IMG/VR virus record: IMGVR_UViG_3300042289_000986
Coordinates: 62,001-126,000 of that record
DNA: 64,000 nt
Direction: 5' to 3' (one strand)
Origin: a virus
This document shows positions 1-64,000 of this stretch, piece by piece; within the stretch, counting starts at the first letter, position 1; each line of letters opens with the position of its first letter. The notes below the pieces were generated by a model. The model was not told the origin of the DNA. It saw nothing but the letters and a program-made list of their open reading frames with translations, and made no database searches. The translations under genes were made by a program, and so were the position numbers.

Positions 1-2
1 AT

Positions 3-1523
3 GTAACAACATCTGATGGATTAAACGCATTAAGAGTTTTATCCCAAGATTTAGAATCTTCTGTTGATGATATCACCATTGGTGATAAAAATGGAAATCT
101 TGCATACGTTACCAATAGTGCATTAAATGTATTTGTAACCAATGGTATTAGTGCAGTTTCTCTTACAAATCAATTAACAGGTATTACTGTTTTAAATCCA
201 ATTACAGCAGTTAATGCTAATATAACAAACACAGTAGCAATTAGTACAACTCAAACTTTACCTATTTCTGGTTCAGTTACTGTTTTAAATCCCGTTACAC
301 AAGTTACTACATCCCAAGAACCTACTCAACTTGATGCCTTTGGAAGATTAAGAACATCTTCTCCCATGACTTTATTTGATTCAAGTCATAGATATAGAGA
401 TAATAATTTATGGTCTACATTATCAGCAAATAATGGTTCGGTTTCATTCAACGAATTACAGGGATTAATGGAGTTAAATGTCACCAATACGTCAGGGGCT
501 AGTGCAATAAGAGAAACAACAAAAGTGTTTTCCTATCAACCGGGTAAGTCATTGTTAGTCATGAACACCTTTGTCATGGCTCCTTCTACAAATAATTTAA
601 GACAAAGAGTAGGTTATTTTGGACAAGATAATGGTATCTATTTTCAACTAGATGATGGTGTAATGAGCTTTGTTGAAAGAACTTTAGTTAACGGTTCTCC
701 TTCTTCAGAAACTATAGTACCTAAATCAGCTTGGAATGGTGACAGATTAGATGGAACTGGACCTTCTGGATTTACTTTAGATATTACAAAAGCACAAATT
801 TTGTGGATGGATATTGAATGGCTTGGTTTAGGAACGGTAAGAACTGGGTTTGTTATCGATGGTAAATTTATTGTTTGTCATTCATTTCACCATGCTAACA
901 GAATTGCTTCAACTTATATTACTACAGCATCTTTGCCTCTGAGATATGAGATTGTTAATAAAGGAACTACAACAGGTGGTACTAAAACACTAAAACAAGT
1001 ATGTTCCACTGTAATATCAGAAGGTGGTTATGAATTGAGAGGTTTGCAACAGGCAGTATCTATTCCAATTAATGCAGCAAGAACCTTTGCGGCTACAAAT
1101 ACATATTATCCGATAATTTCAATTAAATTAAAAACAACTCCAGATAGACTCGATGCAATTATTATTTTAACGGCTTTATCAATTTTAGGAAAAGGAAATA
1201 ACATCAACTACAACTGGCAAGTAAAAGCAAGCGGAGATACATCAGGAGGAAGTTGGGTTGATGCTGGAGTTGATAGTGCAGTGCAATATAATATTACAGG
1301 AACAAGCTATGCGGGTGGAAGAATTTTAGCAAGTGGTTTCATAAATGCTTCTAATCAAGGTTCTCCGAATTTGGATATTCTTAAAGAAGCTTTGTTTAAA
1401 TTTCAATTAGAACGAAACAATTTAACGAAGACTCCTTTTGAATTAACTTTGGTTGCTGCATCAGATGCCACTAATAATGCTGGTATGTTTGCTTCAATGG
1501 ATTGGGAAGAGATTAGTAGATAA
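3..1523 (+). CDS. Virion structural protein, 5'-truncated
   Basis: The reading frame is open from the first bases of the window through to the stop, so the gene begins upstream; an internal ATG at 366 is not the true start. At least 506 residues are visible. The first 120 are Thr/Val/Asn-rich with repeated 'TVLNP' units, typical of beta-rich fibre or decoration proteins. The phrase 'DAFGRLRTSSPMTLFDSSHRY' region (about 354-400) is a conserved segment of large structural proteins in T4-type phages, as I remember them. No catalytic motif is seen. It probably forms part of the head surface or a tail-fibre/baseplate appendage. The virion role is inferred from composition and that segment. Confidence 0.6.
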   Translation, partial: VTTSDGLNALRVLSQDLESSVDDITIGDKNGNLAYVTNSALNVFVTNGISAVSLTNQLTGITVLNPITAVNANITNTVAISTTQTLPISGSVTVLNPVTQVTTSQEPTQLDAFGRLRTSSPMTLFDSSHRYRDNNLWSTLSANNGSVSFNELQGLMELNVTNTSGASAIRETTKVFSYQPGKSLLVMNTFVMAPSTNNLRQRVGYFGQDNGIYFQLDDGVMSFVERTLVNGSPSSETIVPKSAWNGDRLDGTGPSGFTLDITKAQILWMDIEWLGLGTVRTGFVIDGKFIVCHSFHHANRIASTYITTASLPLRYEIVNKGTTTGGTKTLKQVCSTVISEGGYELRGLQQAVSIPINAARTFAATNTYYPIISIKLKTTPDRLDAIIILTALSILGKGNNINYNWQVKASGDTSGGSWVDAGVDSAVQYNITGTSYAGGRILASGFINASNQGSPNLDILKEALFKFQLERNNLTKTPFELTLVAASDATNNAGMFASMDWEEISR

Positions 1524-1534
1524 TTTACTTTTTT

Positions 1535-2200
1535 ATGATTCTCTGTTTATCAGATATTCATTTAGGAAGTCCAATATGTCAGGCAGAATTGACATTAAAA
1601 ATATTAGAAGATTGCGAGTACGATAAACTTATAATTTGTGGTGATCTTTTAGATTCTTATAACATTCATAGACTTTGTAAAAAACAATGGAAAGTTTTAT
1701 CTGCCTTGAGGAAAATATCCAAAACTAAAGAGTGCATTTTCATTAAAGGAAATCACGATAAAAGTTTGGAAACCGTAAGTGCTTTGCTTGGTTTTGATTT
1801 TAAATTGGAACACATTGAAAAGATTGGTGGTAAAAAGTTTTATTTTGTTCATGGGGATAAATGGGATTATATAATTCAATTAAGACCATTGTTAACTGAA
1901 ATCGCATCGGGAATTTATTATTTTTTACAAAAAATAGATAAGACCCAAAAGTTTACAAGAAAATTAAAAAAGAAAATTAAAACTTGGAGATCATCTGCTG
2001 ATAAAGTTATGGAAAGAGTAGCTAATCACGGAAAAGATTTAAATTGTGATGTGGTTGTATTTGGACATACCCACATGCCAGAGCATAAAAACGTCAATGG
2101 AATAGAATGTGTTAATTTAGGTTCTCAGTGTGATCTACCAGTTACATACTGTAAAATAAGTAATAAAGGTAACATAACTTTAAAAAGTTTAGATAAATAG
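1535..2200 (+). CDS. Calcineurin-like metallophosphoesterase
   Basis: A 221-residue protein with the complete metallophosphoesterase signature: D-x-H ('SDIHLGS', residues 6-10), GDxxD ('GDLLD', about 36), GNHD (about 73) and GHxH ('FGHTHMP', about 176). These motifs bind a two-metal centre that hydrolyses phosphomonoesters or phosphodiesters. The overall arrangement resembles LpxH-type UDP-diacylglucosamine pyrophosphatases, but small phage phosphoesterases often act on nucleotides or RNA, so the substrate is open. It lies 12 bp after a structural gene and 9 bp before a membrane-protein gene. It is one of four phosphoesterases in the window. Confidence 0.8.
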   Translation: MILCLSDIHLGSPICQAELTLKILEDCEYDKLIICGDLLDSYNIHRLCKKQWKVLSALRKISKTKECIFIKGNHDKSLETVSALLGFDFKLEHIEKIGGKKFYFVHGDKWDYIIQLRPLLTEIASGIYYFLQKIDKTQKFTRKLKKKIKTWRSSADKVMERVANHGKDLNCDVVVFGHTHMPEHKNVNGIECVNLGSQCDLPVTYCKISNKGNITLKSLDK

Positions 2201-2208
2201 TAATAGTT

Positions 2209-3045
2209 ATGTTCGTAGGTATTTTAGCTTTAACCGCATTTATTATTGCTGGTGTGGCAGCATATTTTTCTGTTTATGGTATTGCTACACTCTATGCAGG
2301 AGCATTTATTTCTGTTCTTGTCATGGCAGGAGCTTTGGAAGTCGGTAAGCTTGTAGCAACAAGTTTTCTTTACCGATACTGGCACAAGACTAATCTGTTG
2401 TTAAAAACTTATATTCTTGTTGCCATTTTAACTCTGATGGGAATTACATCAATGGGTATATTTGGATTTTTGACATCAGCTTATCAAACAAGTCTTATAG
2501 AATATTCTCAAGCAGAAACACAACAAGAATTTTTGGTATCGCAAAAAGCGATACTTGAAAAAGAATTAGAGTCTTTGGCAATGCGTGTTGATACCTTAAA
2601 TCAATCTCGTCTCTCTCAAGAACAAAGACTCCCATCAATGTCTCGTAGATCAGCAGCACCTGTTTATGAAGATATTAAAAAGTCTGGAGAAGAAATTACA
2701 CAATCTAAAGGAAGAATGAATCAAATATTTGAAGAAATAAAAGCCCTTGATTTACAAACACTGGAAGCACAAAAACAAAGTGGTAAACAAAAAGATATTG
2801 GAACACTCAAATATGCAGCAGAACTTTTTGGAACAGATATCAATACAATTGTTAAGTGGTTCACACTTGCTATTATTGTTGTATTCGATCCTTTGGCTAT
2901 TGCTTTAGTTTTAGCTTATAACATAGCAGCAAATAAAAAATTTGATGAAGAGGAAATTGTAGTCGAAGATGAAGAAAAAGAAGTTAAATTAATAAGAAAA
3001 ATTAAAGAAAAAATTTTACCATCAACAGCAAAATATAGAAACTAA
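2209..3045 (+). CDS. Multi-pass membrane protein with coiled coil
   Basis: A 278-residue protein. Hydrophobic helices lie at about residues 3-22, 25-45 and 66-90. A long charged, heptad-like segment (about 95-190, rich in Gln/Glu/Lys) follows, then a further membrane helix at about 213-236 and an acidic/basic tail. I do not recognise a named family; the architecture suggests an inner-membrane protein with a large soluble coiled-coil domain. It sits between the phosphoesterase and a small Lys-rich gene, all on the plus strand with 1-9 bp gaps. Confidence 0.6.
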   Translation: MFVGILALTAFIIAGVAAYFSVYGIATLYAGAFISVLVMAGALEVGKLVATSFLYRYWHKTNLLLKTYILVAILTLMGITSMGIFGFLTSAYQTSLIEYSQAETQQEFLVSQKAILEKELESLAMRVDTLNQSRLSQEQRLPSMSRRSAAPVYEDIKKSGEEITQSKGRMNQIFEEIKALDLQTLEAQKQSGKQKDIGTLKYAAELFGTDINTIVKWFTLAIIVVFDPLAIALVLAYNIAANKKFDEEEIVVEDEEKEVKLIRKIKEKILPSTAKYRN

Positions 3046-3046
3046 T

Positions 3047-3187
3047 ATGAAATATAGTAAAAATAGAAAATATAGAGATCAAGAAGTTATTCTTGAAAAA
3101 GAAATTAAAACAGTTAAAAAGAAAATTAAAAAGAAGACTTCTGTTTTAGATAAAGTTAAAAACTTTTTTAAAAAACTTTGGAAATAA
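3047..3187 (+). CDS. Small Lys-rich protein
   Basis: A 46-residue ORF starting one base after the previous stop. It is strongly basic (about one third Lys/Arg), with the core 'KKKIKKKTSV' and an amphipathic C-terminus. No family recognised. The tight junction with the membrane-protein gene and full codon continuity support translation. Binding to nucleic acid or an acidic membrane surface is possible from composition alone. Confidence 0.45.
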   Translation: MKYSKNRKYRDQEVILEKEIKTVKKKIKKKTSVLDKVKNFFKKLWK

Positions 3188-3196
3188 TTTTGAAAG

Positions 3197-3653
3197 TGGA
3201 GGTGAGGAGAGTTGAACTCCTGTCCAAATAATCTAGGCTAAAAGGTCTACATGTTTGAGTGTCTTTAGCATTTCAGCCACCATACGGTAACGGAGACTTT
3301 AGGCTGCATAGTGACACTAACTGAGTTTATAGTCTGCCTGTAGACATTATCGCAATCTACATACGGTTGATATTTTGTTGTTACGTTAGAACTACCAACA
3401 ATCTAACAACCTCTGCTATCAATGATTCTTTAGAGGATCCAGAATCAAGGTTCTTAGGCGGCTAAGAGCATCTCTTCATCCGCATATGAGGCGAGAACCT
3501 CATCAGCGTTGTTGAAAATACTCTCGGCTTCTGCCAAGAGATCAGAAGTGAAATCTTCTGCATTTAGTTTTTTAATCGATTTTTTACGAGGCCATCGATT
3601 AACCTCGACATGCACTTTTAGTTTCAACTATCTGTCGAAACCAGTACACCCCC
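3197..3653 (-). ncRNA. ssrA: tmRNA (SsrA) with 35-residue tag
   Basis: One-piece tmRNA. The 5' GGGGGUG pairs with 3' CACCUCC to give a 7-bp acceptor stem with a G3-U70 pair, the alanine identity element, and A as discriminator; CCA is not encoded. The 5' part has the tmRNA signature 'CTGGTTTCGAC'. A 5-bp T arm (AGGAG/CTCCT around TTCAACT) closes the 3' end. Pseudoknot 1 is clear: CGAGG/CCTCG and AATCGAT/ATCGATT. Twelve nt after it is the likely resume codon GCA (about 3561). The tag reads AEDFTSDLLAEAES..., then ...ADEEMLLAA-stop: 35 codons in all, ending in the protease-type LLAA. Host tags are usually about 10. No smpB gene is visible in the window, so host SmpB is probably used. Confidence 0.93.
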
Positions 3654-3676
3654 AAATTTTCAAAGAACAGATCTAT

Positions 3677-4849
3677 TTAGTCAACCTTCAAAGTTTTACC
3701 CAATGAATTGATTGTGGCTTTTTTATTGGTAACCTTAACCAATTCAACGCCTGTGCTATCTTCAGAATAATTGACAATACAAAAACCATTTTGCCAATTT
3801 GCGCCTTTAACATAGGTAGGATTCAGTTTACATGCACATCCGATTTCATGGTTCTCAATAATTTCCATTGGACGAGAACCAATCTTTGGAATGGTTTGAT
3901 ATGTTGATCCCAAACGATGAGTATGGCTTGTAATAGTAGAAGCAAAATGTTTTTCAAAATTACCTCTAGCAGAGAAGCCACCATGCTTACGAACAATATC
4001 ACCATGATAAACAAACACGTTATTTGGCAACTCTACCAAAGAATCCATATCATCTGTAGCATCTACTAAACGAATTCTTGACCAATCAGCTTGAGGATGG
4101 AACACCTTCGTATATGAGAGATTCTCTGCAATTTGTGGAAGCTCTAAAAGTTGTTTGATATCATCACTGGCAGAAATGTATCTCCACCAACGACCTTCGA
4201 TACCATTACCTGAATGGTTTCCATTCGTTTCAAGAATCTCTGCTTTAAATGGTTCTGTAATATCATGAAGAATTTTGAGAAATTTATGATAAGCCTCAAT
4301 TTCATCATTGATACTATGACCATGACGAGCATCTTTAGAATACTTGCTAATAGAAAGAAGATCAACCGTATCACCATTAAGAATAATTCTTTCTGGTTTC
4401 ATTTCTTCGACAGCTTGAAGAAAGATGTTGATCGTATCCCAACACTCAAAACCAAAGTGAGTGTCACCAATAATCATTGTTGATTTGTTGGCAACCGAAT
4501 ATGTTTTAGGTTTTACTGGAGCAGGATATTGGACGTATTTAACATTTTCCAAAAACTCTTTCAAACGTTCTTGGCGGAAATCATTTTTGGTCATTCCTGC
4601 AAGATAAGGAGTTTCAAAAGATTCCGTAGTTTCTTCTTCAGTAATAATATTGATTGGGTTGTCATTCTCATCAAAAGAATTTTGAACTGTTGTCTTAACA
4701 GTAGTATTGCGGCGGCGACCTGTAACCCAATCGTGAATGGTTGATCTTGGAACGCCTAACAGTTCAGAAATTTCTGTTTTGGTTTTACCTCTTCCGTGAA
4801 GCTGTAAAACTTTTTTACGTTTAATATTTCGATCTGAATTTATATTCAT
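3677..4849 (-). CDS. HTH-fused metallophosphoesterase
   Basis: A 390-residue two-domain protein. Residues about 10-45 form a helix-turn-helix ('TEISELLGVPRSTIHDWV') followed by a basic 'GRRRNT' stretch. Residues about 125-350 carry phosphoesterase motifs: 'GDTHFG', 'NGDTVD', 'NGNHSG', 'VYHGD' and 'SHTHR'. The HTH resembles those of resolvases and sigma-like switches, so the enzyme may be recruited to DNA. A strong sigma70-type promoter lies directly upstream on the minus strand. The downstream end abuts the tmRNA 5' end, so the two minus-strand units may be co-transcribed. The substrate is unknown. Confidence 0.75.
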   Translation of the reverse strand: MNINSDRNIKRKKVLQLHGRGKTKTEISELLGVPRSTIHDWVTGRRRNTTVKTTVQNSFDENDNPINIITEEETTESFETPYLAGMTKNDFRQERLKEFLENVKYVQYPAPVKPKTYSVANKSTMIIGDTHFGFECWDTINIFLQAVEEMKPERIILNGDTVDLLSISKYSKDARHGHSINDEIEAYHKFLKILHDITEPFKAEILETNGNHSGNGIEGRWWRYISASDDIKQLLELPQIAENLSYTKVFHPQADWSRIRLVDATDDMDSLVELPNNVFVYHGDIVRKHGGFSARGNFEKHFASTITSHTHRLGSTYQTIPKIGSRPMEIIENHEIGCACKLNPTYVKGANWQNGFCIVNYSEDSTGVELVKVTNKKATINSLGKTLKVD

Positions 4850-4856
4850 ATTGCCA

Positions 4857-4885
4857 ATATTAAGCTACTGTGGTATATTTGTCAA
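4857..4885 (-). promoter_or_regulatory. Sigma70-type promoter
   Basis: On the minus strand, TTGACA (4880-4885) is followed after exactly 17 bp by TAATAT (4857-4862). It lies just upstream of the HTH-phosphoesterase start at 4849. The match suggests early transcription by host RNA polymerase of this gene and perhaps of the tmRNA beyond it. Confidence 0.7.
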
Positions 4886-4909
4886 ATCTTTTTTGTGAAT
4901 AAATATATG

Positions 4910-5227
4910 ATGGAAGAACAAGAATACTTTCAACTGAATGAAAAACTGAAAGAAGAACTGGTTTTAAAATACGAAGCATTTGAAGTTAAAACTATTTTTT
5001 ATCCTAATGGTTTTAGTATTGTACCATATCCTTTTTATGAATCAATTGCTAGATGGCATAAAGATGTAGATGAGAAAATAATAGCAAGAGGAATGGCTAA
5101 AATTTGGAAATATCAAAAAAAGATAAACGATTTGTGTGAAATGTCTGATCCTGTGTTTGAAACTAGCTACGGCCATCCACAAATCGTCTGGGCTATATTT
5201 CCTGACAATATTGACACTCCAAATTGA
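4910..5227 (+). CDS. Hypothetical protein
   Basis: About 105 residues. I prefer the ATG at 4910 over the GTG at 4895 because the late-promoter-like octamer AATAAATA ends 4 nt before it. The protein is mildly acidic, with a central hydrophobic/aromatic patch ('GFSIVPYPFYE'). Nothing indicates membrane insertion. No family recognised. Confidence 0.5.
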   Translation: MEEQEYFQLNEKLKEELVLKYEAFEVKTIFYPNGFSIVPYPFYESIARWHKDVDEKIIARGMAKIWKYQKKINDLCEMSDPVFETSYGHPQIVWAIFPDNIDTPN

Positions 5228-5245
5228 TAATTATTAATATCTCCA

Positions 5246-5692
5246 ATGGAATCATATACACACCGAAGATCAGCAGATAAAAGCGATGCTAAAGTTAATA
5301 TAATTGAATTTTTAAACCAATTTGAAGTAAAACACAGAGCATTTATCAGTTTAATTTTAAGACCGCTGTTTATGCTTTTGATGTTTTTATCTGTAGGATA
5401 TTATACAATGTGGCTTTCATCAACATACGTTAAACAAACTCAATTTGGTCAATATATCGAAAAACAAGACGTAGAAGACGCAAAACAAGATGAATTAGCC
5501 AAAACACGATTTGAAGTAGTACAAACTAAATTGGATGCAATCATCAATCAACAAACAATATACACTGAACAATTAAAATCTGTAAATCAACTGATGGTTA
5601 ATCAACAAAAAGATGTTGATGATTTAAATGAAAGAGTTACATATATAGAGAGAAATATTAGAAATTATTATTCTGAACCAAATACACCATGA
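5246..5692 (+). CDS. Single-TM coiled-coil membrane protein
   Basis: A 148-residue protein with a charged N-terminus, one membrane helix at about residues 37-58 ('LILRPLFMLLMFLSVGYY'), then a long heptad-rich Gln/Asp/Lys segment. A type II inner-membrane orientation with a soluble coiled coil is likely. T4-type holins and i-spanins share this plan, but no diagnostic motif allows either call. It overlaps the next gene by 4 bp (ATGA). Confidence 0.55.
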   Translation: MESYTHRRSADKSDAKVNIIEFLNQFEVKHRAFISLILRPLFMLLMFLSVGYYTMWLSSTYVKQTQFGQYIEKQDVEDAKQDELAKTRFEVVQTKLDAIINQQTIYTEQLKSVNQLMVNQQKDVDDLNERVTYIERNIRNYYSEPNTP

Positions 5693-6075
5693 AATATGAT
5701 TTATTAGTATCAAGTTATCTTGATAAACTTGGAAAACCAAAATATAAAAATTCGTATGTTATATCTTACGATCAAAAAAGATATACTTTAAGTGCCAATA
5801 CACCAAAACAAGCAATGGCATTTATTGGTAGAAAAATTGCGGAAAAAATGAATTATAAAAATCCTGCGATTGTTATTTCAAAAGTTTTACAAAATGCAAA
5901 AGTTGTTGAAGAAAAACCTAACCCAGAGACAAAACCAATTGTTAATGAAGAAAAAGCCAAACGTGACCGTTGCTTGCGAAGGGCGGATAGCGTCTACGGT
6001 AAAAAAACAAGTGCCTATAAATCTGGCGCGGTAGTCAAGTGTCGCCAAGGTAAAATCTGGAAAAAGAAAAAATGA
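5689..6075 (+). CDS. Small basic Cys-containing phage protein
   Basis: 128 residues. The C-terminal 40 residues hold a conserved-looking module, 'RDRCLRRADSVYGKK...SAYKSGAVVKCRQGKIWK', with two Cys and strong positive charge. I recall this module in small proteins of marine T4-type phages and large DNA viruses, where its function is unknown. The N-terminus 'MKYDLLVSSYL' resembles that of the basic protein encoded at 44445-44720. It is translationally coupled to both neighbours by 4-bp overlaps. A virion-associated DNA-binding role is an inference. Confidence 0.6.
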   Translation: MKYDLLVSSYLDKLGKPKYKNSYVISYDQKRYTLSANTPKQAMAFIGRKIAEKMNYKNPAIVISKVLQNAKVVEEKPNPETKPIVNEEKAKRDRCLRRADSVYGKKTSAYKSGAVVKCRQGKIWKKKK

Positions 6076-6335
6076 ATTTAAAACAATTAATTTTAGATGT
6101 AATTGAAGAAGGTTTTCAAAAAGAAAAAAAAGAAGGATTGCATGGTTGGTTTTCTAGAAATAAAGGAAAGGGTTGGGTGGATTGTAAAACAGGAAAAACG
6201 TGCGGAAGACAAAAAGGAGAAAAAAGAAAAGGGTATCCTGCTTGCCGTCCAACCAAATCTATGTGCAATTCTCGTAAAAGACACAAGAAAGGTTCTAAAA
6301 GAATTTCTTGGAAAAAAGGAGATAAGGCATCTTAA
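6072..6335 (+). CDS. Lys/Cys-rich phage protein, (L/I)xE N-terminus
   Basis: 87 residues, very basic. After a short hydrophobic N-terminus ending in 'VIEE' comes a conserved-looking block: 'HGWFSRNKGKGWVDC', 'TCGRQKGEKRKGYPAC' and 'SMCNSRKRH'. Its four Cys could bind zinc. I recall this block in proteins of large DNA viruses. The N-terminus fits a T4-type prohead targeting peptide (cleavage after I-E-E). It overlaps the upstream gene by 4 bp. Confidence 0.6.
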   Translation: MNLKQLILDVIEEGFQKEKKEGLHGWFSRNKGKGWVDCKTGKTCGRQKGEKRKGYPACRPTKSMCNSRKRHKKGSKRISWKKGDKAS

Positions 6336-6355
6336 AAAGTATAAGTATTCATACA

Positions 6356-6670
6356 ATGAAAACAAAAGACCAAATGCTTTTAGAACAAGCTTATAATAAA
6401 ATTTTAAATGAAATAAGCGGTTTCGATGAAGATGATAGTGCTTCTGATGCACAACAAAACGCACCACAAGATTTAAAAGAAATCGAACAAGATTTGATGA
6501 GTGGTGAGTTTGGTGCTGCTTATGGAAAGTTAGAAAAACTTTTAAAATCATTGGAACCATTGGTTGGTGACATGTTCACTAAAGAAGAACCAAAAGGACC
6601 AAACTCTGAAGAATTCTTAAAACAAAGAATGAGTTTGAAGTTTGACGAAGAAGATAATCAAAACAACTAA
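6356..6670 (+). CDS. Acidic protein with (L/I)xE N-terminal motif
   Basis: 104 residues. It begins 'MKTKDQMLLE', nearly identical to the starts of the otherwise different proteins at 39396 and 20196 (minus). The rest is acidic, with a predicted helical hairpin around residues 45-75. TATAAGTA stands 8 nt before the ATG. Candidate internal head protein: in T4 a short N-terminal peptide ending in (L/I)xE directs proteins into the prohead and is cut by gp21. That role is inferred. Confidence 0.6.
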   Translation: MKTKDQMLLEQAYNKILNEISGFDEDDSASDAQQNAPQDLKEIEQDLMSGEFGAAYGKLEKLLKSLEPLVGDMFTKEEPKGPNSEEFLKQRMSLKFDEEDNQNN

Positions 6671-6681
6671 GATTTTCTTTT

Positions 6682-7035
6682 ATGTCTGATCTTTCATTTA
6701 AAGATTATTTTCTTTTAAAGGAAGCTTTAGAATTTAAAAATGGTGGGTTTAGAATAACAGCCGATGATGGTGTTAATATAACTCTTGTTCAGCTTTTTAA
6801 AGATTTAAAAAATAACTGGAAAGAGCTTGCAAAATTTATTATACAAAATATAAAGTCTCATCATTTTAGTCCTTTAGTTATTATTATATCAATGGCGTTG
6901 GCTGGAATAAACACACAAGATTTTATCAATAAAAATCCTGAAGTTTTAAATTATGGAATAAGTCAAAAACTTATCGATAAAGTTGCCATTTTTTTAGATA
7001 AAAATCCCGAAGCTTTAAAATTATTTCAAAAATGA
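6682..7035 (+). CDS. Hypothetical protein with LxE N-terminal motif
   Basis: 117 residues. The N-terminus 'SDLSFKDYFLLKEAL' contains L-K-E, a candidate prohead-protease site. A moderately hydrophobic stretch at about residues 65-85 ('SPLVIIISMALAG') may be buried or membrane-active. No family recognised. It overlaps the following small gene by 4 bp (ATGA). Confidence 0.5.
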   Translation: MSDLSFKDYFLLKEALEFKNGGFRITADDGVNITLVQLFKDLKNNWKELAKFIIQNIKSHHFSPLVIIISMALAGINTQDFINKNPEVLNYGISQKLIDKVAIFLDKNPEALKLFQK

Positions 7036-7196
7036 AATCTTATAAGCAAGGTGTTGTAAACACAGACGATCATCCAATTTTAAGAAAAACTCAATTAGTG
7101 AGTATAATTTCCGAAGAAGATGATTTTTATATTGTTAAACCATTAATATCTTGTTTTGAACAAAAAATTTTAAAAAAAGATTTAATTGTTAATTGA
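7032..7196 (+). CDS. Small hypothetical protein
   Basis: 54 residues, coupled to the upstream gene by an ATGA overlap, which supports its reality. It contains 'KTQLVSIISEEDDFYIVKPL', which looks like a small beta-rich fold. No family recognised. It is the last gene before the first tRNA pair. Confidence 0.45.
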   Translation: MKSYKQGVVNTDDHPILRKTQLVSIISEEDDFYIVKPLISCFEQKILKKDLIVN

Positions 7197-7236
7197 CATC
7201 AACCGATGTTTAAGGTAAGTTTATAGTATATTAAAT

Positions 7237-7307
7237 GCCTGGTTAGTTTAATGGTAAAACGGTTGATTTGTAATCATCTGACACCAGTTCGATTCTGGTA
7301 CTGGGCT
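7237..7307 (+). tRNA. tRNA-Thr(TGT)
   Basis: Acceptor GCCTGGT/ACTGGGC with two G-T wobbles, D arm GTTT/AAAC, anticodon loop TTTGTAA and T arm ACCAG/CTGGT around TTCGATT. The anticodon stem has one T-T mismatch. CCA is not encoded. It would read ACA, a frequent codon in this AT-rich genome. Confidence 0.8.
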
Positions 7308-7315
7308 TTTTAAAT

Positions 7316-7392
7316 TGCGGGATAGCAGTTCTGGTGAACTCAAGTGTCTCATAAGCACTTTTAGGTGGGTTCGATTCCCACTCCCGCTACCA
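7316..7392 (+). tRNA. tRNA-Met(CAT), initiator-like
   Basis: The anticodon loop CTCATAA sits on the stem AGTGT/GCACT, and the T arm is GTGGG/CCCAC. Six bp of acceptor stem (GCGGGA/TCCCGC) plus an unpaired T1-T72 end and encoded CCA resemble bacterial initiator tRNA, whose hallmark is a mismatched 1-72 pair. The GGG/CCC anticodon-stem signature of initiators is missing, so elongator Met or lysidine-modified Ile remain possible. Confidence 0.75.
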
Positions 7393-7396
7393 ACTT

Positions 7397-7618
7397 ATGT
7401 ATGTACCATCTAAGCATTTTGAAAACCCTGAACAAGAAATAGTTTGTCTTTTAACAGGAGAATCTTATGTTTATTTAGAAGGCGATGATTTATCTCTAAT
7501 AGATCCAAAATATCATGAAGGATCTATAACAGAGCTACCAAAAAGATTTTTTCAACATCCTACTGGTATTTCAAAAGGAAATGGACAAGTTAGAATTTTA
7601 ATGCCCAAGATCCAATAA
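7397..7618 (+). CDS. Hypothetical protein between tRNAs
   Basis: 73 residues, starting 4 bp after the encoded CCA of the Met tRNA, so tRNA processing would leave an almost leaderless message. It contains 'EQEIVCLLTGESYVYLEGDDLSLIDP', suggesting a small beta-barrel. No family recognised. Confidence 0.5.
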   Translation: MYVPSKHFENPEQEIVCLLTGESYVYLEGDDLSLIDPKYHEGSITELPKRFFQHPTGISKGNGQVRILMPKIQ

Positions 7619-7685
7619 TGTGACGAAATCTTAACTTGTTAGTTGGCACAAATGGTGCTAAATAAATGTGTGAAAGGAGGTATAC

Positions 7686-7847
7686 ATGGAAAAACATTAT
7701 CAAACACACCAATTGGGGATTGTTTTTGGTCCTTATGGTTCAGTTGGATATGTAGGAACAATACAGCGAGAAGATTTGAAAGAAATCGCTCAGATTTTTT
7801 TCGGATTGTTTCGTTGGGTTAAAACAACTTTAGCTTCATTGTTCTAA
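7686..7847 (+). CDS. Small hypothetical protein
   Basis: 53 residues with one of the best ribosome binding sites in the window (AAAGGAGG, 5 nt before the ATG) and a strong terminator 10 bp after the stop. This is a self-contained monocistronic unit, unlike the SD-less late genes. The N-terminal half is Gly/Tyr-rich; the C-terminal half is an amphipathic helix ('IFFGLFRWVKTTLASLF') that could contact a membrane. No family recognised. The layout suggests a strongly expressed early gene. Confidence 0.6.
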   Translation: MEKHYQTHQLGIVFGPYGSVGYVGTIQREDLKEIAQIFFGLFRWVKTTLASLF

Positions 7848-7857
7848 TCATAAACAC

Positions 7858-7886
7858 AACCCCTCTCGAAAGAGAGGGGTTTTTTA
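7858..7886 (+). terminator. Intrinsic terminator
   Basis: Perfect 10-bp stem AACCCCTCTC/GAGAGGGGTT with a GAAA loop, then a T run. It ends the small gene at 7686-7847. Confidence 0.92.
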
Positions 7887-7887
7887 T

Positions 7888-7915
7888 TTGACTTTTAAAA
7901 TATTTTTAGTATATT
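7888..7915 (+). promoter_or_regulatory. Sigma70-type promoter
   Basis: TTGACT, 16 bp, TATATT, immediately after the terminator and only a few bases before the ATG at 7922. It could drive the small membrane-protein gene and the following tRNA-Glu and tRNA-Gly. Confidence 0.6.
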
Positions 7916-7921
7916 CTTATT

Positions 7922-8083
7922 ATGGACATCACATTTTTACTTCTTCGTTGGTTGGCAATTTTTACTGGATATTTTTTAATTGGATTAAGTATTGGTGCAG
8001 TATTATCTTTCATTTGGATTTCTTGGCGAGAAAAAAGAGCCAATAAACAATTCATGAAAGAAATTCTAAGTAAAAGAAAATAA
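7922..8083 (+). CDS. Small membrane protein
   Basis: 53 residues. A hydrophobic stretch covers about residues 4-35 ('TFLLLRWLAIFTGYFLIG...LSFIWISW'), enough for one long or two short membrane helices, followed by a basic tail ('REKRANKQ'), so the C-terminus is probably cytoplasmic. No SD is evident; the start lies close to the promoter. Function unknown. Confidence 0.55.
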   Translation: MDITFLLLRWLAIFTGYFLIGLSIGAVLSFIWISWREKRANKQFMKEILSKRK

Positions 8084-8090
8084 TTTTTAT

Positions 8091-8162
8091 GTCGCCATCG
8101 TCTAACGGTTAGGACACATGGTTTTCATCCATGTAATCGGAGTTCGATTCTCCGTGGCGATG
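8091..8162 (+). tRNA. tRNA-Glu(TTC)
   Basis: Acceptor GTCGCCA/TGGCGAT (closing G-T pair), anticodon stem CATGG/CCATG with loop TTTTCAT, and T arm CGGAG/CTCCG. CCA is not encoded. It reads GAA. Confidence 0.88.
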
Positions 8163-8167
8163 CTTTT

Positions 8168-8241
8168 GCGGAATTAGTTTAATGGTAAAACTGGACTCTT
8201 CCAAAGTCAGGACGAGGGTTCGATTCCCTCATTCCGCACCA
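8168..8241 (+). tRNA. tRNA-Gly(TCC)
   Basis: Perfect acceptor GCGGAAT/ATTCCGC, D arm GTTT/AAAC, anticodon loop CTTCCAA and T arm GAGGG/CCCTC, with CCA encoded. It lies 5 bp after tRNA-Glu. It reads GGA. Confidence 0.9.
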
Positions 8242-8275
8242 CTTGACTTCTTTGTTTTGAAAATAAATTAATCAT

Positions 8276-8491
8276 ATGATTAATGCAGAAGTAAGAATAC
8301 CAAAACGAGGAGATGCAAAACTTAATTTAGATAGAGCACTTCAAAGACTAAAAACAAAATTAATGATCGAAGGAACTATGGATACTGTTCGATCAAAAAG
8401 AGCTTTTGAAACACCTAAAGAAAGAAGTGAAAGAAAACTTAAACAAAGATTAAAAATGATCAAGAAAAAATCTTTGACAAAAAGTAGATAA
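8276..8491 (+). CDS. rpsU: Ribosomal protein bS21 homologue
   Basis: 71 residues that follow the bS21 pattern over most of their length: 'LDRALQRLKTKLMIEGTM' (bS21: variable residues, then ALRRFKR...G), then 'VRSKRAFETPKERSERK' (bS21: RRREFYEKPTTERKR), then a Lys-rich tail. bS21 sits on the 30S subunit near the anti-Shine-Dalgarno and affects initiation. Phage copies are known from metagenomes and are thought to replace the host protein. It lies directly downstream of two tRNAs. A phage copy fits genes without SD sites, though that link is inference. Confidence 0.8.
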   Translation: MINAEVRIPKRGDAKLNLDRALQRLKTKLMIEGTMDTVRSKRAFETPKERSERKLKQRLKMIKKKSLTKSR

Positions 8492-8509
8492 ACGTCTATA
8501 AATGATAAT

Positions 8510-9064
8510 GTGAAAACATTAATCATTCACCCAAAAGATACAAGTACTGTTTTTTTAGAACCAATCTACGAAAAGATTGATAACAAAACAGTTATCCAAA
8601 AAGATTGTTCCTTTGAACAACTTATTAATCTCATTGAAACACACGATAGAATTATGATGATGGGTCATGGTTCTCCTGATGGATTATTTTCTATTGGTAA
8701 TTTTGATGAGGGGTATGTTATTGATAAAAATATTGTGGATTTTTTAAAAAAGAAAAAAGAATGTTTTTATCTTTGGTGCAACGCTGATAAATTTGTTGAA
8801 AAATATCAATTGAATGGATTTTATTCAGGAATGTTTATTTCCGAAGTTAATGAGGCAAATTTTTGTAATGTGAATACCGATCAAAAATTGGTTAATGAAT
8901 CAAATTATTCTTTTTCTAAAATTGTTTCTAAATGGGCAAATTATGATATGAAAAACTTGTATGATAATGTAAAGATGGAATATAGCAAACTTGCAGAGTT
9001 TAATAATGTAGCTCTTTATAATTTAAAAAGACTTTATTATCAAACTAGCATAAATATTATTTGA
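8510..9064 (+). CDS. Possible caspase-fold (CHAT-like) protein
   Basis: 184 residues from a GTG start; TATAAATG lies 5 nt upstream, like the late-promoter motif. A predicted alpha/beta protein: after a beta strand comes 'RIMMMGHGSPDGLF' (His-Gly at about residue 52), and about 30 residues on a further strand ends in 'FYLWCNADKF' (Cys at about 90). A His-Gly after one strand and a Cys after the next is the layout of caspase/CHAT/gingipain-type cysteine peptidases. No other family evidence is visible, so the protease call is tentative. Confidence 0.45.
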   Translation: MKTLIIHPKDTSTVFLEPIYEKIDNKTVIQKDCSFEQLINLIETHDRIMMMGHGSPDGLFSIGNFDEGYVIDKNIVDFLKKKKECFYLWCNADKFVEKYQLNGFYSGMFISEVNEANFCNVNTDQKLVNESNYSFSKIVSKWANYDMKNLYDNVKMEYSKLAEFNNVALYNLKRLYYQTSINII

Positions 9065-9089
9065 CAAAAGGAAAGATCTTTGATATGTT
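9061..9089 (+). promoter_or_regulatory. Sigma70-type promoter for structured RNA
   Basis: TTGACA (9061-9066), 17 bp, TATGTT (9084-9089). The expected transcription start, about 9096, is just before the first hairpin of the noncoding stretch. Confidence 0.75.
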
Positions 9090-9095
9090 AGTAAT

Positions 9096-9404
9096 ACGAT
9101 TTGGTGGCAGTTATAACCAAATCAGGATAAAAATTTTTGCTTGTTGGTGAGTTGGGGTTTTTATCTGAGCTAGGGGAGCCAAGCTGCGGTAAGCTATGAT
9201 CCTATGCATTTATACAATACAAGCTATGGACGAAGTTGTGTTCTGCGGATTGCGGAGCCTTCGTTGAGTAGTGGGACAAATTCTAGAATAAAACCCACTA
9301 AACACCAATTCGGGTTAATCTTGTAAGAGGAGCCGACTTTCCGTGGTTGTATAAACATGGCTGAGATTAGTCCTGAATCGTCGCGGGTAAACGATTCACA
9401 TTTT
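9096..9404 (+). ncRNA. Structured RNA, unknown class
   Basis: About 310 nt without a credible ORF but dense in helices: GATTTGGT/ACCAAATC (9098-9123), GATAAAAA/TTTTTATC, GACGAAG/CTTCGTT, TAGTGGG/CCCACTA, GGGTTAATCT/AGATTAGTCC (10 bp including two G-T pairs) and GAATCGT/ACGATTC near the end. GC content is above the surroundings. It has its own promoter. No RNase P, group I intron or 6S signature was found. It may be a free RNA or the leader of the 34-codon gene that follows. The 3' end is uncertain. Confidence 0.65.
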
Positions 9405-9466
9405 CAGTAAATATTATTGTTATTTTTCTCGCGGAAACTTAGAGGTTTTTGCGAAAGGAGATAACA

Positions 9467-9571
9467 ATGACATTAATAATAGGAACAATAGTCTTAGCAT
9501 TTAACATTAAACTTGCATGTTTAGGTTATTTGGTAATGATTACAGAAATGTTTGGCAGACACACTCGATAA
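9467..9571 (+). CDS. Small hydrophobic protein
   Basis: 34 residues with a strong SD (AAAGGAG, 7 nt upstream) and a single membrane helix (about residues 3-27, 'LIIGTIVLAFNIKLACLGYL'), then a short basic tail. It sits between the structured RNA and the terminator, with a stem-loop just upstream (TCGC..GCGA). Small one-helix phage proteins often act on host membrane enzymes; function unknown. Confidence 0.6.
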   Translation: MTLIIGTIVLAFNIKLACLGYLVMITEMFGRHTR

Positions 9572-9598
9572 TGAATGATTCTGACTAACGTTTTTGAA

Positions 9599-9630
9599 AC
9601 AAGGGTAGAGAAATCTACCCTTGTTTTTTT
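9599..9630 (+). terminator. Intrinsic terminator
   Basis: 11-bp stem ACAAGGGTAGA/TCTACCCTTGT with a GAAA loop, followed by seven T. It closes the transcript that carries the structured RNA and the 34-residue ORF. Confidence 0.92.
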
Positions 9631-9657
9631 ATAACTTAATGATATATTGTTTACATG

Positions 9658-9744
9658 GGTGCGATGGCTGAGTGGTCTAAAGCAGGAGTTTACTAAACTC
9701 TCGAAGTTTAATCGCTTCCGTGGGTTCGAATCCTACTCGCACCG
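9658..9744 (+). tRNA. tRNA-Ser(ACT)
   Basis: Perfect acceptor GGTGCGA/TCGCACC with discriminator G, short D stem GCT/AGC, anticodon stem GGAGT/ACTCT and loop TTACTAA. A long variable arm (GAAG/CTTC) identifies a serine-type class II tRNA. The wobble base is A, so the anticodon is ACT instead of the usual GCT. It would read AGT. Confidence 0.85.
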
Positions 9745-9750
9745 TTTTTT

Positions 9751-10164
9751 ATGGAAATAACAGAATACGATCCGTTTAAAAAATCAATTGTTCCTTATGG
9801 CTTAGATAGGGGTGCTCCTAAATTTGATATAATTGAAACAAAAACTAAAAAAGATCAGCACTACAATCTTGCAGTGCAACAAGCACAAAAAGAATTTGAA
9901 AATCTTAAACAAATAGCTGATGTAATTAATAAACAAGCTCAACAAATAAAAGAGCGTTTAGAAATTACAGAACTTGTATATAACGCCGAACGTACCTTTA
10001 CCCCTGTTGTTGGAGCCAACTACTGGCTTATAAAAGATACAAAAAAAAATAATATAAAAATTGTTGTTTTGGGTCCGAAAGAATGGGCTACAAAACATCC
10101 AGAAAATTATGAATATATTTCAGAAGTTCAATTTTTAGCTAATGGACTTTGGGAAAAGTTGTGA
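9751..10164 (+). CDS. DUF2452-like protein
   Basis: 137 residues. Helical N-terminal half (about 35-70, 'QKEFENLKQIADVINKQAQQ'), then 'AERTFTPVVGANYWLI', 'VLGPKEWATKHPE' and 'FLANGLWEKL'. This order resembles the DUF2452 family of small bacterial and phage proteins of unknown function. It follows tRNA-Ser by 6 bp. Confidence 0.55.
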   Translation: MEITEYDPFKKSIVPYGLDRGAPKFDIIETKTKKDQHYNLAVQQAQKEFENLKQIADVINKQAQQIKERLEITELVYNAERTFTPVVGANYWLIKDTKKNNIKIVVLGPKEWATKHPENYEYISEVQFLANGLWEKL

Positions 10165-10176
10165 TAATATATCAAT

Positions 10177-10389
10177 ATGAAAAAGTATGCTATACATATT
10201 AAATTCAAAGGACGTAATTTTAAATTAAACATTTTACCAAAAGATGATGATAGATTTGATTTGGAAATGGAATTTAAAGGTTCTCTATCTGGAGAAGATT
10301 TTCAAGATTTAAGAAAATATCTTGTTGATGAAGGATATGTAGATGCTGCCAGAAGTTGGATAGAAGGAGATAGTTATCTGGCAAATTAA
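10177..10389 (+). CDS. Hypothetical protein
   Basis: 70 residues with a beta-rich start ('KYAIHIKFKGRNFKLNIL') and a helical C-terminus containing 'GYVDAARSWIEGD'. Conserved-looking but not recognised. It lies between tRNA genes. Confidence 0.5.
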   Translation: MKKYAIHIKFKGRNFKLNILPKDDDRFDLEMEFKGSLSGEDFQDLRKYLVDEGYVDAARSWIEGDSYLAN

Positions 10390-10394
10390 TTTTT

Positions 10395-10485
10395 GGGTAG
10401 ATGGCTGAGTTGGTCTAAGGCGTCCGACTTGAAATCGGAAGTGGGGGAAACTTCACCGTGGGTTCGAATCCTACTCTACCCGCCA
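10395..10485 (+). tRNA. tRNA-Ser(TGA)
   Basis: Acceptor GGGTAGA/TCTACCC, discriminator G and CCA encoded. The anticodon stem TCCGA/TCGGA carries loop CTTGAAA. Long variable arm with GTG/CAC-type pairing, T arm GTGGG/CCTAC. It reads TCA. Confidence 0.9.
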
Positions 10486-10490
10486 TTTAA

Positions 10491-10564
10491 GGAGTCATAG
10501 CTCAATTGGTCAGAGCACCGCCCTGTCACGGCGGGGGTTGCGAGTTCGAGCCTCGTTGACTCCG
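10491..10564 (+). tRNA. tRNA-Asp(GTC)
   Basis: Acceptor GGAGTCA/TGACTCC, D arm GCTC/GAGC, anticodon stem CCGCC/GGCGG with loop CTGTCAC, T arm GCGAG/CTCGT, discriminator G. CCA is not encoded. Confidence 0.92.
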
Positions 10565-10570
10565 TTTTTG

Positions 10571-10578
10571 AATAAGTA
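10571..10578 (+). promoter_or_regulatory. Late-promoter-like octamer
   Basis: AATAAGTA, ending 6 nt before the ATG at 10585. One of the octamers discussed in the leaderless-message finding. Confidence 0.55.
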
Positions 10579-10584
10579 TAACAT

Positions 10585-10791
10585 ATGTTTGAAAGCGGAA
10601 ACTCATTTGAAGATAAAACATCTGATGCTTTTATAAATGAAGCAATAAAAGAAACGTTAGATAATTTAAAAATTAACCCACCAAAATTCCAAGCGGTTTT
10701 TGATGACGGTTCAACTGTAGATTTTGAAATTTACGAAGAAGCTATGGGTTTTTTACATAAAAACCCAAACTGTAAAGTATTTGTAAAATGA
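10585..10791 (+). CDS. Hypothetical protein with IxE N-terminal motif
   Basis: 68 residues. The N-terminus contains 'SDAFINEAI' (I-N-E), like the candidate prohead-targeted proteins. The rest ('PKFQAVFDDGSTVDFEIYEEA') looks like a small beta/alpha unit. It overlaps the next gene by 4 bp. Not recognised. Confidence 0.5.
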   Translation: MFESGNSFEDKTSDAFINEAIKETLDNLKINPPKFQAVFDDGSTVDFEIYEEAMGFLHKNPNCKVFVK

Positions 10792-11219
10792 AATTTAAAA
10801 TTTATTTTGAATCAAAAAATTTTAATTTAAATGTTTATTATAAACTTTTAAATAATTTTTTGAATTCACAAAAAAACTGGAACTTAAAAAAAATTGAAAA
10901 TGATCCATATAACCAAATGGAAATTGTTGATGAGAATGGAAAAAGGTATGGGAAAATTGAAAGAGATTATGATCCTGAAACAAAAACATTATATTTAAAT
11001 CATATCGGTGTGGGGTTTGATGAAAACGGTCAAAGAATGAAAGGTTTGGGGTTGGTTGATTTAATTTATAATTTTGAAAAACAAATCGTGCAAATGTATG
11101 GAATTGAAAACGTTTGCACAGAACCAGTAAATGATATTACAGATAAAAAATTCAAAGAAATATACCAAGATTACAAAATAGAGCAAAAAGACAATTATAT
11201 TTGCGCCTCGATTAAATAA
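10788..11219 (+). CDS. Possible GNAT-fold protein
   Basis: 143 residues. 'LYLNHIGVGFDENGQRMKGLGLVDLIYNFEKQ' has the strand, glycine loop and helix order of the acetyl-CoA-binding region of GNAT acetyltransferases (R/Q-x-x-G-x-G), and 'YGIENVCTEPVND' could be the next strand. The loop is imperfect, so the call is weak. The N-terminus is Asn/Phe/Lys-rich. Translation is coupled to the upstream gene. Confidence 0.35.
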   Translation: MKFKIYFESKNFNLNVYYKLLNNFLNSQKNWNLKKIENDPYNQMEIVDENGKRYGKIERDYDPETKTLYLNHIGVGFDENGQRMKGLGLVDLIYNFEKQIVQMYGIENVCTEPVNDITDKKFKEIYQDYKIEQKDNYICASIK

Positions 11220-11222
11220 GTA
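11215..11222 (+). promoter_or_regulatory. Late-promoter-like octamer
   Basis: AATAAGTA overlapping the upstream stop codon and ending 6 nt before the ATG at 11229. Confidence 0.6.
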
Positions 11223-11228
11223 TAAGAT

Positions 11229-11957
11229 ATGAGAAAAGATGATATTAGCATTAACGAAGCTTACTTAAAAGTTTATCAAAATTTAGAAGAAGGCATGTTT
11301 GATGTCGCTAAAGCCAAAATTGGTGGTGCAATTAAAGGTATTGCGCCTGGTAAAAGATTAGGCGCAATGGCAGCAAAAGGATTAGGAAAAGCTGCTGGTA
11401 TGCTGAGTCCAACAGCAGGAAAAATGTTACAACAAACAGGTGAGCGTTTACAAAAATCTGCATCAGAAGCTGGTATGGCTGGTAAAATAAACTCAATCAT
11501 GAAATCTCATACAGGCAGCATTCAAAAGATTGCTCAAGAAGTCATTAATGATTTAAACAAATTAGATTTAAATCCTGAAAATCTTACAGCCGAACAATTT
11601 GCTTCCCAAATAACACAAGATTTCACATCTTATTTAAGCTCACAGCTTCCAGAATCGCAAGTTGATGTTTCTGGTATTGGAATTGGATCAACAGTTAAAG
11701 ATAAAGAAGGAAACGCTTATCGTTATACTTCTCCTTCAGAAGTTGATCCAGCAACAGGCAAACTTAAACCAGCAACTGATAGTGCCAACAAAGAAGGTGC
11801 TAAATGGTATGAACTGAGTGGTGGTGGCAAATCAGCATATGAGATTGCTGGGGACAGCGATGAAATGCAAAAGAAAATTTCTATTGCTTTCAAAAAACAA
11901 GGCCAATCTCAGCCAGAAACACCAGAAGAAGAAAAACCAAAAATGCCCGAATTTTAA
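11229..11957 (+). CDS. Candidate internal head protein
   Basis: 242 residues. Starts 'MRKDDISINEAYLKVY', closely matching the shared N-terminal motif (I-N-E then AY). A Gly/Ala/Lys-rich section (about 25-75) follows, resembling membrane-active or DNA-compacting segments. Then comes a helical part, a beta section ('GSTVKDKEGNAYRYTSPSE', about 155-175) and a Pro/Glu-rich tail. The late-type octamer upstream fits a virion component. An ejected or DNA-associated role is inferred from the N-terminus. Confidence 0.55.
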   Translation: MRKDDISINEAYLKVYQNLEEGMFDVAKAKIGGAIKGIAPGKRLGAMAAKGLGKAAGMLSPTAGKMLQQTGERLQKSASEAGMAGKINSIMKSHTGSIQKIAQEVINDLNKLDLNPENLTAEQFASQITQDFTSYLSSQLPESQVDVSGIGIGSTVKDKEGNAYRYTSPSEVDPATGKLKPATDSANKEGAKWYELSGGGKSAYEIAGDSDEMQKKISIAFKKQGQSQPETPEEEKPKMPEF

Positions 11958-11999
11958 TTTATCTTGCTTTCTTTGATTTTTCTAGTAAGATAATAATAT

Positions 12000-12076
12000 C
12001 GGGATGTGGCTCAATTTGGTAGAGCATCTGCTTTGGGAGCAGAGGGTTGCAGGTTCAAATCCTGTCATCCCGACCA
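12000..12076 (+). tRNA. tRNA-Pro(TGG)
   Basis: Acceptor CGGGATG/CATCCCG with CCA encoded, D arm GCTC/GAGC, anticodon stem TCTGC/GCAGA with loop TTTGGGA, and T arm GCAGG/CCTGT. It reads CCA. Confidence 0.92.
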
Positions 12077-12083
12077 TTTATTC

Positions 12084-12112
12084 TTGACAATATTTTGTTT
12101 TTATAATATTGT
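12084..12112 (+). promoter_or_regulatory. Sigma70-type promoter
   Basis: TTGACA (12084-12089), 17 bp, TATTGT (12107-12112), downstream of tRNA-Pro. It probably drives the run of small genes from 12171. Confidence 0.65.
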
Positions 12113-12170
12113 CTATGGATGAAAAATGAAGTTATTTATGATTTAAGAACTTAAAAATGTAACAAAATCT

Positions 12171-12821
12171 ATGTTAATAAAACATTACATCAAAGAAATA
12201 AACTCTGATATTTTTGCGGTTGTTATTAAAAACAAATATGATCGTGCCATGCTTTTTTGTCGCGCCCAAGAATATTATGAAAGTCCAAGTCCTAAGTTTC
12301 GTGGAAAACAATTTTCTATTTGGGACTATATGAAATGGTATGATGAACAACATGGAAGAGGATTTAGTTATGCAAATGATTGGTCTGGTTTCAACATTCC
12401 TTTGAGACAAATAAACGATTGTTATAACAAATTAAACAAGATAGAGTCTCCTTATGATAAACTAATGTATGATATTTTGGCTGTTTTGAATTTAAAATAT
12501 CTTGCGACAAATGAATCATACGTGATTGGTTGTGGTGACACAAAAGGTGATATCTTTAAACATGAAGTCTGTCATGGTCTTTATTACACCAATAAAGAAT
12601 ACAAAAAGAAAATGGATGCTTTGACTAAAGGACTTCCAAAAAAATATTACGAAGCATTCAAAAAAAATATTTTAAAAATGGGATATGCCGCAAAAGTCGT
12701 TGATGATGAGATACAAGCATATCTTCAATATGGATATGAAAATGAAGATTTTGGAAAAGGGGTTGACATTAGTGTTCGTATCGAATATAGTAGTCTTTAT
12801 AAACAACAATCAAAATTATGA
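12171..12821 (+). CDS. HExxH putative metallopeptidase
   Basis: 216 residues. 'IFKHEVCHGLYY' (about residues 128-139) is an HExxH zinc-peptidase motif, and 'VVDDEIQAYLQYG', about 55 residues later, offers a Glu as a third ligand in gluzincin fashion. The N-terminal half contains 'KQFSIWDYMKWYDEQH'. No signal peptide, so it probably acts in the cytoplasm or virion. It heads a run of overlapping plus-strand genes. The substrate is unknown. Confidence 0.55.
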   Translation: MLIKHYIKEINSDIFAVVIKNKYDRAMLFCRAQEYYESPSPKFRGKQFSIWDYMKWYDEQHGRGFSYANDWSGFNIPLRQINDCYNKLNKIESPYDKLMYDILAVLNLKYLATNESYVIGCGDTKGDIFKHEVCHGLYYTNKEYKKKMDALTKGLPKKYYEAFKKNILKMGYAAKVVDDEIQAYLQYGYENEDFGKGVDISVRIEYSSLYKQQSKL

Positions 12822-13432
12822 AAGCAAAACATCAATTCAAATATACATACGACGAATTTTGTGAAAACTTTTCACCAGTTGAAGTCATTTTTGATATACC
12901 AACAGGAGAAGTAACTATTACTCAAATGCTTTGGAATTTTGAGTGTTACTTGAAAGCTTGTGGCTTTGTCTTTGATGGACATTTGGAAGTTGTACCAGAA
13001 AGTGGTTATGATGTCATCGATGATACAGACTATTGTTGTATGGGTGATACTGATGGTTTAGAAGATGAACAATATATTATACCTCCAACAGTTAAATCTC
13101 CTTCTTATTGGGATAATCAACCGTCAAGCATTTGTTCTTCTGATAAACACAACATAACAGCGGAAGATCCTAAAAAGTTTTTTCCTCAACATGATAGCGG
13201 TCTTTCTACTACTTCTAGTTCTTTAGATAATGAGTGGACTAAAGCAGAAAAGAAACTCAAAGAATGGAATGAGGGAATTGCTAAACTTGATAACGAACAA
13301 AAAGAGAAAGCTAATGAAGATGCTCGTAAAATGTCTGATCTTCATTACGAAGCCACAAAAGAAGTGGTTAAGAATAAATGGGTTCATGGTATGTGCAATC
13401 CACCTTCACCTGATTGGAAAAAGAATAAATGA
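12818..13432 (+). CDS. Hypothetical acidic protein
   Basis: 204 residues, coupled to the HExxH gene by a 4-bp overlap. The N-terminal 50 residues look folded ('EVTITQMLWNFECYLKACGF'). The middle is Asp/Ser-rich and probably disordered ('YDVIDDTDYCCMGDTDG'). The C-terminal third is a charged helix. I recall similar proteins in other T4-type phages, without a known function. Confidence 0.5.
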   Translation: MKAKHQFKYTYDEFCENFSPVEVIFDIPTGEVTITQMLWNFECYLKACGFVFDGHLEVVPESGYDVIDDTDYCCMGDTDGLEDEQYIIPPTVKSPSYWDNQPSSICSSDKHNITAEDPKKFFPQHDSGLSTTSSSLDNEWTKAEKKLKEWNEGIAKLDNEQKEKANEDARKMSDLHYEATKEVVKNKWVHGMCNPPSPDWKKNK

Positions 13433-13731
13433 AGAAACCTACACAAAAACAAAAGATCGAAATGTATGAAAAATTCTTACATAAGATCAATATGTGTGTA
13501 ATGTGTTGTAATGATACAGGAGTTAGAGAACTTGTACACAATGCAGATGATTGGTCTTATATGCATCGTGTAGGAAACGGAGAACCATCTGAAAGAGAAC
13601 AACAAAGATTGATTACAAAAGCATTTTGGCAACTTTGCGATACTCCAGAATCAGATAAAGAAGTCGAAGAAAGACAAAGAATATATACTGAAAAGAAAAA
13701 AGAAAGAGAAGAAGCTGCTATAAATTTATGA
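13429..13731 (+). CDS. Hypothetical protein with clustered Cys
   Basis: 100 residues. It contains 'INMCVMCCNDTGVRELV' (three Cys within five residues) and a charged helical C-terminus. Overlaps both neighbours by 4 bp. Metal binding is possible but no second Cys pair completes a zinc site. Not recognised. Confidence 0.5.
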   Translation: MKKPTQKQKIEMYEKFLHKINMCVMCCNDTGVRELVHNADDWSYMHRVGNGEPSEREQQRLITKAFWQLCDTPESDKEVEERQRIYTEKKKEREEAAINL

Positions 13732-14081
13732 AAAAGAAAAATAATAAATTCCAATACAAACCATATCCATCAACGGATGTAAGATCACCATATTATGATT
13801 CAAAATCAACAATTACGGAGGAACATTACACACTAGACGGAGATCATCCCGAAGATCGAATCTATAGAGATAAAGAATTTATCAACAGACTTCAATCACA
13901 TATTGATATAGTATATGATATTTTAGCTATGGACTTAAAACTTAACGAAAAGGGCAAAGAATGGCTTTTTGATTTTGTTTATAACGAAGAAGAAAATATT
14001 GAGTTTGAAGACTTCTTGGCAAAGTATAAGGTCAAGTATAAAGATCTAGTTACTTCAAATAGCTGGTATTATAATCAATAA
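13728..14081 (+). CDS. Hypothetical protein
   Basis: 117 residues, Lys/Tyr-rich start, then an acidic helical region ('IDIVYDILAMDLKLNEKGKEWLF'). Translationally coupled to the upstream gene. No recognised family. Confidence 0.5.
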   Translation: MKKKNNKFQYKPYPSTDVRSPYYDSKSTITEEHYTLDGDHPEDRIYRDKEFINRLQSHIDIVYDILAMDLKLNEKGKEWLFDFVYNEEENIEFEDFLAKYKVKYKDLVTSNSWYYNQ

Positions 14082-14084
14082 AAT

Positions 14085-14267
14085 ATGATAACAAAACTAG
14101 TAGCATTATTCGCAATAGTCACCGCATCTATTGGATTGAGTGTAGCAACTCTCATTTATGGATGGGGATTAGAACCTAAAAGCTGGACCGCAATTATATT
14201 CTTTGGTATAGTTGGTCAAGTTATTGTAAGCAGTCTTTATAGAAAAATTATGGAAGATGACAAATGA
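14085..14267 (+). CDS. Small two-helix membrane protein
   Basis: 60 residues with two hydrophobic helices (about 3-25 and 31-50), a short loop 'GLEPKSW' and a charged end. Function unknown. A 4-bp overlap links it to the next gene. Confidence 0.55.
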   Translation: MITKLVALFAIVTASIGLSVATLIYGWGLEPKSWTAIIFFGIVGQVIVSSLYRKIMEDDK

Positions 14268-14494
14268 AATACAGAATTAAAGAAGAAATAAAGATGGGTA
14301 AACATTACTTTTACCCTCAATATAAAAAATTCCTATTCTGGAAGAATATGACTGAACGTGATGTTAAGGATGTAGTTGTATACCCTCACCTAAAAGGAGC
14401 TAAAGATCATATTGAAATCTTTAAAGAGAGACTAAACAAGAAAAAGAAGCTTGATAGTTACAAACAAGTATTGTATCATTCCTATATATCATAG
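14264..14494 (+). CDS. Hypothetical protein
   Basis: 76 residues, basic, with 'YFYPQYKKFLFWKNMTERD' followed by a helix. It resembles small phage proteins that model display of a host-like parameter, but no name fits. Stop and next start are adjacent. Confidence 0.45.
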   Translation: MKYRIKEEIKMGKHYFYPQYKKFLFWKNMTERDVKDVVVYPHLKGAKDHIEIFKERLNKKKKLDSYKQVLYHSYIS

Positions 14495-14755
14495 ATGAAA
14501 TATAAATTTGTAGAAACTCAAGGTTGCACGGCATTTGGCTTCACTGTCAATGATGAAGACCTTGCTAATGTTTCCAAAGAGAAACAAAAAGAAATTATTG
14601 ATTATCTTTGTGAAAAAATGAAAGAAGAAATTGATAAAGGAACTGTTTTGTTTTCAGATATTGTTGGAGTTTTTCAAGAAACGGATCATGGTTCTGAAAA
14701 AGAACCTTGCGATCAATGCTATGATACTGTAAGCTGGACTATATGGGAGATTTAA
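14495..14755 (+). CDS. Hypothetical protein
   Basis: 86 residues. A CxxC ('PCDQCYDTVSW') near the C-terminus and a possible beta-alpha-beta core ('AFGFTVNDEDL'). Adjacent to the previous stop. Not recognised. Confidence 0.5.
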   Translation: MKYKFVETQGCTAFGFTVNDEDLANVSKEKQKEIIDYLCEKMKEEIDKGTVLFSDIVGVFQETDHGSEKEPCDQCYDTVSWTIWEI

Positions 14756-14757
14756 CT

Positions 14758-15300
14758 ATGAATACAAATGAATATGTAAAAATTCTAGAAGAAGAATGTG
14801 GCAAAAACCAAGCACACAAGAAAAAAAGTATCAAAAAAAGTACAGGTATAAATGCTCTTTACATACCAGAAAAACCAAAGCCAGATTACAGTTGGACGAT
14901 TAAAGATCGTTTAAAAAATACTTTTATAATTCTTAATAACCGTTGGGTGTTTTTGAAAAACTACAACCCTCTGGATTTTAGATCTTATGAAGAAGAATAT
15001 AACCCATATGGGTTTGATAAGATATATACTAAATTTCACAGAACATCGACTCCATTAACTCGTTTTAAACTTTTTTGGGGTGAATTTGAAACTACTTTAA
15101 AAAATATTAAAGATGGTTTTTTATATACCCCACTCGCTGTTAAACATTATCAAAAAAATAAAGAAAGAATATCTTGGTTTGAAGAAAATCTTTCAAAGAT
15201 GTTTGCCGATAAGTTAGATGTTGATGTCAGAAAAGTATTGCATAAACATGGGTATGATCTTGACGGACAAGGTAGAATTTGTTATAAAGTAAAAGAATGA
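14758..15300 (+). CDS. Hypothetical protein
   Basis: 180 residues. I chose the ATG at 14758 over 14743 because GGGAGA lies 7 nt upstream and it avoids a 13-bp overlap. Aromatic-rich centre ('IILNNRWVFLKNYNPLDF'). The C-terminal 'VRKVLHKHGYDLDGQGRICY' looks conserved. No family recognised. It overlaps the lipoprotein gene by 4 bp. Confidence 0.5.
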   Translation: MNTNEYVKILEEECGKNQAHKKKSIKKSTGINALYIPEKPKPDYSWTIKDRLKNTFIILNNRWVFLKNYNPLDFRSYEEEYNPYGFDKIYTKFHRTSTPLTRFKLFWGEFETTLKNIKDGFLYTPLAVKHYQKNKERISWFEENLSKMFADKLDVDVRKVLHKHGYDLDGQGRICYKVKE

Positions 15301-15467
15301 AAATTATAATTTTATCTTTACTTTTAACTGGATGCACAACGCTTACAGATAAAATGGTAAAACCAGCTATTAATGAAGATAACTATTGGAAAACTCCTTG
15401 TATTTGGGATGGAACTATTTTAAAAAAACCTTGGCTCAAAAAAGATATAACTACAAATGAGCGATAA
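15297..15467 (+). CDS. Small lipoprotein
   Basis: 56 residues with a type II signal: 'IIILSLLLTGC', so the mature protein would begin at Cys13 with a lipid anchor. The mature part (about 44 residues) contains 'YWKTPCIWDG' and a basic end. Small outer-membrane lipoproteins of phages are often o-spanins; there is no obvious i-spanin partner beside it. Overlaps both neighbours. Confidence 0.6.
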   Translation: MKIIILSLLLTGCTTLTDKMVKPAINEDNYWKTPCIWDGTILKKPWLKKDITTNER

Positions 15468-15588
15468 ATTAAAACAAATTATGGAAGAAATCAGTAAATT
15501 AACAATTACTGAACTTAATGAACTTATTAAAAGTTTAGAACCTATCTTTACACCAGAAAATAAAACAGATGAACACGGAAATAATTGA
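15457..15588 (+). CDS. bL12 N-terminal-domain-like protein
   Basis: 43 residues. 'MEEISKLTITELNELIKSLE' closely follows the helical hairpin of the ribosomal protein bL12 (L7/L12) N-terminal domain, which dimerises and docks on uL10. The C-terminal factor-binding domain is absent, as the ORF stops after a short acidic tail. If real, it could occupy the ribosomal stalk base without recruiting factors. bL12 is among the ribosomal proteins reported in phages. A chance helix match is possible at this length. Confidence 0.45.
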   Translation: MSDKLKQIMEEISKLTITELNELIKSLEPIFTPENKTDEHGNN

Positions 15589-15823
15589 CGAACAATATAA
15601 AACACATCTTGTTAAAGAGTATGAGCGTCTTAAAGATGAAGTTGAATTATACAAAAAAGTTAATCTTAGTTTAAGGAAAGAACTTACGATGTGTGAAAAA
15701 CTTATTGAATTAAACATAAAAGATCTTTGGAACATAGCCGATCAAAGAGATTGGTATTATGAAGAATATCAAAAATTAAAAAGAAAAGAGGAGCTTAAAC
15801 AAGCTGCTTGGAGAAGAAAATAG
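15569..15823 (+). CDS. Hypothetical coiled-coil protein
   Basis: 84 residues, almost entirely charged helix with leucine heptads ('YERLKDEVELYKKVNLSLRKEL'), probably a dimeric coiled coil. It overlaps the upstream ORF by 20 bp. Function unknown. Confidence 0.5.
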   Translation: MNTEIIDEQYKTHLVKEYERLKDEVELYKKVNLSLRKELTMCEKLIELNIKDLWNIADQRDWYYEEYQKLKRKEELKQAAWRRK

Positions 15824-15828
15824 ATTGA

Positions 15829-16203
15829 ATGGATTTATTATTTGTTTACGGTACTTTAATAGAAAATAAAAAAACAAAAATACATAAACTTTTAAACAAA
15901 AATAGTTTGTATATATCTAAAGCTGTTTTTCAAGGTAAACTTTATGATACAGGAAAATATCCAGCAGCAATAAAATCTAATAAAAAAAATGACATGGTTA
16001 TCGGAAATATAATAAAAATATTAGATTTAGAAATATTAAAAAAAATAGACGAATATGAAGGATTAGAGTATAAAAGAAATATAACGACATTAGTAGCTAA
16101 TAAAAAAAATATAAAAGCTTGGATTTATCTTTATTGTAAATCGATTGAGAAACATAAAAGAATAATATCGGGTAATTGGTTAAAATATAAAAAAATAGAT
16201 TGA
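15829..16203 (+). CDS. Gamma-glutamylcyclotransferase-like protein
   Basis: 124 residues with the GGCT/AIG2 hallmarks: 'LLFVYGTL' at residues 3-10 (substrate loop) and 'KIDEYEG' at about 73 carrying the catalytic Glu. This fold releases 5-oxoproline from gamma-glutamyl peptides or amines. Phage copies exist but their substrate is not established. It lies directly upstream of the large structured RNA. Confidence 0.75.
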   Translation: MDLLFVYGTLIENKKTKIHKLLNKNSLYISKAVFQGKLYDTGKYPAAIKSNKKNDMVIGNIIKILDLEILKKIDEYEGLEYKRNITTLVANKKNIKAWIYLYCKSIEKHKRIISGNWLKYKKID

Positions 16204-16227
16204 CTGATTAAATATATCTGGTAAATT
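16200..16227 (+). promoter_or_regulatory. Putative promoter for large ncRNA
   Basis: TTGACT (16200-16205), 16 bp, TAAATT (16222-16227). It overlaps the end of the upstream gene and points into the structured RNA. The -10 match is moderate. Confidence 0.45.
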
Positions 16228-16233
16228 AGATAT

Positions 16234-16800
16234 AGTTCTTTGAAAAATTTAAAAAAGTTTAATGTTGGCTAGTCGAACCAGCATTAAAAATCCTGATGCG
16301 AAACCCATCAGGTAACAAGGTATGCAACTCTACCTCTCTATACAACGGATACGTGTCCGTGTTCTGATCAGACATATAGAGTCCCATAGTGGATAACTTA
16401 AAAGTGAAAAAAAAGAGTGTAGGTTCTGGGTAAACCGAAGCTAGATTGGCTAAAACCCTTGTCCCGAAAGGGGTAAAGGTTCTGTGTTCTGATTCTAAGC
16501 ATTATGGCCCAATCGAACAACGATTGGCTTAGATAATGCCAGCAGATTAAGGCGCAACTTAATCGTCAGTCTGGTCCTGTTTGCGACAAAAACACCAATT
16601 TTTATAATCCGAGAATCCTAACGAGATTCTAGTCAGTACCCACTGATGAATAGAAGCTGTTCGTTACAGTAATAAGGGGGATGGTTGCCGTGACTCGCAT
16701 ACGGTGTGCGTAAGTTGACTCGTCTGAAAAGATAGGGAGTCCGTGCTTGATTCCGAAAGGAAAATGATGGTATGTAAAGACAGCCGAAATTTTTTAATTC
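16234..16800 (+). ncRNA. Large ornate structured RNA (ROOL/GOLLD-type candidate)
   Basis: About 570 nt with no long plus-strand ORF and many strong hairpins. Examples: TTTAATGTTGG/CCAGCATTAAA (11 bp); CCTGATG/CATCAGG; CTCTATA/TATAGAG enclosing a CGGA/TCCG hairpin and the self-complementary TCTGATCAGA; TCCC-GAAA-GGGG; GCATTAT/ATAATGC enclosing CCAATCG/CGATTGG; GATTAAG/CTTAATC; AGAATC/GATTCT; CGCA/TGCG; TTCC-GAAA-GGAA. Size, phage setting and a tRNA 15 bp downstream match the ROOL and GOLLD classes of large phage RNAs; I cannot confirm which, if either. GNRA loops and the palindromic loop suggest tertiary and intermolecular contacts. The ends are approximate. Confidence 0.75.
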
Positions 16801-16814
16801 TTTTATAATTTAAT

Positions 16815-16888
16815 TCCTTGGTGGGCTAACGGTAAGCCAACAAACTGTTAATTTGTTCATCATGCTGGTTCGAATCCAGCCCAAGGAG
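16815..16888 (+). tRNA. tRNA-Asn(GTT)
   Basis: Acceptor TCCTTGG/CCAAGGA, D arm GGC/GCC, anticodon stem ACAAA/TTTGT with loop CTGTTAA, and T arm GCTGG/CCAGC. Discriminator G, CCA not encoded. It follows the large RNA directly and may define its 3' end by RNase P cleavage. Confidence 0.92.
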
Positions 16889-16956
16889 CTTTTATTAAAT
16901 GTATAAAAATGGTGTTATACTAAGCCAAACCATTATATAAAATGTTACATATAATA

Positions 16957-16964
16957 TGTAAGTA
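16957..16964 (+). promoter_or_regulatory. Late-promoter-like octamer
   Basis: TGTAAGTA ending 6 nt before the ATG at 16971 of the HNH gene. Confidence 0.5.
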
Positions 16965-16970
16965 TTATAT

Positions 16971-17525
16971 ATGAGTATAAATGCAGATCGTGTTAAAGCT
17001 TGGAGAAAAGATACTAAAAATTTAATTGTTGAAGGGTTTGGAGGAAAATGTTGTATATGTGGTTATGATAAATGTGAAGAAGCTTTTGATATACACCATA
17101 TAGATCCTACTCAAAAGACATTATCTTTTGGAGGAATAAGAGCTAATCCTAAACAATGGAAAATTTTATTAAAAGAGTTAGAAAATTGCGTTTTATTGTG
17201 TGCTAACTGTCACAGAGAATATCATGCAGGTAAAACTAACATCCCAAAAAATATTCCAAAATTTGTAGATTTAAAAGAAAAAAGAAAAATAAAAACATAT
17301 TGTCCAATTTGTAATAAGCAAAAAGCAAATTATCTTATAACTTGTTCAAAAACTTGTGCTGCAAAAAGAAAATCTCAAATCGAATGGGATAATTTTGATT
17401 TATATGATTTACACGTAATTCAAAAATTAAGTAATCTTAAAATAGGAAAAATAGTTGGTGCTTCTGATGTTGCAGTTATAAAAAGATTAAAAAAATTAAA
17501 AATTTATCAACTTCAAAATAATTAG
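16971..17525 (+). CDS. HNH homing endonuclease
   Basis: 184 residues. 'CCICGYDKCEEAFDIHHIDP' (about 27-46), 'CVLLCANCHREYH' (about 72-84) and the linking segment form a complete HNH nuclease with its zinc Cys pairs. A second Cys cluster ('YCPICNKQ', 'TCSKTCAAKRK') and a C-terminal helical region probably bind DNA. It stands next to tRNA-Asn and the large RNA, a usual place for free-standing homing endonucleases in T4-type genomes. Confidence 0.85.
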   Translation: MSINADRVKAWRKDTKNLIVEGFGGKCCICGYDKCEEAFDIHHIDPTQKTLSFGGIRANPKQWKILLKELENCVLLCANCHREYHAGKTNIPKNIPKFVDLKEKRKIKTYCPICNKQKANYLITCSKTCAAKRKSQIEWDNFDLYDLHVIQKLSNLKIGKIVGASDVAVIKRLKKLKIYQLQNN

Positions 17526-17540
17526 TGTATAATTACTATT

Positions 17541-17660
17541 ATGAAAAAACTATTATATACTATTATCTTTGTTAGTATTTGTTTACTTGTTTCTGGATGT
17601 TATAGCACAAAATCTATGGGCGATTCAGAAAAAGCAGACAAATATCTTTTTATCTATTAA
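17541..17660 (+). CDS. Very small lipoprotein
   Basis: 39 residues: signal helix 'LLYTIIFVSICLLVSGC' with a lipobox Cys at residue 20 and only 19 mature residues, ending in 'KYLFIY'. Found by reading the sequence between two annotated genes. It may be an entry-exclusion or spanin-like peptide; function unknown. Confidence 0.55.
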   Translation: MKKLLYTIIFVSICLLVSGCYSTKSMGDSEKADKYLFIY

Positions 17661-17666
17661 CTTAAA

Positions 17667-17918
17667 TTATTTTTGATTACAACTATCTAAAAGTTCTTTA
17701 TAAACTCTGTTTATATTTTCCATAGCTTGACAGAGCATAGATATGGAACTTGGATGATTAATAGCATTAGAATATTCTTTTATTTCTTCAGCATTTGCTG
17801 AAATGGTCATTCTTAATCTAATTTCTTTAGGTGATATAGAATTTTTTTTATTTGAGTCGCAACAAGAAGCAACTGTTTCATATAATTTTTCTAAACTGGT
17901 TTGGTCTTTTTTCGCCAT
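17667..17918 (-). CDS. Hypothetical protein
   Basis: 83 residues, helical, with 'YETVASCCDSNKKNSISPKEIRLRM'. Preceded on the minus strand by a perfect T4-late octamer TATAAATA, 5 nt before the ATG, so probably a late gene. No family recognised. Confidence 0.5.
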   Translation of the reverse strand: MAKKDQTSLEKLYETVASCCDSNKKNSISPKEIRLRMTISANAEEIKEYSNAINHPSSISMLCQAMENINRVYKELLDSCNQK

Positions 17919-17923
17919 AATAA

Positions 17924-17931
17924 TATTTATA
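17924..17931 (-). promoter_or_regulatory. Late-promoter octamer TATAAATA
   Basis: Exact T4 late-promoter octamer on the minus strand, ending 5 nt before the ATG at 17918. Confidence 0.65.
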
Positions 17932-18493
17932 CAATTAAATCACTAACAATCAAAATTAGAGTTTTTGCTCTTGTTTCAAATTCTTCATCAGCACAAGGAG
18001 TTTCCAGTGTGCAATATGGAATGTTTCTTCTTCTCAATGCACGTTCTAAAGTTCCCTTATATGGTTGCTGACCATTTGAAATAACACCTTGATCTGTAAC
18101 ATCCCCATGTGCTTTTACTGCCAGTTGGATTTTACTTTTCATTAAAGCACCTTTTACCTTGTCTTCAATTTCTGGAGAACAATAAGCATAAACTCCATCT
18201 ACTTCATCATCTTCGTGTAAAGAAATAACAAGTGTTGGATTCAGTTCTTCAATTTTAGAAAGAAGTCTGTCTTGTAAATCGTTTTGATCATCAGTGTCAA
18301 AATGACGATTGGGATCTTTTCCATTCAATCTTCTTTTCTTAGTTTTATTTAAATTAGAATAAACCTTGACGTTTGGGAGATTTTTAAAATAGTTTGCAGC
18401 AATATTTCCAGCAGGTTCATCACCATGCAAACCACTAACAATCACAAAAACGTTTGGGTTTAAAAGATTTTCTACTAATGCGTCAAATTTCAC
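17927..18493 (-). CDS. M14-type zinc hydrolase (aspartoacylase-like)
   Basis: About 188 residues from a GTG start at 18493, chosen because AATAAGTA ends 5 nt upstream and the longer N-terminus would be hydrophobic and atypical. Motifs: 'SGLHGDEPAG' (His and Glu zinc ligands), 'DPNRHF' (substrate Arg), 'ISLHEDD' (third ligand His) and 'TLETP' (catalytic Glu). These define the succinylglutamate desuccinylase/aspartoacylase or DD-/LD-carboxypeptidase branch of family M14. The substrate could be a peptidoglycan peptide or a small acylated amino acid. Confidence 0.75.
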   Translation of the reverse strand: MKFDALVENLLNPNVFVIVSGLHGDEPAGNIAANYFKNLPNVKVYSNLNKTKKRRLNGKDPNRHFDTDDQNDLQDRLLSKIEELNPTLVISLHEDDEVDGVYAYCSPEIEDKVKGALMKSKIQLAVKAHGDVTDQGVISNGQQPYKGTLERALRRRNIPYCTLETPCADEEFETRAKTLILIVSDLIV

Positions 18494-18547
18494 TTTAATA
18501 CTTATTTTCTTATAGACAAAAAGCCAAGTTGTGATAAAATAAAAAAA

Positions 18548-18697
18548 ATGAAAAAGTACTGCATATTTCCTGATGAAACTAAAATAGAACTTCATTCAAT
18601 TTTAGATGTAACAGATACACAAACATATATCTGTTATTATGATGAAAATCTTCCACAAACACTTTGGGTTCCGAATGATTTTTTGAGCAATGATTAA
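18548..18697 (+). CDS. Small hypothetical protein
   Basis: 49 residues, overlapping the start of the adenylosuccinate synthetase gene by 8 bp, which suggests translational coupling. It contains 'YICYYDENLPQTLWVPNDF', a small beta hairpin-like fold. Not recognised. Confidence 0.5.
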   Translation: MKKYCIFPDETKIELHSILDVTDTQTYICYYDENLPQTLWVPNDFLSND

Positions 18698-19703
18698 ACA
18701 CGTTGATGTTATTGTCGGTCTTGCTTGGGGGGATGAAGGCAAGGGTAAAATTTCAAGTGCAATGGCCAAAGACTATGATATGGTCTGTCGTTGGAATGGT
18801 GGACCAAATGCTGGTCATACTGTTTATTTGGATGGGAAAAAATACAAAACCCATCTGATTCCTTCTGGTGTTTTTCATGGAAAGAAATCTGTTATCGGTC
18901 CAAACTGTGTTCTGAATATTGAGAAGTTTTTCAAAGAAATTGAATATCTAAAAGAAAATGGATTCGATACATCTTTGGTAAAAGTTCATCCAAATACTCA
19001 TGTGATTACGGATGCACACATTGAATATGATCTGAAACATTTGAAACCAAAACTTGGAACTACAGGTCAAGGTATTGCTCCTTGTTATGCAGACAAAGCA
19101 AATCGTGTTGGTATTCAGGTTAGTAAAGCAAACTTCAATCCCTTAAAAGATTTTATTTGGGATGGAAAATTAGAAGGAAAAATTCTTTGTGAAGGTGCTC
19201 AAAGTATTTGGTTGGATATCAACTACGGTGATTATCCTTATGTGACAAGCTCTGAAACATTTCCTCACAATGCTTGTTCGCTTGGATTTTCACCCAAGAA
19301 AATTCGTGATATTATTGGTGTCGCTAAAATCTATGATACCAAAAGTGGAGTTGATCCGTTGTTTCCAGAATGTCTTTGGAGTGATGTAAAACTAAACAAG
19401 TTAATTGAACTTGGTCAAGAATTTGGTTCTACTACAGGAAGAAAAAGACTTGTGAATTGGTTGAATTTTGGAAGATTAAACAATGCTATTAATCTTTCAG
19501 GTTCAACCAAAGTAATCATCAATAAGTGTGATGTTTTTGAAAAAGTTGGAATCTTCCGAATTAATAATTTTTACGAAACATCTTTGGAAACAAATTCTTT
19601 TGATCAGTTAAAAGACATCATTAAAAAGTCTTTGGTAAATCAAAACATCAATGGATTAAAACCAAATAATATTATTTTTTCTGGTGATCAGACGAATATT
19701 TAA
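18690..19703 (+). CDS. purA: Short-type adenylosuccinate synthetase (PurA/PurZ family)
   Basis: 337 residues, the archaeal-type short length rather than the bacterial length of about 430. P-loop 'GDEGKGK' with the catalytic Asp at residue 15 and Lys18; 'GPNAGHT' with the catalytic His43; 'LGTTGQGI' (IMP phosphate loop); 'DKANRVG' (trans Arg); 'STTGRKR' (aspartate loop). PurA joins IMP and Asp. The viral relative PurZ acts on dGMP to make 2-aminoadenine; as I recall PurZ replaces the P-loop Asp, which is kept here. PurA and an ancestral PurZ-like enzyme both fit. Confidence 0.85.
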   Translation: MIKHVDVIVGLAWGDEGKGKISSAMAKDYDMVCRWNGGPNAGHTVYLDGKKYKTHLIPSGVFHGKKSVIGPNCVLNIEKFFKEIEYLKENGFDTSLVKVHPNTHVITDAHIEYDLKHLKPKLGTTGQGIAPCYADKANRVGIQVSKANFNPLKDFIWDGKLEGKILCEGAQSIWLDINYGDYPYVTSSETFPHNACSLGFSPKKIRDIIGVAKIYDTKSGVDPLFPECLWSDVKLNKLIELGQEFGSTTGRKRLVNWLNFGRLNNAINLSGSTKVIINKCDVFEKVGIFRINNFYETSLETNSFDQLKDIIKKSLVNQNINGLKPNNIIFSGDQTNI

Positions 19704-19704
19704 A

Positions 19705-20196
19705 TTAATCTTCAAAAAAACTTCCGTGCATATCCCATGCTATTTTGTCTAGTGCTGTTGAATCCATTTTTATAAAACTAGTGTTTTTTAACAAATCAAC
19801 TAAAAGCTTTTGAATTAACTCAAACTCATTGTCTAAATTTTCATAGGGAGATAATGAATATTTTTTAGAGTAATATTCTAAGACATTAGGATTTTTAAAT
19901 GCTCTATCAATAAATTTATCTAAAAGTTTTTTTGCAATTACATCCAGATTATCGCCTTCTTCGGTAAGAAAATTTTGATATCCGAACATAACAGATGGAT
20001 TTAAAACGGCTTCGTTAGAATCGTTTTCTTCCTCACGATCATCTTGCTGTGTATATAAGTTCGACTTATCGAGTTTATCTAAATTTCCTGCCGACATTTT
20101 CATATCCGAATCGGGTAATTCTTCGTTTGTATTAACAACTTCTTTTAAAACTTTTTGATAAGCATCTTCTAATAAAATTTGATCTTTGCTTTTCAT
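19705..20196 (-). CDS. Acidic protein with (L/I)xE N-terminal motif
   Basis: 163 residues starting 'MKSKDQILLEDAYQKVL', the shared motif with L-L-E followed by AY. Acidic linker to about residue 65, then a helical C-terminal domain containing 'VMFGYQNFLTEEGDNLDVIAKKLLDK'. AGTAAATA lies 7 nt before the ATG. Candidate prohead-targeted internal protein. It converges on purA, with 1 bp between stops. Confidence 0.55.
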   Translation of the reverse strand: MKSKDQILLEDAYQKVLKEVVNTNEELPDSDMKMSAGNLDKLDKSNLYTQQDDREEENDSNEAVLNPSVMFGYQNFLTEEGDNLDVIAKKLLDKFIDRAFKNPNVLEYYSKKYSLSPYENLDNEFELIQKLLVDLLKNTSFIKMDSTALDKIAWDMHGSFFED

Positions 20197-20231
20197 TATG
20201 ATATATTTACTCCAAATTTAATCAATTTAAT

Positions 20232-20444
20232 ATGATAAATATGAATATAGTGAACGTGGCAGATACTTCTTTATATAAAGAATTCTTAGCAATGAGAGAA
20301 GAAGTCATGAAACACAAGTGGTATGAATCCGAAAAAGCTGGATATGATATCGGCTTCGCAAGAGCAGTGATTGATTGGACAATGAGGTTTAAAACTCAGT
20401 GGATTAAAAATAGAAAAAAAAAAATTAAGATTCTTTGTATCTAG
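20232..20444 (+). CDS. Small conserved phage protein
   Basis: 70 residues. 'HKWYESEKAGYDIGFARAVIDW' is a pattern I recall from many phage and some bacterial proteins ('HKW.ESE..G.DIG...A...W'), without a known function. Basic C-terminus. Convergent with the next minus-strand gene (20-bp overlap). Confidence 0.55.
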   Translation: MINMNIVNVADTSLYKEFLAMREEVMKHKWYESEKAGYDIGFARAVIDWTMRFKTQWIKNRKKKIKILCI

Positions 20445-20700
20445 GTGAATGGGAAAGATCAATTATAATTTCTCGCATTTTATCAAATTTTTGATATAAT
20501 GGCTTGAGATCTTCAGAAGTAAAAGCATCTTTTAAGTTTTGATCGTTTAAAAGAGACTCTACTGTATTTAAAGCTTTAAAAAAAGCTTCTTTAGCAAGTC
20601 TTTTTGATCTAGCTTTTCTTAAAAAATAATCGGAACTATATTCTTTTAATATTTCATTTTCATATGCTTCGGATAACATATTTAAATCTTTTCTATTCAT
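20425..20700 (-). CDS. Hypothetical protein with LxE N-terminal motif
   Basis: 91 residues. The N-terminus 'MNRKDLNMLSEAYENEIL' matches the shared motif (L-S-E then AY). The rest is helical and basic-acidic mixed. TGTAAATA stands 7 nt before the ATG. Likely a late protein packaged with the head, by inference. Confidence 0.5.
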   Translation of the reverse strand: MNRKDLNMLSEAYENEILKEYSSDYFLRKARSKRLAKEAFFKALNTVESLLNDQNLKDAFTSEDLKPLYQKFDKMREIIIDLSHSPRYKES

Positions 20701-20723
20701 TATTTAATATTTACAAAAAATAC

Positions 20724-20751
20724 TTGTATCTTTTTAAAAATATGCCATAAT
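20724..20751 (+). promoter_or_regulatory. Sigma70-type promoter
   Basis: TTGTAT, 16 bp, CATAAT, 9 bp before the ATG of the outer-membrane protein gene. Confidence 0.6.
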
Positions 20752-20759
20752 TATATTCT

Positions 20760-21287
20760 ATGGTTAAAACATATATCAAACTAATGGTAGTTGGAATTAT
20801 TGCATTGACTTCTACAGTCATGGCTGGTTCTGACTTGAAATCAAGCAAAGAAGTCGTTGTAGATTCTTGCCGCTTTCGCAGCAATGAACTCCAATTAGAC
20901 CTCTTTGGTTCTGGTGCGTTCTATAAGCAAGGTAAACCTGCTTGGGGTGGTGGCGTTGGTGTCAACTACTTCTTCCTCAAGTATGTTGGACTTGGCGTAG
21001 AACAAACCTTGGTTGGTCGTGAAGATGTTGCTGAATGGGGAACATTCGGTAACTTGTTTCTTCGCTATCCAATCTGTTCTTGGAACGTAGCACCTTATGC
21101 CGTTGCTGGTCTTGGTGCTCTCTACGGACAAACCAAAGCAATCCTTGCTGGAACTGTTGGTGGCGGTCTTGAGTATCGCATCACTGACAATATTGGCATC
21201 TTTGCAGATGCTCGTTGGCTTTACAATGCCAACGTCAGCAACAGTGGAGCAGTTGTTGCTCGCACTGGTATCAAATTTGCTTTTTAA
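20760..21287 (+). CDS. Outer-membrane beta-barrel protein
   Basis: 175 residues. Signal peptide 'MVKTYIKLMVVGIIALTSTVMA' (cleavage about residue 22). The mature protein alternates strands such as 'GGGVGVNYFFLKYVGLGVEQ' and 'AVAGLGALYG', and ends in Phe ('GIKFAF'), the outer-membrane assembly signature. It resembles small 8-stranded OmpA-type barrels. Codon use and GC content are clearly higher than in the neighbours, suggesting recent acquisition. It has its own promoter. Alteration of the infected cell surface, such as superinfection exclusion, is a possible role. Confidence 0.75.
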   Translation: MVKTYIKLMVVGIIALTSTVMAGSDLKSSKEVVVDSCRFRSNELQLDLFGSGAFYKQGKPAWGGGVGVNYFFLKYVGLGVEQTLVGREDVAEWGTFGNLFLRYPICSWNVAPYAVAGLGALYGQTKAILAGTVGGGLEYRITDNIGIFADARWLYNANVSNSGAVVARTGIKFAF

Positions 21288-21300
21288 TTAAAGTAAATCA

Positions 21301-21371
21301 TGGCTCGTAGTGTAACGGTAACACCAGAGAATTTGGATCTCTTATTCATAGTTCGAATCTATGCGAGCCAG
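21301..21371 (+). tRNA. tRNA-Gln(TTG)
   Basis: Acceptor TGGCTCG/CGAGCCA (T1-A72 as in bacterial Gln tRNA), anticodon stem AGAGA/TCTCT with loop ATTTGGA, T arm CATAG/CTATG, discriminator G. It reads CAA. Confidence 0.9.
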
Positions 21372-21375
21372 TTTT

Positions 21376-21458
21376 GGGTAAGCGGTAACGTTGGAGAGTT
21401 ACTTCAGACTGTAAATCTGACGCCATTGGCTTAGTAGGTTCGAATCCTTCCTTACCCA
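21376..21458 (+). tRNA. tRNA-Tyr(GTA)
   Basis: Acceptor GGGTAAG/CTTACCC, anticodon stem CAGA/TCTG with loop CTGTAAA, long variable arm, discriminator A. It starts 4 bp after tRNA-Gln. Confidence 0.88.
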
Positions 21459-21475
21459 TTTTCTTTGAAATTTTA

Positions 21476-21566
21476 GCTGGATTAGTGTAACTGGAAGCAC
21501 CGACAGTTTTATAAACTGTGTGCCCTAGATGAGGGCCGAGCGCGGGTTCAATTCCCGCATCCAGCA
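21476..21566 (+). tRNA. Class II tRNA with TAT anticodon
   Basis: Perfect acceptor GCTGGAT/ATCCAGC with discriminator A, D stem GTG/CAC, anticodon stem ACAGT/ACTGT with loop TTTATAA, variable arm GCCCT/AGGGC and T arm GCGGG/CCCGC. The long variable arm is typical of Leu, Ser or Tyr, but the anticodon is that of Ile (reads ATA). The body looks leucine-like. The amino acid it carries is uncertain. Confidence 0.75.
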
Positions 21567-21570
21567 TTTT

Positions 21571-21593
21571 TCGCACAGTTAGCTCAGTGGTAT
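21571..21593 (+). pseudogene. 5' fragment of a tRNA
   Basis: 'CGCACAGTTAGCTCAGTGGTA' has the start of a tRNA acceptor, T8-A9, and a D arm (GCTC then AGTGG), but stops in the D loop where the minus-strand HNH gene region begins. No matching 3' half is seen beyond the HNH gene. Confidence 0.6.
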
Positions 21594-21998
21594 GTTTAAA
21601 TTCTTAATCCTATATCTTTTCTTATATGTGGATCTTTTAGAATTTTTTCTGTTTCTGCTACAATAAGTGTCTGTCTGTGAATGACAATTTGGACAAAGCA
21701 ATCTAATATTATTAGGATAGTTATTATCGGAATTACCATCAATATGATCTAAATGTAATGATATGTCTTTATTTTTCCAATTTGATATTTCACAAACCTC
21801 ACATTTATATCCTCTTTTAAATTGTAAAAATTTTTTTAAAGTAGCAGCTTGTGAACATTTATTAGATTCTATTTTAGGAATAGTTATATTGTTAAATGTA
21901 TAGTTTCCTTGACAAGTATTGTTACAATACTTTCCAAAACTTTTACTTTCATCGTATTTTATTTCTTTTTTACAGTTTAAACAAAAAGAAGTTTTCAT
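21579..21998 (-). CDS. HNH homing endonuclease
   Basis: 139 residues. N-terminal zinc finger ('FCLNCKKEI', 'YCNNTCQGNY'), then 'YKCEVCEIS', 'LHLDHIDGNSDNNYPNNIRLLCPNCHSQT' as the HNH core (about residues 85-115), and a basic tail. Its 3' end overlaps the broken tRNA, so insertion here probably disrupted that tRNA. Transcribed against the tRNAs. Confidence 0.85.
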   Translation of the reverse strand: MKTSFCLNCKKEIKYDESKSFGKYCNNTCQGNYTFNNITIPKIESNKCSQAATLKKFLQFKRGYKCEVCEISNWKNKDISLHLDHIDGNSDNNYPNNIRLLCPNCHSQTDTYCSRNRKNSKRSTYKKRYRIKNLNIPLS

Positions 21999-22093
21999 AT
22001 ATCATATTTATCCGAGCTATTATACATAAATAAGAGGTCGGATAAATAAAATATAGTTGATTAATAAGATATTTTAATATAATATATAAATAT

Positions 22094-22167
22094 GGGAGGT
22101 TGTTGTAATGGTAGCGATTCGCATTTACACTGCGACAGCAAAGGTTCGATTCCTTTACCTCCTACCA
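22094..22167 (+). tRNA. tRNA-Val(TAC)
   Basis: Acceptor GGGAGGT/ACCTCCT (outer G-T pair) with CCA encoded, anticodon stem TCGCA/TGCGA with loop TTTACAC, and T arm AAAGG/CCTTT. It reads GTA. Confidence 0.9.
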
Positions 22168-22170
22168 TTT

Positions 22171-22241
22171 GGGGGATTAGTTAAGTGGTATAACTCCTGA
22201 TTTGCATTCAGGTGTCACCAGTTCGACTCTGGTATCCTCCA
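22171..22241 (+). tRNA. tRNA-Ala(TGC)
   Basis: Acceptor GGGGGAT/ATCCTCC including the G3-U70 alanine identity pair, anticodon stem CCTGA/TCAGG with loop TTTGCAT, T arm ACCAG/CTGGT, discriminator A. It lies 3 bp after tRNA-Val. Confidence 0.92.
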
Positions 22242-22249
22242 CTTTTTTC

Positions 22250-22277
22250 TTGTCATTATTTAAACATCTGCTAGACT
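22250..22277 (+). promoter_or_regulatory. Sigma70-type promoter
   Basis: TTGTCA, 16 bp, TAGACT, 7 bp before the ATG at 22285, just downstream of the tRNA cluster. Confidence 0.55.
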
Positions 22278-22284
22278 TAAAAAT

Positions 22285-22572
22285 ATGAATTCTTATATCA
22301 CCGAATTTTTTGGAATATTGATGATGCTTAGTTTTATGCTTTGTTATATTCCACAAATTGTTAAAATTTATAAAAACAAATCATCAGAAGATGTTTCTCT
22401 GATGTTAATTTTAATGTCTATTGTTGGTTATATCTCAGGGATGATTTATATGTTTTTAACTGCTTTTGGTCTTTGGTGGTTTTTAAATTATTGTGTGGGT
22501 TTGATCATGTGTTCTATACTTGTTTATGCATGGTTTAAATTTAAAAAAGATAAAGATTACGATTCTTATTAA
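22285..22572 (+). CDS. SemiSWEET / PQ-loop membrane protein
   Basis: 95 residues, three membrane helices (about 5-24, 36-56 and 62-85). The PQ-loop motif is present: 'CYIPQIVKIYKNKSSEDVS' (Pro-Gln at about 24-25, with the Ser-rich loop after it). Length and topology match bacterial SemiSWEETs, which dimerise into sugar uniporters in the inner membrane. This is rare in a phage. It has a promoter of its own and runs directly into the HAD gene (2-bp gap). Confidence 0.75.
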   Translation: MNSYITEFFGILMMLSFMLCYIPQIVKIYKNKSSEDVSLMLILMSIVGYISGMIYMFLTAFGLWWFLNYCVGLIMCSILVYAWFKFKKDKDYDSY

Positions 22573-22574
22573 AA

Positions 22575-22973
22575 ATGAAAAAAGTAATCACTGTAGATTT
22601 TGATGATACTTTAGCTGCTACAGAAGATGGTGCTTGGTATAGCACAAGCTTGGTGCCGATTCCAAGAATTCTAAATTTTGTTAAACAAAAACATAAAGAA
22701 GGATACGAAATCCATATTGTAACTTTTAGAAATTGGCAAAACAAAGCAGACGTTGAAAGGTTTTGTCAAATACACAAACTACCAATTTCATCTATTGTCT
22801 GCACAGAAGGAACAAACAAAGTTCCCTTTTTAAAGAAACTTAATAGTGAACTTCATGTTGATGATAGTGTAGAAGTTTGTACGCTATGTATAATGGCAAA
22901 AATTGATATTTTGCTTGTTGATTGGGGACAAGATGAACACAACACTACTGCTAAATTTATGCCAAAAATTTAA
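22575..22973 (+). CDS. HAD-family phosphatase
   Basis: 132 residues. Motif I 'TVDFDDTLA' (nucleophile and acid Asp, about 7-15), motif II Thr in 'HIVTFRN', a Lys in 'GTNKVPFL' and 'HVDDS' near the end. A compact HAD without a large cap, similar in scale to the phosphatase half of T4 Pnkp and to phage deoxynucleotidases. It may serve RNA repair or nucleotide turnover. Confidence 0.75.
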   Translation: MKKVITVDFDDTLAATEDGAWYSTSLVPIPRILNFVKQKHKEGYEIHIVTFRNWQNKADVERFCQIHKLPISSIVCTEGTNKVPFLKKLNSELHVDDSVEVCTLCIMAKIDILLVDWGQDEHNTTAKFMPKI

Positions 22974-23065
22974 ACAAAAGATACCATATCAAGAAAGCTA
23001 ATATATAGTATCTCACAAAAATATTTATTTGCATTTGCCAATTAAAGTGTTATATTTTTAGTACT

Positions 23066-23356
23066 ATGATTAAAACTGTACAAAAGAAAGAAGAGTTCTT
23101 CATCGAATTTACAGATGAAGAAATGAATGAATTGGGGTTTAAACCTAATACAAAATTCACAGTAGAATTAAGTGAAGACAAAAGTGGTTTAAAGTTAATT
23201 CCCCACGAAGAAATTGATATCGATCTTAATGAATTTTCAAAAGAAGATTTAATTAATATTATTGTTGCTGCAAATAAGGTAGATATGACTTTTGAAGATT
23301 TTGTTGTTGACTCTTTGACAAAATTCTGTGAAGCTCATAAAGAAGAAGAAGACTAA
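23066..23356 (+). CDS. AbrB-like small protein
   Basis: 96 residues. The N-terminal 45 ('EFTDEEMNELGFKPNTKFTVEL...GLKLIPHEE') follow the swapped-hairpin AbrB pattern ('l...ElGlkpGd.v.v....g.l.l.p'). The C-terminal half is an acidic helix. It may be a transcription regulator or antitoxin-like protein; no toxin is next to it. Weakly supported. Confidence 0.45.
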   Translation: MIKTVQKKEEFFIEFTDEEMNELGFKPNTKFTVELSEDKSGLKLIPHEEIDIDLNEFSKEDLINIIVAANKVDMTFEDFVVDSLTKFCEAHKEEED

Positions 23357-23359
23357 AAT

Positions 23360-23734
23360 ATGTTAGTAGTCAAAAACAAATTGGCTCCTAGTTCTATACA
23401 TGGATTGGGTGTTTTTGCGGAAGAATTTATTCCTTCTGGTTCGGTTATATGGAAATGGTATAATGGTATAGATGGTAAAACAACTATTGAAACTATAAAA
23501 TCTTTACCAATAGCTTGTCGGGATTTTTTTAAAGTTTATGGTTGGTCTGAAAATGGTATATACAAATATTGTATAGATAATCAAAAATATATAAATCATT
23601 CCGATACACCGAATTGTATTCTTATTGATGGTGGAAATACAGGAATAGCAAATAAAAATATTGACGTTGGAGAAGAAATCACAGAAGATTATAAATCATT
23701 CGTTGATAATTTTGATATAAAAGATTTTAAATAA
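23360..23734 (+). CDS. SET-domain methyltransferase-like protein
   Basis: 124 residues covering a minimal SET domain: 'SSIHGLGVFAEEFIPSG' (N-terminal strand with the GxG), 'KYINHSDTPNC' (NHS-x-x-PN, SAM pocket) and 'DVGEEITEDY' (GEE-x-T-x-DY, catalytic Tyr). SET proteins methylate lysines. A phage copy might modify a host or virion protein. It sits 3-4 bp from its neighbours. Confidence 0.8.
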   Translation: MLVVKNKLAPSSIHGLGVFAEEFIPSGSVIWKWYNGIDGKTTIETIKSLPIACRDFFKVYGWSENGIYKYCIDNQKYINHSDTPNCILIDGGNTGIANKNIDVGEEITEDYKSFVDNFDIKDFK

Positions 23735-23736
23735 TT

Positions 23737-24423
23737 ATGAAAGGTTTATTTTACGGTTCTGTTCGCCAAGAAGCAAAAAACCACGAAATTTTATTCTGGG
23801 GTTGCTTGCACTGGCATCACAATCCAAAGTGGGATATCCCCATTTGGAAACGTAGAGGATTTGAGTCCGTACAAGAACACGACGAAGCTATTGTTTTAAA
23901 TTGGAATAGTAAAGCAACAGATAAAACAATTGGATTTATTCTTGGTGACACCATGTTTGGATATGGTGGTCAAGAAGAATTCACGAAACTCATGCGCCGT
24001 TTAAAGTTTCAGCGTTTGTTTATCATGTCTGGTAATCACACGGCAGGATGGAAACAATCATTTGAAAGTATCAAAGATAATACACTTTATATTGATGGAT
24101 ATCATAAAGAAGTAATATTTGTTCCAAATTATTTGGAAGCATATATTAACGGTCAGCCTATTGTCATGTGCCACTATCCAATTTTGTCTTGGAACGGAGC
24201 AGGAAAAGGTTCGTGGATGCTTTTTAGTCATGTTCATGGTTCACTTGTAAACAGTGAGCTTGGACGTATGTATTTGAAAGATGGAGGTTGTAACTTGGAA
24301 GTTTCCGTAGAAGCAACAAAATTTCCTTTGACTTATGGTGAAATTGGTGCTATTATGAAAACTAAATCTAAATTTAAAACAGATCATCATGACGAAAAGG
24401 CATCGACCCCATTTAGTTATTAA
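23737..24423 (+). CDS. Calcineurin-like metallophosphoesterase
   Basis: 228 residues. Motifs: 'WGCLHWHH', 'FILGDTMFG', 'MSGNHTAGW', 'MCHYPILSW' and 'FSHVHGSL', a complete set in which the first motif has Cys in place of Asp (C-x-H). Resembles the phage phosphoesterases that follow the pattern of T4-type 'GDTHFG' proteins. Substrate unknown; third of four phosphoesterases in the window. Confidence 0.7.
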   Translation: MKGLFYGSVRQEAKNHEILFWGCLHWHHNPKWDIPIWKRRGFESVQEHDEAIVLNWNSKATDKTIGFILGDTMFGYGGQEEFTKLMRRLKFQRLFIMSGNHTAGWKQSFESIKDNTLYIDGYHKEVIFVPNYLEAYINGQPIVMCHYPILSWNGAGKGSWMLFSHVHGSLVNSELGRMYLKDGGCNLEVSVEATKFPLTYGEIGAIMKTKSKFKTDHHDEKASTPFSY

Positions 24424-24424
24424 T

Positions 24425-24694
24425 ATGATAATATACATAGGAAAAACAACAATTTATTTTGCTACAAATGTAAAATTTTTAAAATTTGCTTGGTTTCCAA
24501 GATGTTCTTACTTTGATGGCGGTTCTTATTTCAAATTAAGTTTTTATTGGTTTCAATCTTTGATTGAGTTTTCCAGAACAAAAAAAAATAAATGTGTTTA
24601 CAAAAAAATTTCTTTTGAAGAAATGGAAGAAATTTTGAAAAAAGATTTTGAAAAAGAAAAACAAAAAAATGAAAGGATTCTGTTAAATGAATAA
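24425..24694 (+). CDS. Hypothetical protein
   Basis: 89 residues. I use the ATG at 24425 just after the preceding stop; the upstream in-frame start would overlap the phosphoesterase. Aromatic N-terminal half ('FAWFPRCSYFDGGSYFKLSFYWF'), charged helical C-terminus. Overlaps the next gene by 8 bp. Not recognised. Confidence 0.45.
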   Translation: MIIYIGKTTIYFATNVKFLKFAWFPRCSYFDGGSYFKLSFYWFQSLIEFSRTKKNKCVYKKISFEEMEEILKKDFEKEKQKNERILLNE

Positions 24695-25175
24695 AGAATT
24701 AGAATTAAAGTTGGTAGAAAAATATCCTAAAATTCTTTTTGATTATGGTGGAGATATGAAAAAAACTTGTATGCATTGGGGAATGGAATGTTGTGATGGA
24801 TGGTACGATCTTTTAGACGAATTATTGGCTAAACTTGATTATATATCTAAACATTCGGGTGTTCAGGTTGTAGCAGATCAAATTAAAGAAAAATTTGGAA
24901 CATTAAGATTTTATTACTCAACGATTATTAAAACCGATTTTAACGTAGAACCTGTTGTTGATAAAATAATTTCAGATGTTGTTAATGCTGCTGAACGTCA
25001 ATCAGCTTATGTTTGTGAAAAATCTGGTAAAAGGGGTGTAACTTGTTCTAGTGTGGGTTGGTTGAGAACTCTATGTAAAGAAGAGGCAGATAAAGACGGC
25101 TATATCCCAATCAATCCACGCGATGCAAAATATTGGGATGAACTAAATAGTAAAAAGAATGATAAAGATCATTAA
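24687..25175 (+). CDS. Conserved hypothetical protein
   Basis: 162 residues. 'CMHWGMECCDGWYDLLDELLAKLDY', 'VADQIKEKFGTLRFYYS' and 'AERQSAYVCEKSGKRG' form a pattern I remember from other phage and bacterial genomes, without a function. Cys residues could bind metal. Confidence 0.55.
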   Translation: MNKELELKLVEKYPKILFDYGGDMKKTCMHWGMECCDGWYDLLDELLAKLDYISKHSGVQVVADQIKEKFGTLRFYYSTIIKTDFNVEPVVDKIISDVVNAAERQSAYVCEKSGKRGVTCSSVGWLRTLCKEEADKDGYIPINPRDAKYWDELNSKKNDKDH

Positions 25176-25461
25176 TATTATAGTTTGTGTACTTTTAACA
25201 TCATGCACTTATAATGATATGAGAAAGTTGTTTATTGATAGACCAGATTCTTATACTAAATTTTCTGGTAATTTTAATTACACCAAAGAACAAACTGAAA
25301 AAGCTAAAAATCAAATTGGTGTAAATTTCAAAAAACCATTGCACGAAACTAAAGATAAAAAAAAGCTTTATTACGTTGGTGGTAGCGTATATCACAACTA
25401 TGATTATTTTAACAGGTCTTATCATGTTAACGGGTTTGGACAATTAGGAATGGAGTTTTAA
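25159..25461 (+). CDS. Small lipoprotein
   Basis: 100 residues. Signal 'IKIINIIVCVLLTSC' with lipobox Cys at about residue 16. The mature part is basic with Tyr/Asn-rich repeats ('YYVGGSVYHNYDYFNRSYH'). It overlaps the upstream gene by 17 bp. Possible outer-membrane attached product expressed in the infected cell. Confidence 0.6.
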   Translation: MIKIINIIVCVLLTSCTYNDMRKLFIDRPDSYTKFSGNFNYTKEQTEKAKNQIGVNFKKPLHETKDKKKLYYVGGSVYHNYDYFNRSYHVNGFGQLGMEF

Positions 25462-25462
25462 T

Positions 25463-26086
25463 ATGGGATTATTTGATACATTTTATTTTAAAAATTACAA
25501 ACTGAAAAGAAGTATTTTACCTAAAAACTTGGGTGAGTTGACTTTGAAAGAAATTCAAGACGCTCAATATCAAACAAAAGATTTGGGTCAAACATTTACT
25601 GGTCACTTTTATCTAAAAAAACATAAAAATTCTTATCGTCTTTTCAAACACGATATTGAATACATTTTTGTCGAGGGCGACCAAAAAGGAAAATCTATTA
25701 TGGATCGTCTCGGTCACATGGAAGAAGTATCTTCGCAAGAGCTTTTAATTGACAATATCGGAACAAACACCATTAATGTTTATGAGTTTTTTTCCAAAGA
25801 AAACCATGATTATTGGGTTGAATTTGGTTTGGTCTTTTTAGAAAATAAACTTTGGAAAGTTAAGTTAAACGAATTTCGAGAAGAAAAAAACGATGATAAA
25901 AAATCTTTTGATTTGGAATATAATGAAAAAATGCGTAAGTCGGCAGAATTTTATAAAAGTCCTTTGGGAAAATTTATCCATTTACTCCGAAGAGCATATC
26001 TAAAAACCATTTGGAGGGTTCAGCTTTTCATTGGAAACATTTTTATTAAAATTGGAAACGCAATTAAAATGTGGCAACTTCTATGA
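25463..26086 (+). CDS. Hypothetical protein
   Basis: 207 residues. The N-terminal 150 look like an alpha/beta domain; the C-terminal 45 carry an amphipathic to hydrophobic stretch ('TIWRVQLFIGNIFIKIGNAIKMWQLL') that may contact a membrane. I recall related phage proteins, function unknown. Overlaps the next gene (ATGA). Confidence 0.5.
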   Translation: MGLFDTFYFKNYKLKRSILPKNLGELTLKEIQDAQYQTKDLGQTFTGHFYLKKHKNSYRLFKHDIEYIFVEGDQKGKSIMDRLGHMEEVSSQELLIDNIGTNTINVYEFFSKENHDYWVEFGLVFLENKLWKVKLNEFREEKNDDKKSFDLEYNEKMRKSAEFYKSPLGKFIHLLRRAYLKTIWRVQLFIGNIFIKIGNAIKMWQLL

Positions 26087-26565
26087 AATTTATAGAAATT
26101 CTTCTTCAAAACAGTACAGTTAAAGAAGCCAAGCTTTACACAGCAGCAAAAAAAGCTAGTTTAAAACCAGATACTGGTGTAACTATTATTAATCAAGCTG
26201 CTTATCATGTTATTAAAGATTGTGCATCGATTACATATAGATACCTTCCAATCTATATTTGGGGTCAGTATCAAGATCCGTTTCAAGCATTAAAAGGAAA
26301 ATTTACAAAAAAGGACATTCAAGATTTTTTAACCGTTGCTAACTCTGATTTCGTTTACCATCAATTACTTTCTTTAATTTTAGATAAGGTTGGTAAAGAT
26401 TCAGAACCACAAGAACAAAAACCAGTAGTTTCAAATTATGCATCAAGCGATGATCCGTATGGTGATTATGGATCATCTGCATATGAGGAAGTTTCTCAAA
26501 TATCTACACCAATAAATGTTTCAACATTAGATTTGCTTTGTAACGCTTTTAACGTAACTAGTTAA
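26083..26565 (+). CDS. Hypothetical protein
   Basis: 160 residues, start set at the ATGA overlap. Helical N-terminal half ('EAKLYTAAKKASLKPDTG'), a folded middle, and a Ser/Tyr/Pro-rich linker ('ASSDDPYGDYGSSAYEEVS') before a short C-terminal helix. No family recognised. Confidence 0.45.
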   Translation: MKFIEILLQNSTVKEAKLYTAAKKASLKPDTGVTIINQAAYHVIKDCASITYRYLPIYIWGQYQDPFQALKGKFTKKDIQDFLTVANSDFVYHQLLSLILDKVGKDSEPQEQKPVVSNYASSDDPYGDYGSSAYEEVSQISTPINVSTLDLLCNAFNVTS

Positions 26566-26567
26566 CA

Positions 26568-26774
26568 ATGATGTTAGAATTTAAAAACCCAATACCAGTT
26601 GTTACCCCTATGGGTGGTGCTTATGCTATATATGTAGCTAACGGTGGAACTTTTGAAAATGATATTTGGACCGTTGTAATGGAAAATGGTGGAAATATCT
26701 TGCATTTTAGATCGGATCAGATTAGAATATACCAAAATGCTACTTTTGATATAAAAAAATCTGATCCATTATGA
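26568..26774 (+). CDS. Hypothetical protein
   Basis: 68 residues with a small beta-barrel character ('PMGGAYAIYVANGGTFENDIWTVV'), ending in 'FRSDQIRIYQNATFDI'. The first 50 residues look like a compact SH3-like fold. Not recognised. It overlaps the following gene by 4 bp. Confidence 0.5.
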   Translation: MMLEFKNPIPVVTPMGGAYAIYVANGGTFENDIWTVVMENGGNILHFRSDQIRIYQNATFDIKKSDPL

Positions 26775-26986
26775 TTAATATATCTAAAATAAAAAACAAG
26801 TTAACCTTTACAGAAAGAGACATTTTTATTTGCTCGACAAAAAAAAGATTTCTTTCAAAGAAAACTGCGTTTGAAAAAAATACAAGATCATATAAATGTC
26901 CAATTTGCTTTTGTTGGCATAGGGCTACAAAATCAAACAAAAAAGATCCTCTTAAAGATTTTTTTAGAACATACAGAATAAAATGA
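26771..26986 (+). CDS. Small zinc-finger-like protein
   Basis: 71 residues, basic. 'FICSTKKRFL...YKCPICFCWHRAT' places four Cys and a His where one zinc could bind. Phage proteins with 'KYRCP.C..WH' endings are common in T4-type genomes, as I recall. Coupled to both neighbours by 4-bp overlaps. Confidence 0.55.
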   Translation: MINISKIKNKLTFTERDIFICSTKKRFLSKKTAFEKNTRSYKCPICFCWHRATKSNKKDPLKDFFRTYRIK

Positions 26987-27831
26987 AAACTTTAGTTATA
27001 CCAGATGTCCACCAAAGGATCGAATCGGTCAAATCAATTTTAGACGCTGAAAAAGACTACGATGAAGTAGTTTTTCTCGGTGATTGGGTTGATTCTTTTT
27101 ATGAGCCACCGAAAGTTGCTGGTTTTGAACAAACTTGCGAATACTTAAAATATCTTGTTTTGGAACATCCTAACAAAGATAAATTTGTTTTTTTAATTGG
27201 AAATCACGATTTAAGTTATATTTACGAAAATAAAAATTTTTCACCTAATCCAATTTCAAAAACTTTAAAATATTATTGTTCTGGTTTTACAATTTCTAAA
27301 GCCAGAAAATTTCGTCGTGTGTTTTTTGATCATGGTTTAAAAGATGATTTCTTTTTTACACATTTTAAATTTGCACATCAAACACAAGGATGGACTTTAT
27401 CTCATGCGGGAATTTCAATTAAGTTTTTTCCTTATGGTTATACTATGGATCGTTTTGTAAACGAACTTCTCCCTGATGTTTGGAAAAATTTTAGAAATTT
27501 AGAATATAATCATAACGAGATCATTTCCGCTGCTGGTTATCATCGCGGAGGAAGCCATCCAGTAGGTGGTGTTATATGGCACGATTGGAGAGCAGAATTC
27601 CATCCTATTTTAGAAACTGGTAAACAAATTGTTGGTCACACAACAATCAAAGATCCTGAATGTATTCACATGAATACACCCTTAGAATGTTGGAATTTAG
27701 ATACAGAAAAAGACTACGGGGTTATTATTGATGGGCGTTTAATAACCAAAAAAATACCAATCCAAAAATCAGTTTATAATAAACTATCAAGTAGGGTTAG
27801 TAATTTATCAAATTATGGTGGAATAGCTTAA
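26983..27831 (+). CDS. Calcineurin-like metallophosphoesterase
   Basis: 282 residues. 'VIPDVHQR', 'FLGDWVDSF', 'LIGNHDLSY', 'LSHAG' and 'IVGHTT' give a full PPP-like metallophosphatase signature, close in order to the bacteriophage lambda-type protein phosphatases and Ap4A hydrolases. It stands upstream of the P-loop kinase and RNA ligase, so an RNA end-processing role is possible but unproven. Confidence 0.75.
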   Translation: MKTLVIPDVHQRIESVKSILDAEKDYDEVVFLGDWVDSFYEPPKVAGFEQTCEYLKYLVLEHPNKDKFVFLIGNHDLSYIYENKNFSPNPISKTLKYYCSGFTISKARKFRRVFFDHGLKDDFFFTHFKFAHQTQGWTLSHAGISIKFFPYGYTMDRFVNELLPDVWKNFRNLEYNHNEIISAAGYHRGGSHPVGGVIWHDWRAEFHPILETGKQIVGHTTIKDPECIHMNTPLECWNLDTEKDYGVIIDGRLITKKIPIQKSVYNKLSSRVSNLSNYGGIA

Positions 27832-27833
27832 CA

Positions 27834-27841
27834 GTTAAGTA
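27834..27841 (+). promoter_or_regulatory. Late-promoter-like octamer
   Basis: GTTAAGTA ending 5 nt before the ATG at 27847. Confidence 0.5.
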
Positions 27842-27846
27842 TTATC

Positions 27847-28059
27847 ATGACTGTTAAAGAATTAATAAATCGATTACAACAAATCAGTAATCAAGAAATG
27901 AAAGTTGTTGTGGATGGCTATGAAGATGGCTTTGATGATATCAAAGACCCAAAATTTATTGTTGCTTATGAGCAAATAGATCGTGATTGGTATAACGGAA
28001 AATATGAACAAAGTTCTTCTGGACAAGGTGGCAATCTTATGCTACTCTTGCCTAGATGA
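27847..28059 (+). CDS. Small conserved phage protein
   Basis: 70 residues: 'TVKELINRLQQISNQEMKVVVDG' then 'YEDGFDDI'. This is a pattern found in many phage and bacterial small proteins, in my recollection, with unknown function. It overlaps the kinase gene by 4 bp. Confidence 0.5.
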   Translation: MTVKELINRLQQISNQEMKVVVDGYEDGFDDIKDPKFIVAYEQIDRDWYNGKYEQSSSGQGGNLMLLLPR

Positions 28060-28469
28060 AAAGAAAAGTTTTATATCTCATAACAGGACCGTCTGGTGCT
28101 GGTAAAACTACTCGCGCTAAAGAATTGATGCGCGAAAAGGACATTAAGCATCATTACGAAGCAGATATGCTTATGATTGATCGTAATGGTGATTACGCAT
28201 TTAATCCTAGAAAATTAAAAGAATGTCACAATTGGTGTCAGAAAGCAACCGAAAGAGCTATGCTTCTCGGTGAAGCTGTTATTATTTCCAATACCATGAC
28301 AATGCAATGGGAAGTTAAACCGTATATTGAAATGGCAAGACATCACGGCTATCATGTCATTATTGAACATTTGACCACAGAATACAAAAACATTCATGAT
28401 GTTCCACAGGAAATTGTGGAAAAAATGAAATCGAGGAGAGAATTTTTTAAATTGGAGGATTTTGAATAA
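28056..28469 (+). CDS. P-loop kinase, polynucleotide-kinase-like
   Basis: 137 residues. Walker A 'GPSGAGKTT' (about 9-17), 'YEADMLMIDRNGDYAF' in the acceptor-site region, 'AVIISNTMT' (Walker B-like strand) and 'HHGYHVIIEHL', then an Arg pair in 'MKSRREF' for the lid. This is the layout of the kinase domain of T4 Pnkp and its AAA_33 relatives. With RNA ligase 1 at 29728 it could rebuild cleaved tRNA ends. Confidence 0.7.
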   Translation: MKRKVLYLITGPSGAGKTTRAKELMREKDIKHHYEADMLMIDRNGDYAFNPRKLKECHNWCQKATERAMLLGEAVIISNTMTMQWEVKPYIEMARHHGYHVIIEHLTTEYKNIHDVPQEIVEKMKSRREFFKLEDFE

Positions 28470-28470
28470 T

Positions 28471-29121
28471 ATGAGCATAGAAAAAATTATAGCAAGAGAT
28501 CATAAACTTAGTGAAGATTATCTTAAAGAAGCCAAACTTAATACTTGGCAAAAATTAAATTTTCATATCCGTTCTTGGACAAATAACAAATTTGGCGTCT
28601 GGGATATTTGGGATATTGTTCCTTATGGTTGGCAAAGATTTTATTACGACAAAATCAAAACCATTTTTAAACCACATCACTCTAGACTTCGTAAAGCTAT
28701 TCCTCGTCAATGGTGGGATCTTAGTGGTCTGATTGTTGAGATTAATTTTGAAATCATTAAATCCTTTTACGAAGATGAATACTCAAAGGGAATTGTTGAT
28801 TGGGACGCTGATGAACACCACAAAAAATTTGCTGAATGGTTGGAAGCATCTTACAAATACATCACTGTGGAACGCCAAGAATTCGAAAAACAAAAAGATG
28901 CTGCATATCCAAAAACAGATAATTTTTCTGATTGGTTTGGAGAAGAAAAAACTGATAAAAATGGCGTTGTTACTCGCACTATGAAAACTTGTGAAGAACG
29001 CTATGGAAAATCATATGAAGAGGTTTATGCTGAAGTTAATAGACTTGAAGCTCTTATTGATAAAACTGACACAGAAATATTAACAGAACTCATTAAAAAA
29101 AGAGATTATTTTTGGACATAA
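28471..29121 (+). CDS. Hypothetical protein
   Basis: 216 residues from the ATG at 28471 (GGAGG lies 12 nt upstream; an in-frame TTG at 28462 is less likely). Rich in Trp and Lys, with 'NKFGVWDIWDIVPYGWQRFYYD' and 'WWDLSGLIVEINFEI', resembling proteins seen in other T4-type phages. Function unknown. Ends 4 bp before the next gene. Confidence 0.5.
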   Translation: MSIEKIIARDHKLSEDYLKEAKLNTWQKLNFHIRSWTNNKFGVWDIWDIVPYGWQRFYYDKIKTIFKPHHSRLRKAIPRQWWDLSGLIVEINFEIIKSFYEDEYSKGIVDWDADEHHKKFAEWLEASYKYITVERQEFEKQKDAAYPKTDNFSDWFGEEKTDKNGVVTRTMKTCEERYGKSYEEVYAEVNRLEALIDKTDTEILTELIKKRDYFWT

Positions 29122-29125
29122 TATC

Positions 29126-29518
29126 ATGGCTAGATATGAAAATTTTATAATGACGGAAGACTTTTTGGATTCTAACCCAAAGGCCATTTTTGTATTTGGT
29201 GATAATACAATTCATCAAGGTTATTGTGGTGCAGCAATATTGAGAGATCACCAACAATCATATGGTTTTATTACAAAAAAATATCCTGATAATGAAGATG
29301 AATCTTTCTATCAACCCAAAGAGTATGCTGGTATATTTTTTGATGAGCTTGTAAACCTAAGAGAAAAAATTAAAGAAGAGCCATTTAAAACTTTTTATAT
29401 TTCTCAACTAGGTGGTGGTTTAGCAAACAAATATCATATTTGGGAAAAAATTATTAAAAATGGATTAGAAAAAAACTTGCAAGAATTTCCTAATGTGGTA
29501 TTCTTATGGGAACAATAA
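29126..29518 (+). CDS. Conserved phage protein
   Basis: 130 residues. 'KAIFVFGDNTIHQGYCGAAILRDH' and 'TFYISQLGGGLANKYHIW' form an alpha/beta protein with a glycine-rich loop that recalls macro-like or nucleotide-binding folds ('FVFGDN...G.GGAA..R'). I recall homologues in several phages; no reaction is known. Confidence 0.5.
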   Translation: MARYENFIMTEDFLDSNPKAIFVFGDNTIHQGYCGAAILRDHQQSYGFITKKYPDNEDESFYQPKEYAGIFFDELVNLREKIKEEPFKTFYISQLGGGLANKYHIWEKIIKNGLEKNLQEFPNVVFLWEQ

Positions 29519-29519
29519 C

Positions 29520-29744
29520 ATGATTTACGGATTTAATTTAACTACGGAATATGCTTTAGATTTTGGTCTTTTTTATAAAGTTAGAAATTTTAAAGATGGT
29601 ATTACTTTTTTTGAGTTTTTATTAAATTTAGACCTTTATAAAAGAGATCATAACCCTCAAATTCGATTTAATTTGGTTATATGTAATTTTACTATTTTTG
29701 ATATTACATTGTATAATGTAAGGCACTATGACTCTTATCTGTGA
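29520..29744 (+). CDS. Hypothetical protein
   Basis: 74 residues, ATG at 29520 immediately after the previous stop. A possible beta sandwich with 'IRFNLVICNFTIFDITLYNVRH'. Similar short genes occur in other T4-type phages, as I recall. It overlaps the RNA ligase start by 17 bp. Confidence 0.45.
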   Translation: MIYGFNLTTEYALDFGLFYKVRNFKDGITFFEFLLNLDLYKRDHNPQIRFNLVICNFTIFDITLYNVRHYDSYL

Positions 29745-30816
29745 TAAACCTTCTGTTGAAGATGGGTTTGGTATATACGAACATAACTTTTGTGGTATAC
29801 CTTCATATTTGATTATTCCTGCAATTGATGCGAAATGGAATAAAACCAATTTACATTACCGATCTTTAATTATAAGCAAAGAGACATCAGAAGTTCTTTC
29901 GAGTGGTTGGCCGAAATTTTTTAATTGTGGTGAAAAACCAGATTGTTATCCTGATCCAAACAAATATGATGATTGGAACATACAAGAAAAACTTGATGGT
30001 TCATTGTTGATTGCAGACTATGTTAATGGAAAATTTAATATGCGAACTCGCGGAACAGCTTCGTATATAAAACAAAACAATTTTTCTGATTTTGAACTTT
30101 TAAAAGATTATCATCCAAATATTATTTCTTTCTTAGAGCAAAACAATCATTTATCTTTACTTTTAGAAATTATTACACCAAACAATGTTATCGTTATTAG
30201 AACACCAATGGTTCAATTTTACTTGCTTGGTGCAATCGATAAAACAACTTTAAAACCGTTGCCTTTAAAAAAGGTTGAAAACATTTCTCAAGAATTAAAA
30301 ATTCCAATGCCTGAAGTTTACTCTTTTGATAGTCTTGAAGAAACCGTTAAAACAGTTAAAGAATGGAAGGGCAAAGAAGGAATTGTTATATCATATAACA
30401 ACAATCAAAATAGAATTAAAATTAAATCTGATTGGTATTGTTGGATTCATAAAATTAAATCCAAATTAAATTCTGAATCAAATTTAATTGAATTTTATGT
30501 GAATGAAGGTCTTCCATCATACAAAAAATTTTACAATATTATTAAAACTAATTTTGATTGGGAGCTTGCTGAACAAATGACAGGGGATATCTCAAAAATG
30601 GTAGAATGTGGAAAAAAAGTAAAAAAAGCTATCAAAGGAATGGGATTTTTTGTTGATATTATTAAACATTATCCCACAAGAAAAGAACAAGCTCAACAAA
30701 TAATGTCATCATATGGAGAAAATCAAAGTAATAAGACGGGAATGATTTTTAATTTATTGGATGGTAAAAGTTTAACTAACGAACAACTAATCAAACTAAT
30801 GCATCAAAATTTATGA
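29728..30816 (+). CDS. rnlA: RNA ligase 1 (T4 RnlA type)
   Basis: 362 residues. Nucleotidyltransferase motif I 'QEKLDGSLL' (adenylated Lys, about 90), motif Ia-type 'RTRGTA', motif IV 'KEGIVISY' (about 218) and motif V 'RIKIKSDWY' (about 233), with a helical C-terminal domain. This is the T4 Rnl1 arrangement; Rnl1 seals tRNAs cut in the anticodon loop by host defence nucleases. The upstream kinase and phosphatases support a repair role. It ends in an overlap with a small gene. Confidence 0.85.
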   Translation: MTLICDKPSVEDGFGIYEHNFCGIPSYLIIPAIDAKWNKTNLHYRSLIISKETSEVLSSGWPKFFNCGEKPDCYPDPNKYDDWNIQEKLDGSLLIADYVNGKFNMRTRGTASYIKQNNFSDFELLKDYHPNIISFLEQNNHLSLLLEIITPNNVIVIRTPMVQFYLLGAIDKTTLKPLPLKKVENISQELKIPMPEVYSFDSLEETVKTVKEWKGKEGIVISYNNNQNRIKIKSDWYCWIHKIKSKLNSESNLIEFYVNEGLPSYKKFYNIIKTNFDWELAEQMTGDISKMVECGKKVKKAIKGMGFFVDIIKHYPTRKEQAQQIMSSYGENQSNKTGMIFNLLDGKSLTNEQLIKLMHQNL

Positions 30817-31079
30817 AAAAAATAAAAATTATAGCACACATTAAAGAAAACTATCCAGAAGCTCAAATATTATTGGCAGATGGTTTTGAAAACGCATTTT
30901 TAGGTATAGGTCAACAATTTAATACTTTTTTTTCAGTTTATGATAAAAACAAGTGTATCAAAATTTTAACAAAAAATATGAGCTATGAAGAAGCTATAGA
31001 ATATTTTGAATATAATGTTTTGGGTGCATATGTGGGAGAAAATACTCCAATTTTTATTGACAATTTTGACAGTTACTGA
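30813..31079 (+). CDS. Hypothetical protein
   Basis: 88 residues. It shows beta-alpha features ('EAQILLADGFENAFLGIGQQF') and a helix 'MSYEEAIEYFEYN', a pattern of small phage proteins of unknown role. Coupled to the RNA ligase by a 4-bp overlap. Confidence 0.5.
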   Translation: MKKIKIIAHIKENYPEAQILLADGFENAFLGIGQQFNTFFSVYDKNKCIKILTKNMSYEEAIEYFEYNVLGAYVGENTPIFIDNFDSY

Positions 31080-31091
31080 TAGGATAAAGAA

Positions 31092-31520
31092 ATGAAAATA
31101 GTAACTCTTTCATCTCATGCACTACTTCCTAAAAAAGGTTCTGTAAATGCAGCAGGATATGATCTTTATTCTATTGAAACTGGTGTAATAAAACCTAAAG
31201 AAAGACGATTAATACCAACTGGAATAGCTCTAGCAATTCCTTCTGGATATTATGGAAGAATTGCTCCAAGATCTGGATTGGCTTTTAAACATGGAATTGA
31301 TGTAATGGCTGGCGTTATTGATTCAGATTATCGTGGAGAAGTTGGAGTAATACTTTATAACTCTGATAGCTTTAATGATTTTATTTTTAATATTGGAGAT
31401 AAAATAGCACAAATTATTTTTGAAAAACATTATGATTTTGTTTTTAATGAAGTTTTTCAAATTAAAGATTTAAATGAAACACAAAGAGGAAGTGGTGGAT
31501 TTGGTTCTACTGGAGTTTAA
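31092..31520 (+). CDS. dut: dUTPase
   Basis: 142 residues with all five trimeric dUTPase motifs: 'AAGYDLYS', 'PRSGLAFKHG', 'VMAGVIDSDYRGE', 'GDKIAQIIFE' and the C-terminal 'RGSGGFGST'. It converts dUTP to dUMP and PPi, preventing uracil incorporation and feeding dTMP synthesis. An SD-like AGGATAA lies before the ATG. It ends with a 1-bp overlap into the next gene. Confidence 0.95.
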   Translation: MKIVTLSSHALLPKKGSVNAAGYDLYSIETGVIKPKERRLIPTGIALAIPSGYYGRIAPRSGLAFKHGIDVMAGVIDSDYRGEVGVILYNSDSFNDFIFNIGDKIAQIIFEKHYDFVFNEVFQIKDLNETQRGSGGFGSTGV

Positions 31521-32017
31521 TGAATATTTTTATTTTAGACGAGCATCCTGCTACCGCAGCAAGATATCACTGTGATAAACACATACCTAAAATGTGTGTT
31601 GAGTTATATCAGCAATTAGGTTCTGCTGTTATTCGTCATGGTGCTACACCTGCCCAAATGCCTTTGACATCCAAAGGAACACCATTAAAGGGTGGTTATC
31701 ACAATCATCCTTGCACTCGTTGGTGTGGCGATAGCAGAATCAATTTTATGTGGGCAATGACACATGCTTTGGCTTTGTGTGAGGAATATACCAGAAGATA
31801 TTCTAAGATTCATAGCTGTGAAGCTGGTCTTAAACATTTAGCTGATATGCAACATATGATCGAAGGCGAACAAGTTACTCCGTTTGCTCAAGCAATGCCT
31901 GATCAATATAAATCACACGATGCTGTCTATTCTTATAGACAATATTATATCCATGAAAAGAAAAACTTTGCCAAATGGGAAAAATTAAATAACATTCCCG
32001 AATGGTGGATACTATGA
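31520..32017 (+). CDS. Conserved phage protein, possible pyrimidine-dimer glycosylase relative
   Basis: 165 residues, rich in His and Cys: 'AARYHCDKHIPKMCVELYQQL', 'NHPCTRWCGDSRINFMWAM' and 'LALCEEYTRRY'. This family is common in marine T4-type phages, sometimes labelled pyrimidine-dimer DNA glycosylase-like. I cannot show the catalytic N-terminal Thr of DenV, so the enzymatic label is uncertain. Overlaps both neighbours. Confidence 0.5.
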   Translation: MNIFILDEHPATAARYHCDKHIPKMCVELYQQLGSAVIRHGATPAQMPLTSKGTPLKGGYHNHPCTRWCGDSRINFMWAMTHALALCEEYTRRYSKIHSCEAGLKHLADMQHMIEGEQVTPFAQAMPDQYKSHDAVYSYRQYYIHEKKNFAKWEKLNNIPEWWIL

Positions 32018-32625
32018 ATACAAAAATTACAAAACTAATTGCAGATGTTTCTAAAAAATGTATTGAAAATAAAATAAACTTTCGTTTGGAATATGCAGAA
32101 CAAGTGGATACTAACAACATTCCATGTAGTGGTTTTTTTGATGAAAAAAGTTTAGTCGTTGCCACAAAAAAGAAAACAGTCCAAGATTGGTTGGATATCT
32201 TAATTCATGAGTCGTGTCATTTAGATCAGTTTATTGAAAAATCTTCTGTTTGGGTTCCAGATGATTTGGGATTGTATGTTGTTGAGGATTGGATTAGCGA
32301 AAAACGTAAAAAGTTTAATTTGAGTAAAGTTACTGAAGCATTTCAAAACACAATTCTTCTTGAATTAGATTGTGAAAAAAGAACTGTCAAAAAAATTAAA
32401 AAATATAAACTTAATTTTAACATAGATTTGTATATCCAAAAAGCTAATGCTTATTTGTATGGTTATGGTGTTTCTTATAAGAAAAAAGTATGGCCAAATA
32501 GACCCTATGAAAAAGCTTTTATTATTAATAAAATGCCAAAAAAGTTTTTGAAAAAAGAAGAGTACTTTAATATTCCAGACCACATACTAAGTCTTTATAA
32601 GTATTCTTATGAAAAAAATACTTAA
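32014..32625 (+). CDS. HExxH putative metallopeptidase
   Basis: 203 residues. 'ILIHESCHLDQF' (about 64-75) is an HExxH motif; 'LLELDCEKRTVKKIKKY' about 50 residues on supplies a candidate third-ligand Glu. This pairing recurs in a conserved phage family. Start set at the ATGA overlap with the previous gene. No signal peptide. The C-terminus contains 'KANAYLYGYGVSYKKK'. Confidence 0.6.
   Translation: MNTKITKLIADVSKKCIENKINFRLEYAEQVDTNNIPCSGFFDEKSLVVATKKKTVQDWLDILIHESCHLDQFIEKSSVWVPDDLGLYVVEDWISEKRKKFNLSKVTEAFQNTILLELDCEKRTVKKIKKYKLNFNIDLYIQKANAYLYGYGVSYKKKVWPNRPYEKAFIINKMPKKFLKKEEYFNIPDHILSLYKYSYEKNT
32596..32603 (+). promoter_or_regulatory. Late-promoter-like octamer
   Basis: TATAAGTA inside the end of the HExxH gene, 5 nt before the ATG at 32609. 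Confidence 0.6.
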
Positions 32626-32848
32626 ACCATCGGAATTAGAAGATGCTGTATATTACTCTGATTTTAGTGGAAAAATATTAAACGAACAACCTCCGATAGA
32701 GATTAATATTGACTTTAATTATGGGTCAAAGTATGATGGATGTAAGTTAGAATTACATTTGGATGATGAAGATTTTGACCAGCTTTTAAGCTTTTTAAAA
32801 ACCAAATTATCTGAAAATTTTAAACATAATTATGAGCAGTTTAAATAA
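32609..32848 (+). CDS. Hypothetical protein
   Basis: 79 residues, acidic, with 'IEINIDFNYGSKYDGCKLELHL' as two beta strands followed by a helix. Nested overlaps at both ends (17 bp each). Not recognised. Confidence 0.45.
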   Translation: MKKILKPSELEDAVYYSDFSGKILNEQPPIEINIDFNYGSKYDGCKLELHLDDEDFDQLLSFLKTKLSENFKHNYEQFK

Positions 32849-33419
32849 AGACATTGTATTGGTTTTAAACAAAAATTGGCAAGCTATTAATATCAGTACA
32901 CCAGCCGATGCATTATCCATGATGTATTCGAATACTGCTACTGGATTAGATATTCGTGGAAAGGACGATATGGTTCCTTTAACTTGGAAACAATGGGTCG
33001 ATTTATCATGTTCCGAAGACGATCATTTTGTAAAAACGATTCAGGGTAATGTAAAAATTCCTAAAATTATTATTTTGTGCAGATATGATAAAGTTCCTAA
33101 AAAACGTCCTAAAATAACTCGTAAGGGTATTTGGATTAGAGATCAGGGGATTTGTCAATATACTGGTAAAAAAATAAATCCAAACGAAGGAAATATAGAT
33201 CATGTAATTCCAAAAAGCAGGGGCGGTGCTACTGATTGGACTAACTGCGTTTTAGCACATAAAAAAGTAAATGCTAAAAAAGCAGATAGAACACCAGAAG
33301 AAGCTGGACTGAAATTAATTCGTCAACCGTATGTTCCGAAAGAACTTCCAGTTTCTTTTTATCTTACAAACAAATATAACATCCAAGAATGGGAATTGTT
33401 TTTGAATTCTAAATCATGA
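32832..33419 (+). CDS. HNH endonuclease
   Basis: 195 residues. N-terminal domain 'VLVLNKNWQAINISTPADAL', then the HNH core 'CQYTGKKINPNEGNIDHVIPKSRGGATDWTNCVLAHKKVN' (about residues 114-154; DH and N-H catalytic residues, Cys replaced in part). This type occurs in cyanobacteria and phages beside general genes, and is not obviously a homing enzyme. Overlaps the dCMP deaminase gene by 4 bp. Confidence 0.8.
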   Translation: MSSLNKDIVLVLNKNWQAINISTPADALSMMYSNTATGLDIRGKDDMVPLTWKQWVDLSCSEDDHFVKTIQGNVKIPKIIILCRYDKVPKKRPKITRKGIWIRDQGICQYTGKKINPNEGNIDHVIPKSRGGATDWTNCVLAHKKVNAKKADRTPEEAGLKLIRQPYVPKELPVSFYLTNKYNIQEWELFLNSKS

Positions 33420-33823
33420 GATCATCTTGGCCAAAACATGCAATGGAACTTGCAAAGGTTGCTATGCTCAGATCCGAAGATCCCCATAAAAAAGTGGGTG
33501 CTTGTGTTCTGGGACATAACAACGAAGTTTTAGCTGTTGCTTATAATGGTTTAGCCAGTGGTGTAAACGTTCACAATAGCTTTTGGAAAGATAGAGACGA
33601 GCGTAGACCTTATATGATTCATGCTGAAACAAATTGTTTGGCAAGAATTCGTCAAGGCGAAGGGAAGTTAATAGCTTGTACTTTGCTACCTTGTTCCAAT
33701 TGCGCTATTAACATTGTGGCTCATGGAATTAAAGAAGTGTTCTTTAATGAAATGTACAGCAGAGATTACAAGGCTGTGGAAATTTTTAGTTTTTATGGCG
33801 TTAAGTGCCATCAACTTGATTAA
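33416..33823 (+). CDS. dCMP deaminase-family protein
   Basis: 135 residues. Zinc motif 'HAETNCL' (His-Ala-Glu, about 69) and 'LLPCSNCAINIV' (PCxxC, about 92) define the cytidine/deoxycytidylate deaminase fold; the N-terminal 'SEDPHKKVGACVL' matches dCMP deaminases. It would supply dUMP for dTMP synthesis. It converges with the minus-strand epimerase gene (4-bp overlap of ends). Confidence 0.88.
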   Translation: MRSSWPKHAMELAKVAMLRSEDPHKKVGACVLGHNNEVLAVAYNGLASGVNVHNSFWKDRDERRPYMIHAETNCLARIRQGEGKLIACTLLPCSNCAINIVAHGIKEVFFNEMYSRDYKAVEIFSFYGVKCHQLD

Positions 33824-34719
33824 AGTTCGTATGCCTCTTTTGCCAATCTATAATCGATTGGTTCAGCCATAGAATATTCTTTGACTGCTTTCTCTATACT
33901 TTCTTTGACAGTTAGAAGTCCTAATCCAATACTTTCAATTTTATCCGTATTTAAAATACAATTACTTCTACCAACTTTAAATTTGGCATCAGGAATAGAA
34001 ACAAAATTCCACTTTGGATTTTCGAATCCATAAGACTTTAAAATTTCAACAACTTCTTTGGCTTCAATACTACCTTTATTGGTAACATTATAAACTCCTA
34101 AAGGTCTATTTTTTTCAATGAACTTGTAAACAAAATTTACAAGATCATCAACATTAGTAATAGAATTTTGTTGGCTGATTAAATTGTCATAATTTAATAA
34201 TTTCCAAAGATAATTTTTAGATTCAGGAACGCCATTAAACGGTATACGAATTCTGAAAATATATCTTTCCAAATGTTCGCTCAACTTTTCAAAAGCATCT
34301 TTTGTTTTTGAATAAAAAGAACTTTGATTACTATCTGCTCCAAAATTTGGGAGATCGTCTTCTGTGTATTGTTGTGAATACCCATCATAAATACAACCAG
34401 ATCCAATATGAATAATTGGAATTCTGAGACGGTTGGCGACTTTAGTGATATATAAAGGTACTGTTACGTTATAATGGTAACAATTTTCTTTATCGGTTTC
34501 ACATGCTTCAACATTGGGTCTACCAGTATAACCAGAACAATTTATAATCCAATCAAAATTTGCTTTTGGATAGTCTGATTCTCTATGTAAAAATTTTACA
34601 AATGTATCAGGATCTTCATAATTCAAATCAGATTTACTAATATGAACTATGTTATGTTTTTCATTAGCTTTTGCTAAATAATTTCCAATATATCCCTTTC
34701 CAAGTATTAATACTTTCAT
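33820..34719 (-). CDS. NAD-dependent sugar epimerase/reductase-like
   Basis: 299 residues from the ATG at 34719 ('MKVLILGKGYIGNYLAKANE'), just after the reductase stop. Rossmann motif 'LGKGYIGNYL', 'INCSGYTGRPNVEACE', 'IHIGSGCIYDG' and 'SFYSKTKDAFEKL' (Tyr-x-x-x-Lys catalytic pair). Extended short-chain dehydrogenase, nearest to dTDP-4-dehydrorhamnose reductase. A sugar nucleotide for DNA or surface modification is a possible product. Confidence 0.8.
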   Translation of the reverse strand: MKVLILGKGYIGNYLAKANEKHNIVHISKSDLNYEDPDTFVKFLHRESDYPKANFDWIINCSGYTGRPNVEACETDKENCYHYNVTVPLYITKVANRLRIPIIHIGSGCIYDGYSQQYTEDDLPNFGADSNQSSFYSKTKDAFEKLSEHLERYIFRIRIPFNGVPESKNYLWKLLNYDNLISQQNSITNVDDLVNFVYKFIEKNRPLGVYNVTNKGSIEAKEVVEILKSYGFENPKWNFVSIPDAKFKVGRSNCILNTDKIESIGLGLLTVKESIEKAVKEYSMAEPIDYRLAKEAYEL

Positions 34720-34720
34720 A

Positions 34721-36700
34721 TTATTTGATTGGACATGCACCGCCTTCACATTCCAAACCTTGAATAGCATCTTCTCCCATATCAGAAGATTTCATTGTTT
34801 GAATTGGTTTAACTTTAGCTTTATTTTTTTCGTATGTTTCACCATTAATTTCTTCGTATGGTGCTTGTTTGAATCCGTGATTTTGTCTCAACAAAAAGCT
34901 TACAGATTTAATTGAATTTTGATAATTTTCTTCTAACCATTTTTTAAGCTCTGGAAGTTCTTCTTCCGAGTAATATGCGGTAACACTAACTGCATTATCT
35001 GACCAAATAGTTTGAAGTTTTTTAACTGTTTCCAGTTGTTTGATAACTCCCATATCTGCTGCAAAAATTGCACCATCTGGTGTTTCGCACGGAAACTCAA
35101 TAACAACGGTATCATGATTTTCTGAGCCATCAAAATTGATGACATATTCGGTATGATATCCCATATCTCTGCAATATTGAACTAATGGATCATTACTTGC
35201 CATACGAACACGACGAGTATAATATTTTGAATAAGCGGGGTGGATTCCTGGTGTAGCACCACCAAGAAGACTTAATGTTCCACTAGGCTTAATTGTTGTA
35301 AGTTTAATACTACGAGGCCATCCTTTTTGTTTACTCCACTCTTTATCAAATTTTCTCAATTCTTTATAACAATCGTCAAGCCAATCGACTTTATCTAATG
35401 CTTGACAAACACCAGTTACTCCCAAACCAAGACGCATGTTCTTGTGAACAATTTTATTTGTTTCATCGTGAATGAATGGAAGTGCAGCGATTGCTTTTTG
35501 TGTTTTATAAAGCAATCTGGCACAATCAACCAATTCTTCTTTGTTTGAAATATTATTCAAATAAAGTTCTGAGAGATTGCAACACTCATAAGAGGCAAGA
35601 CTAATTTCACCACATGGGTTTGTACCAACTACATTGTCTTCATCGGTTGGATAAAGACTAGAATCCTTCATTGGACCATCTTTAATTCTTCCATATTTTT
35701 GAGAAAGAGGAAGGTTAAAGAAACCATAAGGTTCGCCTTTTGCAAAACCAGTTTCTTTATCTGTTGTATAACCATTTTGCCAGATCTCGTTTGAGATGTG
35801 GGAAAAGTCATCAGCATAAATCGTGTTGTTAGACATTGCTCTCCAGTTAGGAATATTTCCCAATGACCAATTTTTGGCGCGTAAAAAGAGATAATCATCA
35901 GGATCTCCTATAGCAATTTGGGCAGAGCGACGAACATTACCAGAAACAACAATACTTCCAATAATATTACAAATATCTAATACATCGATAGAACGAAGCT
36001 TTTTGCCTTCTCTTGTTTGAAAGATTTTTGCAATTTTGTCAATACCTTCGATTAATATTCCTGCTCCGCTTGCTTGTCCACCGAAACCTTGAATCTTTTC
36101 ACCTGCACCACGAATAAGGATTGTAGAATAATTAAAAGATTTTCCTGTTACATAAAATGCATGAAGAACTCGATCTAAAAGTTCGATCCAGCCTTCACGA
36201 CTATCTGGAATAATAAACTTTGCATCTTTTGTACATTCATGTGTAATCGTTACACCTTTTTTAATTTTAGGAAGTTCGTGAATATCTTCTCTACGAATAG
36301 AAAATCCGACACCACCACCAAGCATTAAATTTTCAAATAAAAACAAAAATGCTTTTGGTTCATTCATAGACACATTCCAACAATTCAATAAAGAATTTGC
36401 TCCAAAACGCTCAACTGTGTTTGTTCCTAATTGCCAAAGCATTCTTCCTGCATAGTTGCAACGCAAGTTGAAAATATGATCAAACAGTCTTTCGGCTTCT
36501 TCTTGTGTATAATCTGCACCTAGTTTTTGTGCTCCGTTGATACAACGTTGAATTGTTTCATGCCACTCTTCTTTTTGTCCATCGTCTTTTAAACGAGCAT
36601 ATGTTCTTTTATAAACAATATAACCAAGTCCATTGAAACCCCAATTAGTTTTTTTGTTAGAATATTTTTTAACAAACGAATCCGAAATAATTTTTTCCAT
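34721..36700 (-). CDS. nrdJ: Class II (B12-dependent) ribonucleotide reductase
   Basis: 659 residues. 'NLLNCWNVS' near residue 100, 'NPCGEISL' (active-site Cys and Glu, about 380), 'TTIKPSGTLSLLGG' (phosphate site), and a C-terminal redox pair in 'CEGGACPIK'. The ending is that of monomeric adenosylcobalamin-dependent ribonucleoside-triphosphate reductases such as the Lactobacillus leichmannii enzyme. No small subunit is needed. It supplies dNTPs without O2 dependence, provided the cell has B12. It heads a two-gene minus-strand unit with the epimerase. Confidence 0.92.
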   Translation of the reverse strand: MEKIISDSFVKKYSNKKTNWGFNGLGYIVYKRTYARLKDDGQKEEWHETIQRCINGAQKLGADYTQEEAERLFDHIFNLRCNYAGRMLWQLGTNTVERFGANSLLNCWNVSMNEPKAFLFLFENLMLGGGVGFSIRREDIHELPKIKKGVTITHECTKDAKFIIPDSREGWIELLDRVLHAFYVTGKSFNYSTILIRGAGEKIQGFGGQASGAGILIEGIDKIAKIFQTREGKKLRSIDVLDICNIIGSIVVSGNVRRSAQIAIGDPDDYLFLRAKNWSLGNIPNWRAMSNNTIYADDFSHISNEIWQNGYTTDKETGFAKGEPYGFFNLPLSQKYGRIKDGPMKDSSLYPTDEDNVVGTNPCGEISLASYECCNLSELYLNNISNKEELVDCARLLYKTQKAIAALPFIHDETNKIVHKNMRLGLGVTGVCQALDKVDWLDDCYKELRKFDKEWSKQKGWPRSIKLTTIKPSGTLSLLGGATPGIHPAYSKYYTRRVRMASNDPLVQYCRDMGYHTEYVINFDGSENHDTVVIEFPCETPDGAIFAADMGVIKQLETVKKLQTIWSDNAVSVTAYYSEEELPELKKWLEENYQNSIKSVSFLLRQNHGFKQAPYEEINGETYEKNKAKVKPIQTMKSSDMGEDAIQGLECEGGACPIK

Positions 36701-36736
36701 ATTTTTAATTAGATAATTTTTACAATAATCAATATA

Positions 36737-37114
36737 TCATTTTTTAATCTTTTTGTAAATTTTTTTCTTTTTCTTTTTTCGTTTTGCAAGTTTTTTTAAC
36801 TCTCCTTGATATATTTTGATAGCTAAATATTTTAAAAATTTTGTTATATCTAAAACAGACAAAGTATTCATTAATCTAGATTCAGTATATAAAACTTGGG
36901 TTTCGCACCAATCTGGATACAAATAATGAACACATTCATGATAAGCAGTTGATATTAAATTTGTTCTTGGATCTATTTCAATATCTGTCCAATTACAAGA
37001 ACCATCAAACCCTCTCATTTTTTTAAAAATAAAAAAAGTTGGAGGTTTTCTTCTGATCAAATTTAAACATCTATTATGAATTTGAGTCAATTGTCTTTTG
37101 GTCAGCTTTTTCAT
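36737..37114 (-). CDS. HExxH protein with Lys-rich tail
   Basis: 125 residues. 'LISTAYHECVHYLYPDW' (about 53-69) contains HExxH. No clear third ligand beyond 'CETQ' and 'TESRL'. The last 20 residues are almost all Lys. Possibly a small metallopeptidase; overlaps the upstream membrane-protein gene. Confidence 0.5.
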   Translation of the reverse strand: MKKLTKRQLTQIHNRCLNLIRRKPPTFFIFKKMRGFDGSCNWTDIEIDPRTNLISTAYHECVHYLYPDWCETQVLYTESRLMNTLSVLDITKFLKYLAIKIYQGELKKLAKRKKKKKKIYKKIKK

Positions 37115-37322
37115 CTTTATACTTATCGCTATGGATTTGGACGATTTTCGTATGTGGGTTAATGGCTATATTCAATATTACTAAAAAAATATAAGTTGCG
37201 AGCCAATTATTAAATGTGTATAACATGTTCATATTGAACAGTGTATTTAAACTCCACATAAACAAAATAGGCCCAAAAATCAAATATACTAAGATTAATA
37301 GTAACGCAAAAATATATTTCAT
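37074..37322 (-). CDS. Small membrane protein
   Basis: 82 residues with two membrane helices (about 3-27 and 37-56) and a charged C-terminus. Shares a divergent intergenic region with the AAA ATPase gene. Function unknown. Confidence 0.55.
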   Translation of the reverse strand: MKYIFALLLILVYLIFGPILFMWSLNTLFNMNMLYTFNNWLATYIFLVILNIAINPHTKIVQIHSDKYKDEKADQKTIDSNS

Positions 37323-37400
37323 GAGTTGAATTATGAGCTTTTTTGAGGGAAAGTCAATTTATTTGTTTGCTTTTATCTTCAAAACTGCTAAACTACTTGC

Positions 37401-38597
37401 ATGATTTCTTTAAAAGTAAAAAGTGTCTTTTCAATACCCAAAGATAAAGAATTTTATAAACCTGAAATGGGTAACGAGTTTCCCCTTAAAACATTTATTA
37501 CAAATCATTATGGTTATGCTCCTTGTTTTTATAATCTCGAAACTGTTTTTAGTTCTGGTGTGTTAGATTATTTGTTTGAGCATGGTCAACTTATTAATTT
37601 TTACAATACAGGCAAATTAGAAAGCATCTTAGTTGGAGAAATCGAAAAAACACACGGAGGGTTTTTTCTTTTTAAATACAAAGACATTTTTGTTAAATTA
37701 AATATTAAAAATTTCAACAGTGAATTTTTTGACGATGATTTAGAATTTCTTTCACGCATTCAAATTAAAGATAAAAAGAAAGACACTAAAACTTTTACAC
37801 TATCTATTATAGGACCAGCAAACTTGAAAGAATACCCACTAAAAGATTTTGCTCAGTTTGCTCTTAACGATGCTCAAGAAGTTAAAGTTCACTTGTTTAT
37901 CAAAAATCAATATGGTGACTACAACTTTGAACCTATTGCGATTAATCTTCCAGATAATCTTGATCTAGAATCAAACTATGGAAAAAATTTTATTGATGTT
38001 GACAAAAAAATCAAAGAAAGATTGGAAGAAAAACCCAACGGTTTATTCATGTTTCATGGTTTGCCAGGTACCGGAAAAACAACTTATATCAAATATTTGG
38101 CAGGGCAAGTTAAAAGAGACTTTATTTATATCCCAACAACAATGATCGAATATTTTACTTCCGATCCTAATTGTTTACACACTCTCATCCAAAAACCAAA
38201 TTCTGTTATTATTTTGGAAGATGCAGAAAAAGCAATTTTAAAAAGACTTGGAGATGGCATGGATTCATCAGCAGTATCTTCACTTTTAAATCTTTCAGAT
38301 GGAATTTTAAGCGATATTCTTAAAACATCTGTTATTGTAACTTATAATTGTCCAAAACAAGATGTTGATGATGCATTGAAAAGAAAAGGAAGATTACAAA
38401 TGGATTATGAATTTACAGCATTGAGTGAAGAAGATGCAAAAAAATTAGCAAAAAAATTAAAATATTCTAAAAAGACTATTGATGAAAAAATTAATAAACC
38501 AATGACATTAAGCGAAATTTATAATATTGAAAAAGAAACTGAATTTTATGGAGATACCAAAAAAGAAAATCAAAAACAAATTGGATTTGGGGTTTGA
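37401..38597 (+). CDS. AAA+ ATPase
   Basis: 398 residues. N-terminal 200 residues unique; then Walker A 'HGLPGTGKTT' (about 219), Walker B 'SVIILEDAE' (about 270), sensor 'SVIVTYNC' and an arginine-containing 'KRKGRLQMDYEF' stretch. The pattern is that of Bcs1-like/classical AAA proteins of phages. Possible unfoldase or remodelling role. It overlaps the nuclease gene downstream. Confidence 0.8.
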   Translation: MISLKVKSVFSIPKDKEFYKPEMGNEFPLKTFITNHYGYAPCFYNLETVFSSGVLDYLFEHGQLINFYNTGKLESILVGEIEKTHGGFFLFKYKDIFVKLNIKNFNSEFFDDDLEFLSRIQIKDKKKDTKTFTLSIIGPANLKEYPLKDFAQFALNDAQEVKVHLFIKNQYGDYNFEPIAINLPDNLDLESNYGKNFIDVDKKIKERLEEKPNGLFMFHGLPGTGKTTYIKYLAGQVKRDFIYIPTTMIEYFTSDPNCLHTLIQKPNSVIILEDAEKAILKRLGDGMDSSAVSSLLNLSDGILSDILKTSVIVTYNCPKQDVDDALKRKGRLQMDYEFTALSEEDAKKLAKKLKYSKKTIDEKINKPMTLSEIYNIEKETEFYGDTKKENQKQIGFGV

Positions 38598-39390
38598 CGA
38601 TTTAATTTTATTGGAAGAATCTTTTTCTCATATAAAGTTCTTTGATAAAAATCACACTTATACAATTAATAATAAACCAGCAAAAGAATCTGTTTCTGGT
38701 TTATTGAAAAATTTTGAAAAACCTTTTGAATCTGAAAAAATTGCAGGTTTTGTTGCGACAAGAGATCAAAAATCAGTAGAACAAGTTTTATCTGAATGGG
38801 AATTTGCAAAAAATTATTCATGTCATAAGGGATCAGAATTTCATTTATTTGTTGAAAATTATTTTAATAGAAAACAAATCACGATAGATTCAAAATCTTT
38901 AAAATTATTTTTTGATTCTAATCAAAGTTTTTATGATAACCAATCAACCGAAAAATACTATAAAGAGTTAGCACATTTAATAAAAAATTTTTTAAATTTT
39001 TATGATTGGTGGAAAAAAGATCATGTATTAATTAAATCTGAGTTTGTTGTTGGTGATGAAGAAAATGGTATTTGCGGAACTATCGACAACCTTTCTTATA
39101 ATAAGAAAACAAAAGAATTAGTTATTTTTGATTATAAAACTAATAAAGAAATTAAAAAAAGAAATCCAAGAGATGAAACATTTTTAAAACCAATCCAATA
39201 TTTGTCTCATTGTGAATACATAAAATACAGCCTTCAATTAAATTTATATCAATATATAATTGAAAAAAATTCACCATTCAAAGTTCCAAAGTCATATATT
39301 GTTTGGGTGGCTGATAAAGAAAACTATGAATTGATGCAAACGTTACAACTTCAAAAAGAAGCAAAAATGTTAATAGAATACTATAAATAG
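38548..39390 (+). CDS. RecB-like PD-(D/E)xK nuclease
   Basis: About 280 residues, ATG at 38548 preferred. 'SCHKGSEFHLF' (His of motif alpha), 'LIKSEFVVGDEENGICGTIDNL' (Glu and Asp), 'LVIFDYKTNK' (D-x-K) and 'SLQLNLYQYII' (QxxxY) reproduce the RecB/Cas4/AddB nuclease motifs. It probably trims dsDNA or ssDNA ends in phage recombination. The start overlaps the AAA gene by 50 bp. Confidence 0.8.
   Translation: MEIPKKKIKNKLDLGFDDLILLEESFSHIKFFDKNHTYTINNKPAKESVSGLLKNFEKPFESEKIAGFVATRDQKSVEQVLSEWEFAKNYSCHKGSEFHLFVENYFNRKQITIDSKSLKLFFDSNQSFYDNQSTEKYYKELAHLIKNFLNFYDWWKKDHVLIKSEFVVGDEENGICGTIDNLSYNKKTKELVIFDYKTNKEIKKRNPRDETFLKPIQYLSHCEYIKYSLQLNLYQYIIEKNSPFKVPKSYIVWVADKENYELMQTLQLQKEAKMLIEYYK
39382..39389 (+). 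promoter_or_regulatory. Late-promoter octamer TATAAATA
   Basis: Exact T4 late octamer overlapping the nuclease stop, 6 nt before the ATG at 39396. Confidence 0.68.
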
Positions 39391-39395
39391 TATTA

Positions 39396-39902
39396 ATGAG
39401 ATCAAAAGACCAAATTTTACTAGAAAATGCATATTCAAGCATTTTATCAAAAGACAACGATATTGAAATGGGTATGCCAGAAGAAAACCCTGAAGCTCCT
39501 TTTTCGTGTGATCATTTAGCAGAAAGAGAAGAAGAGGCTATGGCAAAATCTAATCTTTATGCTATCTGTAAACACGCAAAATCTCTTTTAGACTCATTGG
39601 AGTCTGGCGCACATTTAGAACCTTGGCAATTAGAAAAAATTGCAATTGTAAATGATAACATTCAAAGTGTTTCTCAAGTAGCAGAGTATGAAGCTGGTGC
39701 TCAATCTGAAGAATTTGATATCAATGATATTGATAGTATGGATAAACCAGAAAGTATCCAAAGAGAATCAAAAGAAACTAAAGAAAAGGGAAATCCTTGG
39801 GCAATATGTAACAAATCAACAGGTGGTAAAAAAGAAAACCCAGAAAAATTTGAAAAATGTGTCAAAGGGGTAAAGAAAAAAACTGGTTATAAAAAGAAAT
39901 AA
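39396..39902 (+). CDS. Candidate internal head protein
   Basis: 168 residues: 'MRSKDQILLENAYSSIL' (shared motif, L-L-E then AY), an acidic/helical centre, and a basic Cys-containing C-terminal module 'NPWAICNKSTGG...ENPEKFEKCVKGVKKKTG' that I recall from other phage proteins. The basic end may bind DNA. A perfect late octamer upstream. Prohead targeting is inferred from the N-terminus. Confidence 0.6.
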   Translation: MRSKDQILLENAYSSILSKDNDIEMGMPEENPEAPFSCDHLAEREEEAMAKSNLYAICKHAKSLLDSLESGAHLEPWQLEKIAIVNDNIQSVSQVAEYEAGAQSEEFDINDIDSMDKPESIQRESKETKEKGNPWAICNKSTGGKKENPEKFEKCVKGVKKKTGYKKK

Positions 39903-39946
39903 TTTTATAGAAATGGGAACAAACCAAGATAAATAATATTACAACT

Positions 39947-40786
39947 ATGAATGATCCATTAGCAAACGCATACTTAAAAATCCTTGAGGAAGGTGTTCCT
40001 TCAAGCGAAGTAAAAGGTACAACAACTAAACCAAGCGATGCTCCTTACGGAGACAAGAAAAATAATCTTGTTAAAAAAGTTTCGCCAAAATCAGCAACCG
40101 AAAATGCTGACAGTGAAATGGATGATGTTGAAGAAGCTCCAGCCGAATTAACATCAAATGGATCAGACGGAGAAGCTAAAAAATTAGGAGAAGCATCCAA
40201 TCCTTTTGATGCTCTCTTTAATAAAATTTTAGAAGAAGAAGAAGCATTCAATTTCTCAACTGAAGACAATTCTTTGGAACCAGATTCATCATTTGATATG
40301 AATACAAATGATGATGGTCTTGATGAATTTGATGATGAAACAGAAGAAACAGAAGGCGAAGAAGTAACACTCACACTAAGTCGTGAATTAGCTGAAAAAC
40401 TTCACGAAGCTTTGATGGGAGTTCTCGAAAATTCCGAAGAAGAATCAGAAGATTTGGGTGAAGAAGGTGAAGAAGGTGAAGAAGGTGAAGAAGGTGAAGA
40501 AATCGAAGAAACTGAAGAAGTTAAAGAAGAAGCAGTAGATGCTGAAGTCGTAGGACATGCTTTAGTTGATTCTGAAAAACTCAATAAAGGTTTGAACAGT
40601 CATTCAAACAAAGTTGTAAAGGGAGCAGTTCCTGTTACAAGTAAATCAGCCGAAACACCACAAACAGGAAAAGGTTGTGATGGAGAATTAAAATCACATT
40701 CAACAGAACCAGCAGTAAAAAAACTTCAAAGTAAAAAAGATAATGTTGGTGGAGTAACTGTTGGAAAAACATTGTTTGACAATTAA
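39947..40786 (+). CDS. Highly acidic head/scaffold-type protein
   Basis: 279 residues, strongly acidic, with a Glu/Gly repeat (about residues 170-186). N-terminus 'MNDPLANAYLKILEEG' contains L-E-E. The motif 'EVTLTLSRELAEKLHEALMGVLE' (about 140-162) looks like a helical module. GATAAATA lies 11 nt upstream, and a strong terminator follows. T4-type heads contain acidic core proteins processed by the prohead protease; this could be one. Function inferred from composition. Confidence 0.5.
   Translation: MNDPLANAYLKILEEGVPSSEVKGTTTKPSDAPYGDKKNNLVKKVSPKSATENADSEMDDVEEAPAELTSNGSDGEAKKLGEASNPFDALFNKILEEEEAFNFSTEDNSLEPDSSFDMNTNDDGLDEFDDETEETEGEEVTLTLSRELAEKLHEALMGVLENSEEESEDLGEEGEEGEEGEEGEEIEETEEVKEEAVDAEVVGHALVDSEKLNKGLNSHSNKVVKGAVPVTSKSAETPQTGKGCDGELKSHSTEPAVKKLQSKKDNVGGVTVGKTLFDN
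40457..40501 (+). repeat. Tandem GGTGAAGAA repeat, 5 copies
   Basis: Five exact copies of a 9-bp unit encoding Gly-Glu-Glu in frame within the acidic protein. Copy number probably varies by slippage. Confidence 0.95.
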
Positions 40787-40809
40787 TTAAAATATTAAAA
40801 TAAAGTTAA

Positions 40810-40836
40810 AAACCCCGCAATCGCGGGGTTTTTTCT
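40810..40836 (+). terminator. Intrinsic terminator
   Basis: AACCCCGC/GCGGGGTT stem with an AATC loop followed by a T run, 24 bp after the acidic-protein stop. Confidence 0.92.
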
Positions 40837-40851
40837 TTGTAAGTACTAGTA

Positions 40852-41208
40852 ATGGATTTTAAATCATACTACTCTTTGAATAAACAAGAAAAGGATTTGC
40901 TTAGTCCTAATACAGGGTCACACCATCATCAATCTTTAAACAGATTGGTAGGATCTGGATTAAATCGCAAACACGCTAACTTTGTTGCTCGTAAAGAAAC
41001 TGAAAAAGAACACCTTCATCCCAAAGTTACCAGTTGTTATAAAAACAAAAAAGATGAAAACTTAACACCATTTGAAGCAAAAGACATTATGAATAAATTT
41101 GGTTTATATCCAACTGATGAAGAACCAAAAAAAGCAATTAAACAATTGGGAGTTTATTTATACAAGACCGGACCAGATACATATATTTTAAAATATATGG
41201 GACAATAA
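40852..41208 (+). CDS. Hypothetical protein
   Basis: 118 residues. 'NTGSHHHQSLNRLVGSGLNRKHANFV' and a C-terminal 'LGVYLYKTGPDTYILKYMGQ'. TGTAAGTA ends 6 nt before the ATG. A late gene just before the neck-protein candidate; possibly virion-associated. Not recognised. Confidence 0.5.
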   Translation: MDFKSYYSLNKQEKDLLSPNTGSHHHQSLNRLVGSGLNRKHANFVARKETEKEHLHPKVTSCYKNKKDENLTPFEAKDIMNKFGLYPTDEEPKKAIKQLGVYLYKTGPDTYILKYMGQ

Positions 41209-41209
41209 A

Positions 41210-41839
41210 ATGGAAAAGCTAAGATTTTTAGATAAAAGACTTAACGGCAACGAAAGAAGAAACTTTGATCGTTGGTGGTATGAACAAATTGGTATATATG
41301 GACAAGGTGTAACATATTACACAAACCAAACAACTTTAAGTAGTGCATATCATCTTTATGGTGAAAACCCTAGTGCTGGTTTTGGAAATCCAAACGATAT
41401 GGTAGTCATGTTAAATTTAAATAATGATTCATATCTTCTTTCAAAATTTGGAATTGTTGCAGATAGTGATGTAACTGGAGTTATACACCCAAAACACTTT
41501 ACAGCGGTGTATGGATTATCTTCTGAACCAAAAATGGGGGATTTGATGAGGTTGACGGAATTTGGTGCTGACAGAATCAACTATCCAAAAAGAGGCGCAA
41601 CAATATATGAAATAACCGAAGTTGTTGATGAGTTTCAATTTAATCCTCTTGGTGGTCATTACGTTTGGTTTTTCAAAGCGAAACGTTATGATTATAGTTA
41701 TGAAACTGGAAGTCCAGGACCAGGACAAGGTAATAACGGTCTAGATGATAATGATACAATCGAACAGGCTTCTCTAAACAACTTCAACTACATTGATGAT
41801 AATACTTGTAGTAATACTTCTGTTTATGGTGAATATTAA
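41210..41839 (+). CDS. Neck / head-completion protein candidate (gp14-like)
   Basis: 209 residues. 'RRNFDRWWYEQIGIYGQGVTYYT', 'LYGENPSAGF', 'KFGIVADSDVTGVIHPKHF' and 'YVWFFKAKRYDYSYE' follow the order of T4-type gp14 neck proteins as I recall them. It lies 1 bp after the previous gene and about 3 kb upstream of the sheath, where head-to-tail connectors usually occur. Composition fits a beta-rich virion protein. Confidence 0.55.
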   Translation: MEKLRFLDKRLNGNERRNFDRWWYEQIGIYGQGVTYYTNQTTLSSAYHLYGENPSAGFGNPNDMVVMLNLNNDSYLLSKFGIVADSDVTGVIHPKHFTAVYGLSSEPKMGDLMRLTEFGADRINYPKRGATIYEITEVVDEFQFNPLGGHYVWFFKAKRYDYSYETGSPGPGQGNNGLDDNDTIEQASLNNFNYIDDNTCSNTSVYGEY

Positions 41840-42141
41840 TATTTTTCGTAATTGAAGTTCTTTTCTGAAAAATCATCATAACAAACATCTATTTGATATT
41901 CATCCCTTAGAATTTTTCTTAAAAAAATATTTTCCGTTGCTTCCATATATTTGTAAACTTCTAGTGGTTTAATTTCAATCTTGGAAAATGGGATATTTTT
42001 TTCTTGGGCTTTATCAGCTATAATGTTTACTGCTTCGTATAAAGACATCCATTTGGCCCAAGTAGAAGCTTCTTGATGTACTACTTCAAACTTTTTTTGT
42101 TTATTTTTTTTCATATATTTAAGAAACTTTTTTATCATCAA
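41836..42141 (-). CDS. Hypothetical protein
   Basis: 101 residues, Lys-rich start and a helical body containing 'WAKWMSLYEAVNIIADKAQ'. Overlaps the end of the neck candidate by 4 bp and the next minus-strand gene by 23 bp. Not recognised. Confidence 0.45.
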   Translation of the reverse strand: MMIKKFLKYMKKNKQKKFEVVHQEASTWAKWMSLYEAVNIIADKAQEKNIPFSKIEIKPLEVYKYMEATENIFLRKILRDEYQIDVCYDDFSEKNFNYEKY

Positions 42142-42535
42142 CTAAAGGAACTCCTGTTACACTCGGAATGTTTAATGGTTCTGTTACTCTTGCAACAACA
42201 AATTGAATATTAACAGAATTTTTCTTTTTACAAGAAGCGCAATCAAATTCTACTTTTTCGTTTTCATCTGGTAAAAACGTCATGATATTTTTAGAATTAC
42301 AATATGCACATTCTAATATTGTGGACAATGGTTCTAATTTTTCTAATTGTTTTTGTTTAGTTTTCTCAACAAAATAGTTGTTAATAATATTGGCTAAAAA
42401 AGAAAAGGTAACATATTGAAAAACAAACATTAACAAAAAAGATCCCCAAAAACTAACACCAAATAAATAAAAACCAAATGCACCCAAAGAAGAAATAGAA
42501 AATACAAGTGCTGTTGAAAATAAAGCTTTTTTCAT
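42119..42535 (-). CDS. Membrane protein with zinc-ribbon segment
   Basis: 138 residues. Two membrane helices (about 5-25 and 29-55), a charged helix, then two Cys pairs 'CAYCNSKN' and 'CASCKKKN' (about 95-120) that look like a zinc ribbon in the cytoplasm. Function unknown. Confidence 0.55.
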   Translation of the reverse strand: MKKALFSTALVFSISSLGAFGFYLFGVSFWGSFLLMFVFQYVTFSFLANIINNYFVEKTKQKQLEKLEPLSTILECAYCNSKNIMTFLPDENEKVEFDCASCKKKNSVNIQFVVARVTEPLNIPSVTGVPLVDDKKVS

Positions 42536-42579
42536 TTATACTAAGTTAACAAATTATAAACAGTTTGTCAACTTAAAAA

Positions 42580-43077
42580 TCAAGGTAATTGAATTTGGAT
42601 TGTGTTTCCTTGAATTGGAGAAGAGTTTATTGGTATATCTTTTGGAACAAAAACTGGATTCTGTGATGGTTGTTGCTCTGCCATATTAGTTATTTCACCT
42701 ATTTTTAACCCCACATCTTTAATCAAAGAAATGGCTTTTTTTGATTTTCCATATAGCTGAATTAAATCACTTTTTTGTTCTGGTGTTAATGTTGGGTTAT
42801 TTTTAATGCATTGTGCAATTTTAGACATACCCGTCATTAAATAAACAAAACTGTCTGAGAGATCATCCACAATCGTTTGTAATGGCCAAGGGAAAGCAAC
42901 TGATGCGTCTGGTGGTGGTGTTGTTAAATTATCAGTTGGAAAGTTTCTTTGGTTTTGATAATTATAGCCGTCTTTAGTTGGTATAGGAGCAAAGTCTTTT
43001 CTTGGTGGTGCATTGTATGCTGGATACTGTGCAGGACCCCTATCATAGACTTCTTCTATAATTTTTTCCAAATTCAT
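42580..43077 (-). CDS. Hypothetical protein with IxE N-terminal motif
   Basis: 165 residues. 'MNLEKIIEEVYDRGP' holds I-E-E, then a Pro/Tyr/Asn-rich linker (about 15-55) and a helical domain ('QTIVDDLSDSFVYLMTGMSKIAQCIKNN'). Candidate prohead-targeted protein. It abuts the next minus-strand gene. Confidence 0.5.
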   Translation of the reverse strand: MNLEKIIEEVYDRGPAQYPAYNAPPRKDFAPIPTKDGYNYQNQRNFPTDNLTTPPPDASVAFPWPLQTIVDDLSDSFVYLMTGMSKIAQCIKNNPTLTPEQKSDLIQLYGKSKKAISLIKDVGLKIGEITNMAEQQPSQNPVFVPKDIPINSSPIQGNTIQIQLP

Positions 43078-43260
43078 TTACTTGACTACACCAACCTTCG
43101 ATAAATTGCCACATCTAGCACAAACCCATTTACATTCTTTTACTACTTGTTTGTCTTGTGGGTTTGTTTTTTCGGTGATTTTACCATGAATTGATGCGCC
43201 ACAAAAATGACAAGCAATTGGTCTGTTTTCAACCGTCATATAATGGGTGTTGTTGTTCAT
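43078..43260 (-). CDS. Small zinc-ribbon protein
   Basis: 60 residues with two CxxC pairs ('CHFCGA' and 'CARCGN') plus a Cys before the second, typical of a rubredoxin-like zinc site. AGTAAATA stands 4 nt before the ATG. Function unknown; possibly a late protein. Confidence 0.6.
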   Translation of the reverse strand: MNNNTHYMTVENRPIACHFCGASIHGKITEKTNPQDKQVVKECKWVCARCGNLSKVGVVK

Positions 43261-43267
43261 GTTATAT

Positions 43268-44059
43268 TTACTTAGTATTCGAAGGTTTCCAAGTGTTCTT
43301 TTCGTTTTCTAATTTTTCAACAACAAATTTAACAAATTCAGATCTTACAATATCTTCTTTTGTAAATTGAAACCTATGAATACCGAATTTTTTAGATTCT
43401 TCACAAGTAAAAAGATCACAAATTTTTGAAAAACCACCTGCTTTATTTTCTGGTAAATCTGATTGCATGGGGTCACCACAAAAGATTATTTTGGAAAATT
43501 CTCCCATTCTGGTAATTGTCGTAATAAGTTCACGAAAACTAATATTTTGACATTCATCTACAATAATACATTTAGTAGCCCAGTGCAAACCTCGAATATA
43601 ATTTACTGGTGTCGCATTAAATCTTTCATCATTTCTTAATCTGTTGATTGATGCTTTATCTAAAAGTTCTTCGAGTTTTTCCATGAAAGGTACCATGTAT
43701 GCTTCAAACTTCTCATCAATAGTTCCTGGTAAATATCCGATTTTACTATCTGCGCTTTCTACTGCGCTTCTTACAAAGATTATGTCAGATATTTTTTTAT
43801 TTCTTAAAAGATGAAGTGCGGCATAAACAGCAGTAATTGTTTTTGATACACCTGCTGGTCCTTCTACAAACACACATCTAGTATTTTTATCTAAAAGAAT
43901 TTCAATTAATTCTTTTTGTTTTTTAGTCCAAGGAAGTTCTTTGATAAAGAAATCAAATGCAACCTTGTCTCTTTGATAAACATAAGGAGACGTATCCTTG
44001 GAAGTTTCCATGTTTTTTTCCAACGAAGACTCTTTACGACGAGTTTTCTTTTTAGTCAT
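43268..44059 (-). CDS. phoH: PhoH-like ATPase
   Basis: 263 residues. 'VEGPAGVSKTITAVYAAL' is the P-loop but with Ser at the position of the second conserved Gly (normally GKT). Then 'FVRSAVESADSKIGYLPGTI', 'IIVDECQNIS' (Walker B) and 'KIIFCGDPMQSDL' are clear PhoH-family blocks. PhoH is a superfamily 1-like ATPase widespread in T4-type marine phages, with suspected RNA-related roles. Expected to bind ATP despite the substitution, but activity is unknown. Confidence 0.88.
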   Translation of the reverse strand: MTKKKTRRKESSLEKNMETSKDTSPYVYQRDKVAFDFFIKELPWTKKQKELIEILLDKNTRCVFVEGPAGVSKTITAVYAALHLLRNKKISDIIFVRSAVESADSKIGYLPGTIDEKFEAYMVPFMEKLEELLDKASINRLRNDERFNATPVNYIRGLHWATKCIIVDECQNISFRELITTITRMGEFSKIIFCGDPMQSDLPENKAGGFSKICDLFTCEESKKFGIHRFQFTKEDIVRSEFVKFVVEKLENEKNTWKPSNTK

Positions 44060-44076
44060 GATTTTTTAAAAATTAA

Positions 44077-44436
44077 TTAAAACGGAGCACTGTAAGTTAA
44101 TGAATCTGGTTTAGTATCTTTTTTAACTTCTGTTTGATTGTTTGTTGTTTTTGGCGGGAGATTTTTTGACATTAAAACTTTTATAAGTTTTTCTTTTCTT
44201 GCATTATCCATTTGGTCAAAGTTTAAATTTTCTAATTGTTTTATCAGATCATCAGATTCTTCTTCTGAAACGTTTTCATCTTCAGTTGCCGATGTAAGAG
44301 GTTCTAATGCTGCTTGTAATCCTTCTTTTTCTCTTTGACCAAGCATTCTACCTAATGGTTCAAACTTCTTTTTTAAAGTTTCTTGGTCTAAAGTAGCTAC
44401 AGTTTCTAAAAATATTTTTTCAAATCTAGTGTTCAT
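44077..44436 (-). CDS. Hypothetical acidic protein
   Basis: 119 residues from the ATG at 44436 ('MNTRFEKIFLETVATL'). Middle region acidic ('TEDENVSEEESDDLIKQLEN'), Pro/Thr/Lys-rich tail. The N-terminus resembles the shared short motif loosely (F-L-E in place of L-x-E). Not recognised. Confidence 0.45.
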   Translation of the reverse strand: MNTRFEKIFLETVATLDQETLKKKFEPLGRMLGQREKEGLQAALEPLTSATEDENVSEEESDDLIKQLENLNFDQMDNARKEKLIKVLMSKNLPPKTTNNQTEVKKDTKPDSLTYSAPF

Positions 44437-44444
44437 AATTTTAA

Positions 44445-44720
44445 TTACCAATCTTTACAAGCTTGATATCTTGGTGTTCCAGGTTTAGCACTAGAACATT
44501 TATGTCTAGCACGAAATGATTTTTTGCGTTTTGTGTTTCCTGATTTACCTGTTACGCGAACTCCTTTTTGGCCCCAATGTATTCTTTTATATCCACCTTT
44601 AGGATTTTTAACACATTTCATCCATTTTTTACCTTTTGAAGTAGAAGACGTTTTTCCTGTTACCTTTGTACAGTTGGATTCTGTAAGTATTGTTGATACA
44701 AGTAAATCAAACTTATTCAT
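44445..44720 (-). CDS. Small basic Cys-containing protein, LxE N-terminus
   Basis: 91 residues. 'MNKFDLLVSTILTES' (L-T-E) then a basic module: 'KWMKCVKNPKGGYKRIHWG', 'RVTGKSGNTKRKKSFRARHKC' and 'TPRYQACKDW'. I recall this module from T4-type phages and giant viruses. AATAAGTA stands 5 nt before the ATG. DNA binding within the capsid is a reasonable inference. Confidence 0.6.
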   Translation of the reverse strand: MNKFDLLVSTILTESNCTKVTGKTSSTSKGKKWMKCVKNPKGGYKRIHWGQKGVRVTGKSGNTKRKKSFRARHKCSSAKPGTPRYQACKDW

Positions 44721-44778
44721 AATATTACTTATTCAAAGACAACACTAAAACAAATTAATAAAAATTGGTAAAAATAAA

Positions 44779-44786
44779 GATAAATA
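44779..44786 (+). promoter_or_regulatory. Late-promoter-like octamer
   Basis: GATAAATA, 12 nt before the ATG of the tail sheath; wider spacing than most. Confidence 0.5.
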
Positions 44787-44798
44787 GTATTATAAAAT

Positions 44799-47288
44799 AT
44801 GGCAACAAGAACAATAGCATCACCTGGTGTACAAATAAATGAAATTGATCTCAGTATTATTTCCAGACCAATCGGTTTAACAGACGTATTCATTACTGGA
44901 TTTGCTGATCAAGGCCCAACTGAAGATTTTGTTAGTATTGGAAGTCTTTCTGAATTTGAACAAGTTTATGGAAGTCCAAAAAATGCAGCAGAAAGATATC
45001 TTTATCATTCTGCAAAACAAATTTTATTAAATTCACCTGCTAACCTTTTAGTTTCCAGAATGCCTTATGGATCTGGTGGTGGTGAAGGGTACTCCAATCA
45101 ATATAGTGCTTTGGTATTTCCTATCAGAAACCAAGGTGTGGGTAGTAATATATTTGGGGTAACTACTATTACAGTTCAAACAAATGGAAGTGGGTTTACA
45201 ACAATTCCAAGTATTGAAATTGTTGGTGGTGGACCAAATGGAACAAACCCACCAATAAAAGCTACAGCAAGAGCAGTGATGGGTCTTTTTAGTGGTCTTT
45301 CGGGTGTGGCAGCAATTGAAATTACTAATCCTGGATATGGGTATGTTACAGCACCATCCGTTCAAATAATAGGCGGAACTCCATCTATCGCCGCAGTTGC
45401 TAATGCAACTATTTCATTAATTGGACAGGTTACAAATAACTATGAAACAAGTTTAAGTTATGTTTTAGAAGAACCGATTTCAATGCTTCTCACAGAAGAG
45501 CAATATGAAAAACTTGTACAAAATGATATTCGTTGGTTTTCTTCATATAGTCCAACAATTAATGGATTCGATGAAATTGGTAAAGCTGGTTTAATTATTC
45601 TAAATAATTCCAAAACAACAGTCAATAATTTATATGAAGGATATTATATCAGTATTGCTGATAATTCAGAAGTAAATCCTGCAACCGATTATACGGCTGT
45701 AACTGGTGTTAAATCTGTTAATACAATTAATAACAATCAAACACAATCTTATATTTCTATTCCACAAACAAGATTAAATTTTAGCTTGACACAATCATAC
45801 TCTTCATTTGGAGGAACCAGTATTTCACAAACAATTGAAAATTATCCAATTGGATATGATTTTGGAACAAGATCGTTTAATGATAGTTTATTAATTACTT
45901 TATTCAAAATTAATTCGAATCAATATGGTCAAGATACTGTAACTTTAGATTATAGTGTTGCCGAAGGATTTGCTGGATCTCTTTATTCAAAGAGAACTCA
46001 GAATAATCCTGGTGGCGGAACACCAGATAGCTTTTATATTGATACTGTAATCAATAACTCTTCAAATAATTTGAAAGTTTTCACAAATCCATATATTTCC
46101 ACAAGAGGATCTTGGATTTCTGATGATGGTAATCCTACTAAATCAATTAGAGTTTCTGGTGCTGCTAAAAATCTTTATTCAATAGGTGTTTATACATCTG
46201 ATACAGATTTTTCAGCTAAAGAAGTAGGAAACGTTCCTCTTAAATTACAACGCATTTTAAGAAAAATCGAAAATGATGATGAGATGAACATCGATGTTGT
46301 AGCTGAATGTGGTTTATCAACCATATGGGCTGGTGCTAGAATGCGCTCATTAGATCCTACTATTGAAGATACTAGAACAATATTTGATGAGACATATAAT
46401 GTAAACATTAGTACCATTAAATCTACTAATGGTTCAGCACCAACTGGTACTTTATATCAGTCTTATATTGATGTTGTTAATCAGTTCGTAGTTTTAGCAG
46501 ATAAAACCAAAAAAGATCATGTGTTTATTGCTGATCCTTTAAGATATATATTTGTTCAAGGTGAAAACTCAAAAACAAGCGAAAAACAAAATTACATATT
46601 CTCAACAGACATTTATTGGCCTCTAAAAAATATTTTTAGTTCTGTACAAAGTAGTTATGTAGCTGCTTATGGAAACTGGCTTAAAACAAATGATATAGTA
46701 ACAAATAAACAAGTTTGGGTTCCAAACTCTGGATATATTGCTGCTGTTTTTGCTGAAACATCACAGGCAGCATTCCCTTGGTCTGCACCTGCTGGTTTTA
46801 ATAGAGGTACATTAAATAATGTAACAGATATCGGTGTTAATCCAACACAGAAACAAAGAGATCTATTGTATAAAATGAATGTCAATCCTATTGCATTTTT
46901 CTCAAATGACGGATATGTCATTTATGGACAAAAAACAATGTATCGTAAACCATCTGCATTTGACAGAGTTAACGTTCGTAGATTGTTCCTTACACTTGAA
47001 AAAGAAACACAAGCATTGCTTAAATACTTTGTGTTTGAACCAAATACTTTTGCTACACGCAACAGATTAAAGGGTGCATTGATTCCTACATTTGACAAAG
47101 CAAAATTAAACGATGGTCTTTATGATTATCAATTAATTTGTGATGAAAGAAACAATACAGCAGATGTAATCGACAATAACGAATTAAAAATTTCGATTTA
47201 CATTAAACCAGTAAGAACTGCTGAATTTGTATTAGCAGACTTCATCGCCACAAGAACAGGAATTGATTTCGCTGAACTTAATGGTTAA
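44799..47288 (+). CDS. 18: Tail sheath protein (gp18)
   Basis: 829 residues. The start 'MATRTIASPGVQINEIDLS' and the end, with 'YVAAYGNWLKTNDIVT', 'PNSGYIAAVFAETSQ', 'FPWSAPAGFNRG' and 'VRRLFLTLEKE', are classic T4-type contractile sheath. The long variable middle (about 100-480, Gly/Thr/Asn-rich) forms surface domains. It polymerises around the tube and contracts to drive it through the host envelope. No SD; first gene of the late tail module. Confidence 0.95.
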   Translation: MATRTIASPGVQINEIDLSIISRPIGLTDVFITGFADQGPTEDFVSIGSLSEFEQVYGSPKNAAERYLYHSAKQILLNSPANLLVSRMPYGSGGGEGYSNQYSALVFPIRNQGVGSNIFGVTTITVQTNGSGFTTIPSIEIVGGGPNGTNPPIKATARAVMGLFSGLSGVAAIEITNPGYGYVTAPSVQIIGGTPSIAAVANATISLIGQVTNNYETSLSYVLEEPISMLLTEEQYEKLVQNDIRWFSSYSPTINGFDEIGKAGLIILNNSKTTVNNLYEGYYISIADNSEVNPATDYTAVTGVKSVNTINNNQTQSYISIPQTRLNFSLTQSYSSFGGTSISQTIENYPIGYDFGTRSFNDSLLITLFKINSNQYGQDTVTLDYSVAEGFAGSLYSKRTQNNPGGGTPDSFYIDTVINNSSNNLKVFTNPYISTRGSWISDDGNPTKSIRVSGAAKNLYSIGVYTSDTDFSAKEVGNVPLKLQRILRKIENDDEMNIDVVAECGLSTIWAGARMRSLDPTIEDTRTIFDETYNVNISTIKSTNGSAPTGTLYQSYIDVVNQFVVLADKTKKDHVFIADPLRYIFVQGENSKTSEKQNYIFSTDIYWPLKNIFSSVQSSYVAAYGNWLKTNDIVTNKQVWVPNSGYIAAVFAETSQAAFPWSAPAGFNRGTLNNVTDIGVNPTQKQRDLLYKMNVNPIAFFSNDGYVIYGQKTMYRKPSAFDRVNVRRLFLTLEKETQALLKYFVFEPNTFATRNRLKGALIPTFDKAKLNDGLYDYQLICDERNNTADVIDNNELKISIYIKPVRTAEFVLADFIATRTGIDFAELNG

Positions 47289-47308
47289 TCAAAAATATAG
47301 AATAAGGA

Positions 47309-47316
47309 GATAAATA
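47309..47316 (+). promoter_or_regulatory. Late-promoter-like octamer
   Basis: GATAAATA ending 6 nt before the tail-tube ATG at 47323. Confidence 0.62.
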
Positions 47317-47322
47317 TAATAT

Positions 47323-47865
47323 ATGGCAGGATTACTCGAACAACAAGGAATTGAAAACTTCTACGATAGTGCAATTGCTAATGATTTTGCGCGTCAGAAT
47401 TTATTCAGAGTCGTATCTCTCGGAGGAGTTAGATTCACAACAGACGAATTGGTTTATGTAACCAGTACAACATTGCCAGGACGCGCAATAACAAACGTTC
47501 AGGTCCCATTTATGGGATTGGTATTTAACGTTCCTGGAACAGCTAACTACCCAAACAGTAGTGGTTGGCAGGTAACGTTTAGAGTTCCTCAAAGTTTATC
47601 AATTAGAAGAAAATTTGAAGAATGGACACAACAAGTGTTCAATGATGAAGATAGTACGGGTGCGTATGACATTCCAAGTAAAGATGCTTCAAATCAAGTT
47701 ATATTAACATTAATTGATAAACAAGGAAACCCTCTTCGCACTTACACCTTATTCGGTGCTTATTGCCAAGCTGTAGGAGATTTAACAGTAAACTTAACAA
47801 GTGCTGGAGAAATCCTCGAACAACAAGCAACGTTGGCTTATCAATATTGGAGATTATCTCGATAA
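47323..47865 (+). CDS. 19: Tail tube protein (gp19)
   Basis: 180 residues. 'NFYDSAIANDFARQNLFRV', 'STTLPGRAITNVQVPFMGLVFNVPGT' and 'FGAYCQAVGDLTVNLTSAGEI' are T4 gp19-type tube features. It builds the inner tube inside the sheath and directly follows it, as in T4. The late octamer sits 6 nt before the start. Confidence 0.93.
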   Translation: MAGLLEQQGIENFYDSAIANDFARQNLFRVVSLGGVRFTTDELVYVTSTTLPGRAITNVQVPFMGLVFNVPGTANYPNSSGWQVTFRVPQSLSIRRKFEEWTQQVFNDEDSTGAYDIPSKDASNQVILTLIDKQGNPLRTYTLFGAYCQAVGDLTVNLTSAGEILEQQATLAYQYWRLSR

Positions 47866-47878
47866 TATTATAATCCGC

Positions 47879-47886
47879 CATAAATA
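47879..47886 (+). promoter_or_regulatory. Late-promoter-like octamer
   Basis: CATAAATA ending 5 nt before the ATG at 47892. Confidence 0.6.
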
Positions 47887-47891
47887 GTATT

Positions 47892-48617
47892 ATGGCAGTA
47901 CTACCAGCAATAGCGGCTAATAACCGTAGTCCATATTCTTATTATTTAGATCTTTTAGGAAGTTGGCCTACTGGAATAGCTTTAGCTAGTCAGTGGTTGA
48001 TTTATTTTGATTTTAGTTCAGTAAATGCACTTAGAAATAATTTTCAACAAAGACTTACAAATCGAGAAAGTGGAACGGCATGGTCTTTAAACGAAAACGT
48101 TACTAAAACACTATTAGATGGAAAGTACCAATATACCACAAATATAATGACGGGTTGTGTGTTTGCTAGACAAGTTACTCTTCCTAGTGAAACTATAAAT
48201 GGTGGAAATGAAGGATTAACGTATGGTGGATTTCAAGCACCTGCGACATTAAACAATCGAGATAAATATCCTAGTTTAAACGTTACCTTTTTAGAAACAA
48301 ATGCTTCTTTTCTAGATTTAATTATTCGTCCTTGGTTAATTACGGTTGGTTATAATGGTTTAGTGGCGCGATCAACTAACTCCGAAAACTATGTAAAAGC
48401 TAATTTTGCTGATGTGGTTATGTATGCAAAGACAGGTTCTTATAGAAAAATGGGTATAAGAAAAGTATATCGATTTTATAATTTGGCTCCTGTATCTATT
48501 GGCGGCGAAACTTATTCATATACAGAAGAAGGATTAAAATATTCTGAAGTTAAATTTGTGTATGATAGATATGGTATTTTAGATGAAGAAACTGGAACTT
48601 TAATGTCTTTACCATAA
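47892..48617 (+). CDS. Tail-tube-fold structural protein
   Basis: 241 residues. 'GCVFARQVTLPSETIN', 'NVTFLETNASFLDLIIRPWLITVGY' and 'YRFYNLAPVSIGGETYSYTEEGLKYSEVKFVYDRY' match the strand plan of tube-like proteins that connect the tube to the baseplate or neck in T4-type phages. Likely a tube initiator or terminator (gp54/gp3-like); the exact role is not decided. Confidence 0.6.
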   Translation: MAVLPAIAANNRSPYSYYLDLLGSWPTGIALASQWLIYFDFSSVNALRNNFQQRLTNRESGTAWSLNENVTKTLLDGKYQYTTNIMTGCVFARQVTLPSETINGGNEGLTYGGFQAPATLNNRDKYPSLNVTFLETNASFLDLIIRPWLITVGYNGLVARSTNSENYVKANFADVVMYAKTGSYRKMGIRKVYRFYNLAPVSIGGETYSYTEEGLKYSEVKFVYDRYGILDEETGTLMSLP

Positions 48618-48623
48618 ATTTAA

Positions 48624-49601
48624 ATGATGGTATTATACAACTACACAATAGATTTACCTTTCAGTAAACAAAAAGTTCATTTTAGAGAACTAAACACACA
48701 AGAACAAATTTTATTAGCTAAAGCTGGTATAAATTATGATAGTCAAATTGAATCTTTATTTTTATATTTTAATTATTTAAAAAAAATTATATCAAAATGT
48801 TTGGAAGATGAATTAATTTTAAATAAAATTAGTATTTTGGAATTTGTTTTATTAGTTTTAAAAATTAGAATGATTAGTGTGGGTGGAAAAATAGAATTTT
48901 TATTAAAAAATAAAAAAGATAAAACAAAAGTTGAAATTGATTTAAAAAAATATCTTTTAAATCTTTATAAGATTGGAGAATTTTTTGAAAATGAAAGTAA
49001 TTCACTTTTTCAAGAAAAAAATTTAGAAATTAAATTAAGTTGGCCTTCAATTAACTCTATAGATTTTTTTTATGAGTTGAACAGTAAAGACAAAAAAAAC
49101 TATGAGGTTATTCTGGATTCGTTTCATGAATATGTTGAATATATAAAAATTAAAAATAAAAAGATTATTTTTAATCAATTTTCTTCAGAAGATAAAATAG
49201 AAATGTGCAATAAAATTAGTGTAAATTTAAGAAATAGTCTTCAAGATAAAATAGTTAATGGGTTAAAAGTTTTATTTGAAAGTTTATTATTTGATATACA
49301 ACTATTTGAAGAACAAAGATTTAATTATTATAATTTAAATTTTGTCGAACATTTAAAAATGTTTTTTTCTAATGATATAAGATCTTTATACCAAGAAATT
49401 TACATTTTATCATCTTTTAATTTACCACCATCATATATATTAAATATATCACCGTCAGAAAGAAAAATATATTTTTCTATAATAGAAGAACAACAAAAAA
49501 GAAATCAAGAAAAGGGTAATGGTGGTGTTGGAGATATAACGCCAAAATCAAATCAAAATTTAGAAGATTTAGCTCTTGAATTTGGGGATACTCCTCCATA
49601 A
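48624..49601 (+). CDS. Baseplate hub assembly protein, gp26-like (copy 1)
   Basis: 325 residues. The N-terminal 'IDLPFSKQKVHFRELNTQEQILLAKA' and 'LEFVLLVLKIRMISVGGKIEFLL' follow the T4 gp26/gp51-type hub family, with a helical C-terminal half and a Ser/Gly/Asn tail. It lies between tube and tape-measure candidates, where T4-type phages often keep it. A paralogue follows directly. Confidence 0.6.
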   Translation: MMVLYNYTIDLPFSKQKVHFRELNTQEQILLAKAGINYDSQIESLFLYFNYLKKIISKCLEDELILNKISILEFVLLVLKIRMISVGGKIEFLLKNKKDKTKVEIDLKKYLLNLYKIGEFFENESNSLFQEKNLEIKLSWPSINSIDFFYELNSKDKKNYEVILDSFHEYVEYIKIKNKKIIFNQFSSEDKIEMCNKISVNLRNSLQDKIVNGLKVLFESLLFDIQLFEEQRFNYYNLNFVEHLKMFFSNDIRSLYQEIYILSSFNLPPSYILNISPSERKIYFSIIEEQQKRNQEKGNGGVGDITPKSNQNLEDLALEFGDTPP

Positions 49602-49614
49602 TTAGTAGTAAAGT

Positions 49615-50436
49615 ATGCAAGAAAAAGAATCTAATAACATATTAAACGTACAAGATGCGCTTAATGCATTAAGTGAAGTTTCGGAACTTTTTAAAATACA
49701 AGTCTGGGTTCCTTCTAAAAAACAGAATTATTCTTTTAAAGAAATTGACGCTAAACAACAAAAAGATTTGTTGAGTGCTGCTATGGATGATAATGTTTAC
49801 AATTTAGATTTTGTTAAAACTTTTTATAATATTTTAAAAGAAAACCTCTTAGAAAAAGATAAAAGCGAAATCGATAATTTATTAGTGGTTGATAAAATAG
49901 CGATTGCTTTGGGGTTAAGAATGCAAATTTCTCCAGAAATTTTAGTTGTTTTTGATGAAAAAAATAAAATATCTGAAAAAGTAAAACTGTCTTCAATTGT
50001 TGAAAAATTTAAAAATTATGAATGTAATTTTGAAAAAAATGCAGAAATTAAAAACGATAAAGTTGATTTAAAAGCAAAATTAACATATCCCACAATTAAA
50101 AAAGAATTAGATTATGATCTATTTTTTGGAAAATCATCCAAGAAAGCATCTGAAGTTAAAACAAGTGAAGATGTTCAAAAAATTATTTCTGAAGCATTTT
50201 TAGCTGAAATTTCAAAATATATAGACTCTATTATCATCAACCAAAGTGAAATAAATCTTAATCAAATTTCTTTTGATCAAAAAGTAAAAGTAATTGAAAA
50301 ATTACCTAGTGCTTTGATTCAAAAAATATTAGAAATAATATCTCAGTGGAAAGCATCTTTAGATGAAGTTTTAACTGTAAAACACCAAAATTACAGTAAA
50401 GCTATTACTATAGATAGCATGTTATTTTTGAGTTAA
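49615..50436 (+). CDS. Baseplate hub assembly protein, gp26-like (copy 2)
   Basis: 273 residues. 'FKIQVWVPSKKQNYSFKEIDAKQQKDLL' and 'VDKIAIALGLRMQISPEILVVFDE' parallel the same blocks of the upstream protein, so the two are divergent tandem paralogues. C-terminal half helical. Both lack SD sites. Confidence 0.55.
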   Translation: MQEKESNNILNVQDALNALSEVSELFKIQVWVPSKKQNYSFKEIDAKQQKDLLSAAMDDNVYNLDFVKTFYNILKENLLEKDKSEIDNLLVVDKIAIALGLRMQISPEILVVFDEKNKISEKVKLSSIVEKFKNYECNFEKNAEIKNDKVDLKAKLTYPTIKKELDYDLFFGKSSKKASEVKTSEDVQKIISEAFLAEISKYIDSIIINQSEINLNQISFDQKVKVIEKLPSALIQKILEIISQWKASLDEVLTVKHQNYSKAITIDSMLFLS

Positions 50437-50451
50437 TATTAGAATAGTACT

Positions 50452-50459
50452 AATAAGTA
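50452..50459 (+). promoter_or_regulatory. Late-promoter-like octamer
   Basis: AATAAGTA ending 6 nt before the ATG at 50466. Confidence 0.6.
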
Positions 50460-50465
50460 CTATAT

Positions 50466-52562
50466 ATGGCAAGTATCGATGATTTACTTTCTCAAGTAAG
50501 AATTGACGGATCAGTTAGTGCTAAAGATTTTATTAACAGTTTGTTAGTATCATCTGATGATCAGTTTTATCTCGATAATATTAAAAATGATTTTAAAAGA
50601 AGTTTTTTAGAACCTTTTTCTAAAAAAATAAAAGATTTAAAATTAAAAGACGTTAAAGAGGTTTTTGATCCTTTTGGTATTGCTGATCAACAAGATGATT
50701 TAAAAAAAGACATTAAAAATTATAGGGAAAAAATTAAAAAATTTTTAAATTCAAATTTTTTGTCTGATAGAGAAACTGAGGAAACCAATAAAGAAAAAAT
50801 TAAATCCTCTACTGTAAATCAAGTTTTACCTGATAAAATTCAAAGATTGCCAGAGATTGAAAATAATGAAGTTAAAGAAAAAAATATATTAGATGCAATT
50901 AAAGAAAAATTTAGCTTATTAACAAATAATATTCAACAGTTTGAAAAAGCTAAAAAATTTCAAGAACAACAAACACTAGGAGAAACAATACCACAATTTA
51001 ACTATGCGGATGAAACTAAAAAATTTTTAACAGATTTGATATTAAACAAATTAATCGAGCGTTTACCTAAAGCAGAAAAACCAAAAACACAAACACCAGA
51101 AGAAAATGAGGGTGGATTAGGGTTTTTGGGAATATTAGGATTATTAACACTATTAAAAAGATTAAAAGATGGTTTACATGCTTTAAAAATTGGATTTTTA
51201 AGATTTGTTGATGAGTTAATGAAACTGCCAGGTAGAATATGGAACGCCTTAAAAACTTTAGGATTAAAATTAAGAGATTTTAAAGCATGGTTAGAATTAA
51301 GATGGGAAAAATATGTTTCTGAACCACTTAAAAGATTGTTCAACTCACTTAAATTTGATGAACTGTTCGACTCACTAAAACTAAAATGGACTCAAATGAT
51401 TGATGATGTTAAAAAGTTTTTAAAATTTGATGATATTGCAGAATGGATAAATTTAAAATTTGAAAAATACATCAAAGGTCCAATATTATCATTAATAGAC
51501 AAATTAAGTGAGTTTAAAACAAGAGTTGTGACAATGTTTGATGATTTCATTGATATGTTTAAAGCTGGAGGAAAGTTTAGTTTTGTTGAAACTGCTATAA
51601 AGGGATTAGGTTGGCTTTTTTCAAAATTAAAAGCACCATTTGAATTATTAAAACCTTTAGGAAGACCCGTTTTAGGGTTTTTTAAAGGTTTGGGAAAAAT
51701 TTTAGGTCCTTTGGCTTTGGTAATTGATCCTGTTATAACAACAATTCAAACATTTTTTAATTTATGGGGTGATGAAAATTTGTCACCTTTACAAAAGGGC
51801 ATTGCTATCATAACAGGAATTGTAGCTAGTTTTGGTGATATTTTATTTTTTGTCATTGATATGTTATCACAAGGTGTAACGGGATTGTGGAATTTTATTA
51901 CAGGAAATGGTTTTAAAACCGAAAATCCAGTTTCAAAATGGATGAATGAGGAGTTATATAGAGGAGAAGGTGGATTTGGTGCTGGTGCCGCTATGGGTGC
52001 TGCTGAAATGATGCGAAGCTATAACAAAGATCCGAATGGAATGTTTACAGACATGGCGGAAGGTGCAATAAAGAGAGGATCGTTTGGTTTTATTGATCCA
52101 TTTAAAAATAAAGAAGCTGAAAGAAGAGAAAAACGAATGAACGAAATGGAAGAGGATGGTGTTGTCGATGATGCAGAAATGGAAGAGATTGACAGTTGGG
52201 GTACTTTACCAGTTGACGATTTTGTAAAACCTAAAGGAAAGGGTTCTTCTTTGATTGTTGATCCTCAAACGCAACAAATTTTTGAAACCTCACCAAATGA
52301 TGAAATTTGGGCATTAAAAAGTGGAGGAGTTTTAGATAAAGCTTTAGGTGAATTAAAAAATATAATGACAGATGTAAACAAAAACATTTTGTCTATGAAT
52401 AAAAATTTAGCAAATACAAAATCAGTTAATAATTCTTCTATTAACATATCAGGAGGAGCTTCAAATAATAAAGATTATTTGTTTGAAAATACTAGAGATC
52501 CTATTTTTGCGGATAGAACAAATTGGTGGAATCTTTCACAAAGGACTAGATCAACTGTCTAA
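50466..52562 (+). CDS. Tape-measure-type tail protein candidate
   Basis: 698 residues. Charged helical N-terminal 190, then long amphipathic helices ('FVDELMKLPGRIWNALKTLG', 'LKLRDFKAWLELRWEKY') and hydrophobic stretches (about 405-490, 'LGKILGPLALVIDPVITTIQTFF', 'FGDILFFVIDMLSQG'). Helical content plus membrane-active segments inside the tail module are typical of tape-measure proteins (T4 gp29). Length scales with tail length. A gp29 identity is inferred. Confidence 0.6.
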   Translation: MASIDDLLSQVRIDGSVSAKDFINSLLVSSDDQFYLDNIKNDFKRSFLEPFSKKIKDLKLKDVKEVFDPFGIADQQDDLKKDIKNYREKIKKFLNSNFLSDRETEETNKEKIKSSTVNQVLPDKIQRLPEIENNEVKEKNILDAIKEKFSLLTNNIQQFEKAKKFQEQQTLGETIPQFNYADETKKFLTDLILNKLIERLPKAEKPKTQTPEENEGGLGFLGILGLLTLLKRLKDGLHALKIGFLRFVDELMKLPGRIWNALKTLGLKLRDFKAWLELRWEKYVSEPLKRLFNSLKFDELFDSLKLKWTQMIDDVKKFLKFDDIAEWINLKFEKYIKGPILSLIDKLSEFKTRVVTMFDDFIDMFKAGGKFSFVETAIKGLGWLFSKLKAPFELLKPLGRPVLGFFKGLGKILGPLALVIDPVITTIQTFFNLWGDENLSPLQKGIAIITGIVASFGDILFFVIDMLSQGVTGLWNFITGNGFKTENPVSKWMNEELYRGEGGFGAGAAMGAAEMMRSYNKDPNGMFTDMAEGAIKRGSFGFIDPFKNKEAERREKRMNEMEEDGVVDDAEMEEIDSWGTLPVDDFVKPKGKGSSLIVDPQTQQIFETSPNDEIWALKSGGVLDKALGELKNIMTDVNKNILSMNKNLANTKSVNNSSINISGGASNNKDYLFENTRDPIFADRTNWWNLSQRTRSTV

Positions 52563-52570
52563 ATATTAAT

Positions 52571-53626
52571 ATGGCTAGTACTGGCGCAAATGGAATTAAT
52601 AATGCTTTTGCAAGAAACAAATTTTTTTCTGCTCAAGAAGGAAAAATGAATGTTTTAGGTTTGGATAATTTGGGACAACCATACACCAAATTAGTTCCAA
52701 AGGGATCTGGTATAGTTAATGTTTTAGAAAAAATGCATTGGAAAAATCCCGGTAGCAACAAAGAAGTTCCTAGTGTTTGGGTTACAGAAAGAGAATTATT
52801 GTATGGAACTTGGACTACAAATTTATTGCAAATTTGGAAACAAGGACAAAATTTACTTGGTGGTGGAAGTATTGACTCATATCTACAATTATATTCTGCT
52901 GAAAAAACAGGATTTGCTTACAATTTACCTTATTTAAAAGGTTCAGGGGAAAATTTAAGACAAGTTAGTAATGAATGGGTTAAAGCATCTGGACTTGCTG
53001 ATCTACTTAAAAGCAGTGCAGGTAGTGCTGGTGGTGTGGGTGATATTATCGGTGCTGGTGCTGGCGCAATCGTTGGTTCTGTATCGCCTGGTGTTGGAAT
53101 GGAGGAAACAAAACAATATGGAAACACAGCACCATTTTCTTTAGAAGTTTCTTTTCCTTTGTATAATACAATATCTTTGGAATCTGCATTTGATCATTAT
53201 TGTTTTGTTCAGCTTATAACTTTTCAAAATTTAAAAATAAGAACTTCTTTATTGACATTTATACCCCCAAAAATTTATACGGTTGATACTTTTTCTTTGG
53301 GTGGTGTTTACATGGCTGCTGCTTACATCAGTAATTTAAAAATTGATAGTATTGGAACTACTCGTAGAATGACAGATTTTTCAACATTTGGACCTACTGA
53401 AATAATAATACCGGAAGCATACAAAATTACTATAACTTTTACTGATTTAGTTTCTCCTAGTGCAAATATTTTTGCTGGAACTTTAGGAGGTTCAAAAATA
53501 GAAGTAACGAATATCGATCCTACAATACAAGCACAATTACGACAAGTACAAAATGGGGTTGGTGGTTTTGTTCGCGGTGGAGCAGCTTTGGCTGGAGAAG
53601 CAGCAGAAACCCTTTTAGGATTATAA
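52571..53626 (+). CDS. Tail-tube cap / baseplate protein (gp48-like)
   Basis: 351 residues, about the length of T4 gp48. 'VWVTERELLYGTW', 'AFDHYCFVQLITFQNLKIRTSLLTFIPPKIYTV' and 'STFGPTEIIIPEAYKITITFTDLV' fit the gp48/gp54 family, which joins the baseplate hub to the tube. A Gly/Ala-rich loop lies at about 155-180. Follows the tape-measure candidate. CTAAATA lies 5 nt before the ATG. Confidence 0.6.
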   Translation: MASTGANGINNAFARNKFFSAQEGKMNVLGLDNLGQPYTKLVPKGSGIVNVLEKMHWKNPGSNKEVPSVWVTERELLYGTWTTNLLQIWKQGQNLLGGGSIDSYLQLYSAEKTGFAYNLPYLKGSGENLRQVSNEWVKASGLADLLKSSAGSAGGVGDIIGAGAGAIVGSVSPGVGMEETKQYGNTAPFSLEVSFPLYNTISLESAFDHYCFVQLITFQNLKIRTSLLTFIPPKIYTVDTFSLGGVYMAAAYISNLKIDSIGTTRRMTDFSTFGPTEIIIPEAYKITITFTDLVSPSANIFAGTLGGSKIEVTNIDPTIQAQLRQVQNGVGGFVRGGAALAGEAAETLLGL

Positions 53627-53627
53627 A

Positions 53628-53987
53628 ATGAAAAAACAAATAGATTATCCAGATTTGCCTAAACTTTCAGTTTATAGATATGAAAATTTTTTAAATATCT
53701 ATGAAGATGAGAATGGATATAAATTTTATAACTTATTAAAATCAATATCAGTTTTTCCAGCAGAAAACAGTTCTGTTGAAGAAGAATATTACACTAAACC
53801 AAATGATACTTGGGTTTATATATCTTATAAGTTTTATAATACTATTGATCTTTGGTGGTTAATTTGCGAATACAATCAAATTAAAGATGCAACAAAAAAA
53901 CCAGAAACAGGTACAAAACTAAAAATTTTAAAAAGAGAATTTGTTTGGCCTATAATATCAGAACTAAACAGACAACTTAAGCAGTAA
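53628..53987 (+). CDS. Baseplate wedge protein candidate (gp53-like, LysM-type)
   Basis: 119 residues. 'YYTKPNDTWVYISYKFYNTIDLWWLICEYNQI' is a LysM-like pattern as in T4 gp53 and related tail proteins, where it serves as a structural module. It starts 1 bp after the previous gene. It is shorter than T4 gp53. Confidence 0.6.
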   Translation: MKKQIDYPDLPKLSVYRYENFLNIYEDENGYKFYNLLKSISVFPAENSSVEEEYYTKPNDTWVYISYKFYNTIDLWWLICEYNQIKDATKKPETGTKLKILKREFVWPIISELNRQLKQ

Positions 53988-54356
53988 TAATTCATTCAAA
54001 TCAAAATAAAATCTTGCGTATATTTTTCTTTTAGATTTGTTACCGACAGTATATGAATATATTTTATTATTTATTTTAAAAATGAAATGCTTAGTCATTA
54101 ATTTTTTAAAAAATAAAATTTCAAAATCTACATCTGAATTTTTTTTAAAATATTCAATTAAATCTTTTTCAGAAATTTCTTTTAATAAATCTAAGTTTTC
54201 TAATATTTTTAATTTATCTTGGATTTTTTTCCAAAGTCCTTTTTTATCGTAAACATCCAAAAAATAAATAGGCCATTTGCTATTATAATTAGCGGTTCGA
54301 TCATTTTTTCCTAAAATGATATCAAACTCTTCATTTTTTAAAAATGATTTTTCCAT
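53964..54356 (-). CDS. Hypothetical protein inside tail module
   Basis: 130 residues on the minus strand, overlapping the end of the gp53-like gene by 24 bp. Lys/Phe/Ile-rich: 'WPIYFLDVYDKKGLWKKIQDKL' and 'FKINNKIYSYTVGNKSKRKIYARFYFDLN'. Probably an added gene, out of line with its late neighbours. Not recognised. Confidence 0.5.
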   Translation of the reverse strand: MEKSFLKNEEFDIILGKNDRTANYNSKWPIYFLDVYDKKGLWKKIQDKLKILENLDLLKEISEKDLIEYFKKNSDVDFEILFFKKLMTKHFIFKINNKIYSYTVGNKSKRKIYARFYFDLNELLLLKLSV

Positions 54357-54380
54357 TTTTCTTATAAGTATTTATTAATC

Positions 54381-56243
54381 ATGGGAAGAAAAAAAAAGAC
54401 GGATAATCCTTTAGTAGATGTCGATAGTATAACTCCAGAAGATGTTTTAGTTGATGCTTCCTTTTATAAAGGAAATGAAAATCTTTTAAGAGGAAATTCT
54501 CAGTTCAAATGGACTGATGAGATGATTGATGAATTAAAATTATGCAATAAAAGTATTTTACATTTTGCAGAAAATTATTTTTATATTACGACACTTGATG
54601 AAGGAAAAAAGAAAATAGAATTATACAAATATCAAAAACGTCTTTTAAAAGCATTTAAAGGCAATCGCTTTAATGTTGTTTTATCATCTCGTCAATCTGG
54701 AAAAACCACAACAATAACAATATATGCTCTTTGGATTGTTTGTTTTCAAAGCGATAAGAGAATTACTATTGTAGCCAACAAAGAATCAACAGCAAAAGAA
54801 ATATTTGCTCGTATCAAAATGGCATTTGAGCAATTACCAATTTGGATGAAACCAAGTGTTAAATCTTGGAGAAAGGATGGATTTCTTTTGGCCAATGATT
54901 CAGCAATTACTATTAGCACAACATCAAGTGCTGGTCCTCGCGGATCAACCAGTAATCTTTTGATTATTGATGAAATGGCTCACTGTCCAAACGAATTAAT
55001 GAAAGAGCTTTGGAAATCTGCGATTCCAATTATTTCATCTTCCAAAAAATCTCAAATTGTTGTTATTAGTACTCCAAACGGTACAGATAATAAATTTTAC
55101 GATTTATATAAAGAGTCACAAAAAGATAAAGCAGAATGGCACTGTGAAGTCGTAAATTGGTTTGATGTGCCTGGACGAGATGAAGAATGGAAAGTTCAAA
55201 CTATTGCTGCTATGGGTTCAAAAGAAGATTTTGATCAAGAGTTTGGGAATGTCTTCCATGAACCAGGTAAAACTGCAATTGATCCAGAACTTTTAGCAGA
55301 ATTAAAAAGTCAATGCAAAGAACCAATTTTAGTCATGGACAACGGAGCTTATAAAATTTTTGAGGAACCAAACCCACAAAGTTTTTATGCTATAGGTGTT
55401 GACGTTGGAGAGGGTATTGGAAGATCAAATACCGTAGCTCAAATTTTAGATGTTTCCGATTTAACTAATATTAAACAAGTGGCAATTTATTCTAGCAATC
55501 AGATGAGTCCATTTCATTTTGGTACTCGTTTAATGGGAGTTTTAGAAGATTGGGGGCGTCCACCAATACTTGTAGAAAATAACAATAATGGACAACAAGT
55601 TTTGGATGTTTTATGTCATACTCATAACTACGAATCAGTCGTTTCTTATAAATTTGAAGGGTTTAGTCAACATTATAATAATGAAAACCGATTTGGTATT
55701 CACAATCACACCAATACTAGATATAAAGGAATAACAAATTTTAGATATTGGGCAAATAGTTTAAAGGCTGTTAAACTATTTGATTTAGATACTCTTTTAG
55801 AATTGGAAACTTTTGTTCGTCTTCCAAATTATACTTTTAGTAAAAGAAAAGATGATGACTTGGATGATAGAGTATTAGCTTTAATATGGGGATTGTTTAT
55901 ATTAGATCCATCAATAGCGGTAAAATATTATCAAATAATAGATACAGACGACCAAGGAAGACCTTTAAAAATACAACCAATTGTTGATAATAGTGAATTA
56001 ATTAAAAAAAGTCCATTATGTAGCGGAAAAGCTTCTACATTTAAAAAATCTATAAACCCAAATGCTTCGTTTTCTTTTGTTGGAAAAATTGAAGAAAATA
56101 AAGTAATGGGATTAGACGAGGAAGCTGCTTCCCTTCAACAGTGGCTTTTAAATTGGAATAATCCACCACCAAAATCAACAGAAACTGACAATTCGGATAA
56201 GTTATATAATAAGGATAACTACCAACCAGTGATATTATTTTAA
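54381..56243 (+). CDS. terL: Terminase large subunit (gp17)
   Basis: 620 residues. ATPase motor: 'VVLSSRQSGKTTT' (Walker A-like, about 102), 'LLIIDEMAH' (Walker B, about 192), 'VVISTPNG' (coupling motif). Nuclease: 'GVDVGEGIG' (Asp, about 340), 'ILVENNNNGQQVLD' and 'KRKDDDLDDRVLALIWG' (acidic residues, about 490). It packages DNA into the prohead and cuts it. TATAAGTA stands 10 nt upstream. It lies in the tail module, not beside a visible small subunit. Confidence 0.95.
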   Translation: MGRKKKTDNPLVDVDSITPEDVLVDASFYKGNENLLRGNSQFKWTDEMIDELKLCNKSILHFAENYFYITTLDEGKKKIELYKYQKRLLKAFKGNRFNVVLSSRQSGKTTTITIYALWIVCFQSDKRITIVANKESTAKEIFARIKMAFEQLPIWMKPSVKSWRKDGFLLANDSAITISTTSSAGPRGSTSNLLIIDEMAHCPNELMKELWKSAIPIISSSKKSQIVVISTPNGTDNKFYDLYKESQKDKAEWHCEVVNWFDVPGRDEEWKVQTIAAMGSKEDFDQEFGNVFHEPGKTAIDPELLAELKSQCKEPILVMDNGAYKIFEEPNPQSFYAIGVDVGEGIGRSNTVAQILDVSDLTNIKQVAIYSSNQMSPFHFGTRLMGVLEDWGRPPILVENNNNGQQVLDVLCHTHNYESVVSYKFEGFSQHYNNENRFGIHNHTNTRYKGITNFRYWANSLKAVKLFDLDTLLELETFVRLPNYTFSKRKDDDLDDRVLALIWGLFILDPSIAVKYYQIIDTDDQGRPLKIQPIVDNSELIKKSPLCSGKASTFKKSINPNASFSFVGKIEENKVMGLDEEAASLQQWLLNWNNPPPKSTETDNSDKLYNKDNYQPVILF

Positions 56244-56244
56244 T

Positions 56245-56856
56245 ATGCAACAACCACCACTAAATAGATCTCGTAACGATAAATTTGTTTTAGTTTTGGA
56301 TATACCAAAAGCACTAAAAAACAAATATGATTCTACAACAGGAGATTTTTTTGAAATTGATTCTTTACAAATGGCTGTATATGGATCTCCTGTTCCACAA
56401 ATAACTGTTCCTGCTATTAGTGTTCCATATGCAGGTCAAGTTTACAAAGCAACTTCTGCTTCAAGACCTGAATACAACCCCTTAACAATTAAATTTTTGG
56501 TTGATAATGGTTATAAAAATTATTGGCTTTTGTGGAATTGGTTAAACTTGTTAAATGATGCTAAAACTTCAAAAAGTGAACAAAATACAATTCCTGACTT
56601 TTCAATTAATGATTCTAAAAGAGATATAAGAATTATTAATCCTATGTCTGATTATGTTTCTCGTTTTGCCATTTATGGAATGGATGAATATAACAATAAA
56701 TTAATTAGTTTTGAATATACTCATGCTTTTCCTACAAATTTAAGCGAGTTAAATTTTTCAAACCAAGACCCTTCTGAAATTAACTGTAATATAACATTTG
56801 CCTTTAATCAACTACACGTTGAGTTAGTTAAAAACGTAAACGATACAAATTGTTAA
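56245..56856 (+). CDS. Tail-tube-fold structural protein
   Basis: 203 residues. 'LQMAVYGSPVPQITVPAISVPYAGQVYK' and 'FEYTHAFPTNLSELNFSNQDPSEINCNITFAFNQL' resemble tail-tube or tube-terminator proteins of myoviruses. Starts 1 bp after terL. A second tube-like gene (compare 47892) suggests the tail has several tube-fold components. Confidence 0.55.
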   Translation: MQQPPLNRSRNDKFVLVLDIPKALKNKYDSTTGDFFEIDSLQMAVYGSPVPQITVPAISVPYAGQVYKATSASRPEYNPLTIKFLVDNGYKNYWLLWNWLNLLNDAKTSKSEQNTIPDFSINDSKRDIRIINPMSDYVSRFAIYGMDEYNNKLISFEYTHAFPTNLSELNFSNQDPSEINCNITFAFNQLHVELVKNVNDTNC

Positions 56857-56857
56857 T

Positions 56858-58459
56858 ATGGCTACTTCCAATAGAAAAGGATTTGTTCAACAAATTCGTG
56901 ATCAAAAATTTTATATAGAAATTTGTTTTTTTAATCAAATTGAAGGACAAGTACCAATAAGCATTCCTTTTTTTTATATTGATTCTTTAAAAATAGTTGA
57001 AAGTTTACAACATTGGGCAACTTCTGCTGAATTAACATTAAATACAGATTTTGAAATTTTTACCAGAGGTACAACACAAAAAGTTGTAACTGATAATGGA
57101 AAGATTGATAAAATCGCTGCTCCTTATATTGATCGAACAGATGGAAGAAACAGGATTGGTGTAAGAATTTATCCAGTTTCTCCAAATAACGATGAAAACG
57201 TTTTTCCAAAATATAGATGGGAAATGTCTTATGATTTTGTTGTAGTAGACGTTGAAGATTTACCTACTCAAAATAGTCAAAGGAAAAAAAGAAAATATAC
57301 ATTGATCGATGAAAGATATCAAATATTAAAAGAAAGAAACATTGAATGGTCTACTAGAATAATGGCGGCGGCAACATATTCCAAGTTACCTTATGAATTA
57401 ACAGATGAAGAATCTTCAATGAATCCTAATGATATTTTACGAGAAATTATAAATTTAGCAGCATCAAATCCCAACCCATCGGTTGGTGTTAATGATCCAA
57501 TTAAAGTTGGTTATTCTGAAGAAGGTAGTATTGATAAACCAACAGTTCCTTTAAACAATTTTAATTTGGATTTGTGGGATGCTGGAAATGTTAATAATAA
57601 ATTGCAAGCAAACAATGTCGCAAAAACTTTTGCTTTAGATGATATTGAGTATATTTTACCTTTTTGTACTGGAACTGATGGATATCCTGTGATTTTAGAT
57701 TTTGGTAGATCTTCTGTAGATAAAGCATGGCACTTAACATCTTTAAAAAAATTATTTGAAAATTCTAATGAAGAACAAGTAGAAAGATTATTAATTGAAG
57801 ATGGGTTGTCTCCTAGTGATAGCGAACCTTATGTTGCTAGAGCAGATGCTTCAGAATCAAATAATGTTAAAAATTTTACTTCAGGTTTGGCATCTCGAAT
57901 AAGCAAATATAAATTTTCTCCAATGGTTGCAACTGATGATAATCAGATTTTAAATAGAGCACTTCATTTTTATAATCATTCTACAGGAGAATTTTCAATA
58001 CTAATGGAACAAAATACCGCTAAAAGTGTTTTAGAAGGATTTAAAGAAATTGCTCAAAACGGACTTTATAGTTTTAAAAATGGATACAGTCCTCAAATCA
58101 TTTCAAACTTAAATCAAACTAAAGCAAAAGGATTAATGACTACAAACGAATTAAGTCTTTCAGGTCCGTTTATAACAGAAAATAATACTAGAAATCAAAT
58201 GATGTTAGATTTTTTATTTTTGTCACAATCTGTGACTTTTCAAGCTTTGGGTTTAACATTAAGAGCACCTGGTAAGTTTATATTCATTGATAGATTTGCA
58301 TCTGCTGATAGCAACCCTTTTGATGATAGATTTTTAGGACAGTGGTTAATGACAAAAGTATCTCATCTTTTTACACAAGAAACATATATGAATGAAGTTG
58401 TGGCAGTAAAAATTGATAGTTTTGGTAAGTTGTTCCCAGAAGAAGATAATAAACTTTAA
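56858..58459 (+). CDS. Baseplate hub protein candidate (gp27-like)
   Basis: 533 residues. The N-terminal 'KIVESLQHWATSAELTLN' and the C-terminal 'MMLDFLFLSQSVTFQALGLTLRAPGKFIFIDR' fit the hub proteins (T4 gp27 and relatives) with tube-like domains that hold the spike. It lies between the tube-like gene and the zinc protein/lysin genes, a common hub position. Longer than T4 gp27. Confidence 0.6.
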   Translation: MATSNRKGFVQQIRDQKFYIEICFFNQIEGQVPISIPFFYIDSLKIVESLQHWATSAELTLNTDFEIFTRGTTQKVVTDNGKIDKIAAPYIDRTDGRNRIGVRIYPVSPNNDENVFPKYRWEMSYDFVVVDVEDLPTQNSQRKKRKYTLIDERYQILKERNIEWSTRIMAAATYSKLPYELTDEESSMNPNDILREIINLAASNPNPSVGVNDPIKVGYSEEGSIDKPTVPLNNFNLDLWDAGNVNNKLQANNVAKTFALDDIEYILPFCTGTDGYPVILDFGRSSVDKAWHLTSLKKLFENSNEEQVERLLIEDGLSPSDSEPYVARADASESNNVKNFTSGLASRISKYKFSPMVATDDNQILNRALHFYNHSTGEFSILMEQNTAKSVLEGFKEIAQNGLYSFKNGYSPQIISNLNQTKAKGLMTTNELSLSGPFITENNTRNQMMLDFLFLSQSVTFQALGLTLRAPGKFIFIDRFASADSNPFDDRFLGQWLMTKVSHLFTQETYMNEVVAVKIDSFGKLFPEEDNKL

Positions 58460-58461
58460 AT

Positions 58462-58773
58462 ATGAATAAAGAAAATTTAAAACAAATGATGCAAAAAAAC
58501 CAAATTCAAAGACTTGCTTCTTCAAATAAGAATAATTTTCCTACTCTTCCACAAATGGCAAAAAATTTAGGAAGAGATGTGGTTAAAAACATTCAAAGCA
58601 TATCTCAAGGAAATTCAATAAATGCTTCTTCAGAAGAAGTACAAAAAAGAAAATCTATCTGTCAGGGTTGCGAGTATTATAACTCGTTTCAAGATCGTTG
58701 TGTTAAATGTGGGTGTTTTCTAGCAGTTAAAACTTATTTAAAAGCATCAAACTGTCCCATTAATAAGTGGTAA
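58462..58773 (+). CDS. Cys4 zinc protein of the tail module
   Basis: 103 residues. The C-terminal 'ICQGCEYYNSFQDRCVKCGCFLAVKTYLKASNCP' carries two Cys pairs, a module I recall from T4-type phages beside baseplate genes. The N-terminal half is a basic helix. Function unknown; may assist hub assembly. Starts 2 bp after the hub gene. Confidence 0.6.
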   Translation: MNKENLKQMMQKNQIQRLASSNKNNFPTLPQMAKNLGRDVVKNIQSISQGNSINASSEEVQKRKSICQGCEYYNSFQDRCVKCGCFLAVKTYLKASNCPINKW

Positions 58774-59334
58774 ATAATACCTTTCAATGATTAATTTTGA
58801 ATGATGGTCTATTATTTTTCTTTCATATTCAATTTTTTCATTTAACCTACCCCATTTTAAATGGTAGTCAGCAGATTCTTTAATAATTTTATTATTAATT
58901 TTTTCTGTTTCATTGGCATCAAAAATTTCTTCTCTTTCTATAAAAATACATAAGCCTTTCATTTCATTTTTAAGCCAAAACAGTTCATCTTTAGGATATT
59001 CTGAATATCGAATATCTGGAATAATATTAACGCAATTTTCTTTTAATTCAAATTTTTCAATAAAATATCTACCATTTGTTTTTTGTCTCATTAATTTACC
59101 ATATTCTACCAACAATGGTCTAACAGATTCTTTTTCTTGGTTATTTTCTGTAAAAGAATCAAATTCAATTTTTTCAAAAAGTATTTTTTGTAAATCTTGT
59201 TTAACAATATCTCCAGCAATAGATTTTCTCATGGCTGGTAAATCTAATTTCTCAAATTCTCTAATTAATCCTCGACATAACGTATCTTTGCCGCATCTGG
59301 CAGCACCAGAAATGCCTATAATTGGATAATTCAT
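58747..59334 (-). CDS. Deoxynucleoside monophosphate kinase-like (T4 gp1 type)
   Basis: 195 residues from the ATG at 59334; the longer frame adds a hydrophobic stretch unlikely to be translated. P-loop 'GISGAARCGKDTLCRGL' (GKDT as in dNMP kinases), 'LLVEYGKLMRQ', 'NIIPDIRYSEYPKDE' (Arg/Asp of the NMP site) and 'IFIERE'. It would phosphorylate dNMPs, complementing the reductase and dUTPase. It is an isolated minus-strand gene within late tail genes. Confidence 0.75.
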   Translation of the reverse strand: MNYPIIGISGAARCGKDTLCRGLIREFEKLDLPAMRKSIAGDIVKQDLQKILFEKIEFDSFTENNQEKESVRPLLVEYGKLMRQKTNGRYFIEKFELKENCVNIIPDIRYSEYPKDELFWLKNEMKGLCIFIEREEIFDANETEKINNKIIKESADYHLKWGRLNEKIEYERKIIDHHSKLIIERYYLPLINGTV

Positions 59335-59404
59335 ACTAAATATATAGTATACATTTAAAAATAAAATTATCAAGAAAAAATAAGTTATCTGAGTAAGTTT
59401 TTAT

Positions 59405-61048
59405 ATGGCAACCAATTCAATCACTAATTCTTTATTTCAGGGGGTTAGTCCAGCAACCGCCGATCAAGTTATTAATGGATATAATCCATTTTCTTCTAGT
59501 TCAACTTCTGGAAGAACCACTGTTGGTCAAACAAATCCCCCAACTGGTATTACTGTTGGTGGAGGAACTGGTAATGTTTTTCAAACATTAGCTTCTAGCG
59601 TTCCTGCTGTGCAAAATGCTGCTGCCGCAGCAGGAGCAGCATCTAAAAGAATAACAACGCAAGCAGGATCTAATCAAGTAAGATTTGGAACTCCTACAGG
59701 AAGGTCGCCTTCTATGTTGAGTGGTGAATATAGTGAACCAACATCACAAGAAATTAGAGAACTTGAGAAAAAAACAAATCTAACATTATACCCTTATATT
59801 TTTGGTGGAGAATTAGCAAAAATTAAACATCAGTTTAGCGATTTGAATGTTAATAAATATTATCTTTTATTATCTCTTTTAGTTTATGGATTTGATAACG
59901 CAACTTTAAGATCTGCTACACAAGGACAAGATGCTTATATTATAGATGAAGCATTTATTGCAGATTTTTTAAATCTTCCTAAACAACCAGGTTTACTAGA
60001 AGCATTACAAAAAACACCTGCTTGGCAAAAAGGTTGCTTTGATGATATTGGTAAACTTGGTGTTACTGAAGTGAATGCGGATCGAATGGAAAATAATCCT
60101 ATCACTGGTCCAGAAAAAACTACACCAAGTTTAGTAGAAAAACTTTTAAATCAAATTCATCCTGATACTGTCGATAATATTGAAAAATTTTGTAATGTTA
60201 TACGCACACGTTCTTATCTATCTATGCCAAAGGGAGCATTCGGTTCTATTTCAAGAATTGTTGCAGGAATTAATGGTGTTATTGGTGCTTTTCAAAGTAT
60301 TATCAACGACATCTACAATGGAGTTATTATTTATATTCAAAAAATTTATGCTTGGATTAATGGTATTATAGTTCAAATACAAAGAAAATTATTAGAAGTT
60401 ATCGAAGATCTAATTCCATTAGATTTATTATGTTTAATATTAGATACGTTGCAAGTATTACTAGATGATATCAACTTTTTTACATCATTGTTTAATATGT
60501 CAGGGTCTTTTACTAATATCTTAAATAGTGTACAAAATTTTGTTAACATTGCATCAAATTTTGTTACAAATCCATTTACAACAGCTATGGCATATTTGCC
60601 ACCAGAAGTTCAACAAATTGTTGATACTGTAAATCAAATTGGTACAGATCCTGGTGGGTTTTTAGCTGATCAACTTTCTAACTATGGTTATGCTTGGGTT
60701 GCCACGGCACTTCAAGGAAATTTGATAGGTGCTTTAGTAAATAAGTTTGGACCTGGTTATGCAGCAATTACTCCACTAGGTAATGTTCTTTCAAAAGCGG
60801 GTGAAATATATCAAAGATACGGTGGTTCATTTCCTCCGATTGCTGCTTCACTTGGACCGAATGTTTATAATAGTAATAGAGAAGACATTTATGGGCATCC
60901 TTTAGATCCTTCATTCATTTATAAAAACATCCAAGAAAATTTTAGATCGATTAGTCCATCAGTAGGACAAATTGGAGAAGGGGTTAAAAAGATTCCTGCT
61001 GATGTAAATTCATTTATTACTAGTTTAAATCCTTTTGATGGAAAATGA
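59405..61048 (+). CDS. Virion structural protein
   Basis: 547 residues. Ser/Gly/Thr-rich N-terminus (about 1-115), then helical region 'NKYYLLLSLLVYGFDNATLRS', hydrophobic helices (about 290-400, 'ELLQELMVL'-like alternation, 'LLCLILDTLQVLLDDINFF') and a Pro/Gly C-terminal part. Placed between hub and lysin genes; probably a baseplate hub or tail needle component. Not assigned to a named family. The start has a degenerate octamer (GAGTAAGT). Confidence 0.5.
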   Translation: MATNSITNSLFQGVSPATADQVINGYNPFSSSSTSGRTTVGQTNPPTGITVGGGTGNVFQTLASSVPAVQNAAAAAGAASKRITTQAGSNQVRFGTPTGRSPSMLSGEYSEPTSQEIRELEKKTNLTLYPYIFGGELAKIKHQFSDLNVNKYYLLLSLLVYGFDNATLRSATQGQDAYIIDEAFIADFLNLPKQPGLLEALQKTPAWQKGCFDDIGKLGVTEVNADRMENNPITGPEKTTPSLVEKLLNQIHPDTVDNIEKFCNVIRTRSYLSMPKGAFGSISRIVAGINGVIGAFQSIINDIYNGVIIYIQKIYAWINGIIVQIQRKLLEVIEDLIPLDLLCLILDTLQVLLDDINFFTSLFNMSGSFTNILNSVQNFVNIASNFVTNPFTTAMAYLPPEVQQIVDTVNQIGTDPGGFLADQLSNYGYAWVATALQGNLIGALVNKFGPGYAAITPLGNVLSKAGEIYQRYGGSFPPIAASLGPNVYNSNREDIYGHPLDPSFIYKNIQENFRSISPSVGQIGEGVKKIPADVNSFITSLNPFDGK

Positions 61049-62553
61049 AAAAAGTTTCTGGTAATCATTTAGGAATTGTAGTTAATACAACTGACCCCGA
61101 AAATAGAGGAAGGGTTCAAGTTTTTGTTCCACACATTTCCACAACTTTATATTCTGGTTGGAATGAAAACTTAAAAGATATAAAATTTAAAACATTTACA
61201 TCTGATGTTTTTACTGACGAAATAAAACAAAGATTGTGGTCTTTGTTACCTTGGGCAGAAGCTGCGGTCCCGTGTTGGGGTGGTGGTACTGGTGCTCCAA
61301 TTGATGAAAGTACAGGGTTACCAATGCCAATACCAACGGATCAAGCTTTTGCTTCTCAAGGACCTTCTGGCACGATTAGATATAAATCAGGCATATCTGG
61401 TGATGGTTTACAGGGATTTGTTAAAGAAAGGACTGCCGCTTTTTTTGGACAGTTTCCAAACGCAACTATAACGAGTACAACTGGTGGAAGGCACTCTGCT
61501 GGAAGTCTTCATTATTCTGGAAGAGCGATTGATATTAGAACTTATGATCAAAACCCAGAAACAATTCGTCAAATGGTAAATTGGTGGGGTACAGTTGGTG
61601 GCGCAACAGAAATAGGATATGAAGTAAACAGTAGCAGTCCTCACTTACATATTGGTTTTAGAACAGATGGTAGAAGAACCGCTTTTAACGTTGGAAGCAC
61701 CCCTTCATGGTGGGGTGGTTTTGCTTCAGGATTTAGAAATGGAAGTTTACAACAATCTCCAACAAATCCTGGTACATCACAAGCTATTGCTACGGCATCA
61801 GTTAATCCTAGATCTGTTCCAGCAAAAGATGGGTTAAATAATAAAAAAGGAGAAAGAACTGGATCTGAAACAGGTCCTTCACAAGTTTCTGGTACAGGAT
61901 TTAGTCAAAATTTTTTGAATGCTGTAAAAGATTGGGAAGCTGGACCAAACAGAGAATATTTTAACTCAACTGCAATAGATGATGGTGGAATTTATACAAT
62001 AGGTTATGGAACAGAATCTAGACCAGGCGCAACAATTACCGAAGCTGAAGCATCCAGAGCATTGATTGCAGATTTAAGTAAAAGAGCTATTGTGGTAAAT
62101 AATGCATTAAATAATCGAGGAATTACGCTAACACAAAGTCAAAAAGAAGCGTTGATATCTTATACATTTAATAGAGGACCTCGCGGACTTAATGAACTTT
62201 TAAATAAATCTGGTAAAACTTGGGATTCTATAGGACCAAACATGTTAAAATATTGGGGAAAAAATCCAGATGCTCAAGCAGGATTAGTTAATCGTCGCCA
62301 AAAAGAACTAGCACATGCCAATAATGATGGTTCTGGTGGTGGTGCTGTAGAAGGAGACGGTTCAAATGTTTTTAGAACTACAAATGCTGGACAAAATGCA
62401 TATGCCTCAATCAACAGTCCAAGAGCAGGAGGACCGATGGGCTTTTATTCTACACCCGCAGTTGGAGCAAAAGTTTGGGTATTTTTTGAAGCAGAAAATC
62501 CACAAAGACCTGTATTTTTTGCAAATGCTTACGAACCTTCAAATATAATCTAA
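61045..62553 (+). CDS. Baseplate hub lysin with M15 peptidase and lysozyme domains (gp5-like)
   Basis: 502 residues. N-terminal OB-fold 'GIVVNTTDPENRGRVQVFVP' (about 10-30) as in T4 gp5. Residues about 115-210 are an M15/VanY-type peptidase: S154-x-H156...D163 ('SLHYSGRAID') and 'HLH' (200-202). Residues about 285-435 are a GH24 lysozyme: Glu298, Asp312, Thr318 ('WEAG', 'DDGGIYTIGYGT'). The C-terminal 'VGAKVWVFFEAENPQRPVFFANAY' completes the OB or joins the spike. It would cut both glycan and peptide bonds of host murein during DNA entry. 4-bp overlap with the previous gene. Confidence 0.88.
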   Translation: MKKVSGNHLGIVVNTTDPENRGRVQVFVPHISTTLYSGWNENLKDIKFKTFTSDVFTDEIKQRLWSLLPWAEAAVPCWGGGTGAPIDESTGLPMPIPTDQAFASQGPSGTIRYKSGISGDGLQGFVKERTAAFFGQFPNATITSTTGGRHSAGSLHYSGRAIDIRTYDQNPETIRQMVNWWGTVGGATEIGYEVNSSSPHLHIGFRTDGRRTAFNVGSTPSWWGGFASGFRNGSLQQSPTNPGTSQAIATASVNPRSVPAKDGLNNKKGERTGSETGPSQVSGTGFSQNFLNAVKDWEAGPNREYFNSTAIDDGGIYTIGYGTESRPGATITEAEASRALIADLSKRAIVVNNALNNRGITLTQSQKEALISYTFNRGPRGLNELLNKSGKTWDSIGPNMLKYWGKNPDAQAGLVNRRQKELAHANNDGSGGGAVEGDGSNVFRTTNAGQNAYASINSPRAGGPMGFYSTPAVGAKVWVFFEAENPQRPVFFANAYEPSNII

Positions 62554-62574
62554 ACTTGTATATTTGAATGCTTT

Positions 62575-62582
62575 AATAAATA
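62575..62582 (+). promoter_or_regulatory. Late-promoter-like octamer
   Basis: AATAAATA ending 6 nt before the ATG at 62589. Confidence 0.6.
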
Positions 62583-62588
62583 TTAATA

Positions 62589-64000
62589 ATGGCTACTTTC
62601 TCTTATAGTCCTACAAAATTAAACGAAAACGAATCCAAACAATATAGTGTAATTGGTGGTGAGGCAGGTTCTATTTCTATGGGACAACATGTGGTAAAAG
62701 ATCCTTATGGTTCTTTTATTTCGGAAGATAGATCTCATATGATTTTATCCGATAAATTTGGTAGCTTAATACAATTTATTGGAGGAAAAGTAGTATTTAA
62801 AACTGCATCCGATTTGTGCATGTTTACAAATCAAAACATGTTTATGTCGGTTACAGGTGATGTTCAATCGAGTATTGGTGGTAGTAAACATGATTTTGTT
62901 GAGGGTGATGTTACTGCACAGGCAGGTAATGACAAACAAAGAGCCGCTGCTGAAAAACTTCAAGGATTAACAAGTCAAATAGATAAAGAAAAATTAGATA
63001 CTATTAAATCTACCGAAGGACAAGAAATGGATTGTCCAGTTTGTTCTCAAAAACATTTGTCAGAAAGAGGTTCTGCTTTAGTTGGAAAAATTTTTAAAAC
63101 GTTAAGAAGATTTTTACCAAACATGGCATATCCTTTAGATATTGTTCAAAAGATTATAAATTTTTTGGTAGTTCCTTTTTTAAATGCATCAACTACAAAT
63201 TTATCATTAACTGGAGGAAAAGGCTGTGGTAGTCCTGGCTGTAAAAATGGAAGAATAAAATCGCCAGCAACTGCTGTTCAAGAAGGAAACAGTAAAGCAG
63301 CCGATGCATATGAATCTAGAAAACTTCAAATTGCAAGCGCACAAACAGAAATGGGAAAAGGTGGTGCAAAGGTTGTTAGAGAAGGGGGCGATGTAGTTTG
63401 GCAGGTTGGTTTAGCAAAAAATGATGCACCAACAGTAACGTACAAAGATCCGGTTCCTACGGCATTATATTTACAAAATTCAAAAATACCTGGTGAATTT
63501 TTTGCTCTTGGCGCAAAAGGAACAGCAAAACAAGCTATACATTCAGATCCTTTAATTAATCCAGGTAGCTTATTGCTTGATGTTGCTAATAAGTTTGAAG
63601 TTTCGGCAGGATCGCCAGGTGTAGATTTAAAAACTTCTGGTAAAGCAACTTTTTCTGGTGCAGTTACAAATATTGTTGCAAACCAAGGAGAATTAACTTT
63701 AACATCAGGTAATAAAACAACTTTAAAAGGAAAAAATGTTTTAATTGATGCTAGAGATAGATCTGGTGATAGTGGAGTTAAAATTGAATCTGATAATACT
63801 CTTGTTGCTGGAAAGTTAAGTGTAACTGGAGATCTTGCTTTAAAAGGATCTTTGATGATGGATGGGGGATTGTATGTTACACATTTAACATGCCCATCAG
63901 AAAGAATTCAAACATCTCCTAGTGGTGGAGCACATTATGTTCATTCAAATGCAACGTGGAATGATTTTGCTCCAACAAAAGCAAGTGCTTTGGATATATT
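62589..64000 (+). CDS. Baseplate spike / structural protein, 3'-truncated
   Basis: Open from ATG 62589 to the window end (470 codons). 'DPYGSFISEDRSHMILSDKFGSLIQFIGGKVVF' and 'ITSGNKTTLKGKNVLIDARD'-like beta repeats resemble the beta-helical spike proteins that follow gp5-type genes. A Cys-rich insert ('CPVC', 'KGCGSPGCKNG', about 150-215) may bind zinc. It directly follows the lysin. Late octamer AATAAATA upstream. Confidence 0.65.
   Translation, partial: MATFSYSPTKLNENESKQYSVIGGEAGSISMGQHVVKDPYGSFISEDRSHMILSDKFGSLIQFIGGKVVFKTASDLCMFTNQNMFMSVTGDVQSSIGGSKHDFVEGDVTAQAGNDKQRAAAEKLQGLTSQIDKEKLDTIKSTEGQEMDCPVCSQKHLSERGSALVGKIFKTLRRFLPNMAYPLDIVQKIINFLVVPFLNASTTNLSLTGGKGCGSPGCKNGRIKSPATAVQEGNSKAADAYESRKLQIASAQTEMGKGGAKVVREGGDVVWQVGLAKNDAPTVTYKDPVPTALYLQNSKIPGEFFALGAKGTAKQAIHSDPLINPGSLLLDVANKFEVSAGSPGVDLKTSGKATFSGAVTNIVANQGELTLTSGNKTTLKGKNVLIDARDRSGDSGVKIESDNTLVAGKLSVTGDLALKGSLMMDGGLYVTHLTCPSERIQTSPSGGAHYVHSNATWNDFAPTKASALDI

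Follow-up and report, generated by a model that had tools for sequence, protein, structure and literature searches.

It is rare for a natural RNA to assemble with other copies of itself, and the phage examples, ROOL and GOLLD, are very large RNAs of no known function. ROOL (~660 nt) is phage-encoded, lies near tRNA islands, contains pseudoknots and forms an octameric cage through several contacts, among them symmetric kissing loops between copies, while GOLLD (over 800 nt, a 14-mer) is likewise found in phage tRNA islands and carries a covarying loop palindrome, L21a, at a homomeric contact (PMC12286853). In the bacterial OLE RNA, which is known to dimerise, loop L9.3 switches between the palindromes GGCC, GAUC and AGCU, and the homomeric contacts of both OLE and GOLLD have been argued from this kind of palindrome covariation (PMC12286853). 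The 37-nt abiF RNA (RF03085) is a trans-acting antitoxin, which in C. difficile neutralises AbiF (PMC12373285), and phage PhiTE is reported to evade ToxIN through RNA mimicry (PMC3475682). In T4, two unexplained stable RNAs of 119–139 nt, rnaC and rnaD (species 1 and 2), lie at the end of the tRNA cluster.

The RNA described here, termed RNA A, is placed within the tRNA array of a large T4-like myovirus. The window analysed, a stretch of 64,000 nt, spans positions 62001–126000 of a virus record that is 211,587 bp long. In this window lie genes for a tail sheath, a ribonucleotide reductase and a large terminase of the T4 type, the last 35–39% identical to its counterparts in Sinorhizobium and Agrobacterium phages, as well as 14 tRNAs and a tmRNA (Table 1). 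As an RNA encoded in or next to phage tRNA arrays, RNA A belongs with the ornate RNAs of phage tRNA islands, and it resembles ROOL in its pseudoknotted fold and in a predicted symmetric kissing loop between copies; it is, however, only 210 nt long, is built from other helices and has a single predicted self-contact. GOLLD offers the parallel of a loop with a covarying palindrome and OLE that of a palindrome-switching loop, with a dimer predicted for RNA A as known for OLE, but OLE is much larger and differently folded, and the Rfam models of ROOL, GOLLD and OLE gave no above-cut-off match to RNA A, whether in the window or in 11 homologue loci. In habitat and predicted assembly logic RNA A resembles ROOL and GOLLD, yet its fold is a different and smaller one. 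RNA A itself has no RF03085 match, although it shares a cassette with abiF-like RNA in some phages. The T4 RNAs recall RNA A in their position; they differ in size, however, and the best score in T4 of the RNA A covariance model, R1 (13.3 bits, E 0.2), does not fall at rnaC or rnaD.

Table 1. Features at and around RNA A, in window coordinates (percentages and double changes from the 17-member structural alignment)
Feature	Position	Strand	Remarks
tmRNA	3194–3653	−	Tag ADEEMLLAA; relatives L036 and L051 also carry a tmRNA
Sigma70-type promoter, TTGACA-17-TATGTT	9061–9089	+	TTGACA 9061–9066, TATGTT 9084–9089; first helix begins 9 nt past the −10 hexamer
RNA A, conserved structured RNA	9098–9307	+	17-member structural alignment; covariance model 123–211 bits in all members
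P1 hairpin	9098–9104 with 9117–9123	+	99% canonical, 5 pairs with double changes
P2	9124–9132 with 9159–9166	+	Loop contains the 5′ strands of P3 and P4; 90% canonical, double changes in 7 of 8 pairs
P3, long-range helix	9139–9144 with 9219–9224	+	100% canonical, 3 pairs with double changes
P4, pseudoknot helix crossing P2 and P3	9145–9150 with 9302–9307	+	93% canonical, 2 pairs with double changes
P5	9169–9207	+	100% canonical, double changes in 5 of 6 pairs
P5 kink-turn signature	GA 9176–9177; 3-nt bulge 9195–9197, then GA 9198–9199	+	17 of 17 versions
P6	Outer 9229–9233/9261–9265; inner 9241–9246/9252–9257	+	Inner: 6 of 6 pairs with double changes
P7 hairpin	9270–9275 with 9294–9299	+	18-nt loop 9276–9293; 98% canonical, 5 pairs with double changes
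10-nt palindrome ATTCTAGAAT	9280–9289	+	Contains the hexamer
Self-complementary hexamer TCTAGA	9282–9287	+	Exact centre of the P7 loop; predicted kissing-loop dimer contact
RNA B	9312–9397	+	Stem 9312–9320/9365–9373; hairpin 9375–9379/9393–9397; conserved loop GTCGCGGGTAAAC 9380–9392
34-codon membrane-like peptide	9467–9571	+	ATG 9467, TAA 9569–9571; not conserved with RNA A
Intrinsic terminator AACAAGGGTAGA-GAAA-TCTACCCTTGTT + T run	9598–9630	+	Hairpin 9598–9625; inverted repeat in BLAST self match
tRNA-Ser(act)	9658–9744	+	Downstream of terminator

A preliminary description, made from the window sequence, had placed one structured RNA behind a sigma70-type promoter, followed by a membrane peptide and a terminator, the whole being a self-contained unit of about 530 nt. 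The promoter, the ORF-free stretch (about 300 nt without a gene), the 34-codon peptide with a strong Shine–Dalgarno sequence a few nucleotides upstream of its ATG, and the terminator, a 12-bp hairpin followed by a T run, could all be read in the sequence, the hairpin being visible as an inverted repeat in the BLAST self match and missing from the list of a simple terminator scan. The structured RNA itself also stood, with conserved and covarying helices, but as two adjacent RNAs, RNA A and RNA B, rather than one. The 530-nt unit proved specific to this genome, because peptide and terminator are missing next to RNA A in its closest relatives (the peptide is absent beside RNA A in L004, L010, L062 and L071). 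The peptide had no match in phages or PHROGs, and peptide and terminator are local extras. A short ORF at window positions 7687–7881 (MEKHYQTHQLGIVFGPYGSVGYVG...), with a strong Shine–Dalgarno sequence and a perfect 10-bp terminator, has the same layout as the peptide unit at 9467–9630. The G+C content is 42–44% inside the element as against 23–37% in its surroundings. Taken by itself, the window was no more than suggestive, since the single-sequence fold was only modestly better than shuffles (z −2.08, with 2 of 100 shuffles equally good) and promoter-like matches in the neighbourhood occurred at chance frequency (18 observed, 21.9 expected); the comparative data, with 17 versions and their covariation, settled that there is a structured RNA.

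Homologues were obtained through a relative search with the upstream gene, which led to three syntenic contigs, and through DNA patterns from conserved parts, which led to more. The family comprises 17 distinct full-length versions in 22 virus records, the window's own included (window = L003, L004, L005, L010, L026, L028, L033, L034, L036, L037 = L039 = L040, L044, L046, L047 = L055, L048, L049 = L051, L062 and L071), with one full-length copy in each member record searched and pairwise identities of 41–97% outside the loop. Beyond the 17 lies a highly diverged relative, L006/L024. The carriers are large, mostly uncultured bacterial viruses. Because homologues were sought with degenerate patterns derived from members already known, the size of the family is a minimum, and more diverged members have probably been missed. 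Against the member scores of R1 (Table 1), unrelated loci reached at most 16 bits; these scores rest largely on sequence, as R1, built with RNAalifold, models just 24 base pairs and leaves out the pseudoknot. A partial second, different RNA A with the hexamer CCTAGG, at L026 11649–11797, lies at an NN scaffold join; it is probably an assembly join and was left out of the copy count.

Searches outside this set were negative. Among 50,697 records of cultured phages, blastn queries with the versions from the window, L036 and L028 gave no meaningful match, scanning the T4, phiM9, Atu_ph04 and S-SSM7 genomes with R1 gave chance-level scores only, and one pattern run against GTDB genomes did not find RNA A, returning two chance matches within coding sequence. 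None of 4227 Rfam families matched RNA A in the window or at the 11 homologue loci, in agreement with the earlier statement that it resembles no known class, and a known Rfam class was rejected on this ground. A group I intron (RF00028) was likewise rejected for want of a model match at RNA A, as was a tRNA or tmRNA fragment, the tmRNA and tRNAs of the window being located elsewhere. No description of RNA A was found in the open-access literature searched, an absence that proves nothing by itself. RNA A is a new family of a kind, the ornate phage tRNA-island RNA, that is already known.

The fold was assessed on a structural alignment of the 17 versions, fitted by hand and leaning towards structure, in which 865 of the 895 cells of 54 pairs were canonical (97%). 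The preliminary description had proposed covariation among homologues as a check, and the helices are conserved: 35 of the 54 pairs showed compensatory changes (144 compensatory cells), and covariation was registered for 29 of 52 scorable structure pairs as against 144 of 19841 other column pairs. Because this alignment was hand-fitted, the pair count was repeated on a plain, unguided MAFFT alignment, which contained 28 pairs with double changes compared to 16.9 ± 2.2 in shuffles (0 of 500), and a covariation score of 0.283 compared to 0.151 in shuffles, with all slid controls far lower. P3 was 100% and the crossing helix P4 94% canonical in this alignment, while P6 was poorly supported because its region is misaligned there. 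RNA A has seven stems, of which the long-range helices P3 and P4 make a pseudoknot out of the P2 loop. In L006/L024, P3 is replaced by AAACATCC/GGATGTTT and P4 by AGTCT/AGACT, in the same order, and the predicted pseudoknot survives complete replacement of its sequence. As P3 and P4 are conserved in the family and rebuilt in this relative, the P2 loop appears to donate two strands to downstream partners. P5 bears the signature of the kink-turn motif, a 3-nt bulge followed by GA with GA on the other strand, which in RNA A is a sequence signature.

The borders of RNA A were compared across members. A promoter-like pair lies a few nucleotides upstream of P1 in L004, L005, L010, L062, L028 and L037, with weaker ones in L034, L036 and L046, and a tRNA end directly precedes P1 in L026, L033, L044, L048 and L049. 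The last conserved 3′ element is the P4 strand, after which follow tRNA-Ser directly (L010, L062), RNA B and then tRNA-Ser (L004, L071), tRNA-Pro (L044), or elsewhere abiF-like RNA or small ORFs. Since the borders coincide with promoters or tRNA ends and the downstream content differs between phages, RNA A is most simply read as a trans-acting RNA of ~210 nt. Whatever its job, the element at 9098–9307 is, as judged from comparative sequence data, probably a structured, trans-acting, dimer-forming RNA. It would be transcribed from its own promoter or excised from the tRNA-array transcript and adopt a compact fold in which the P2 loop pairs with two downstream strands (P3 and, crossing, P4), accompanied by the kink-turn-like P5 and the hairpins P6 and P7; two copies would dimerise where the middle of the P7 loop is self-complementary. 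The RNA is presumed to be stable and active during infection, as RNA or as an RNA–protein particle, with the kink-turn as its likely protein seat.

All copies of RNA A are located within or next to tRNA arrays of the same strand. The phages that carry it often have a tmRNA as well. The tmRNA gene of L028 (3844–4503, minus strand, 84 bits) is apparently intron-bearing, a group I intron match (81.5 bits) overlapping its 3′ part. Directly 3′ of RNA A, abiF-like RNAs were detected in L026 (11161–11196), L033 (1849–1884) and L048 (1406–1441), at scores of 35.1–36.1 bits that lie just below the cut-off of 37, and by inspection also in L036 and L047; most members, the window included, have none beside RNA A. 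In L033, L036, L047 and L048 a further conserved element of ~65 nt (GCGTGATAACAAARCCRGTACAYATTAAG...GGGACGCCTTCGGTTTCYGGKACAAAAACACGYC) follows just 3′ of the abiF-like element. No Abi_2 (PF07751) gene was found on the 7 contigs searched, which covered all abiF-like-bearing ones, and for Abi_2 these contigs show no adjoining toxin gene as in a type III antitoxin locus; the abiF-like element looks like an orphan antitoxin RNA. Because of this company of tRNAs and an abiF-like RNA without Abi_2, together with the trans action of abiF and the mimicry by PhiTE, our first guess, a tentative one made through guilt by association, is counter-defence: RNA A might keep a defence ribonuclease of the host occupied, in the manner of an antitoxin or a decoy, beside the tRNAs and orphan abiF-like RNAs.

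RNA A could instead serve translation or tRNA handling, our next guess, which we consider rather unlikely. It would then be a stable RNA that, in the infected cell, joins ribosomes, tRNAs or the enzymes that process tRNAs. Its constant place in or beside same-strand tRNA arrays would fit such a role, as would the frequent tmRNA in the same phages, the location of rnaC and rnaD in the T4 tRNA cluster, and the binding of GOLLD by ribosomes in pull-downs (PMC12286853). However, no model relationship links RNA A to rnaC, rnaD or tRNA, and location is not decisive, as phage tRNA arrays may also gather counter-defence genes.

The predicted dimer contact of RNA A lies in the P7 loop, which in nearly all members reads ACAANN-hexamer-NNAAAA (18 nt). 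The hexamer (UCUAGA in five versions, UCCGGA in five, CCUAGG in five and UCUAGG in two) is self-complementary in 17 of 17, with Watson–Crick pairs only in 15 and G–U ends in 2. Perfect palindromes in 15 of 17 versions compare with a mean of 5.2 and a maximum of 12 in 20000 column shuffles. On the tree, hexamer positions 3 and 4 changed five times each and always together, counts that come from a short alignment and ignore recombination. L049 and L033, 97% identical outside the loop, carry CCUAGG and UCCGGA, respectively, with four hexamer positions differing and all of them compensated. Adjacent bases cannot pair within one chain, and the covariation therefore points to pairing between chains. 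The signature of a homo-oligomer held by a covarying symmetric loop is strong at the sequence level, and strong support is thereby given to a predicted homodimer, in which two copies join head to head through loop–loop kissing at the centre of P7. Against this prediction count the G–U ends of the two versions and the strength of the hexamer duplexes, which is moderate at −4.4 to −8.7 kcal/mol.

It is also conceivable, though fairly improbable, that the fold is correct while the central palindrome makes no dimer contact and instead binds a dimeric protein or has been retained for some other reason. In favour of this, a single self-contact is predicted and some of the hexamer duplexes are weak, but it is self-complementarity rather than sequence identity that is kept, four-base switches occur between near-identical RNAs, and the exact mid-loop placement with a covarying stem is poorly explained. 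The dimer reading of RNA A has a practical side: the RNA is compact at 210 nt, its fold covaries strongly and its predicted dimer contact is single and easily mutated, so that both dimerisation and purpose could be tested by one compensatory-mutation experiment.

Group I introns and HDV-like ribozymes also have crossing helices with hairpins between them, and RNA A might on this likeness be a self-cleaving ribozyme or an intron remnant with a pseudoknotted core. This is highly improbable, since no Rfam ribozyme or intron model matched at RNA A whereas the group I model did detect the tmRNA intron of L028, the helix order is unlike both, there is no split gene, and the borders at promoters and tRNA ends are sharp. 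Even less credible is a cis-acting leader, a riboswitch or attenuator of the following gene. A short peptide and a terminator do follow in the window, and in L006/L024 an ORF begins a few nucleotides past the last helix, but no downstream gene is conserved (tRNA-Ser, tRNA-Pro, abiF-like RNA and promoters of unrelated small ORFs occupy this place), for which reason the leader was rejected, and no terminator or anti-terminator is common to the members. That RNA A is degenerate coding sequence or a chance fold can practically be dismissed: a single-sequence fold only 2 s.d. better than shuffles might suggest it, but it is refuted by the covariation, the conserved borders and the lack of a shared frame, the longest stop-free runs being 23–64 codons per member in differing frames, and the coding fragment raised in the preliminary description was rejected with it.

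RNA B, directly downstream in the window, is a second, independent conserved RNA. Its hairpin stems covary (GAATC/GATTC, GAGAC/GTCTC, GAGCC/GGCTC and GAGCA/TGCTC), and it also has an outer stem and the motif GAGCCG. In L036, L044, L048 and L049 it is found away from RNA A, flanked by tRNA-His and tRNA-Ala, and it is also present on records where RNA A had no match (L075, L091, L093 and L095). No Rfam family matched RNA B in the window or at the homologue loci, and blastn against the 50,697 cultured-phage records returned nothing meaningful. Phage tRNA arrays hold more unannotated structured RNAs than RNA A, namely RNA B, the toxin-less abiF-like RNA and another conserved hairpin, so that RNA-based counter-defence no longer stands as an isolated case and becomes an idea open to testing. 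A bolder reading would unite RNA A and RNA B with the orphan abiF-like RNA in an RNA-only counter-defence kit, kept and shuffled in the tRNA arrays of large phages, in which RNA A would dimerise with itself and act on a host ribonuclease as its decoy or antitoxin; this extended proposal is speculative and, on present data, unlikely. In L078, L081, L087, L094 and L100, RNA B takes a variant form whose upstream part differs (for example TTAGACGCGGTTTAGCCAGAGGC-GTCGCGGGTAAAC-GCCTC), which suggests that RNA B is a wider family.
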